Positions 1 through 33,587 of a stretch of 33,587 nucleotides of DNA are shown piece by piece (position 1 is the stretch's first letter; every line of letters starts with the position of its first letter). A program made the position numbers and the translations under genes. The notes beneath the pieces were generated by a model. It saw only the letters and a program-made list of their open reading frames with translations. It searched no databases and was not told the origin of the DNA. This DNA is from Verrucomicrobiaceae bacterium (GTDB taxonomy: Bacteria; Verrucomicrobiota; Verrucomicrobiia; Chthoniobacterales; Chthoniobacteraceae), in contig SXWH01000098.1 of assembly GCA_005791535.1 (NCBI GenBank), forward strand, positions 1-33,587. The letters are read 5' to 3'.

Positions 1-60
1 GGTGGCTACAATTTCCAGTGGGCCTGGGCCAGCGGACACGCGGCGGGCGAGGTGGCGTAG
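1..60 (+). CDS. C-terminal end of HI0933/BaiN-type flavoprotein (partial)
   Basis: The first 19 codons are open and end at a TAG at 58-60. They read GGYNFQWAWASGHAAGEVA. The GGYN-(F/L)-QWAW-x-SG-x-AAG signature is the C-terminal FAD-contacting segment of the HI0933/BaiN family of NAD(P)/FAD-dependent oxidoreductases (also annotated aminoacetone oxidase family). Most of the gene lies left of the window, so start, length and cofactor motifs cannot be checked. The 123 bp that follow, up to the next start, hold no gene and no convincing promoter or terminator. The family call rests on this short motif only. Confidence 0.75.
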   Translation, partial: GGYNFQWAWASGHAAGEVA

Positions 61-183
61 GGATTTGCTCCCGCAGTTTGGGTTCCGCGGTTTTTACTCG
101 GTCTTTACAATCAAAGTCTCCCCGTCTCATTGCGCCTTAACAATGATGTGCAACCTTCCGATTCAACCACCGGAATTATCCAC

Positions 184-3100
184 ATGACTCTCACCACTCG
201 TTTTGCCCGTTCTGCAGCCGTCCTGCTCGCGCTGTCAACCGCATCCGTTCACGCCGATCCGCAACTCACCTCCTGGTTCACTACGAACTCCGGGAAGTAT
301 GCGCGAATCTATCAGAGCACGGCGAACGAAACCGCTGGGACGACTTCGACAACGTGGAGTCGTGGGTCCGGCACTCAGACGAATCCCGTTTATGCGGACG
401 TTAACGAGATCAATTACTCCGCGAACTGGATCTACATCCGGACATCGGGTCTCGCATCGCACATCATGGGGCCGTGGTACCTCGATGCGGCGAAGACGCA
501 GAACTTCCCGAATTTTCCGTCGAATACGGCTGTCGTTTACCGCATTCCTCGTTCGCCGGTGATTCCCGCCACGAAAACGCTCACGGGGCTCGGAGCGACC
601 GGGCGGATGGTAAATGGCGTGTCCATGTTCGATAGTCGCGACGCTTTCTCTTACGTAAATGCGAGCGCGCAGGATGCTACGCCGACGAATGGGTTGACGG
701 GCGACGGCATTTGGAATCGCGACGGATACCACAACGAGGGTGTCACTTTCGACCCGGCGCTCGCGCACCAGGCGGGAAACAACTACCACTATCACGCGCA
801 TCCCATCGGCCTGCGTTATCAACTCGGTGACCACGTCGATTATAATCCGACGACAAATCGCTACACCGAAAGCGCAGCGACACCGACCGCGCACTCGCCA
901 ATCGTGGCTTGGGCGGCGGATGGTCTGCCGGTTTACGGACCTTACGGCTACAGCGATCCGACCAACCCAAGCAGCGGAATCCGCCGGATGGTCTCGGGCT
1001 TTACGCTCCGCGATGGAACGAACGGAACGACGGCGATCACGGTCCGGCAGGTTCTCCCGCTCTGGGCGCAGCGCGTGCAAAACCGCACGACGCTTGCCGC
1101 GAACCAATACGGTCCGGCAGTGAACGCGACGTATCTGCTCGGGCACTACATCGAGGACTTCGACTACCGCGGCGACCTCGGACAGACGCAGACAACCGGC
1201 GCGACGATTCGTGATTTCGATCTGAACGAGCAAAATGTCCGCTTCTGCGTGACACCGGAGTATCCCGCAGGCACGTGGGCTTACTTCACGCCAATCAATG
1301 CGGATGGCACGCCGCAGTATCCTTACACCACGGGCCGCGCTTATTATGGCACGCCATCGGGCGGCGCCTCGTCGGCGGCGGTGATGAATGCGGACACGCC
1401 GCTCACGCAGCATTTCATCGGCGGAGCAAACAAGGCGCTCGCGATTCCGACGACGCCGACCGTCTCCGGCAACACCGTTACGGTGACATGGAGCGCGGTG
1501 GAGGGCGGCACGTACAGCGTGGATGCTTCGCCGACGCAGGCGACTTGGACGAGCAAGGCGACCGGTCTTGTTGCGACGGATATTTCCCGGAGCACCAGCT
1601 ACACGGCCCTCGGCTCGAGTGGAACGGAATACGCCCGGGTGAACCGCACGGCGCTTGCGACCTACGACACGAATGGTCAGACCGCGGCGACCGTCGCTCA
1701 GAGCACCATCGCGAGCTATTCGCTCACGCCGAATACGCCGCCGACCATCACGGGAATTTCCGCGCAATCGGTGGCGATGAACACAGCGACCAGCGCGCTG
1801 GCGGTGACGGTGGGCGATGCGGAAACGGCAGTTGCGAGCCTGACGATGATTGGTTCTTCGTCGAACACGACGCTCGTTCCGAACGCGAATATCATCTTCG
1901 GCGGCAGCGGCGCGAGTCGCACGGTGACAGTGACTCCCGCGCAGAGCCAGACGGGCTCCGCGACAATCACTGTCGGCGTGAACGATGGGCAGACAACGAC
2001 GAACACCACATTCACACTGACTGTCACCGGGACGAATACGGCCCCGACGATTTCGTCGATTGCGAACCAGAGCACGAACCAAAACACGGCGACTTCTGCG
2101 ATTCCTTTTACTGTAGCAGATGTGGACACAGGCGCTGCGAGCCTGACTCTCAGCGGATCCTCGGCAAACACGACACTCGTTCCGAATGCGAACATCGTTT
2201 TCGGTGGCAGCGGCGCGAACCGCACGGTGACAATCACCCCGGCTGCCGGGCAGACCGGCAGCGCCGCGATCACCATCACGGCAAATGATGGTGCTGCGAC
2301 AGCCGGCACGACGTTTACTTTGACCGTCGTTCCGACAGCGCCGACGATTACGAACATCACCGCGACGCCTGCTTCTCCGACGAGCGCGGACACAGTGGTC
2401 ATCAAAGCGAACATCACACCGTCTGCCGGGCGCACGATCTCGAGCGCACAGCTCACGTATAACGCCGGGACAGCATCAACCACGGTCTTTAACGAAACCA
2501 TGGGCACCGTAGCGGCGACGGCCTGGACGGGCGCTGGCACGGTGCATCCGTGGACGATCACATTTGCCGGACCGCCGCAGTCGCCTTTCGCGCAATCCGC
2601 GGCGTCGAATCACACACCGAGCGGACAGGGGAATCAGTTCGGAATGGAAATCACTGCAAATGCTCCGCAGATCGCGAACAGCACGATGACGACGACGAAC
2701 AACATCAACGCCACCGGCACATCGGGCACGGTGAGCTTCTGGGTTGCATCGTCGGGCCTTACTGGCACGCAGGGATGGGACTTCCAGACTTCCACCGACG
2801 GCACGACATACACCACGCGGCTGAGCGAACTTACGGGCTCGAATCACGCGTATCAGCAATACACCTACACTCTTTCCGCCGCGGAACGCGTGAGCACATT
2901 GAAGCTGCGCTTCCGCTTTGCCGGGCCGGGAATGTCGAATGTCCCGAAGGTGTATCTCGACGACATCTCGGTGGTCGTTGGTGGCGGCAGTTCGCCGGTG
3001 ACGGTGAACATGCTCGACAACGGCCTCAATGGCGACGGCGCTGCGGGCGACGGCGTTTACGGATACAGCGCGATTCCGGCGCAGGCTACGGGCGCGACGG

Positions 3101-5715
3101 TCAATTACACCATCGCCGCGACCGACAGCGCATCGGTCACCACGACGATTGCGAATAACTCATACACTGTCGTCGCGGCGGCACCGGTGCTTGCGGTTAC
3201 ACCTGCGACTGGACTCACATCGACGGGCACAATTGGCGGGCCGTTCACACCATCGAGCGCGGTTTACACGATCTCGAATACCGGCAATGCCTCGATGAAC
3301 TGGACCGCTGCGAAGACCGTCGCATGGGTCACGCTCTCGAGCACGGGTGGCACACTTGCAGCGGGTGCAAACACCACAGTCACCGCGAGCATCAATACCT
3401 CCGCAAATTCGCTCGCAGTCGGCAGCTACAGCGACACGATTACGTTCACGAATACGACCAACGGCACCGGAAATACAACGCGTTCCGTGAGTCTCGCGGT
3501 CGGCTCGAACACCGCGCCTTCCGCACCTGTCCTCACGGCGCTGCCGCTGTTCAGCCAGGGCGCAAGCAAGAGCATTTCCTGGCCGGCAGTTAGCGGTGCG
3601 ACGAGCTACACGATTCAAATCGCGACCGATGCCGCATTCACCACGAGCGTCGTGTCGCAGACCGTCACCAGCCCGGGCGCGACGTTTACGAATCTCGCGA
3701 GCGGCGTGACCTATTACTACCGCGTCGTCGCGACGAATGCCATCGGCTCCTCGGCGGCGAGTAACGTCGTCTCGTCCACGCAGGACAGCGTCGCTCCGCT
3801 TGTGGCGATAACGTCGCCCGCGTCGGCGTTTTCCACGGCGACAGCCACGCTCACTGTCAGCGGAACGAGCTCGGATGCGCTTTCCGGCGTGAGCAACGTC
3901 ACGGTCAACGGCGTCAACGCCACGACCTCGAACAACTTTGCGACGTGGAGCGTCTCCATCCCGCTCGGCTACGGCACGAATGGCATCACTGCTGTCGCCT
4001 ACGATGCCGCTGGAAACGTCACGACCACAGCACCGGTGAATGTCACCCTCACCGCCACGCAGACCTACAATCCGCTCATTATTCCCGAACTGATGACCGG
4101 AACGACGTTCAATTTAAACCTCCACAATTCCGCGAAGCGCTTCGGCAATACGGCATTTCAAAACACCGCCGACACCACGACCATCAGCTACAACAACATG
4201 CTCATGTGGGGCCCCACGCTCATCATGAACAAAGGCGACTGGGTGCAACTCAACGTCACCAACAATCTCGCCGAATCCACCACCACGCACTGGCACGGCT
4301 TCCACATCCCCGCGATCATGGATGGCGGCCCGCACCAGATAATCCCCGCCGGCACCACGTGGCGTCCGCAATTCAAAGTGGATAACAACGCCGGCACTTA
4401 CTGGTACCATCCGCACCTCCACGAACACACGCAGGACCAGCTCACGAAAGGCGGTGGCGGTATGATCATCATCCGCGATCCCATCGAGTCCGCGCTCAAT
4501 CTTCCGCGCACTTACGGCGTCGATGACATCCCGCTCGCGCTCACCAGCCGCCGCTGGGCTGCGAACCAGTTTGTCACGGGACTCGCAGGCGTCACACAGA
4601 GTGCATACGGCGACTACATGCTCGTAAACGGAACGCTCAGTCCGCAGATCACGCTGCCGAAGCAGTACGTCCGCCTCCGCATCCTCAACGCCGAGATCGA
4701 GCGCAGTTACAACCTCGGCTTCAGCGACGGCCGCACCTTTTACCAGATCGCCACCGACGGCGGCCTCGTGAATGCGCCCATCGCCTTGACCCGCCTCGTT
4801 CTCGCAGTCGGCGAGCGCGCGGAAATCCTGGTCGATCTCACCGGCGCGACAGTCGGCTCATCGTTCGACTTGCAGGCGTTCAACAGCGGACAGGCAAACG
4901 ACTTCCCCGGCGGCGAACCAGCCACCACCGGTCAGTTTGGCAGTTTGCTCAACAACACCACGTTCAACATCCTGCGCATCAACGTGGGCAACCCCACCGC
5001 AAATCCCGTCAACACGCGTCCTGCCACGCTCACGACGAACACATTCTACGGCCTCACCGACGTGACGAACACCCGCACCGTCACCATCACCAACGGTTTC
5101 CCCGGCAGCGGTCTCCCGTTCAGCTTCGACAACCTCGTGTATTCGTCGAACGTGATTAACCAGAACCTCAACCTCAACGCAGTCGAGCGCTGGAACATCA
5201 CCAACACCTCCGCCTTCAGCCACTCGTTCCACATCCACGACATCCAGTTCAAAATCATCTCCCGCACCGGCGGCAACAACGCCGGCGTGAAAGCGTTTGA
5301 AGACGGCTGGAAGGACACGCTCTTCATCGGTCAGAACCAGACCGTGAGCTTCATCGCGAAGTTCGATGGATTCGCCAGCGAGACCAATCCCTTCATGTAT
5401 CACTGCCATTTCTCAAACCACGAAGACGAAGGCCTCATGGGCCAGTTCGTGGTGAAGAACAACGCCACCGAAGCGCTCGCCATCTCCAGCTTCATGCGCA
5501 CCGGCGACAACAGTCTTATCCAACTCGACTTCCGCGCGACTCCCGGCACGACCTACACGCTCCAGTATCTGAGCGACCTCACCACCGGCACGTGGACCGA
5601 CATCGGCAGCGTCACCAGCGACGGCAGCACTGCGACCTTTACAGAAACAGACGCCGCGCGCCTCGCCCAGCCCCGCGGATTCTACCGCGTGACGATTCCC
5701 GTAATCACGCAATAG
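184..5715 (+). CDS. Secreted YHYH-Ig-like-multicopper oxidase fusion protein
   Basis: Very large exported protein of 1843 aa. The start is the ATG at 184, because it opens a signal peptide (about residues 1-24, ending SVHA) with a weak GGAA 8 bases upstream; the frame is open further upstream but without signal character. Order of parts: YHYH domain (about 120-350, NNYHYHAH at 199-206); two tandem Ig/cadherin-like repeats (517-615 and 618-716); choice-of-anchor X-like region (about 719-997); BACON-like repeat (1000-1109); fibronectin III (1111-1199); another Ig-like domain (1204-1293); three-domain multicopper oxidase (about 1296-1759); and a C-terminal module also seen in other verrucomicrobial secreted proteins. 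All copper motifs are present: HWHG at 1369, HPHLH at 1409, HSFHIH at 1680, HCHFSNH at 1740. By spacing, the axial type 1 position (Cys1741+10) is Leu1751, as in high-potential laccases. The substrate is unknown; oxidation of phenols or metals outside the cytoplasm is inference. It is probably co-transcribed with the sulfatase 8 bp downstream. Confidence 0.9.
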   Translation: MTLTTRFARSAAVLLALSTASVHADPQLTSWFTTNSGKYARIYQSTANETAGTTSTTWSRGSGTQTNPVYADVNEINYSANWIYIRTSGLASHIMGPWYLDAAKTQNFPNFPSNTAVVYRIPRSPVIPATKTLTGLGATGRMVNGVSMFDSRDAFSYVNASAQDATPTNGLTGDGIWNRDGYHNEGVTFDPALAHQAGNNYHYHAHPIGLRYQLGDHVDYNPTTNRYTESAATPTAHSPIVAWAADGLPVYGPYGYSDPTNPSSGIRRMVSGFTLRDGTNGTTAITVRQVLPLWAQRVQNRTTLAANQYGPAVNATYLLGHYIEDFDYRGDLGQTQTTGATIRDFDLNEQNVRFCVTPEYPAGTWAYFTPINADGTPQYPYTTGRAYYGTPSGGASSAAVMNADTPLTQHFIGGANKALAIPTTPTVSGNTVTVTWSAVEGGTYSVDASPTQATWTSKATGLVATDISRSTSYTALGSSGTEYARVNRTALATYDTNGQTAATVAQSTIASYSLTPNTPPTITGISAQSVAMNTATSALAVTVGDAETAVASLTMIGSSSNTTLVPNANIIFGGSGASRTVTVTPAQSQTGSATITVGVNDGQTTTNTTFTLTVTGTNTAPTISSIANQSTNQNTATSAIPFTVADVDTGAASLTLSGSSANTTLVPNANIVFGGSGANRTVTITPAAGQTGSAAITITANDGAATAGTTFTLTVVPTAPTITNITATPASPTSADTVVIKANITPSAGRTISSAQLTYNAGTASTTVFNETMGTVAATAWTGAGTVHPWTITFAGPPQSPFAQSAASNHTPSGQGNQFGMEITANAPQIANSTMTTTNNINATGTSGTVSFWVASSGLTGTQGWDFQTSTDGTTYTTRLSELTGSNHAYQQYTYTLSAAERVSTLKLRFRFAGPGMSNVPKVYLDDISVVVGGGSSPVTVNMLDNGLNGDGAAGDGVYGYSAIPAQATGATVNYTIAATDSASVTTTIANNSYTVVAAAPVLAVTPATGLTSTGTIGGPFTPSSAVYTISNTGNASMNWTAAKTVAWVTLSSTGGTLAAGANTTVTASINTSANSLAVGSYSDTITFTNTTNGTGNTTRSVSLAVGSNTAPSAPVLTALPLFSQGASKSISWPAVSGATSYTIQIATDAAFTTSVVSQTVTSPGATFTNLASGVTYYYRVVATNAIGSSAASNVVSSTQDSVAPLVAITSPASAFSTATATLTVSGTSSDALSGVSNVTVNGVNATTSNNFATWSVSIPLGYGTNGITAVAYDAAGNVTTTAPVNVTLTATQTYNPLIIPELMTGTTFNLNLHNSAKRFGNTAFQNTADTTTISYNNMLMWGPTLIMNKGDWVQLNVTNNLAESTTTHWHGFHIPAIMDGGPHQIIPAGTTWRPQFKVDNNAGTYWYHPHLHEHTQDQLTKGGGGMIIIRDPIESALNLPRTYGVDDIPLALTSRRWAANQFVTGLAGVTQSAYGDYMLVNGTLSPQITLPKQYVRLRILNAEIERSYNLGFSDGRTFYQIATDGGLVNAPIALTRLVLAVGERAEILVDLTGATVGSSFDLQAFNSGQANDFPGGEPATTGQFGSLLNNTTFNILRINVGNPTANPVNTRPATLTTNTFYGLTDVTNTRTVTITNGFPGSGLPFSFDNLVYSSNVINQNLNLNAVERWNITNTSAFSHSFHIHDIQFKIISRTGGNNAGVKAFEDGWKDTLFIGQNQTVSFIAKFDGFASETNPFMYHCHFSNHEDEGLMGQFVVKNNATEALAISSFMRTGDNSLIQLDFRATPGTTYTLQYLSDLTTGTWTDIGSVTSDGSTATFTETDAARLAQPRGFYRVTIPVITQ
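1732..2331 (+). repeat. Two tandem Ig/cadherin-like repeats in the oxidase gene
   Basis: Two consecutive units of about 300 bp (roughly 1732-2029 and 2035-2331) encode near-parallel sequences. Each begins with a (N)T(P/A)PTI motif, contains SS(S/A)NTTLVPNANI followed by FGGSGA, and ends in a TFTLTV strand. A third, more diverged copy lies at about 7064-7363 in the sulfatase gene (SSSNTTVVPAANVV, then GGSGTART). These are extracellular beta-sandwich spacers of unknown binding role. Confidence 0.8.
2338..3510 (+). repeat. Shared accessory cassette, copy 1 (in the oxidase gene)
   Basis: This block encodes a segment with WTGAGTVHPWTI, FQTSTDGTTYTTR, SELTGSNHA, a choice-of-anchor X motif (GDGAAGDGVYG) and a BACON-like unit (WVTLSSTGGTLAAGANTTV). 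The same modules occur in the same order in the sulfatase gene at about 7370-8520. Similarity is visible at both protein and DNA level (for example shared runs around 2785-2850 and 7800-7865), which points to an internal duplication or domain exchange between neighbours. Confidence 0.8.
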
Positions 5716-5720
5716 GAGTT
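5714..5720 (+). promoter_or_regulatory. Ribosome binding site deciding the sulfatase start
   Basis: AGGAGTT ends three bases before the ATG at 5724 and overlaps the stop codon of the oxidase gene (TAG at 5713-5715). It fixes the start of the sulfatase at 5724 although the frame is open for another 130 bp upstream, and it suggests translation coupled to the upstream gene. Confidence 0.75.
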
Positions 5721-5723
5721 ACG

Positions 5724-8700
5724 ATGCACATCCACCGGATTCTTCGGCTGGCGTGCCTGCTTTTGTTCGCGAGCTCCGCGGTGGCCGGCAATAATGTGCT
5801 GCTCATCATCGCGGACGACTTCGGTCTCGACGCCAGCGCCGTTTACAACACGGCACCGGGAGTCCAGCTCGCGCCGACGCCGAACATCGCGTCGCTTGCT
5901 GCGAATGGGGTGAAGTTCACCAACGCGTACAGCTATACGGTCTGTTCTCCCGCGCGTTCGTCGGTTCTCACGGGGCGATTCGGCTCCCGTACCGGCACTG
6001 CGAATGTTGCGGGTGGCCCGGCATCGAACAATGGGCTGAAAGCAACGGAGTTCACGCTCCCCGACGCCTTCGCTGCGAACGCCGGGCTGAACTACCAGTT
6101 GAAGCACGTCGGGAAATGGCACCTCGGCGGTGCGAACACCGCACCGTGCCTCATCGGTGGATGGCCCTCTTTCTCCGGTCCGCTGATTGGGGAGATCGAC
6201 GACTACATGAATTGGACGAAAGTCACGGGCAGCGGAGCCTCGGCGAGCAGCAGCACCGTAACGACGTATGCCACGACGGACAATGTGAACGATGCGCTTT
6301 CCTTCATCAGCACTCAGACTGCGGCGGGGAAACCGTGGTTCACGTGGGTAGCGTTCAATGCGCCCCATACGCCTTATCACAAGCCGCCGGACAATCTACA
6401 CACTTACGACACGACTGTGGCAAACTGGGCGACTCTCCCGGTCACCGGAAACTCGCTGGTCCACTACAACGCAGCGATCGAGGCGATGGATACCGAGATC
6501 GGGCGTCTGCTTGCGGGAGTGAACCTCGCGACGACGACGGTGATTTTCATCGGCGACAATGGAACTCCGCCAGCGACCTTGCAGGCTCCATACCCCGCGA
6601 ATCGAGGGAAGGCGACGCTCTACGAAGGCGGGATTCGCGTGCCGATGATCATCCGGGGCGCGGGTGTGGTGTCGCCCGGTCGCACGTCAACGGAGTTGGT
6701 GCATGTCGTGGATTTGTATTCCACGATTCTTGAACTCGCCGGGATCAATGTCGGCAGCACGGTTCCGTCGGGAACGGTGCTCGATTCGCAAAGCCTGATG
6801 CCCATTCTGCAAGGGCAACCCGGAACGAGAACGAGGGTGTTCGATGACTATTGGGACCTCGCGTTTCCGTCGCTCAGCGACGCGGGTCGCACATTGCGCG
6901 ATTTGCAATACAAGCTCGTGCGTTTGAATGATGGCACCGAGCGCTTTTACGATCTCAACGCGGACCCATACGAAGGGACAAACCTCATCGCCGCGGGATT
7001 CGCTGCGATGAATTCCACGCGTCAGGCCGCATATACATCGCTTGCCACGCAGTTCCCGGACTTCAACACGCCGCCGACGATTTCGGGAGTTGCGAACCAG
7101 AGCGTGCCGCAGGGCGGAGCGACCGGCGCGCTCGCATTCACCGTGGGCGATGGCGAGTTGAATACAGCGATTCTTTCAGTCACCGCGTCGTCTTCAAACA
7201 CCACGGTGGTCCCCGCTGCGAATGTTGTTTTAGGCGGCTCGGGCACGGCGAGGACTGTGGCCGTCACCGCGGCAGCGGGACAGATCGGGACCTCTACGAT
7301 CACGCTCAGCGTCACCGACGGCGTGTTTACAACGAGCACGAGCTTCGTGCTTTCAGCCGGGAGTCCCGCCACTGTTTCGCCGACCACCATCGCGCCATCG
7401 GTTCCCACCAATACAGACACGGTCACAGTCACCGCCGCCGTGACACCATCAGGCGGTGCGACAGTTTCCTCGGTGCAACTCGGCTACAGCACGGGGACTT
7501 CGACGAATACCGTCTTTGCGGAAACGATGGCGGCTGCGGCGGCGAATCCCTGGACCGGCACCGGCGCGGTGTATCCTTGGACAATCACCAACACGGGCGC
7601 TGGCGGCATGACCGTGAAGCAAACAGTCGCGGCAAATCACGGCGCGGGGAATCCGTGTGGACTCGACTTCAGCAGAGGCACCGCCAACGTAGCGCAGTCC
7701 ATGGCGGCGACGACGAACGCGATCGATGCTACCGGCTCCGCGGCGTTCGTGGAGTATTGGGTGTATGCGGCGGACCTCGTCTCGCCAAATGGTTGGACGT
7801 TCCAGACATCCACCGACGGCACGACGTGGACGACGCGGCAGAGCGAGCTCACCGGAAGCAATCACGCGTTCCAGTTGTTCCACTACGACCTCTCGGCGAC
7901 GGAGCGCGTCAGCACATTGCGAATCCGCTTTCAGTTTGCGGGAAATGCGACGAACACGCCGCCACCAAAGGTCCGGATCGACGACATCACCGTTGTCACC
8001 ACCACTCCGAATCCGCCCACCGTCGTGACGATGTTTGACGACGGAGCGCACGGCGACGGCCTCGCGGGCGACGGCATTTACGGCGGCGCGATTCCACCGC
8101 AGACCACCGGCACGACTGTAAACTACACCGTCACCATGACAGACAGCGCCGCCGGGACCGCGAGCAGCTCGGGGAGCTTTCAGGTCGCTGCCGCCGCGCC
8201 CGTGCTGACGGTGACTCCCGCATCGACGCTCACCTCCACCGGCACCGTGGGGAGCGGCGTCTTCTCACCATCGAGCGTGACTTACACCATCGCAAACACC
8301 GGCACCGGAACCATGACCTGGAGCGCCTCGAAATCCGCCGCGTGGGTCACGCTCAGCAGCACAAACGGCACGCTCGCATCCGGTGCAAATACCACCGTCA
8401 CCGCGACGATCAACGCCACCGCGAACACGCTCGCCATCGGCAGCTACAGCGACTCCATCGCTTTTTCAAACACCACCAACGGCACCGGCAATACCACACG
8501 TCCGGCGAGCCTCGCAGTCACCACCGCATTCGCCACATGGCAGATAGCAAATTTCACCGGCGGCGCCAGCCACCCCGACGCCGCCGCGATGCTCGACCCC
8601 GACAAGGACGGCCTCGTCAACCTCATCGAGTACGCCCTCGGCACAAACCCCAATTCCAGCAGCCCAAACCCCGCAACGATCAGCAAGGTGAACATCAGCG

Positions 8701-8906
8701 GCAGCGACTACATCCGTATCAGCTTCACGAAAAACCCCGCCGCCACCGACGTGACCACCACCGCACAATCCAGTCTCGACGCCGGCTCGTGGGGGACCAA
8801 TGGTTTCATCATCGAAAGCAACACCGCGACCGAGCTCATCATCCGCGAAACCACGCCCGTCGGCACAGCGACGCAGCGGTTTTATCGCGCACTCGTGACG
8901 CAATAG
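5724..8906 (+). CDS. Secreted formylglycine-type sulfatase with C-terminal Ig-like/BACON-like modules
   Basis: Exported sulfatase of 1060 aa, hydrolysing a sulfate ester, probably of a polysaccharide; the substrate cannot be read from sequence. Signal peptide about 1-22. The sulfatase domain spans about 23-445: metal-binding Asp31-Asp32 (IADDFG), the Cys74-Ser-Pro-Ala-Arg78 motif whose Cys is converted to formylglycine, KWHLGG around His133, and GDNG at 277-280. No formylglycine-generating enzyme or anaerobic maturase is in the window. The C-terminal half repeats modules of the oxidase upstream: Ig-like (447-547), choice-of-anchor X-like (549-823) and BACON-like (825-933). It ends in a verrucomicrobial C-terminal region with a calcium-binding-like DPDKDGLVNLIEYALG loop at 958-973. 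The start at 5724 follows a good ribosome binding site. It lies 8 bp behind the oxidase gene, so the two are probably one transcript. Confidence 0.92.
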   Translation: MHIHRILRLACLLLFASSAVAGNNVLLIIADDFGLDASAVYNTAPGVQLAPTPNIASLAANGVKFTNAYSYTVCSPARSSVLTGRFGSRTGTANVAGGPASNNGLKATEFTLPDAFAANAGLNYQLKHVGKWHLGGANTAPCLIGGWPSFSGPLIGEIDDYMNWTKVTGSGASASSSTVTTYATTDNVNDALSFISTQTAAGKPWFTWVAFNAPHTPYHKPPDNLHTYDTTVANWATLPVTGNSLVHYNAAIEAMDTEIGRLLAGVNLATTTVIFIGDNGTPPATLQAPYPANRGKATLYEGGIRVPMIIRGAGVVSPGRTSTELVHVVDLYSTILELAGINVGSTVPSGTVLDSQSLMPILQGQPGTRTRVFDDYWDLAFPSLSDAGRTLRDLQYKLVRLNDGTERFYDLNADPYEGTNLIAAGFAAMNSTRQAAYTSLATQFPDFNTPPTISGVANQSVPQGGATGALAFTVGDGELNTAILSVTASSSNTTVVPAANVVLGGSGTARTVAVTAAAGQIGTSTITLSVTDGVFTTSTSFVLSAGSPATVSPTTIAPSVPTNTDTVTVTAAVTPSGGATVSSVQLGYSTGTSTNTVFAETMAAAAANPWTGTGAVYPWTITNTGAGGMTVKQTVAANHGAGNPCGLDFSRGTANVAQSMAATTNAIDATGSAAFVEYWVYAADLVSPNGWTFQTSTDGTTWTTRQSELTGSNHAFQLFHYDLSATERVSTLRIRFQFAGNATNTPPPKVRIDDITVVTTTPNPPTVVTMFDDGAHGDGLAGDGIYGGAIPPQTTGTTVNYTVTMTDSAAGTASSSGSFQVAAAAPVLTVTPASTLTSTGTVGSGVFSPSSVTYTIANTGTGTMTWSASKSAAWVTLSSTNGTLASGANTTVTATINATANTLAIGSYSDSIAFSNTTNGTGNTTRPASLAVTTAFATWQIANFTGGASHPDAAAMLDPDKDGLVNLIEYALGTNPNSSSPNPATISKVNISGSDYIRISFTKNPAATDVTTTAQSSLDAGSWGTNGFIIESNTATELIIRETTPVGTATQRFYRALVTQ
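7370..8520 (+). repeat. Shared accessory cassette, copy 2 (in the sulfatase gene)
   Basis: Homologous to 2338-3510 in the preceding gene, with the same module order: WTGTGAVYPWTI, FQTSTDGTTWTTR, SELTGSNHAF, GDGLAGDGIYGG and WVTLSSTNGTLASGANTTV. With the Ig-like unit at 7064-7363 in front, the whole C-terminal arrangement mirrors the middle of the oxidase. The copies differ at many codons, so the duplication is not recent. Confidence 0.8.
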
Positions 8907-9030
8907 TCCCGCTCAACTCCCAATCCCGGATGTGTGAGCGGATTGCCAACGTGAAATCACTCGCTTGAAAACCGCGCGGCGATACAAAAGCCGACATGCG
9001 CCCGCCATTCCACGATCTCGAGCAGACACC

Positions 9031-9468
9031 ATGCGCGCTCTGATATTCGCAACGTTTGCGTGCCCGCTTTTTATCGGCATGGCCATCGCTGTGTCCTCAG
9101 CGGATCAGTCTTTCGGCGACGGTCAGTTCTTTGATGAGTATGCCGGCTCGGTTCTTCTCGGGTGTGCCGTCTTTACCATCATTTCACTGTTTGCGGTGTC
9201 TCGGCCTCAGCCCAGCGAGTCGGCGTTCGCGTGGCTTTTCTTTTTCGGATTGTTCTGTCTCGGGTTGTCGCTGGCAGAAATCTATTCCGATTGGGGGCGC
9301 ACCCCATATGGGATAGAGGAATTCCGAGCCATGAGTTCCATGACCCGAATTCTATTTCTCACCGTGACGCTTTTGTTCGGCCTCGCGCACATCATCGCGG
9401 CACTCGTGCGCGACCACTTGCATCCACGGCTCACGTCTTTGCAGCGCAGAGGAATGCACCGACAATGA
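9031..9468 (+). CDS. Small four-helix membrane protein, unknown function
   Basis: Unrecognised protein of 145 aa with four predicted membrane helices, at about 3-22, 38-56, 66-84 and 105-125, a basic C-terminal tail, and no motif I can assign to a family. The ATG at 9031 is chosen because the hydrophobic first helix starts right there. A TTG at 8965 would add 22 mostly basic residues and is less likely. No clear ribosome binding site precedes either. It is separated from the sulfatase by 124 bp with a weak inverted repeat and no clear terminator. Cytoplasmic-membrane location is inferred from the helices. Confidence 0.55.
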   Translation: MRALIFATFACPLFIGMAIAVSSADQSFGDGQFFDEYAGSVLLGCAVFTIISLFAVSRPQPSESAFAWLFFFGLFCLGLSLAEIYSDWGRTPYGIEEFRAMSSMTRILFLTVTLLFGLAHIIAALVRDHLHPRLTSLQRRGMHRQ

Positions 9469-9487
9469 ACCACGCTCAAAAGATATT

Positions 9488-9709
9488 ATGACTCGGGACG
9501 AAATACTTCAAATTGCCCGTGCGGTAGCTGCGGAAAATGGATGGCTTTGGAGGGAGCCAGTTGAGGTAAAGCTGTATCGGCGCTTCGTCTTCTTTGGTCG
9601 GCGACGTTGGTGCGTCACTACCAACTATATGTGCACTGGCTGCAACATTCACGTCGGGATCGATGCCGTAACCGGTGAGGTGACCAGTAAAGGATACGCC
9701 CCACGATGA
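9488..9709 (+). CDS. Small PepSY-like protein, unknown function
   Basis: Protein of 73 aa starting MTRDEILQIARAVAAENGW and ending in an ID-x-x-TGEV strand followed by KGYAPR. The helix-then-strand arrangement with a final (I/V)D-x-x-TGEV resembles the PepSY fold found in small cytoplasmic or secreted proteins, but the match is from pattern only. Two Cys (in MCTGCN) form a CxxC pair that could bind metal or form a disulphide. No signal peptide is seen. It lies 19 bp after the membrane protein gene, so co-transcription is plausible. Confidence 0.5.
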   Translation: MTRDEILQIARAVAAENGWLWREPVEVKLYRRFVFFGRRRWCVTTNYMCTGCNIHVGIDAVTGEVTSKGYAPR

Positions 9710-9752
9710 CGGCGACGATGAAGCACCATAGTGCCGCCAGTGGCGAAGAGCG

Positions 9753-10118
9753 ATGAAACGAATAACCAAGGTTTTCGGTATCGCCGTCACCGTTGCATTA
9801 CTTCTTTGCATCGGCGTCTATCGGATGTGGCGAAGTTCCGCGACCCTGATTCCCGGATGGACATCGCACAGTCCTGACGGGAGGTTCCGTATCGAGTTCT
9901 ATCGGGTTTGGACTATGAGCGGTTGGCTGGGCACGCCACCAGGACAAGGTTCGGATGCAATTGATGGGTTTATCCGTCTTTATCGTTCGGACGGGACATT
10001 GCTCCAGGAGACGTACCGTAATTTCCTTCGGGGCTACGAACCACGATGGAGCGATGATGAAGCATACTTCCCCGGCGACGGGCCTGTGTGGAAGCTGCCA
10101 GAAACGAAAGGCCACTAG
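9753..10118 (+). CDS. Hypothetical protein with N-terminal membrane anchor
   Basis: Unrecognised protein of 121 aa. A basic N-terminus (MKRITK) is followed by one hydrophobic helix at about 8-25, then a mostly polar domain with SPDGRFRIEFYRVW and a YRSDGTLLQETY strand pair, the sort of beta-rich region seen in small periplasmic lipoprotein-like or immunity-like proteins. No lipobox and no catalytic motif were seen. The bases just before the ATG (GAAGAG) are purine rich but very close. It sits 43 bp after the PepSY-like gene. The function is unknown. Confidence 0.5.
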   Translation: MKRITKVFGIAVTVALLLCIGVYRMWRSSATLIPGWTSHSPDGRFRIEFYRVWTMSGWLGTPPGQGSDAIDGFIRLYRSDGTLLQETYRNFLRGYEPRWSDDEAYFPGDGPVWKLPETKGH

Positions 10119-10214
10119 CCGCCACCGTCCTTTACATCCCGCTGACAATTTTCCAGATGCACCGTCGCCCATTTCCCATCATGGTCGAAGCGTTATGCTG
10201 TTCTTCTTCCACTC

Positions 10215-11786
10215 ATGAAATTTGCACGGTTTGCACTCATTGCGATTGCTGCGGCGTGCGGCTGGTTTGGCGCGACGATGGCGCATCGGACTACGACGGC
10301 TCCGGCTGGACGCAAGGTGTTGTTTTTCCAAAGCCCGATGCATCCGTGGGTGAAGTCCGACAAGCCGGGGCAGTGCACGGTTTGCGGTATGGACCTCGTG
10401 CCGGTGTACGAGGGTGGCGCGAGTTTCGATAACGCGGCGAGTGGTCTGGTGATGCTGCCGCAGGGCAGTCCGAATGTCGTGGGCGTGCAGACGGTGGAGG
10501 TGAAGAAGCAGCCGCTCGTTCGCACGCTGCGTGTGGCGGGGATGATCGGCGAGGACGAGTCGCGCCACGGGGTCATCAGCGCGCCAGTGGAGGGGCGGCT
10601 CGACGGGTTGGCGATGAATCACGAGGGTCAGCAGGTGACGCGTCGCCAGCCGCTCGCCACGGTGTTCAGCCGCACGCTGCTCGCCGCCGCCGAGGAATAC
10701 AAAGCTGCGCTGGCACAGGGCGAGGCCGCGGCCGAAGCTGCGAAGCGCAAGCTGGAGCAGCACGGGCTGGTGTGGGAGCAGATTAAGACCATCCCGCAGC
10801 GGCAGCCGGATGATATTTACTTCGGCATGCTCGCGCCGCTGACGGGGACGATCGTGAAGAGCTACGTGCACGAAGGGCAGTATGTGAGGAAGGGCGAGCG
10901 GATGTTTGAAATCGCGGACTTTTCGCGGATGTGGTTCATGTTCGCAGTTCCGGAGCAGGACCTGCCGCTGGTGAAAGTCGGGCAGCTTGTGAACGTCACG
11001 ACGCCGACTCTGCCGGGCGAGACGATGCGCGGACGCATCGCGGGAATCAGTCCGAGCATCAACGAAATGATGCGCGCCGCCGATGTGCGCGTGGTGCTGG
11101 ATAATCCGGAGCGAAAGCTGAAGAACAAATCGTTTGCGCAGGGCACGGTGGAACTCGAAGCGCCGGAGGTCGCCGTGATTCCGCGGAGCGCGGTGTTGTG
11201 GCCGGGGAGTTCGCCGCGCGTGTTTGTGGAAAAGGCTGAGGGCACTTACGAGCAGCGCAGCGTGAAGCTCGGGCGCGCGGAAGATTCGCTGTGGGAAGTG
11301 CTCGACGGCTTGCGCGAAGGCGAGCGCGTTGTGGTGCGGGGGAATATGCTCATCGACAGTCAGGCGCAGCTCGACGCGATGGCTGTGCAGCCTGCCGGGG
11401 AGACCGCTCCACTTTCTCCACAGCTCGTCGATTTGCTCCGCGCAGCAGCCGCGCTTTCCGCCGCGCTGGCGAAGGATGATTTGTCCTCAGCAAATGCGGT
11501 GGTCGCGAAACTGCCGCCGCCGGATGCTCCTGTGAAAACGCCTGCGCCGGTCGCCAGTGCAGACCTCGCGACGCTGCGGAAGAGTTTCCTCCCGTGGAGC
11601 CAGGAGCTCGCGGCGCTCGCGGTGAAGGCGGGGATTCCCGACGTGCGGGTCTTCCGGTGCTCGATGACCGGCCAGCTCTGGCAGGGCGCGCCCGAGGCTG
11701 CGTCGTGGATTCAATCCGGCAGCGAACCGCGAAACCCATACTTTGGCGCGGAGATGCTGGAGTGCGGAACGGAAGTGAAACGATGA
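10215..11786 (+). CDS. cusB: CusB-type RND efflux periplasmic adaptor with heavy-metal-binding and DUF3347-like domains
   Basis: Periplasmic membrane-fusion subunit (523 aa) of a Cus-type copper/silver efflux pump; it joins the inner-membrane CusA pump to an outer-membrane channel and delivers metal. An N-terminal signal/anchor (about 1-23) precedes a heavy-metal-binding domain at about 35-65 with PMHPW (Met42, His43) and CTVCGMDLVPVY (Cys54, Cys57, Met59). The first Cys of the usual CPMHP form is replaced by Ser40. The central lipoyl/barrel-sandwich and beta-barrel regions follow (about 90-385). The C-terminal region (about 395-520) resembles DUF3347, ending in RNPYFGAEMLECG. The ATG at 10215 is the natural start. 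The stop overlaps the start of cusA by 4 bp. No outer-membrane CusC/TolC partner or metal-responsive regulator lies in the window. The 96 bp upstream contain no convincing promoter. Confidence 0.92.
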   Translation: MKFARFALIAIAAACGWFGATMAHRTTTAPAGRKVLFFQSPMHPWVKSDKPGQCTVCGMDLVPVYEGGASFDNAASGLVMLPQGSPNVVGVQTVEVKKQPLVRTLRVAGMIGEDESRHGVISAPVEGRLDGLAMNHEGQQVTRRQPLATVFSRTLLAAAEEYKAALAQGEAAAEAAKRKLEQHGLVWEQIKTIPQRQPDDIYFGMLAPLTGTIVKSYVHEGQYVRKGERMFEIADFSRMWFMFAVPEQDLPLVKVGQLVNVTTPTLPGETMRGRIAGISPSINEMMRAADVRVVLDNPERKLKNKSFAQGTVELEAPEVAVIPRSAVLWPGSSPRVFVEKAEGTYEQRSVKLGRAEDSLWEVLDGLREGERVVVRGNMLIDSQAQLDAMAVQPAGETAPLSPQLVDLLRAAAALSAALAKDDLSSANAVVAKLPPPDAPVKTPAPVASADLATLRKSFLPWSQELAALAVKAGIPDVRVFRCSMTGQLWQGAPEAASWIQSGSEPRNPYFGAEMLECGTEVKR

Positions 11787-14700
11787 TCGATGCGCTCATC
11801 ACATGGTCGCTGAGGAACCGCTTCCTTGTAGTATGCGCCACGCTTTTCCTGGTGGCGTTCGGCATCAAGGCGCTGCGCGAAACGCCCGTGGATGCGCTGC
11901 CGGACCTGAGCGAGAATCAGGTGATCGTCTTTGCCGACTGGATGGGCCGGAGCCCGCAGGAGGTGGAGGACCAAATCACCATGCCGCTCTCCGCGAGTCT
12001 GCGAGGGCTTGCGCAGGTGAAGAGCGTACGGGCGACGAGCATGTTCGGTTTTTCGCTCATCAACGTGATTTTTGAAGACGGCGCGGACAAGGCCGCCGCT
12101 CGTCAGCGAATCTTCGAACGGCTGAATCTTGAGAGCGACGCGCTGCCGGATGGCGTAAAAGCGAAGCTTGGCCCGGACGCTACGGGGCTCGGCTGGGTCT
12201 ATCAATACTACCTCGAAGTCGATCCCGCGGCCGGACACCAATATGACCTCGGCGAGCTTCGCTCCGTGCAGGATTCATTCGTGCGAAATCATCTCAACGC
12301 GGTGCCCGGGGTGGCGGAAGTGGGGAGCGTCGGCGGATTCGTGCGGCAGTATCAGGTCGAAGTGGATTCGCAAAAAATGCGTACCGCCGGTGTGTCGCTG
12401 AACATGGTGATGATGGCCGTGAGCCAGTCGAATCTCAACGTCGGTGGAAAGAGCATCGAGGAGAACGGCATGGAGTTTATCGTGCGCGGAATCGGCGTGA
12501 TCCGCAGCGCGGAGGACCTGGAGAGAATCGCGGTGATGGAAAACGTGTTGCTCAAAGACATCGCCCGCATCGAGCTCGGCGGCGATTTCCGGCGCGGCGC
12601 ACTCGACATCGGCGGCCGCGAAATCGTCGGCGGAACCGTGGTGATGCGCACCGGCGAAAACGCCCGCGAAGTCATCGCGCGGGTGAAGGCGAAGGTCGCG
12701 CAGATTTCCGCCGCGCTTCCGCCGGGCGTGAGCATCAAGCCGTTCTACGACCGCAGTGAGCTCATCGACCGAACCATCGACACGCTCAAAACCGCACTCA
12801 TCGAGGAACTCGTGCTCGTGACGCTCGCGCACATCATCTTCCTGTTTCACTTTCGCAGCATCTTCATCGTGATGATCCCGCTGCCCGTGAGCATTTTGAT
12901 CTCGTTCATTCTCATGCGCGAGTTCGGCTTCACATCGAACATCATGAGCCTCTCGGGCATCGCCATAGCCATCGGCGTGCTCGTGGACGCCGCCATCGTT
13001 ATCACGGAAAACGTCATCCGCCGCTGCGAGCAGGCCGGGAACACAAACGCGGAAACCATTCTCGCTGCGGCGAAGCAAGTCGGGCGGCCCATCGTTTTCG
13101 CGATGGCGATCATCATCCTCGCGTTCATCCCCGTCTTCGCGCTGAGTGGGATGGAGGGTAAAATGTTCCACCCGCTCGCATTCACAAAGACGTTCGCGAT
13201 GCTCGGTTCCACGCTGCTCGCGGTGACCATCGTGCCCGTTCTTAGCACCTGGCTCGTGCGCGGACCCTTCCACGCGGAAGACCGGAACATCGTGATGCGT
13301 GTCCTGCTGAAACTCTACGATCCAGCGCTCGATTTCGCCCTGCGGCGGAAAAAGACGACCATCGCCTGCGCCGCGATCATCCTCGCTGGAGCGCTCGCAC
13401 TCGTTCCGCGCATGGGCTCGGAATTTATGCCTCCGCTCAACGAAGGCAGCCTGCTTTTCATGCCGAGCTTCACGCCCGCCACATCGCTCTCGGATGTGAA
13501 GCGCGCGATGGCGTGGCAGGATAAGGTGTTCGCGAGCTTTCCCGAGGTGCGTAGCGCCGTTGGAAAGCTCGGACGCGCCGAAACCGCGACCGACCCAGCG
13601 CCGGTGGAGATGATAGAAACGACCATCATGCTCAAGCCCGAGAGCGAATGGCGCAGCGGTATGACTAAGCAGAAGCTCATTGCCGAGATGATGGACGCAC
13701 TGCGCAAAGTGCCCGGCTCCATTCCCGGATTTCTCCAGCCCATCGAGGGTCGCGTCCTCATGATTTCCACCGGCATCCGCTCGCAGCTCGGCGTGAAGAT
13801 TTTCGGCGACGACCTCGGCAAACTCCAGCAGGCCGCGTTCGACGCGCAGCGGATTATTCAAAGCGTGAGCGGTGCGACGGGCGTCACGCCGAGCCGCATT
13901 CAGGGTAAGCCGTATATCGAGATTGCGCTGAATCGCGATGCCATCGCACGAGTCGGAATGAGGGCTCAGGATGTCCTCGAAACAGTCGAAGCAGGGCTTG
14001 GCGGAACGACTGCGACCACCGTGCTCGAAGGCCGCCAGCGCGTGCCGGTTTCCGTGCGCCTGCAACGCAGCGAGCGCGAGGATTTGACCCGGCTCAAAGA
14101 TGTCCTCGTCACCACGCCATCGAAACAAGTCATCCCGCTCGGCCAGATCGCGAGCATCAAACGCGTAGAAGGCCCGAATGAAATCTCCAGCGAGAACGGC
14201 CAGCTCCGCGCATACGTGCAGGTTAACGTGAGCGGGCGCGACCTCGGCGGATTTGTCGAGGAGGTGAAATCCCGCCTGCAAAATGAACTCGCGCCGAAGC
14301 TCGCCGCGCAGGGCATGACGCTCGATTACAGCGGCGAGTACGAGAATCAACTCCACGCGGCGCGCACGCTGAAGTTCATCGTGCCGTCGGTTCTGTTCAT
14401 CATCTTCGCGCTGCTCTTTCAACTGTACGGAAAAGCCCGCGAAGCAGCGCACGTCCTCCTCGCAATTCCCTTTGCGCTCAGCGGCGGTGTCTTTTTGCAA
14501 TACGCGCTCGGCTGGAATTTCAGCGTCGCCGTGTGGGTCGGTTACATCGCGCTTTTCGGCACTGCCGTACAAACGAGTGTCGTAATGGTCGTGTATCTCG
14601 ACGAGGCCGTGGAACGCGCCCGCAAGCAGAGCGTCGGTGCGTTCTCGCAAGCCGACCTCATTATTGCAGTGAAAGAAGGTGCGCGCCTCCGCCTTCGGCC

Positions 14701-14908
14701 AAAAGTAATGACGGTCGCGACGATCATCGCCAGCCTGCTGCCCATCATGTGGAGCCAGCGCGCCGGTTCGGAAGTGATGCAGCCACTTGCTACGCCCATT
14801 CTCGGCGGAATGCTCAGTAGTCTTGTTCACATTCTGATTGTCACGCCCGTGGTGTTTTTGTGGTTGAGGATGCGTTCGCTCGGCATCAATTCCGGCTTCA
14901 GGGCATGA
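11783..14908 (+). CDS. cusA: CusA-type heavy-metal efflux RND transporter
   Basis: Inner-membrane proton-driven RND pump of the HME class (1041 aa), exporting monovalent copper or silver together with CusB. It starts MIDALITWSLRNRFLV with a first membrane helix, then ETPVDALPDLSENQVIV, and has the AIGVLVDAAIVITENV helix-4 motif carrying the proton-relay Asp. The methionines that line the CusA metal site appear conserved in context: PVEMIETT, VLMISTGI and the Met of ARVGMRAQDV correspond, by remembered alignment, to Met573, Met623 and Met672 of the E. coli protein. The start at 11783 sits in an ATGA overlap with cusB, and the end has another ATGA overlap with the MbnP-MbnH fusion gene, so the three are translationally coupled. 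Length matches the family. A long open frame on the opposite strand is a codon-bias shadow. Confidence 0.94.
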   Translation: MIDALITWSLRNRFLVVCATLFLVAFGIKALRETPVDALPDLSENQVIVFADWMGRSPQEVEDQITMPLSASLRGLAQVKSVRATSMFGFSLINVIFEDGADKAAARQRIFERLNLESDALPDGVKAKLGPDATGLGWVYQYYLEVDPAAGHQYDLGELRSVQDSFVRNHLNAVPGVAEVGSVGGFVRQYQVEVDSQKMRTAGVSLNMVMMAVSQSNLNVGGKSIEENGMEFIVRGIGVIRSAEDLERIAVMENVLLKDIARIELGGDFRRGALDIGGREIVGGTVVMRTGENAREVIARVKAKVAQISAALPPGVSIKPFYDRSELIDRTIDTLKTALIEELVLVTLAHIIFLFHFRSIFIVMIPLPVSILISFILMREFGFTSNIMSLSGIAIAIGVLVDAAIVITENVIRRCEQAGNTNAETILAAAKQVGRPIVFAMAIIILAFIPVFALSGMEGKMFHPLAFTKTFAMLGSTLLAVTIVPVLSTWLVRGPFHAEDRNIVMRVLLKLYDPALDFALRRKKTTIACAAIILAGALALVPRMGSEFMPPLNEGSLLFMPSFTPATSLSDVKRAMAWQDKVFASFPEVRSAVGKLGRAETATDPAPVEMIETTIMLKPESEWRSGMTKQKLIAEMMDALRKVPGSIPGFLQPIEGRVLMISTGIRSQLGVKIFGDDLGKLQQAAFDAQRIIQSVSGATGVTPSRIQGKPYIEIALNRDAIARVGMRAQDVLETVEAGLGGTTATTVLEGRQRVPVSVRLQRSEREDLTRLKDVLVTTPSKQVIPLGQIASIKRVEGPNEISSENGQLRAYVQVNVSGRDLGGFVEEVKSRLQNELAPKLAAQGMTLDYSGEYENQLHAARTLKFIVPSVLFIIFALLFQLYGKAREAAHVLLAIPFALSGGVFLQYALGWNFSVAVWVGYIALFGTAVQTSVVMVVYLDEAVERARKQSVGAFSQADLIIAVKEGARLRLRPKVMTVATIIASLLPIMWSQRAGSEVMQPLATPILGGMLSSLVHILIVTPVVFLWLRMRSLGINSGFRA

Positions 14909-16668
14909 GTCACGATAGTTCAAAGTCGTATGAGCACCGGAGTTTCGGGCGGAGTGTGATGCTCGTGCTTCTGGCGGTTCTCTTTTGTGCTGGAATCAGC
15001 CGTGCGGCGTCGCTTGAAGTTTCATTCCGGCATCAATTCGGGAACGAAGGGCTTATTCTTGATTCCCTCCGGTTTCAGAATACGGCGAAGGAGACGCTTT
15101 CGTTCACGCGGGTCAGTTATCTTTTGAGCGGGTTTGCGCTTGAGCGGGAGGATGGTGGATGGGTGGAGTTCCCCGATTCTTACGCATGGATCGATGCGGG
15201 AACCCGTCGGGATTCCTGCCGGATTGAGATGATTCCTCCCGGCAAGTACCGTGCGGTCCGTTTTCACATTGGACCCGATCCAGCGGCAAATATCCGGGAA
15301 CCGTCGCAGTTCGCGCCGGAGCATCCACTGAACCCGAATCTGAATGGACTGCACTGGAGCTGGCAGACGGGATACATATTTCTAGCGCTCGAAGGGCGCT
15401 ACCGCGCGGGGGGACTCGATGGCTTCTCGCTGCATCTCGCGCGCGATCCGAACAGGACGCGTGTCAGTCTCGCAGTTCCGCTGGATCTGACGGCGGATAC
15501 CGCATTGGTGTTGGATTTCGATCTCGCGGTGCTGCTGAATGCTCCGCGAGCGCTTTCGTTTGCGAAGGATGGCGTCGCGACGCATTCACGGGACGGTGAC
15601 CCGGTTGCGGCGGCTCTTGTGGCGAACCTGCCGGGCGCTTTTCGCGTGGTGCAGGTTCTTTCGGCGAAGCCCGCGATTTCGCGCCCGGCGCCGGTGAAGC
15701 CACTCTATCTTCCGGAAAAATACACGCCCTATCGGTTCACGATGAATGTGACTTTTCCGCTGCCGGATTTGCCGCGGGACAATCCCTTGATTGAAGAGCG
15801 TGTGGCGTTGGGGAAGGCGTTATTCAGCGAGACGGCGCTTTCCAGGGATCGTTCGATTTCCTGTGCATCGTGCCATGTCGCAAACTTCGTGTTCACGGAC
15901 GCACGGCGATTCAGCATTGGTGTCGATGGACGGAAAGGAACTCGAAATTCGATGCCGCTGATGAACCTCGCGTGGAAGACTTCCTTTTTCTGGGATGGTC
16001 GCGCGCCGTCGTTGCGGACGCAGGCGCTGATGCCGATCGAGGATCATGCCGAGATGGATGAGAGTGTGCAGAATGTGATCCGGAAGCTCGGGGAGGACGC
16101 CAGTTATCCGCGAATGTTCGCGGCTGCTTTTGGAGCGCCGGAGATGACTGCCGAGAAGATTGGCCTCGCGCTCGAGCAGTTCATGCTCACGCTTTTGGCG
16201 GGTGATTCAAAATTTGATCGCGCGATTCGCGGTGCAGCGACGTTTTCCGATGACGAGAGGCGGGGCTTTGAGCTGTTCATGACCGAGTTTGATCCGCGGA
16301 CCGGTCAGCGCGGCGCTGATTGCTTTCATTGTCACGGCGGCCCGCTTTTCAGCGACCATCAGTTTCACAATAACGGACTTTCTCCGACCGAGGATACGGG
16401 CCGGTTCCGCGCGACAGGAAAGGATTCCGATCGCGGGAAGTTTGCCACACCGAGTCTGCGTAATATCGAGCGGACGGCGCCGTACATGCACGACGGACGC
16501 TTCGCGACGCTTGAGGAAGTCGTGGAGCACTACAGCAGCGGAGTTCAACGAACTGCGACGTTGGATCCGAATCTTGCGAAGCACCCGAAAGGTGGGATCG
16601 CCCTCTCCGCCGATGAGCAGAAGGCGCTGGTGGCGTTTCTCCGCACATTGTCGGACGTGCGGGAGTAG
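14905..16668 (+). CDS. MbnP-like copper-binding domain fused to MbnH-like di-heme cytochrome c peroxidase
   Basis: Single exported polypeptide of 587 aa combining two proteins that are normally separate partners. A signal peptide (hydrophobic 18-31, ending SRAA) is followed by an MbnP-family domain at about 36-255, with GLHWSWQTGY around 148-157 (Trp151, Trp153) and ATHSRDGDPVA. A proline-rich linker leads to an MbnH/MauG-like di-heme domain at about 275-587, with heme motifs CASCH (320-324) and CFHCH (473-477). In characterised pairs MbnH oxidises a Trp of MbnP to kynurenine, which creates a copper site; whether that happens here is inference. The start (ATG at 14905) overlaps the stop of cusA by 4 bp, so translation is coupled to the copper pump. 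No methanobactin precursor or MbnB/C enzymes are present. It converges on glnD with only 5 bp between stops. Confidence 0.9.
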   Translation: MSHDSSKSYEHRSFGRSVMLVLLAVLFCAGISRAASLEVSFRHQFGNEGLILDSLRFQNTAKETLSFTRVSYLLSGFALEREDGGWVEFPDSYAWIDAGTRRDSCRIEMIPPGKYRAVRFHIGPDPAANIREPSQFAPEHPLNPNLNGLHWSWQTGYIFLALEGRYRAGGLDGFSLHLARDPNRTRVSLAVPLDLTADTALVLDFDLAVLLNAPRALSFAKDGVATHSRDGDPVAAALVANLPGAFRVVQVLSAKPAISRPAPVKPLYLPEKYTPYRFTMNVTFPLPDLPRDNPLIEERVALGKALFSETALSRDRSISCASCHVANFVFTDARRFSIGVDGRKGTRNSMPLMNLAWKTSFFWDGRAPSLRTQALMPIEDHAEMDESVQNVIRKLGEDASYPRMFAAAFGAPEMTAEKIGLALEQFMLTLLAGDSKFDRAIRGAATFSDDERRGFELFMTEFDPRTGQRGADCFHCHGGPLFSDHQFHNNGLSPTEDTGRFRATGKDSDRGKFATPSLRNIERTAPYMHDGRFATLEEVVEHYSSGVQRTATLDPNLAKHPKGGIALSADEQKALVAFLRTLSDVRE

Positions 16669-16673
16669 CAAAA

Positions 16674-19478
16674 TCAAACCGCTTTGTGCGGCGAGGCCGT
16701 AGCGCTCACAATCACGTCGCGGATGCGAGTGAGGTCTTCGTCGGAAACGGGTTTTTCCAAAGCCGTTTCATTATTCATGAGTTTTGCGCCGCGTTTTCCC
16801 ACGTAGAATGTATCCACCGCCGCGCCTTTCTCGGTGGCGATTCGGGCTGCGCCAATTTCGAAGCCCGCTTCGCTGATTGCGTGAAGCACGTTGTAGAGAA
16901 GGCCGAGTCGGTCCGGGGTGACCAACTCGACGACTGTAAATTGAGGGTGCGAACGGGAATCGATGGCAATGCGCGTTGGGAAATCGAGGTGCGTGCTTCC
17001 GACGCGGCCGAGCGCCTTCTTCATGAGCGGCAAAAAGTCGAACTCCTCGTCTTTGAGTGAGGCGTTGAGATACTTCTCCACCAGAACGCGGTCGCGCCTG
17101 TCCGTAATCGCCTCGAAGCGCGTGGTCGAGATTCGGAAGGTGTCGAGGACGAGACCGTCTTCCCGGGTGAAGATATCCGCGCTGAGGATGCTCAGTCCCG
17201 CTGCGGAGATGCTGCCGCAGATTCGGGCGAGAAGTTGCGGGCGATCCCACGTGACGACCTGGAGATCGCTGTGGCCTGCGTTCTCATGCTGGACCCATTC
17301 GACACCGGGCGCGAGGATTGCGTTATCGTCGGCCCAATGCTCGGAGAGGAACTGACGGAAGAGCCGAATGTGGCCGGCGATGACAGCGGCGTTGTGACGA
17401 TCGCTGAGGAAATACCGGTCCGGCATTGAGCTGAAGTGCGCATCGATTTCCTGCTCCCAATCCCCGTCTGAAAGGATCCGACCGACTTCGAGTCGAAGCT
17501 GCTTGCGCTGTCCTGCGCGCTGTTCGCGGTAGGCGGCCGCATCCGCCATGAATGCTGAGGTCTGCCTGTAGAGATTCCACATCAGCGACATCTTCCAGTC
17601 GTTCCACATTTTTGCGTCGCCCACGCCGAGTCCATCGGCGGCCGTCAGCAGCATCAGTGCATCGAGGCGCGCATGCGTGCCGACGATTCCGGCGAATTCC
17701 TCGATGGTCGCCATGTCGTCGAGATCCTGTGTTTGTGCGGTTTTTGCGAGCTCATCGTGGCAATCCACGAGGAAGATGAGTGATTGCCGCTGCGCTGCGC
17801 CGAGCTTGAATCGCTTGGAAACCGACTGTGCGTTCATCGCGCTCACGTCGGAATGGGAACGCACGTTTGCGGCCTTTCCGGTGTCGTGCAGAAGGAGCGC
17901 GAGATAGAGAATGAACGGGTCTTCGAGTTTCTGAAAAAGCTCGCGGTATCCGTCGAATTTCGGGTCCTCATTGTCGAGGAGGCTGTCGAGTTTTTCGATG
18001 CACACGAGCGTGTGTTCATCGGCCGTGTAGCGGTGGAAAAACTCGTGCTGCACGAGCGCGGTTAGATTTCCAAACTCCGGCATGTATCGGCCGAGAAAAT
18101 CGACCCGGTGCATGAGTCGGAGTGTTGCGCCGACCTGTCCCTTGTGCCGCAGAATCTCGGTGAAGACCTCCGCATTTGCACGCGAGTAGCGGAACTCGGC
18201 GTCCACGTATTTGAGCCGTCTGCGGACGAGTTGGCGGAGTTCGGGCGTCATCGAGAGTCCGCGCTGTTGCACGTGCCGGAACAGGCGCATCATGCGTGTG
18301 ACGTCCGTTTTGAAAATCTGCCGGTTTTCGTAAGTGATGCGATCGCCCGTCGCGATAAATCCGTCGAATGTTTCCCTCTCGGTGGGCTTGCGGCGGCCGA
18401 ACGGGAGAAATCGGAAAAGCCCGCGTGGTTTGTCGGGTTTTGCGGTGGGCAGCGCGAGGCGCTCGGATACCAGTTCCGTCAGTTCGAAAATCGTGCGAGC
18501 GTGGCGGTAGTAGTCGCGCATGAAGGCCTCGGTCCGCCGCAGAATATCGGGGAACTCCGCTGCGTAGCCGAACTGGTTTGCCAGCGGAAGTTGCTGGTTG
18601 GTGACGATGATATCCGTGTGCCGTCCGGTGAGTTTGTGCAGCGCGGTGCGGAGTCGGAAGAGGAATTCGTAAGCATCCTCGATTTCGGCCTGCTCGCTTT
18701 CATTCAGGTACTTTCGCTCGACGAGTTCCGCGGTGGTTTTGACACCGTATTTCACGCGCGCCATCCACAGGAGATTCTGGTAATCGCGCAGCCCGCCGCA
18801 CCCGTTCTTGATGTTTGGCTCCTGCATGTACGGAGTCTCGCCGTACTTCAAATGCCGCGCCGATTGGTCCTCCACGCGCATCTTTAAATACTCCGCCGCC
18901 TTGCCCGCGATGCACTCCTTCTCAAAGCGTGCGCGGAATTTGTCGTAGAGAGCCTTCGATCCCCAAAGAAGGCGGGACTCAAGCATCGCGGTCTTCGACT
19001 GCATCTCGGCGTTCGCCTCGGCGATGGTCTCGTTCAGGCTTCGCGTGCTGTGTCCGAGGGTGAAATTGCAGCCGCTGATGATTTCGTAAACCTCCCGCAC
19101 GATCTCCTCGAAGCCCGGCGGGAACTTCGCGCCGCCGCCGTGGATGAAGGTCACGTCAACATCGCTGATCGGATTCAATTCCATCCGGCCGTAGCCGCCG
19201 AGTGCGACGACCATCATTTCTGGCAGGGACTTTACCTGCGGCCGAATTGACTCAGCGGCCTGGTCGAGAATGTGAACGAGAAAATCATCGAGGCTTTCCG
19301 CGCGATCGTGGCCTTCCGCAAGGCCGGGGCGGGGGACTTTGCGTTCGAGGCTGGAGATGTATTCAGCGTCATCTTTTAACGCCGAACGATAAGCCGCGAT
19401 ACGGTTCGTGAGATCGTAGGTTCCTCCTGCTTTGAGCCGGGAATCGATGTCGGAAAGCGTTTTTGCAAAACGGCCCAT
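16674..19478 (-). CDS. glnD: [Protein-PII] uridylyltransferase / uridylyl-removing enzyme
   Basis: Cytoplasmic nitrogen sensor that adds UMP to PII proteins under nitrogen limitation and removes it when glutamine is plentiful. At 934 aa it is close to family length. The nucleotidyltransferase motif GGYGRMELNPISDVDV lies at about 92-108. The HD phosphohydrolase domain has LLLHDTGKA near residue 529 and a following HSD. Two C-terminal ACT domains (about 720-800 and 840-920) would bind glutamine. The ATG at 19478 is preferred; a GTG at 19508 in the same frame lies inside a 9-bp hairpin and is unlikely to serve. Neighbouring upstream gene: Minf_1886 family, 51 bp away on the same strand. No glnB, glnK or amtB is in the window, so its targets lie elsewhere. 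Confidence 0.93.
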   Translation of the reverse strand: MGRFAKTLSDIDSRLKAGGTYDLTNRIAAYRSALKDDAEYISSLERKVPRPGLAEGHDRAESLDDFLVHILDQAAESIRPQVKSLPEMMVVALGGYGRMELNPISDVDVTFIHGGGAKFPPGFEEIVREVYEIISGCNFTLGHSTRSLNETIAEANAEMQSKTAMLESRLLWGSKALYDKFRARFEKECIAGKAAEYLKMRVEDQSARHLKYGETPYMQEPNIKNGCGGLRDYQNLLWMARVKYGVKTTAELVERKYLNESEQAEIEDAYEFLFRLRTALHKLTGRHTDIIVTNQQLPLANQFGYAAEFPDILRRTEAFMRDYYRHARTIFELTELVSERLALPTAKPDKPRGLFRFLPFGRRKPTERETFDGFIATGDRITYENRQIFKTDVTRMMRLFRHVQQRGLSMTPELRQLVRRRLKYVDAEFRYSRANAEVFTEILRHKGQVGATLRLMHRVDFLGRYMPEFGNLTALVQHEFFHRYTADEHTLVCIEKLDSLLDNEDPKFDGYRELFQKLEDPFILYLALLLHDTGKAANVRSHSDVSAMNAQSVSKRFKLGAAQRQSLIFLVDCHDELAKTAQTQDLDDMATIEEFAGIVGTHARLDALMLLTAADGLGVGDAKMWNDWKMSLMWNLYRQTSAFMADAAAYREQRAGQRKQLRLEVGRILSDGDWEQEIDAHFSSMPDRYFLSDRHNAAVIAGHIRLFRQFLSEHWADDNAILAPGVEWVQHENAGHSDLQVVTWDRPQLLARICGSISAAGLSILSADIFTREDGLVLDTFRISTTRFEAITDRRDRVLVEKYLNASLKDEEFDFLPLMKKALGRVGSTHLDFPTRIAIDSRSHPQFTVVELVTPDRLGLLYNVLHAISEAGFEIGAARIATEKGAAVDTFYVGKRGAKLMNNETALEKPVSDEDLTRIRDVIVSATASPHKAV

Positions 19479-19501
19479 GGAACGGAGAGTGTGTTCTTGT
19501 C

Positions 19502-19522
19502 GCCGCACCCCGCGGGTGCGGC
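19502..19522 (-). other. Perfect 9-bp inverted repeat between the Minf_1886 gene and glnD
   Basis: GCCGCACCC (19502-19510), a 3-base loop CGC, and GGGTGCGGC (19514-19522) form a very GC-rich hairpin in the 51-bp gap ahead of glnD. There is no U-tract, so it is not a standard intrinsic terminator. It could protect or process the transcript, or act as an attenuator. It covers the alternative GTG start at 19508. Confidence 0.6.
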
Positions 19523-19529
19523 CGGAATC

Positions 19530-19961
19530 CTAGGACTTCAGCGATTCGACCCGCCTGCCGCCGTTCTCGTGTTTGGGCGTCGCCGCTGGGAGGTAGGGCG
19601 CGACGAAGGCATCGTGGAATGAATAGACCGCTTTAAAGTCGTCGAGCGAGTCATTCTGGGTTTTGCCGAACACACCGAGTTCAATCAGATTCCAGACCAT
19701 GTTTCCGAAGTCATCGGTTTTGCGGATACCCCAATACTCGAGGACAGTCGGAACCATCGGGCCGAATTGCTTCAACGCGTGCTGCCGAATGCCTTCGCAA
19801 AGTTGTTGTCCCGTCACATGCCCGCCCTCACCAAGCTGGCGTTTGCGCAGCTTTACCGTTTGGTCCAGCGCATCCCTCAGAAAGAAGTACGCGTCCCGCG
19901 GGTAGCGGGAGTCGGCTTCGGTAATGAGTTCGACGGCTTCTCCGAATTCAAGTTTCTGCAT
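19530..19961 (-). CDS. Minf_1886 family protein, unknown function
   Basis: Protein of 143 aa matching the Minf_1886 family (the Plancto-Verruco conserved hypothetical family). Visible signatures: RYPRDAYFFLRDALDQTV, GHVTGQQLCEGIR, FGPMVPTVLEYWGI and DDFGNMVWNLIELG. Function is not known; it has no signal peptide or membrane helix and should be cytoplasmic. Its main value here is taxonomic. The ATG at 19961 is chosen because the family begins just there (MQKLEFGEAVELI) and a GGCGGGG-like element precedes it; an in-frame start at 20006 adds an atypical 15 residues. It lies upstream of glnD on the same strand and is divergent from the prenyltransferase-repeat gene. Confidence 0.88.
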   Translation of the reverse strand: MQKLEFGEAVELITEADSRYPRDAYFFLRDALDQTVKLRKRQLGEGGHVTGQQLCEGIRQHALKQFGPMVPTVLEYWGIRKTDDFGNMVWNLIELGVFGKTQNDSLDDFKAVYSFHDAFVAPYLPAATPKHENGGRRVESLKS

Positions 19962-20141
19962 GTTGGACCCCGCCAAAGTAGGTGCGGATTTTGATGCCGT
20001 CAACAATCGCGCTGCCTTGGGTGGCGCGCTTTATCCGGCGCTTGGTGGGTTTTTTTTGCGGATTCCGCGAATTTCCCTGCGCCGAAGAAAGTTTTTTTCA
20101 TTGCACCCCTAATAAAAGCACGCTGCCATCCGTAGCGCTGT

Positions 20142-20170
20142 TTGACAGCTCTCCAACCTTTCGATTTAAT
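20142..20170 (+). promoter_or_regulatory. Sigma70-type promoter, predicted leaderless start
   Basis: TTGACA (20142-20147), a 17-bp spacer and TTTAAT (20165-20170) match the consensus closely. The ATG of the downstream gene begins at 20177, only 6 bp after the -10 element, so transcription would begin at or next to the start codon. No Shine-Dalgarno sequence precedes the ATG. This is the best promoter in the window. Confidence 0.75.
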
Positions 20171-20176
20171 CTACCC

Positions 20177-21655
20177 ATGGACGCAATCCACGAACCTCAT
20201 CAGGAAACCACAGCCGAGAAAATTCAGAAGAAACTCGCCGAGTCGCGGTTCTTCTTTCTCTCGCTCACGATGCACGTTTTGCTCGTGATTTTCGGTGGCA
20301 GTATCGTGCTTTTCACGATGCAGAAGGATGCCGACGACTTTGTCGCCGAGGGTGGCGATGGTCTCATCGCTCCGCCGAGCGACTTGCCTCCCGCAGAGCA
20401 GCAACCGCAGGATTCTGTTCCGGTCGAATCATTCCAGCAGCCGACTCCGAGTCTGAATTCTCCGACGGTGGACATTCTCTCGACCACGTCTACGACCTCG
20501 AGCTTCAAGGTGGCTCCGGCAGCAGTAAAGGTGAACATTCAGACTCCGAATACCGCCGACCTCGCGAAAGCTACCGGTAAGGTTGCGGCGGGTCTGTCCG
20601 GTGGTTTGGGCTCACTTCCGGGCACGATGCGCGGGCGCGTCGGTTCGGGTCGGGCCTCTGCGATGCAGAAGAATAATATGAAGCCTGCCAGTGAACTCGC
20701 GGTCCTTCGCGGACTTGAGTGGCTGCGGCAGAATCAGAACGGCGACGGTTCGTGGGGCGACAAAAATAAGGGCGCGATGACGGGACTCGCCCTCTTGTGC
20801 TTCCTTGGCCACGGCGAAACCGGTGAGTCGGCTCAGTATGGTGTAACGGTGAATAAGGCCGTGCAGTGGATTCTTGATAACGGCACGAAATTCCAAGGCC
20901 GTCTGAGCATGGACGACAACTTCACACAGCCCGGTGTTTACGAGCACGGCATCTGCACCTACGCGCTCGGCGAGTATTACACGATGACGAAAGACGAGCG
21001 CGTGATGGAACTTTTCAAACAGGCCATTGGTTACATTGTCCAGGGACAGGGACCGGATGGTGGCTGGATGTATGCTTACGATAAGACGCAGAGCGACACA
21101 TCGGTTTCAGGCTGGCAGATTCAGTCCCTCAAAGCTGCGCACCTCTCCCAGCTCAAGATACCCGGCGTTGACGAAGCGCTGGATCGCGCGATGAAAAACC
21201 TTGAACGCGTGAAGGGCAACAATGGTGGGTTTGGATACCGGAAGGCCGAGGATCGCTACTCGCTGACGGGTGTCGGTATTCTGTGCAGTCTCTTTTGGAA
21301 GGGCGACCGTGGTGATTTGCGTAAGGGCATGGAGTGGATGCTCGACACGGCTGAAAAACAGGGTGGCGTGAAGTATAAGAGCGAACACGCCGACTTGTAT
21401 GCCTGGTATTATCACACGCAGGCTTGCCTGATGTTCGGTGGAAGCGCCTGGCAGAAGTGGAACCGCTGGTTCCAAGATGAAATCGTCCAGAATCAGAGCC
21501 CCGATGGAAGCTGGCCGGCGCCGGGGGGAAAGGCCCACGGGCCGCAGGACGAAAATTCGAAGACCGGTCAGGTTTACCGCACGACCCTCTGCATTCTGAT
21601 GCTGGAGGTGTTTTACCGCTACATGCCCACCAACAAGGAAGGCGCAGTGCTGTAA
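20177..21655 (+). CDS. Membrane-anchored prenyltransferase/squalene-oxidase repeat protein
   Basis: Protein of 492 aa. A short cytoplasmic head (1-24) is followed by one membrane helix (25-47), a Pro/Ser/Thr-rich linker (about 60-165), and an alpha/alpha-barrel domain with repeated DGSW-type motifs: NQNGDGSWGD (near 187), GPDGGWMYAYD, GNNGGFGYR and SPDGSWPAPGG. This is the fold of terpene cyclases and protein prenyltransferase beta subunits. The DxDD motif of squalene-hopene cyclases is not seen, so cyclase activity should not be assumed; anchored proteins of this type are frequent in Planctomycetes and Verrucomicrobia and their role is unknown. The start at 20177 opens just after a strong -10 box, without ribosome binding site. 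A clear intrinsic terminator ends the unit, so it is probably monocistronic. Confidence 0.85.
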   Translation: MDAIHEPHQETTAEKIQKKLAESRFFFLSLTMHVLLVIFGGSIVLFTMQKDADDFVAEGGDGLIAPPSDLPPAEQQPQDSVPVESFQQPTPSLNSPTVDILSTTSTTSSFKVAPAAVKVNIQTPNTADLAKATGKVAAGLSGGLGSLPGTMRGRVGSGRASAMQKNNMKPASELAVLRGLEWLRQNQNGDGSWGDKNKGAMTGLALLCFLGHGETGESAQYGVTVNKAVQWILDNGTKFQGRLSMDDNFTQPGVYEHGICTYALGEYYTMTKDERVMELFKQAIGYIVQGQGPDGGWMYAYDKTQSDTSVSGWQIQSLKAAHLSQLKIPGVDEALDRAMKNLERVKGNNGGFGYRKAEDRYSLTGVGILCSLFWKGDRGDLRKGMEWMLDTAEKQGGVKYKSEHADLYAWYYHTQACLMFGGSAWQKWNRWFQDEIVQNQSPDGSWPAPGGKAHGPQDENSKTGQVYRTTLCILMLEVFYRYMPTNKEGAVL

Positions 21656-21686
21656 TCCGCGCCGCACTGGGTTGGTTTAAAACTAC

Positions 21687-21719
21687 GAAAAACGCAGGAG
21701 GCGACTCCTGCGTTTTTTC
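21687..21719 (+). terminator. Rho-independent terminator
   Basis: ACGCAGGAG (21692-21700), loop GCGA, then CTCCTGCGT (21705-21713) running into TTTTTT. The perfect 9-bp stem extends through A:T pairs with the preceding A-run, so it could also act on the minus strand. It lies 32 bp after the stop of the prenyltransferase-repeat gene. Confidence 0.9.
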
Positions 21720-21800
21720 TTTGGCGGGATTTGGGAATGAAAATGCGCGTTGCACGATTTCCGCGTTGAAACTGCGGCCCTTCCGTGAATGCTCGCCAGC

Positions 21801-22661
21801 ATGCCTCGCCTCGATGTCCTGAAAACCTACAAGCTCTCAATTGGTGGCAAATTTCCCCGCGGAGAAAGCGGGCGCGTGACCCCGGTTTTCGGGCCCGACG
21901 GGAAAACACTCGGCAATTACTGTGTCGCATCGAGGAAGGATTTCCGCGATGCAGTGGTGGCTGCCCGCAAGGCGCAGCCGGGATGGGAGAAATCGAGCGC
22001 CTATCTTCGCGGGCAGATTTTGTATCGTGCGGCCGAGATGCTCCAAATGCGCAGTGCGGAACTCGTGGCGGAGCTAGCCCGTGCCGGTGCAAAGGGTGCG
22101 GCAGCCGAGGTGGATGCATGCATCGACCGGCTCGTGCATTATGCGGGATGGACGGACAAATTTCCGCAGGTGTTCGGCGCTGTGAACCCGGTTTCGTCGC
22201 CGCACTTTAATTTCACATTTCCCGAGGCTTCCGGCGTGGTCGTGATTGTTTGCCCCGATCAACCGGCGCTGCTTGGCCTTGTGTCGCTGATGGCGTCGGT
22301 GATTCTCAGCGGCAATGCTTGTGTCGCGCTTGCGAGCGGAACCATGCCGCTGGCGGCTGTAACATTTGCCGAAGTGCTTGCGACAAGCGATATGCCGGGC
22401 GGAGTCGTCAATATTCTCACCGGTTTGCGCTCGGAACTCGCGCCACATTTTGCGAGTCACATGGACGTGAACGCCATAGTCGATGGCTCCGGAGACGAGG
22501 CGGTGGGAGAGGTTCTCCGTCGTGGGAGTGCGCTGAATCTTAAGCGCTACGTGGCCCGTGACTTGGCAGTCGCTGAGTGGCTAAGCGCGAAGGCGGATTC
22601 CCCTTACTGGATTGTCGATACGGTCGAGATGAAGACCGCGTGGCATCCGGTTGGTGTTTAG
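21801..22661 (+). CDS. Short aldehyde dehydrogenase family protein lacking the catalytic half
   Basis: Protein of 286 aa homologous to the N-terminal, coenzyme-binding part of aldehyde dehydrogenases: KTYKLSIGGKFPRGESGRV, NPVSSPHFNFTFPEASGVV, LATSDMPGGVVNILTG. Full enzymes have about 480 aa. This one stops before the catalytic Cys region and ends with its own tail (ETVEMKTAWHPVG-like), so it is not a simple frameshift. Short paralogues of this kind are known beside a full-length ALDH and deoC, where they may form a partner subunit; no such partner is in the window. It probably has no independent dehydrogenase activity. The start is chosen at 21801 because the family begins MxRLxVxKTYKL; an ATG at 21789 is 4 codons upstream. 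No ribosome binding site is evident. It converges on the next gene with 4 bp between stops. Confidence 0.85.
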   Translation: MPRLDVLKTYKLSIGGKFPRGESGRVTPVFGPDGKTLGNYCVASRKDFRDAVVAARKAQPGWEKSSAYLRGQILYRAAEMLQMRSAELVAELARAGAKGAAAEVDACIDRLVHYAGWTDKFPQVFGAVNPVSSPHFNFTFPEASGVVVIVCPDQPALLGLVSLMASVILSGNACVALASGTMPLAAVTFAEVLATSDMPGGVVNILTGLRSELAPHFASHMDVNAIVDGSGDEAVGEVLRRGSALNLKRYVARDLAVAEWLSAKADSPYWIVDTVEMKTAWHPVGV

Positions 22662-22665
22662 TGGG

Positions 22666-23406
22666 TTACTCCTGCTCGAGCCCGAAGAGCACTTGATCGG
22701 GCCCCATCGAATCAAGGCAGGCCGTTTGCTCAGCGTTGAGCAGCGGGCGTATCGATTTCTCGATTTCGTCGGTCAGAGCGTCGAACTTTGCATCGAATTC
22801 TGCGGCTTCTTCGGCCGTCAACTCTCTGCCGTTCGCCTCGGGCGGAAGTGATTTCTCGTAGGCCGCGAAAATAATCGCCTCAATTTTTGCGGCCGTCGCT
22901 GTATCGAGCGACAGCGCCCCGGCGGCCATGAGCGATTGATGGTGTGCGAGTGACTTCGGGTCATCGGCGTCCATTTTCTCCATGAGCGAATCATCGCTAA
23001 GCAGGTTCGCAAGGTCCGCTGTGAGCGATTTCAACTCATCGGAGTACGCGGCGAAAGTCGGCGCGCTCGAATCGGGGACCTCCTCGTATCGAACCGAGAA
23101 ATCATGGAGTCGAAAATTGATTTCGCCGAGTGCTCGCGCGAATTCGTCTGCAGTCGTCGCGAGCGCCTTGAGGGTTCCGGCGGTGCGGTGGCTGCGGGCA
23201 TCCGCGAGCGCGGCTTCCAGTTCATCGTCGTGCGATGAAGTGAATCGCGAAATTGCAGACGGCTCCGTTTGTTCCGCGGCGATTTTTGCGGGAGCGGGAA
23301 TACTGGTCTTCGATTCCCGCTTTTCGAGCATTAGAAATGCGGCTCCTCCGCCCAGAAGCATCGCTGCAGCTACGAGCGCGGCGGTTTGCAGCTTGTCGGA
23401 GTTCAT
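22666..23406 (-). CDS. Anchored hypothetical protein coupled to the dehydrogenase operon
   Basis: Unrecognised protein of 246 aa. One N-terminal membrane helix (about 8-27) is followed by an Ala/Glu/Asp-rich, mainly helical domain with possible coiled-coil character. It ends in LLNAEQTACLDSMG, which faintly recalls the LTxxQ motifs of periplasmic Spy/CpxP-like proteins, too weak for a call. The ATG at 23406 overlaps the stop of the E2 gene (TGATG), so it is translated together with the dehydrogenase complex genes. A periplasmic location is inferred. Why an anchored protein is coupled to a cytoplasmic dehydrogenase is not clear. Confidence 0.65.
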   Translation of the reverse strand: MNSDKLQTAALVAAAMLLGGGAAFLMLEKRESKTSIPAPAKIAAEQTEPSAISRFTSSHDDELEAALADARSHRTAGTLKALATTADEFARALGEINFRLHDFSVRYEEVPDSSAPTFAAYSDELKSLTADLANLLSDDSLMEKMDADDPKSLAHHQSLMAAGALSLDTATAAKIEAIIFAAYEKSLPPEANGRELTAEEAAEFDAKFDALTDEIEKSIRPLLNAEQTACLDSMGPDQVLFGLEQE

Positions 23407-24587
23407 CAAAGTGTCCCGGGATTCTGCAGAAGATCGACGATCCGCGCGAGTAGTCGTCCGGCCGCGCCTCCATCAAGCACGCGGTGGTCGAAGCTGAGCG
23501 TAAGGTCCGCTTCCATCACGGGAACGAATTGTCCTTTTGCGGCATCCCAGTGCGGCATTTGTCGTCCCGCGCCGAGGCCGAGAACAAGGGTCTGCTCCGG
23601 GAGCGGAATCGGTGTCGCCCACGTGAGGCCGAATGTTCCGAAGTTCGTGATCGTGGCGATGCTGCCGCCCTGCGCGCTGGCAGGGAGTCGGCGTTGACGC
23701 GCGAGTTCGACGAGCTCGTCGTAGCGGGGTAGAAGTTGCGCTAGTGGCACCCTGTCGGCATTTCGAAGCACGGGCACGAGCACTCCGTCGTCGGCTTCGA
23801 CTGCAAAGCCGACGTCAATCGCCTTTGGATGCACGATTTTTCCACCGACAAGCCGTCCAGCCGGAGCGCTGTTTTCGCCGAGGGCCAGCGCCAGTGCTCG
23901 CAGAACGTAGAGTGCCGGACCGGCTTTCGCAGATTGCGTTTTGCGGTGCGCCAGCATCGCGCCGAGCTGGACGGGACGTCCGACGGTCGCCAGCGGACGC
24001 GTCCATGAACGACGCATCGCGTCGGCTACGGCCACCCGCATTGGTGACGCCTTGCTTTGTTTGTGTTCGTCGAGACGGTAAAGGAAATCCTCCAGATCTT
24101 CGATTGTCACCCGGCCTGCCGCGCCGCTGCCCGCAATTCCTGCAAGATCCGCCGCGTGAAGGCCCAGTTCGGCCATGCGCGCTTTCATGCGCGGCGAAAT
24201 GTATGCCATTCCGCCGGCGTTCGCCGGAACCGGCAGTCCGTGTACGGTCGGCATCACGTGTGCCGGCTCTGTCTTTGTTCCCGAAGGCTTCGTAGCTGCA
24301 TCGACTGAAGAGGAAACGTTCACGCCGAGTCTGGAGGCGTCTTCTTCGCTGACTTCAAGATAGCCCAGCACGGCGCCGACCGGGTAGCTCTGTTGCGGTT
24401 CGACGCAGATTTCCGCGATGGTGCCGGGGCAGGGGGACGGGACGCCCATGGTGGCTTTTTGTGTTTCGACTTCCATCACGTCCTGGTCGGCCTGGACCTC
24501 GTCGCCGACCTTGAATGGGAGATGCACAATGGTCGCCTCAGCGATGCTCTCGCCAAGTTGCGGCATGATGATTGGAATGCGTGGCAT
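23406..24587 (-). CDS. Dihydrolipoamide acyltransferase, E2 of a 2-oxoacid dehydrogenase complex
   Basis: Core enzyme (393 aa) that transfers the acyl group from E1 to coenzyme A through a lipoyl arm. Domain order: one lipoyl domain (1-80) with lipoylated Lys44 in VETQKATMGV, where the usual ETDKA has Gln for Asp; an Ala/Pro-rich linker; the E3/E1-binding peripheral domain (about 128-168, ISPRMKARMAELG and GAAGRVTIEDLEDF); and the catalytic domain (about 180-393) ending in His368-x3-Asp372-Gly (DHRVLDG). It lies 16 bp behind the E1beta gene. Whether pyruvate or a branched-chain oxoacid is the substrate cannot be settled from sequence alone; pyruvate/acetoin-type is most likely given the two-subunit E1. 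No E3 (lipoamide dehydrogenase) gene is in the window. Confidence 0.93.
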   Translation of the reverse strand: MPRIPIIMPQLGESIAEATIVHLPFKVGDEVQADQDVMEVETQKATMGVPSPCPGTIAEICVEPQQSYPVGAVLGYLEVSEEDASRLGVNVSSSVDAATKPSGTKTEPAHVMPTVHGLPVPANAGGMAYISPRMKARMAELGLHAADLAGIAGSGAAGRVTIEDLEDFLYRLDEHKQSKASPMRVAVADAMRRSWTRPLATVGRPVQLGAMLAHRKTQSAKAGPALYVLRALALALGENSAPAGRLVGGKIVHPKAIDVGFAVEADDGVLVPVLRNADRVPLAQLLPRYDELVELARQRRLPASAQGGSIATITNFGTFGLTWATPIPLPEQTLVLGLGAGRQMPHWDAAKGQFVPVMEADLTLSFDHRVLDGGAAGRLLARIVDLLQNPGTL

Positions 24588-24603
24588 GTTTGAAAACGTG
24601 GAG

Positions 24604-25602
24604 TTATGCGCCGAGAAGCTTTCTCATCGCGGCCATGATGGATGTGGCGGTCGGGCGATGCGTGCCCCAGAGGTTCGGGTGATACGGCACCGGCGTGTCT
24701 TTCGCATTAAGGCGCATCGGGGGCGCGTCGAGTAAATCAAACCCCTCGGTCGCGACGCGCGCGATGATTTCCGCTGTTACGCCTCCCCACGGAAATGCCT
24801 CGCCGACTGCGAGCAACCGGCCAGTGCGTGAGACGCTTGCGAGAATGGTGTCGGTATCCAGCGGCTTGACCGTGCGCAGGTCGATTACCTCGATTTCCCA
24901 TCCGTCGCTTGCGAGTTCCGTCGCGCAGGCGAGCGACTCGTGAACCATCGCGCTGTAGGTCGCGATTGTCGCGTCGCGTCCGGGTCTGGCGACGCGTGCC
25001 TTCCCCGCGGGCATCGCGGTGCTCGGGAGGCCGTCTGCCTTCAGGTGGTAGTAAAGATACTTGTGCTCGCAGAAAATCACGGGGTCGTCGATTTCCACGG
25101 CCTCCAGAAGCATTGTGTAGGCGTCCTCTACCGTTGCCGGTGTCATGACGATCAATCCGGGGTAGTGCGCGTAAAGCGCTTCCATGCTCTGCGAGTGAAA
25201 TGGACCGGCGCCCGCTGTCCCTCCGCTGGGCAGGCGGATTACAATCGGGCAGGGCACGCCCGTCCGCCATTTGTGCGTGGCCGCGTGCTGGACGATCTGC
25301 GTGAATCCGCACGTGGAGAAGTCGGCGAACTGCATCTCGATAATTGGCCGCATTCCCTCAATCGCAGCGCCAATCGCCATTCCTACTTGTGCGTCTTCCG
25401 AAATGGGCGAATCGAGCACACGTCCGGGGAACTCATTTGCGAGGCCCTTGGTGGCTTTGAACGCGCCGCCGAAATCTGCGATGTCCTGCCCGTAGATAAA
25501 CACGCGCGGGTCGTCGCTCAGCAGCTTGTGCTGCGCTGCGCGAATCGCTTCGAGGTAGGTGATGGCTGCGCTGGTGCGCGTGGTTGGTTGTTTTTGAAAC
25601 AC
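24604..25602 (-). CDS. pdhB: 2-oxoacid (pyruvate-type) dehydrogenase E1 component, beta subunit
   Basis: Beta subunit (332 aa) of the thiamine-diphosphate E1 enzyme that decarboxylates the 2-oxoacid. Family signatures: ITYLEAIRAAQHKLL, YGQDIADFGGAFKATKGL, SPISEDAQVGMAIGAA, RLPSGGTAGAGPFHSQSMEA and EVIDLRTVKPLDTDTI. The start is taken as GTG at 25602, giving MFQKQPTT; it lies 11 bp after the E1alpha stop with a GAAGAG element just before it, and gives the family's usual length. The frame is open to 25662, but this would overlap E1alpha with a short Arg-rich stretch. It is the second gene of the E1alpha-E1beta-E2 operon. Confidence 0.92.
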   Translation of the reverse strand: MFQKQPTTRTSAAITYLEAIRAAQHKLLSDDPRVFIYGQDIADFGGAFKATKGLANEFPGRVLDSPISEDAQVGMAIGAAIEGMRPIIEMQFADFSTCGFTQIVQHAATHKWRTGVPCPIVIRLPSGGTAGAGPFHSQSMEALYAHYPGLIVMTPATVEDAYTMLLEAVEIDDPVIFCEHKYLYYHLKADGLPSTAMPAGKARVARPGRDATIATYSAMVHESLACATELASDGWEIEVIDLRTVKPLDTDTILASVSRTGRLLAVGEAFPWGGVTAEIIARVATEGFDLLDAPPMRLNAKDTPVPYHPNLWGTHRPTATSIMAAMRKLLGA

Positions 25603-25613
25603 GGGCTCTTCGT

Positions 25614-26645
25614 TTAAGTCTCGGCGCCTTCGGCGAGGCGACGGGTGTGAAGTGCGCACCAATCTTCCTGATTGGGATCCGGAAGGGGTTCGCGGAGTGC
25701 GGTGGAGCAGGCGTTTTCGACTTCGGCGGACGCCTGATCGCGCAGATTATCCAAATGCGCGGGCGTCGCCCATCCGGCGGAAATCAGTTGCTCGCGTGCC
25801 ACGTCGAGGCAATCGCGGCCGATGGGAGACACTTTCAGAGCATGACTCATGTAGTGAAAATCATCATGTTCGCCATGCCCGACAAGGCGGAGCAGGTCCG
25901 CGACAATCATCTGCGGGCCGTCGCCGGCGCGGGCACGCGCCACGGCTTCGAATACAGTCTCGATGCATGCGGTCGGGTCGGTGCCGTCGATTTTGTAGCC
26001 GGCAATGCCGTAGCCGAGCGCGCGCTGGACGAGGTCTTCGCAGGCATACTGTCGCGCGTTTGAGGTCGAGTAGGCGTATTGGTTGTTCGCAACGATCACT
26101 ACGAGGGGAAGCTTTTCGACGGCGGCCATATTCAGCCCTTCATGAAAACTGCCGGTTGAAGTCGCACCATCGCCAACGCATGTAGCACCCACGACGCCTG
26201 TCTCACCTTTCAGTCGGCGGGCAAAGAGTCCGCCGGCGACGGACGCGACCATCGCCCCGAGGTGGGAAATCATCGCGTAGTAGCCTTTCGCCGGTTCGCC
26301 GCGGTGGATATTTCCGTCGCGCCCACGCATCGGTCCGAGTCGGGAACCGAGGTAGGTGCGCGCGGCATCAGTGATGTCCTCGCCGAACGCGAGCCTTCCC
26401 GCCATGTCACGGATGAGCGGGCCGAAGATGTCGCCTTTCTTCAGTGCAGAACCGAGCGCGGCACTCAGCGCCTCCTGACCGCGACCGAGGAAGACGCCAC
26501 CGGTGATCTTTCCTCCGCGGTAAAGGATGGCGAGTTTCTCCTCAAGGACGCGTGCGAGCAGCATCCAGCGATAAACGCCGAGATAGCGTTCCTTGTCTTC
26601 GTTGGCTTCGGGCTGAGTGCTCAGGCCTGCGCGGGCTTGCAACAT
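25614..26645 (-). CDS. pdhA: 2-oxoacid (pyruvate-type) dehydrogenase E1 component, alpha subunit
   Basis: Alpha subunit (343 aa) carrying the thiamine-diphosphate site: the GDGA...NN motif is seen as GDGATSTGSFHEGLNM followed by VIVANNQYAYST. Other family segments are MLLARVLEEKLAILYRGGKI, GQEALSAALG and MRGRDGNIHRG. First gene of the minus-strand operon E1alpha-E1beta-E2-anchored protein. The ATG at 26645 is preferred; a GTG at 26699 would add 18 residues and run into the divergent region. The 152 bp between this start and the divergent methyltransferase gene hold no convincing minus-strand promoter, though one must be near. Confidence 0.92.
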   Translation of the reverse strand: MLQARAGLSTQPEANEDKERYLGVYRWMLLARVLEEKLAILYRGGKITGGVFLGRGQEALSAALGSALKKGDIFGPLIRDMAGRLAFGEDITDAARTYLGSRLGPMRGRDGNIHRGEPAKGYYAMISHLGAMVASVAGGLFARRLKGETGVVGATCVGDGATSTGSFHEGLNMAAVEKLPLVVIVANNQYAYSTSNARQYACEDLVQRALGYGIAGYKIDGTDPTACIETVFEAVARARAGDGPQMIVADLLRLVGHGEHDDFHYMSHALKVSPIGRDCLDVAREQLISAGWATPAHLDNLRDQASAEVENACSTALREPLPDPNQEDWCALHTRRLAEGAET

Positions 26646-26739
26646 GAACGATGATTTATGTCCCGCTGCGAGGAATGGCAACGGTTTGTTCGAAATCACT
26701 CAATCTTTGTCTGAATTTCGCGCTCTTGTTCGTCCGCAC

Positions 26740-26767
26740 TTGCCATGCATGGGCGGGTCACTACAGT
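26740..26767 (+). promoter_or_regulatory. Possible promoter of the OlsG-like methyltransferase gene
   Basis: TTGCCA (26740-26745), a 16-bp spacer and TACAGT (26762-26767) make a fair sigma70-type match in the divergent region. It would give a leader of about 24 bases with a purine-rich GAGAGCAAG element before the ATG at 26798. Based on consensus only. Confidence 0.4.
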
Positions 26768-26797
26768 CCGCCGCCGATTGAGAGCAAGAACCCTTCG

Positions 26798-27391
26798 ATG
26801 AGCGCTATATTTCTAAAGAGATTTTTTAAGAATCCGTTCCAGGTCGCGTCCATCGTGCCCAGTTCGAAAACGCTGATCCGTCGCGTCTCCGACAAGATGG
26901 ATCACTCCGTGCCGCGTGTCATCGCCGAGTACGGTCCAGGCGAGGGCTGCCACACCCGCGAGATCGCGAAGCGGATGCATCGCGACAGCAAACTGCTGCT
27001 CTTCGAACTCGATAAGGAGCTTTCCGAGCATCTCAAAGTGCAGTTTGCGGATGATTCCCGCGTGAGTGTCCACAATCTCGATTGCGCGCAGCTGCCGGAG
27101 GTTCTTGCAGACAAGGGCATTCAGCACTGCGACTACGTGGTTTCCGGCATTCCGTTCAGCATTTTGGAGAAAACGAAGAAGCGGGAGATTTTGGAAAAGA
27201 CGCACGCCGTTCTTGCGCCGAAGGATCACTCGGCCTTTATCATTTATCAGGTCACAAACGAGCTCCGCACGCGCGGTCACTGCGATCATTTTGGCAAGGC
27301 CGAGAGCGAGTACTGTCTCGTGAATCTCCCGCCGATGTTTGTAACGAAGTTCTACAAGAACGGCACCAACGGCGCGAACGGCAGTCAGTGA
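26798..27391 (+). CDS. SAM-dependent phospholipid/ornithine-lipid N-methyltransferase-like protein
   Basis: Methyltransferase of 197 aa of the COG3963 type, related to phospholipid N-methyltransferases (PmtA), rRNA adenine dimethylases and the ornithine-lipid N-methyltransferase OlsG known from planctomycetes. It begins FLKRFFKNPFQVASIVPSSK, typical of the group. The SAM-binding motif I is EYGPGEG at 44-50, followed by an acidic motif II region (LLLFELDKEL). The segment YVVSGIPFSIL occupies the catalytic motif IV position. The likely role is methylation of a membrane lipid head group at the inner membrane; the lipid cannot be named from sequence. The ATG at 26798 is chosen because homology starts there and a GAGAG element precedes it. 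It is followed by ribBA after 62 bp. Confidence 0.78.
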   Translation: MSAIFLKRFFKNPFQVASIVPSSKTLIRRVSDKMDHSVPRVIAEYGPGEGCHTREIAKRMHRDSKLLLFELDKELSEHLKVQFADDSRVSVHNLDCAQLPEVLADKGIQHCDYVVSGIPFSILEKTKKREILEKTHAVLAPKDHSAFIIYQVTNELRTRGHCDHFGKAESEYCLVNLPPMFVTKFYKNGTNGANGSQ

Positions 27392-27453
27392 GCGTCGGAG
27401 GCGGCTGATCAATTTCCTGTTCGCAGACGCGGTTTCCGCGCTACGCATGCGAA

Positions 27454-28662
27454 ATGCCGAAAGCGCCACAGTTTGATTCCATCGAAGATGTCCTCGCCGA
27501 TCTCCGTGCGGGGAAGATGATCGTTGTCACTGACGACGAGGACCGTGAGAACGAAGGTGACATCGTGATGGCCGCGGAAAAAGTGACACCGAAGGCGGTC
27601 AACTTTATGGCGACTCATGCGCGTGGTTTGATTTGTGTGCCGATGACCGAGGCGCGTGCCGACGCGCTCGGACTCGAGCCGATGGCGCGAGAGAACCGTG
27701 AGTCGCACAAGACGGATTTTACGGTTGCGGTAGACGCTGCGAAAGGGATCTCAACCGGAATCAGCGCCGCCGATCGCGCCCGGACCATCCAGATTCTCGC
27801 CAATCCAAAATCGGTCGCGTCCGAGTTGGTGCAGCCCGGACACGTCTTTCCATTGCGTGCGAAACAGGGTGGCGTGCTCCGGCGTGCCGGGCACACGGAA
27901 GCGGGCGTGGATCTCGCGCGGATGGCGGGGCTCCAGCCCGCAGCGGTGATTTGCGAGATCATGAACGCAGACGGCACCATGGCCCGTTTGCCGCAACTCG
28001 CCGCCTTCAAGAAGAAGCACAAGCTGCGGATGTGCAGCATCGCGGCGCTGATTGCGTATCGCAGGCGAAGCGAGCGTCTCGTCGTTTGCGAGCAGGTGAT
28101 TAAGATGCCGACGGATTACGGCTCGTTTGACCTCCATTTGTACCGTTCCCTGGTGGACGGAGCGCACCACGTCGCACTGGTCAAAGGAAAGATTTCGGGG
28201 CGGAAGAGCACGCTTGTTCGTGTTCACAGTGAATGTCTCACCGGCGATATCTTCGGTTCCATGCGCTGCGATTGCGGCAATCAATTGCACGCGGCGCTGG
28301 AGCAAATCGAGGCCGAGGGGAACGGCGTGCTTCTTTACATGCGTCAGCACGAAGGCCGCGGCATCGGCCTGCCGGCGAAAATTCACGCATACAAGCTTCA
28401 GGAGCAGGGGCTCGATACGGTGGAGGCGAATCTCAAACTCGGCTTCCCCGCCGAGCTTCGCGACTATGGTGTCGGTGCGCAAATTCTCCACGACCTTGGT
28501 GTGCGAAAGATGCGGTTCATGACGAACAATCCGAAGAAAGTCGTCGGACTCGAAGGCTACGGTCTGCAGATCGTGAAAGTCGTGCCGATTCAGTCAAAAC
28601 CGAATCCTCACAACGCGAAGTATCTCGAAACCAAGCGTCTCAAGATGGGCCACATGCTTTAA
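27454..28662 (+). CDS. ribBA: Bifunctional 3,4-dihydroxy-2-butanone-4-phosphate synthase / GTP cyclohydrolase II
   Basis: Cytoplasmic riboflavin-pathway enzyme (402 aa) providing both precursors of lumazine. The N-terminal DHBP synthase (about 8-205) has DDEDRENEGDIVMAAE, FMATHARGLICVP and RAGHTEAGVDLARMAG. The C-terminal GTP cyclohydrolase II (about 206-400) has zinc ligands Cys261, Cys272 and Cys274 (ECLTGDIFGSMRCDCGNQ) and RQHEGRGIGLPAKIHAYKLQ. Both halves look catalytically complete. The 62-bp gap upstream shows no FMN riboswitch and no clear ribosome binding site. It may be co-transcribed with the methyltransferase gene. It converges with the amidase-hydrolase gene, 16 bp between stops. 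Confidence 0.95.
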   Translation: MPKAPQFDSIEDVLADLRAGKMIVVTDDEDRENEGDIVMAAEKVTPKAVNFMATHARGLICVPMTEARADALGLEPMARENRESHKTDFTVAVDAAKGISTGISAADRARTIQILANPKSVASELVQPGHVFPLRAKQGGVLRRAGHTEAGVDLARMAGLQPAAVICEIMNADGTMARLPQLAAFKKKHKLRMCSIAALIAYRRRSERLVVCEQVIKMPTDYGSFDLHLYRSLVDGAHHVALVKGKISGRKSTLVRVHSECLTGDIFGSMRCDCGNQLHAALEQIEAEGNGVLLYMRQHEGRGIGLPAKIHAYKLQEQGLDTVEANLKLGFPAELRDYGVGAQILHDLGVRKMRFMTNNPKKVVGLEGYGLQIVKVVPIQSKPNPHNAKYLETKRLKMGHML

Positions 28663-28678
28663 TCGAGAGCCGACACGT

Positions 28679-30673
28679 TCATCGCCGCGCGTTCTTCATC
28701 ACGAAGGCGACTAGTTCTTCGCATTTGAAGAAGCCGCTCCACATGTTGTGGCCTTGTCCCTTGGGTATAATCAGTTCCATGGAGCCGCCGAGCGCAATGT
28801 AGCGTGACTTTACGAGCTCCGAGTTCGCTTCGAGTGGAACGGTCTTGTCCACATCGCCGTGAATGGCGAAGAACGGCACTTTCGCGGCGGCGAGGGGGGC
28901 GAGTCGGTCGATCGGATTATGCGTGGAGAGAGACGATTCCAGTTGCTCCGGGCTGAGACCGTATGCGCCGGCAGCCTTCGCAACGCCCGGATAGCTCGCG
29001 ACATTGCACACGGGATAGATGCCCGCGAAGCCGGCGATTTTATCTGCGTTGTCGGCGGCCCAACTCAGGGTCATCAGCCCGCCGCGGCTTCGCCCTAGCA
29101 AGACCATCTTCGGGGCATATCCGCGCTTCTGCGTGAGCTCCGTGTAGAGTGCGGAATAGAGTTTGCGGCCGACGGGGCTGCCATACGATTCACCAACGTC
29201 GATACCCGCGATTCCGATGCCTGCTTCGAGGAACTGCTCGAACATCCATCGCTCCGCCGAGCTGGGAAGATCATCGAGGGTCGGCGCGTACCAAACCCAG
29301 GGCTTGGGTTTCCCGGGTGGAGCATTCTTCGACGGGATCACGAACGCCGGGCGTCCTTCGATGCTAAAGGTCTCTCCTGGGAGCGGGAGCACCTTCGCGA
29401 CCGGTCTGGCGAGATTGGAGTAATGTGACACGAGCCCTTCGACAATCGCGTCTGCATACTCGCGGAAAATGCTCGGCCGCATGGTGCCGCCAAAATCCCG
29501 CTGGCCCTCGTAGTCGCCCGCCTGGATGCGTGCATAGGTACCGGCGTGATTCATCCGGTAGGGCTCAAGGAAGATGACTGGGCAGTTGAAAAGACGGTTC
29601 GCGAGGAGATTCCGCGCCCACAGGAACTCGTTTGCATTCACGCGGACTGCATTTCCTGTGGTGTAGGTGAAAGGCGGCAGGCCGGTCGCCTTCACGAGCG
29701 AATCGTTCACCGCCGTGGCAGCGCGCAATTCTTCCAAGTGAGCGCCTGTAAGAAGCTTCTGAAGCATCTCGAAACGCTGATCATCGAACCGCAATTCACT
29801 CGCGCTCATTGCGCCGTGAATGAGCGTGTGTAGATCGTTGCGCTCTGTGAATACGGGGGCCTCCGGATCAATCCAGTCGTCTGCATTAAAGTGAACACAC
29901 ACGACGAGGTCCGGCTTCAGTGTTTCATTTACGAGCTTCGCGCGTTCGCGGATCTCCGCGACGCGGTAGAACAACTTCTCCGCCTGCCACTGCACAGTCT
30001 GCGGTTTCTGCGGGTCGCGTGGGCCGTCGTAGTTCTCCCGGAACTCCGTTACCCCGAGTAGTTCCAGTTCCTTCCTTCCCTGCGGCCGAAGCGCATCAAC
30101 ATTGGCAGGCGAGGCTGGCGCGGCCGATTCGCGCGTGAGGCGGACATCCGCTCCGAGCGCCCGGAGTTTTTTTGCAGCGAGCTGGCAGACGAGGAGAGTC
30201 ATGTCGCCTTCCTGCACCGGTTTGTCCCCGGCTTGGGCAAAAGAGCGCTCCTCCATCAGTCCCCATTTCCCGCCGATATGGCCGGGATCGAGCACGAGGC
30301 GCACATTGGAAAGAACGCGTTTCCCAACGGGAATCGTTTCGGCGCTCCTCCAGTATCTGGGGGCCAATTTACGCGCGGCATCACTCGCGGCAAATCGCAG
30401 CCTGAACGAATCCGGTGGGCTCAGCGTTTTGAAAATCACGGCCTCAGTTTCGGTTGCTTCGATGACCCCGTTCCAAGCCCCTCCTGGTGCGAACACTGTG
30501 TCGAGTAGTTGCATAAACTCCGCGCGAGTGATCGTCTCCTGCATGGCCTCCAGACGCGACCAATCCGGAGTTGCGGCCAGCGGACTGAGCCGTTGCGCCA
30601 TCGCCGGCGGGATGCCGCAGCACAGGAGCAGAAGAACTAGCAGGACGATGCGGATGAATAGGCGGCGAATCAC
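28679..30673 (-). CDS. Exported N-acetylmuramoyl-L-alanine amidase fused to an alpha/beta hydrolase
   Basis: Exported protein of 664 aa with two complete catalytic domains. A signal peptide (about 1-26, ending AMA) precedes a 95-residue region and an amidase_3 domain (about 122-420). Its zinc and catalytic residues are seen as His132 (LDPGHIGG), Glu155, His261 (VVCVHFNAD) and Glu370 (VIFLEPYR). The C-terminal alpha/beta hydrolase (about 435-664) has the nucleophile Ser529 in GRSRGG, Asp609 (HGDVDKTVP) and His642 (GQGHNM). The first domain should cut the peptide side chain from peptidoglycan; the second is an esterase or peptidase of unknown substrate. The start is GTG at 30673 with GGGAG about 9 bases upstream. 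The frame is continuous, so it is a true fusion. It is divergent from RNase R. Confidence 0.85.
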   Translation of the reverse strand: MIRRLFIRIVLLVLLLLCCGIPPAMAQRLSPLAATPDWSRLEAMQETITRAEFMQLLDTVFAPGGAWNGVIEATETEAVIFKTLSPPDSFRLRFAASDAARKLAPRYWRSAETIPVGKRVLSNVRLVLDPGHIGGKWGLMEERSFAQAGDKPVQEGDMTLLVCQLAAKKLRALGADVRLTRESAAPASPANVDALRPQGRKELELLGVTEFRENYDGPRDPQKPQTVQWQAEKLFYRVAEIRERAKLVNETLKPDLVVCVHFNADDWIDPEAPVFTERNDLHTLIHGAMSASELRFDDQRFEMLQKLLTGAHLEELRAATAVNDSLVKATGLPPFTYTTGNAVRVNANEFLWARNLLANRLFNCPVIFLEPYRMNHAGTYARIQAGDYEGQRDFGGTMRPSIFREYADAIVEGLVSHYSNLARPVAKVLPLPGETFSIEGRPAFVIPSKNAPPGKPKPWVWYAPTLDDLPSSAERWMFEQFLEAGIGIAGIDVGESYGSPVGRKLYSALYTELTQKRGYAPKMVLLGRSRGGLMTLSWAADNADKIAGFAGIYPVCNVASYPGVAKAAGAYGLSPEQLESSLSTHNPIDRLAPLAAAKVPFFAIHGDVDKTVPLEANSELVKSRYIALGGSMELIIPKGQGHNMWSGFFKCEELVAFVMKNARR

Positions 30674-30773
30674 GGCTCGAAACTCCCATAACGGTGCACT
30701 GTGCGACGAGATCTAAACTCATCATCCAGGCATTCGTTCTCGCTAATGGCCGGTTCTGCTGTAACCTTCCGTC

Positions 30774-32846
30774 ATGGCAGCAAAGAAAAACACCCCTCTC
30801 ACCGGCAGGCTTCTATTCAACATGCGTGGCGGAGGGGCGCGGTTGGTTGGCGAAAACGACGAACTTCTCGCATGGATTACCGAAGGCGACACGGGCGTCG
30901 GATTTCACGGTGACCGCGTGGAGGTCGTGCGCACTCAAGGCGACCGCGGTCGTGTCGTGAAACTGGTTAAGCGCGTGAAAGACACGTTTGTGGGCAGTTA
31001 TCAAAAGGACCGCGAGCACACGTTCCTCGCGCCGGATGAGCCCCGGATGCCATTCAACATTTTGATCAAATCCGGCGGCCCGTCGCTGCCAAGGCAGGTT
31101 CGTGCGGGCGACAAGATTGTGGTGAAGCTGGAGCCTTGGACGGACCCGCGGACGGCGCCGGTCGGGCGGATTATTGAATTGCTCGGAGGCCCGACGGATA
31201 AAGGGGTGGATATGCTTTCAATCATCCGCACGCATGACATCGCGACGGATTTTCCGGCTGCGTGCGAAAAGGAGGCGGCGTCGTTTCCGGACGGAATTCC
31301 GCAAAGTGAAATCGCGCGACGCGTGGACTGCCGCGGACAGTTCGTGCTCACGATTGATCCTGATGATGCGAAGGATCACGATGACGCGATATCCGTGGAG
31401 CGAACGGCGACGGGCTTTCGCGCGACGGTGCACATCGCGGACGTGGCTCACTTTGTCCGCCCCGGGACGGCGCTGGATCGCGAGGCGCGCAAGCGGGGAA
31501 ACTCCACGTATCTTGCGGACCGCACGATTCCGATGCTTCCATTTCGATTGAGCGCGGACCTTTGCTCGCTGCGCGCCGGAGTGGACCGGCTGGCGCATTC
31601 GGTCTTTTTTGAATACACGGCGCAGGGAAAGGTGAAGAAGGTGAGCTTTGCGAAGACGGTAATCTGTGTTCATGCGCGGCTTACCTACCGGCAGGCTTAC
31701 GAAATGTTGCAGGGCGGTAAGGTCGCGGGTTTCGGGCCGGATGTTGCTGCGGCAGTCAAGACGGCTTGGGAGCTTGCTTCGATGCTGCGGCGGCAGCGGT
31801 TTGCGGCGGGGTCGCTGGAAATGGATTTCCCGGAAGTGAAAGTGTATCTCGACGAGATGGGACGCGCGGAGCGCATCGAGAAAATTGTGAACGACGAATC
31901 ACATCAGCTCATCGAGGAGTTCATGCTTGCCGCAAATGAAGCGGTAGCTGCCGAAATCAAGAACCGGCCATCGCTCTGTGTGTATCGCATTCACGAGAAA
32001 CCGGAATCGGAGCGCTTGAATGACTTCCGCCAGTACGCGGCGACGCTCGGGATGAAAGTGGGCGATCTCACCCAGCGGCGCGAAGTTGTGCGGATGCTTG
32101 CCGCGATCAAGGGCCGGCCGGATGAGCATCGGCTGAAGCTGGAGTTTCTGAAGAGCCTCAAGCGCGCCGCCTACGCGCCGGACCCGGTTGGCCATTACGG
32201 TCTCGCAAAGGCTGACTACCTTCACTTTACCTCGCCAATTCGGCGCTACGCGGACTTACTCGCACATCGGGTTCTTGCTCGTGAGCGTGTGGGCGGGAGG
32301 AAGGAACTTGAGGAGGTGTCGAAGCACATTTCTGAAACGGAACGGACTTCGGCCGATGCCGAACGGGACAGCCGTACCGTGAAGCGGCTTGAGTATTTCC
32401 AGCGTCAGCTCGATAGCGCGAAGCCCGACGAGTTCGCGGCTTTCGTGAGTGATGTAAAATCGCACGGCCTGCTGATCGAGTTGCCGGATGTCGATACGGT
32501 CGGTTTTGTTCCCGCAGTGCTTCTGCCTGACGGGCCCTACGATTTCGACAGCCCGCGGCTCCGCTTCGTGAATCGCCGTTCAAAGCAGGTTTTCAAGCTC
32601 GGCGACCGGTTCAAGGTGATTGTCGTGCGCGTGGATAATGAGCGCCGGACGATGGACTTTTCCATCGTGAAGGGAACGCATCAAACGACTGCGACACCCG
32701 CAGCGCCGACAGCTCCAGAACCTCCGGCTCGTGATCATCGCGGACTGAATCGCCGCCAGCCGGAGCGCAGTCGGTCCGGCGCACGCCAGCGGGAAAATGG
32801 AGCGAAAAAAGGAGCACGTGGAGGCCGTGGTCGGCGTCGACGATAG
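30774..32846 (+). CDS. rnr: Ribonuclease R (RNB family 3'-5' exoribonuclease)
   Basis: Processive exoribonuclease (690 aa) degrading structured RNA in the cytoplasm. Two cold-shock/OB domains (about 10-55 and 80-140) are followed by the RNB catalytic domain, with Asp195, Asp201, Asp203 and Asp204 in DPDDAKDHDDAIS, SPIRRYADLLAHRVL near the end, an S1 domain (about 560-640) and a Lys/Arg-rich tail (about 645-690). It is shorter than the E. coli enzyme because the N-terminal helix-turn-helix part is lacking, common outside Proteobacteria. The ATG at 30774 is the natural start. The 100 bp between it and the divergent amidase-hydrolase gene hold no confident promoter. Confidence 0.94.
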   Translation: MAAKKNTPLTGRLLFNMRGGGARLVGENDELLAWITEGDTGVGFHGDRVEVVRTQGDRGRVVKLVKRVKDTFVGSYQKDREHTFLAPDEPRMPFNILIKSGGPSLPRQVRAGDKIVVKLEPWTDPRTAPVGRIIELLGGPTDKGVDMLSIIRTHDIATDFPAACEKEAASFPDGIPQSEIARRVDCRGQFVLTIDPDDAKDHDDAISVERTATGFRATVHIADVAHFVRPGTALDREARKRGNSTYLADRTIPMLPFRLSADLCSLRAGVDRLAHSVFFEYTAQGKVKKVSFAKTVICVHARLTYRQAYEMLQGGKVAGFGPDVAAAVKTAWELASMLRRQRFAAGSLEMDFPEVKVYLDEMGRAERIEKIVNDESHQLIEEFMLAANEAVAAEIKNRPSLCVYRIHEKPESERLNDFRQYAATLGMKVGDLTQRREVVRMLAAIKGRPDEHRLKLEFLKSLKRAAYAPDPVGHYGLAKADYLHFTSPIRRYADLLAHRVLARERVGGRKELEEVSKHISETERTSADAERDSRTVKRLEYFQRQLDSAKPDEFAAFVSDVKSHGLLIELPDVDTVGFVPAVLLPDGPYDFDSPRLRFVNRRSKQVFKLGDRFKVIVVRVDNERRTMDFSIVKGTHQTTATPAAPTAPEPPARDHRGLNRRQPERSRSGARQRENGAKKGARGGRGRRRR

Positions 32847-32903
32847 AAATGGAGCGGATATTGCCGTGACAATCCGGCTGTCCGCGTGAAAGGAAAACAA
32901 ACC

Positions 32904-33371
32904 ATGCCTGCAAAACTTCCACACCACGATTCCGATGAGGCCGCGCTCGACGAAGTGCGTGCCGTTTATGCCGAACTCGCGGCGCGTCCGGTCGAGCGCG
33001 ATTGCATCCGCCGGACCGAGTGCTGTCAGTTTGCGCTGACGGGAGTGATGCCGCTGGTGACGAAGGGCGAGGTGGCGCTGATGGTGAAAGCACTCCGTGC
33101 CACTGGTCGCACGGAGCCGCCGAAGCAGGCCATCGAGGGCGCGTGCCCGATGTTGCAGGCGAATGGAAAGTGCCTCGTTTACGAAGCGCGCCCGTTCGGA
33201 TGCCGGACCCACTTTTGCGCAGCGGCGGGCGGTCCATACGCACGGAAGGAAGTGCTCGATTTAATCCGTCGCCTCGAAGCTGTGGATACCGATCTGGAAG
33301 GCGAAGGGCCGCACAAACTGGATATCGGGTTGAAGCGCATGCTGCGGGAACTGAAGGAAGGCCGCCGATAG
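32904..33371 (+). CDS. YkgJ family cysteine cluster protein
   Basis: Protein of 155 aa with the cysteine pattern of the YkgJ/UPF0153 family, thought to bind an iron-sulfur cluster or zinc: Cys34, Cys40, Cys41, Cys81, Cys90, Cys100 and Cys105, including RRTECCQFAL, ACPML, GKCLVYEARPFGCRTHFC. The molecular role is not established. The ATG at 32904 is preceded by AAGGAAA (about 32889-32895), a good ribosome binding site, so the GTG at 32886 in the same frame is not needed. It follows RNase R after 57 bp and may be co-transcribed. The 78 bp after it, up to the insertion element, show no gene and no clear terminator. Confidence 0.88.
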   Translation: MPAKLPHHDSDEAALDEVRAVYAELAARPVERDCIRRTECCQFALTGVMPLVTKGEVALMVKALRATGRTEPPKQAIEGACPMLQANGKCLVYEARPFGCRTHFCAAAGGPYARKEVLDLIRRLEAVDTDLEGEGPHKLDIGLKRMLRELKEGRR

Positions 33372-33449
33372 TTCACAGACCGCCCCGGGGGCTGAGCGGG
33401 GACTCGGCACCCCTGAACATGCCAAAGACTCCGATAGGAATCCCCCCTA

Positions 33450-33587
33450 GAGCCTGTCCGGAATATTTTTAAGGGAAAAGAGTGTTAAGGAAAAGAGAAA
33501 CAAAGGCGAGCCAGTGTAGGCCGGCGAAAGTGGGGGCGAGGCGCTCGTAGTCGCGGGCGAGGCGTCGAAAGCGAGCCGTCCAGGCAA
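33450..33587 (-). mobile_element. End of an IS5-family-like insertion sequence (partial)
   Basis: From about 33450 the sequence starts with GAGCCTGTCCGGAA, which looks like the terminal inverted repeat of IS5-family elements, followed directly by the C-terminal end of a transposase on the minus strand. A CTA/TAG at the junction may be part of the target duplication. The other end lies outside the window, so inverted repeat pairing and target duplication cannot be confirmed. Confidence 0.7.
33469..33587 (-). CDS. IS5-family transposase, C-terminal fragment (cut by window edge)
   Basis: The last 38 codons of an open frame that continues beyond the window read AWTARFRRLARDYERLAPTF followed by AGLHWLAFVSL and end at a TAA (33469-33471 on the plus strand as TTA). 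The RFRRLARDYERL-x(6-7)-GLHxLAF signature is the C-terminus of DDE transposases of the IS5 family (IS427/ISL2-like groups). The upstream part with the catalytic DDE residues is not visible, so it cannot be said whether the element is intact. Confidence 0.85.
   Translation of the reverse strand, partial: AWTARFRRLARDYERLAPTFAGLHWLAFVSLFLNTLFP

Follow-up and report, generated by a model that had tools for sequence, protein, structure and literature searches.

One gene for an MbnP domain and an MbnH-type di-heme domain beside cusBA in a Verrucomicrobiaceae genome

A fused gene downstream of cusBA

An MbnP domain and a MauG/MbnH-type di-heme domain are encoded by one gene in the window, i.e., the whole stretch of 33,587 nucleotides of Verrucomicrobiaceae DNA analyzed here. 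Translation of positions 14905 to 16668 of the plus strand gave a single frame of 587 residues plus stop, in which Pfam MbnP and CCP_MauG both scored above cut-off, in line with a first-pass annotation of this DNA that had described one continuous frame with both halves. The fusion is confirmed as real and is not an assembly artefact, since an identical layout in other genomes rules out an assembly join or a frameshift between the halves. Judging from the N terminus, the product is probably exported, and we consider it reasonably likely that it is a self-maturing copper protein. All features are listed in Table 1.

The N-terminal half scored 104.5 bits with Pfam MbnP (PF20243; cut-off, 27) at residues 36 to 213, which identifies it as MbnP-like as anticipated, and carries the stretch GLHWSWQTGY at residues 148 to 157. 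The score of the NCBIfam MbnP_like_WxW equivalog model TIGR04052 was 31.1 bits, below its curated cut-off of 140. In a search of the PDB up to an E value of 1, the profile of this half matched a single chain, 7l6g (E = 1.5e-4). The C-terminal half matched Pfam CCP_MauG (PF03150) at residues 297 to 445 (182.7 bits; cut-off, 25.6). The NCBIfam MbnH model TIGR04039 covered residues 290 to 584 with 230.4 bits and was the top scorer of the six NCBIfam models listed for the fusion, yet this lies below the curated cut-off of 362.85. MauG is a di-heme enzyme that oxidizes a Trp in a partner protein; the C-terminal half resembles it in being di-heme and reached 203 bits with the MauG model TIGR03791, though this falls short of its cut-off (443.85). 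Among solved structures (PDB search, E up to 0.001), the di-heme enzyme 6e1c was the best relative of this half, and peroxidases also ranked among the best. We take 7l6g and 6e1c to be the MbnP/MbnH pair of the methanotroph Methylosinus trichosporium.

Further parts of the initial description stood up to closer examination. Both CxxCH heme motifs are present, and the N terminus of the protein resembles a signal peptide on visual inspection and in its hydropathy, in agreement with the exported start proposed before; no second strongly hydrophobic stretch was found at residues 240 to 320, ahead of the heme domain. The start codon of the fusion gene and the stop codon of cusA share an ATGA, as do cusB and cusA. 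The exporter had been called a Cu(I) type, which agrees with a TIGR00914 score over cut-off and with an alignment of CusA to Escherichia coli CusA (3t51), where all three triad Met residues are present; we assume this triad to be Met 573/623/672 of the E. coli protein. A convergent glnD-like gene lies past the fusion gene.

At the other end of the window, the open reading frame for a protein with YHYH and multicopper oxidase domains (frame of 1861 residues) is listed from a TTG at position 130, and the ATG at position 184 gives a signal-peptide-like start by eye. It contains a YHYH motif and four His-rich motifs, HWHG, HPHLH, HIH, and HCHxxxHxxxxL, which are presumably copper motifs. The protein is not unique in this respect, as its genome has five YHYH matches. 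It is followed by a sulfatase-like gene, and two small frames between the latter and cusB had no Pfam match.

Table 1. Coordinates of genes, domains, and residues in the window
Feature	Position	Strand	Basis
YHYH + multicopper oxidase protein	184..5715	+	Pfam YHYH, Cu-oxidase_3, Cu-oxidase_2 above cut-off
Sulfatase-like protein	5724..8906	+	Pfam Sulfatase; ATG 8 bases past upstream stop
cusB, RND adaptor with heavy-metal-binding domain	10215..11786	+	Pfam HlyD_D23, HMBD
cusA, Cu/Ag-type RND exporter	11783..14908	+	TIGR00914 over cut-off; ATGA overlaps at both ends
MbnP-MbnH fusion protein, 587 aa	14905..16668	+	Translation, Pfam, NCBIfam
Signal-peptide-like segment, residues 1-34	14905..15006	+	By eye; hydropathy peak at residues 17-18
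MbnP domain, residues 36-213 by Pfam PF20243	15010..15543	+	Alignable to about residue 253
Trp151, first Trp of WxW, predicted kynurenine site	15355..15357	+	Alignment; aligns with WNW of 7l6g
His177, predicted copper ligand	15433..15435	+	Alignment conservation
His227, predicted copper ligand at the conserved Met place of methanotroph-type MbnP	15583..15585	+	Alignment
Pro-rich linker, about residues 254-289	15664..15771	+	Sequence, hydropathy; without second signal peptide
MauG/MbnH-type di-heme domain, residues 290-584	15772..16656	+	TIGR04039, PF03150; best solved relative 6e1c
Heme motif CASCH, residues 320-324	15862..15876	+	Sequence
Trp363, inter-heme Trp position	15991..15993	+	Alignment conservation
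Heme motif CFHCH, residues 473-477	16321..16335	+	Sequence
Tyr543, MauG/MbnH axial Tyr position (Met in peroxidases)	16531..16533	+	Alignment

Distribution of the fusion and its gene neighborhoods

The fused architecture was followed through a genome collection, of which the 80 best-matching loci were kept. Fusions were found in 23 of them (L003 to L023, L025, and L026), counting L010, which is cut by a contig end but whose frame runs from the end of MbnP into the heme part. All but one of these 23 are labeled Verrucomicrobiota by record title, the exception being L005, titled only "bacterium". None of the other 57 loci carries a fusion, and in nine of these (L034, L041, L050, L053, L060, L063, L064, L068, and L081) no MbnP half was detected; the match in L034 begins at a contig end. 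Among these best 80 loci, the closest relatives of both halves outside Verrucomicrobiota-labeled records are adjacent separate MbnP and MbnH-type genes of Bacteroidota and other bacteria, which were not joined in one frame in the sets examined.

Within the family of the window, 12 near-full-length matches were obtained in 11 of 40 genomes; 18 genomes had no match, and one further genome (G031) had the two parts at contig ends. In a sample of the phylum, 22 of 387 genomes had a Pfam MbnP match, giving 27 rows that correspond to 26 genes. The window included, 25 of these 26 genes are fused (24 intact and one, in G147, frameshifted), and the sole unfused gene is a short frame in G160, from another class of the same phylum. 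No MbnP-MbnH fusion was present in samples of two other phyla: that of Dyadobacter G426, Bacteroidota by name (296 genomes, 78 with an MbnP match; longest frame, 517 residues), into which the genomes of the phylum of G427 already fell and were counted once, and that of G428, a metagenome-assembled genome titled Gemmatimonadetes (64 genomes, 14 with a match). Likewise, among 351 matching plasmid records, no single match location reaches 80% coverage of the query. Several long frames were considered as fusions and rejected. The MbnH of the 517-aa frame in G663 is the next, separate frame, both frames in G651 (402 and 397 aa) are adjoined by separate di-heme frames, and in G786 (527 aa) MbnP comes last in the frame, after a different part.

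To address the origin of the fusion, trees were calculated for both halves by quick searches, with L010 and the frameshifted L140 treated as fused and L149 dropped as the same gene as L140. In the N-half tree, the 57 fused rows lie on one side of a branch with a support of 80, under the starred level, and a clade of the fused rows together with the Sumerlaeota-titled L029 was not rejected (p-AU = 0.766). One fused clade was likewise not rejected for the C-half (p-AU = 0.797), for which the quick free tree itself requires two label changes. The branching is uncertain because the quick search missed better trees in both analyses; a single fusion event would fit the trees without being proven by them.

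Four kinds of neighbors were sought around 45 distinct fused loci, leaving out L010 and the exact repeats L178/L180 and counting the frameshifted L167. These loci are best matches and survey finds and not a random draw, their flanks differ in length, and as the neighbor queries came from Verrucomicrobiota, far relatives of the neighbors elsewhere may have been missed. A YHYH protein was found in 23 of the 45 loci, a galactose-oxidase-like giant protein in 8, and cusA in 3. The same queries at 57 separate loci found YHYH once, cusA twice, a multicopper oxidase once, and no galactose-oxidase-like giant. None of the four was found in 13 fused loci, comprising six in which contig ends truncate at least one flank (L003, L004, L006, L008, L013, and L017) and seven with longer flanks. 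Scans of the giants in L016 and L025 gave kelch, galactose-oxidase E-set, and di-heme matches; the other six were assigned by similarity to L016. In L113, a sulfatase homolog in one frame with a YHYH domain adjoins the fusion.

The coupling to cusBA seen by the first-pass annotation recurs in two genomes of the same genus (L114 and L115), where cusB, cusA, and the fusion gene are adjacent and a multicopper oxidase homolog lies beside them (in L115, the stretch examined excludes the YHYH part). As a general rule it does not hold. From the neighbor counts, cusBA is one of several contexts of the fusion, and proteins with copper enzyme domains are a recurrent theme.

PMC3621798 describes the MbnP and MbnH pair as conserved far beyond methanobactin producers, and its main text contains neither "fusion" nor "fused"; nothing on MbnP-MbnH fusions appears in the available part of PMC12607021. 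A literature search, with most subscription journals outside its coverage, showed, among the matches listed, no paper whose title or opening abstract lines dealt with such fusions. The MbnP/MbnH pair is thus already described, and we do not claim the fused form as unpublished.

Residues of the predicted copper site and the di-heme domain

In MbnP, the first Trp of the WxW motif is the residue turned into kynurenine. The copper site of the methanotroph protein was reportedly the subject of a 2021 paper in PNAS, according to which Cu(I) is bound via His, Met, and solvent near the kynurenine that arises from this Trp. We compared the N-terminal half at these positions in an alignment of 57 fused rows, 43 separate MbnP proteins, and 4 further MbnP domains. 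The fused sets used for the two halves comprise 57 rows each, equal to 55 distinct sequences, the N set including the frameshifted L140 and the C set including L010 instead.

The modified Trp, for which Trp151 and Trp153 had both been candidates, aligns with Trp151 and not with Trp153. Trp occupies position 151 in every row (57/57 fused, 43/43 separate, and 4/4 further domains) and position 153 in 55 of 57 fused rows. As Trp151 is also invariant in separate MbnP domains, its conservation alone is silent on its purpose. His177 is similarly conserved (57/57, 42/43, and 4/4). Position 227 is His throughout the fused rows (57/57), as it is in 28 of the 43 separate rows; the remaining 15 have Met (5), a gap (5), Ser (3), or Gly (2), at a place where the alignment of some separate rows is uncertain. 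Three of the four further domains, from Methylocystis, Paracoccus, and Trichormus, have Met there within a conserved CMS motif, and the one from Deinococcus has Gln.

As to membership in MbnP, the Met at the presumed ligand position is therefore not kept in the fusion, and its copper site is probably not of the His/Met type. We suggest that His177 is the counterpart of the MbnP His ligand and that His227 replaces the Met ligand, which would give a site of two His plus kynurenine on an MbnP-type domain. Such a ligand set would be that of CorA and MopE. In the available parts of PMC3912023 and PMC3621798, both of these proteins are described with kynurenine and two His at one copper and with a partner di-heme protein encoded alongside. 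For CorA, the available part of PMC3912023 adds one water to the copper ligands and co-transcription of the di-heme protein CorB. The MopE-SACCP and CorA-CorB systems would resemble the fusion in two His, kynurenine, and a di-heme partner, the fusion residues being assigned by alignment to MbnP. They differ in that they are made from separate genes and, as far as the available part of PMC3912023 goes, are copper-repressed surface proteins of methanotrophs. The PDB matches of the two halves included neither MopE nor CorA (C-half, E up to 0.001; N-half profile, E up to 1, with 7l6g as the only match).

The methanotroph MbnP/MbnH pair shares with the fusion the same two domain types, the first Trp of WxW, one His, the Tyr, and the inter-heme Trp. 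There, the domains are encoded by two genes, as illustrated by the relative Methylocystis parvus, whose protein annotated as MbnP matches 7l6g over nearly its whole length and whose adjoining gene has 6e1c as by far the best solved match. Apart from the Met in place of His227, the PDB name of 7l6g refers to a four-Cys motif, whereas residues 35 to 289 of the fusion contain a single Cys, and the methanotroph pair stands in a methanobactin operon context. The split between His/His and His/Met would offer a direct structure-function test.

In the di-heme half, the sequence alignment shows both CxxCH motifs, Trp363, and Tyr543 without exception in the fused rows (57/57) and in the separate rows (57/57). 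We take the position of Trp363 to have the role of the inter-heme Trp known from MauG and peroxidases and that of Tyr543 to be the axial ligand Tyr of MauG. Tyr543 aligns with a Tyr of 6e1c and with the Met of the peroxidases 1iqc and 4aao. By itself it is no proof of Trp oxidation, since second di-heme genes adjoining separate pairs keep the Tyr in eight of eight cases and have Arg (7) or Ser (1) at the position of Trp363.

Proposed self-maturation and competing readings

A self-maturing copper protein is suggested by a single chain that joins MbnP to an MbnH-type domain after one signal-peptide-like start and contains the residues that would be expected in a kynurenine site and a MauG-type center. 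In its own genome (assembly 86.6% complete), a Pfam search gave no MbnP and no CCP_MauG match besides the fusion gene, so that the fused di-heme domain is the only candidate seen for maturing the site, if it is matured at all. This strengthens the idea of self-modification. Against it, a separate MbnH may be missing from the assembly at this completeness, and further di-heme genes without MbnP occur in the relatives G032, G031, and G004 (e.g., G032:C120 and G031:C18), the first two of which belong to the same genus. Methanobactin had been proposed to play no part, and no sign of it was found: the MbnB family PF05114 had no match in the 86.6%-complete genome, while the same search was positive in 2 of 14 control genomes.

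The fusion would be exported and then loaded with heme. The di-heme domain would take an oxidant (H2O2 or O2), reach a high-valent state spread over both hemes and Trp363, and convert Trp151 to kynurenine in the MbnP domain of the same chain (in cis) or of a second copy. This may open a single site for Cu(I), with the kynurenine, His177, and His227 close by. In this genus, the protein would be produced together with the Cu(I) exporter and the YHYH-multicopper oxidase; its likely job would be to hold periplasmic copper or hand it to secreted copper enzymes, with CusBA removing the excess. The supply of copper to secreted oxidases is the weakest step, gene neighborhood being its one line of evidence. 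The copper protein interpreted initially is supported in part: the fusion, its probable export, the conserved Trp, the CusA type, and the absence of any sign of methanobactin stood, and the coupling to cusBA proved local.

If correct, a single polypeptide would build its own amino-acid-derived copper site, so that Trp-to-kynurenine chemistry could be tested without a two-protein complex. The MbnP/MbnH module is seen here outside its methanobactin setting, with the fusion retained in the carriers sampled from one bacterial class, and the YHYH and galactose-oxidase-like neighbors gain a first functional lead. A broader proposal, which we regard as possible and put forward tentatively, extends to the class of the window (Verrucomicrobiota by record titles): outside methanotrophy, a fused di-heme maturase would make a kynurenine site in cis, with His/His in place of His/Met, on a copper loader of secreted oxidases, i.e., the YHYH-multicopper oxidase and the kelch/galactose-oxidase-like proteins with a di-heme domain of their own.

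The combination of domains could also be explained without any Trp oxidation if the di-heme domain were a peroxidase or electron transfer module and MbnP served only to anchor it at a partner or at sites under copper stress; Trp151 would then be structural. PF03150 covers peroxidases too, these are among the best solved relatives, and Trp151 is as invariant in separate MbnP domains as in the fusions. Against this, position 543 is Tyr and not the peroxidase Met in all 57 fused rows, Trp151, His177, and His227 are all kept in the same number, and the MbnH model outscores every other NCBIfam model listed, which makes this explanation unlikely in our view.

Equally improbable is a role in trans, in which the fusion would mature neighboring secreted enzymes (the multicopper oxidase, YHYH, or galactose-oxidase-like protein) by oxidizing a residue of the partner, and its MbnP part would be a copper donor or docking piece. 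The contrast between fused and separate loci (YHYH, 23/45 versus 1/57; galactose-oxidase-like, 8/45 versus 0/57) points in this direction, although the Verrucomicrobiota-derived queries may miss far relatives of these neighbors elsewhere. Yet no fused row has lost the target Trp of its own MbnP domain, and no residue of a partner is known as modified.

Hardly likely is a copper sensor or buffer that serves the CusBA exporter only and is unrelated to oxidases, as the ATGA overlap with cusA and the adjacency of cusBA and the fusion in both L114 and L115 would suggest, for cusA lies near only 3 of 45 fusions and export can therefore not be the general role.

C-terminal motif and possible pre-fusion state

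The sequence LDPNLAKHP near the C terminus of the MbnP-MbnH fusion was found to be near-invariant among fusions, with N556 and H560 each present in 57 of 57 fused rows, whereas separate MbnH-type proteins do not show this conservation. The motif may mark a contact between the MbnP and di-heme domains. A possible pre-fusion state is represented by L029, a locus from a Sumerlaeota-titled record, in which YHYH, MbnP and MbnH are encoded in three neighboring separate frames and which is positioned near the fused rows in the trees.

Features with coordinates
Feature	Location	Details
YHYH domain plus multicopper oxidase	window, 184-5715	single 1861-residue frame; motifs HWHG, HPHLH, HIH, HCH
Motif LDPNLAKHP	window, 16561-16587	residues 553-561, C-terminal
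Giant protein	L016, 9560-17557	kelch/E-set (galactose-oxidase-like) and Ig-type domains, with a di-heme domain at the C terminus (domains scanned)
MbnP-adjacent plasmid gene	L181, 3615-4775	annotated "methanobactin export MATE transporter MbnM"
MbnP-adjacent plasmid gene	L182, 3016-4185	same annotation
MbnP-adjacent plasmid gene	L183, 3110-4261	same annotation

Additional di-heme proteins

Second di-heme genes adjoin the MbnH-like gene at eight loci (L024, L032, L036, L039, L045, L048, L054 and L056). All eight lack the inter-heme Trp (Trp363 in the fusion), carrying Arg (seven) or Ser (one) instead, and retain the Tyr at the position of Tyr543, the axial Tyr of MauG/MbnH. Giants of the kind found at L016 are also present at L018, L019, L021, L025, L120, L121 and L174, and their frames start close to the stop codon of the fusion. 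Their domain composition was derived from scans of the L016 and L025 proteins; in both giants checked, His occupies the Tyr543 position.

Annotations and neighboring genes

Judging by sequence matching, the name MbnM for the MbnP-adjacent plasmid gene looks wrong, since the M. parvus gene so annotated matches the di-heme enzyme 6e1c over almost its whole length. The title and placement of the Phycisphaerales-titled MAG carrying L046 (G427) also seem to conflict, because the search of its phylum returned genomes of the Bacteroidota search.

In the window's own genome, three weak YHYH matches lie in large frames in an 8-kb stretch of contig C84 (17039-25032), away from the window locus. Histidine-kinase-like genes are located close to the fusions at L008, L009, L013, L015, L017, L026, L168 and L171, an assignment confirmed by Pfam for the genes at L015 and L017.
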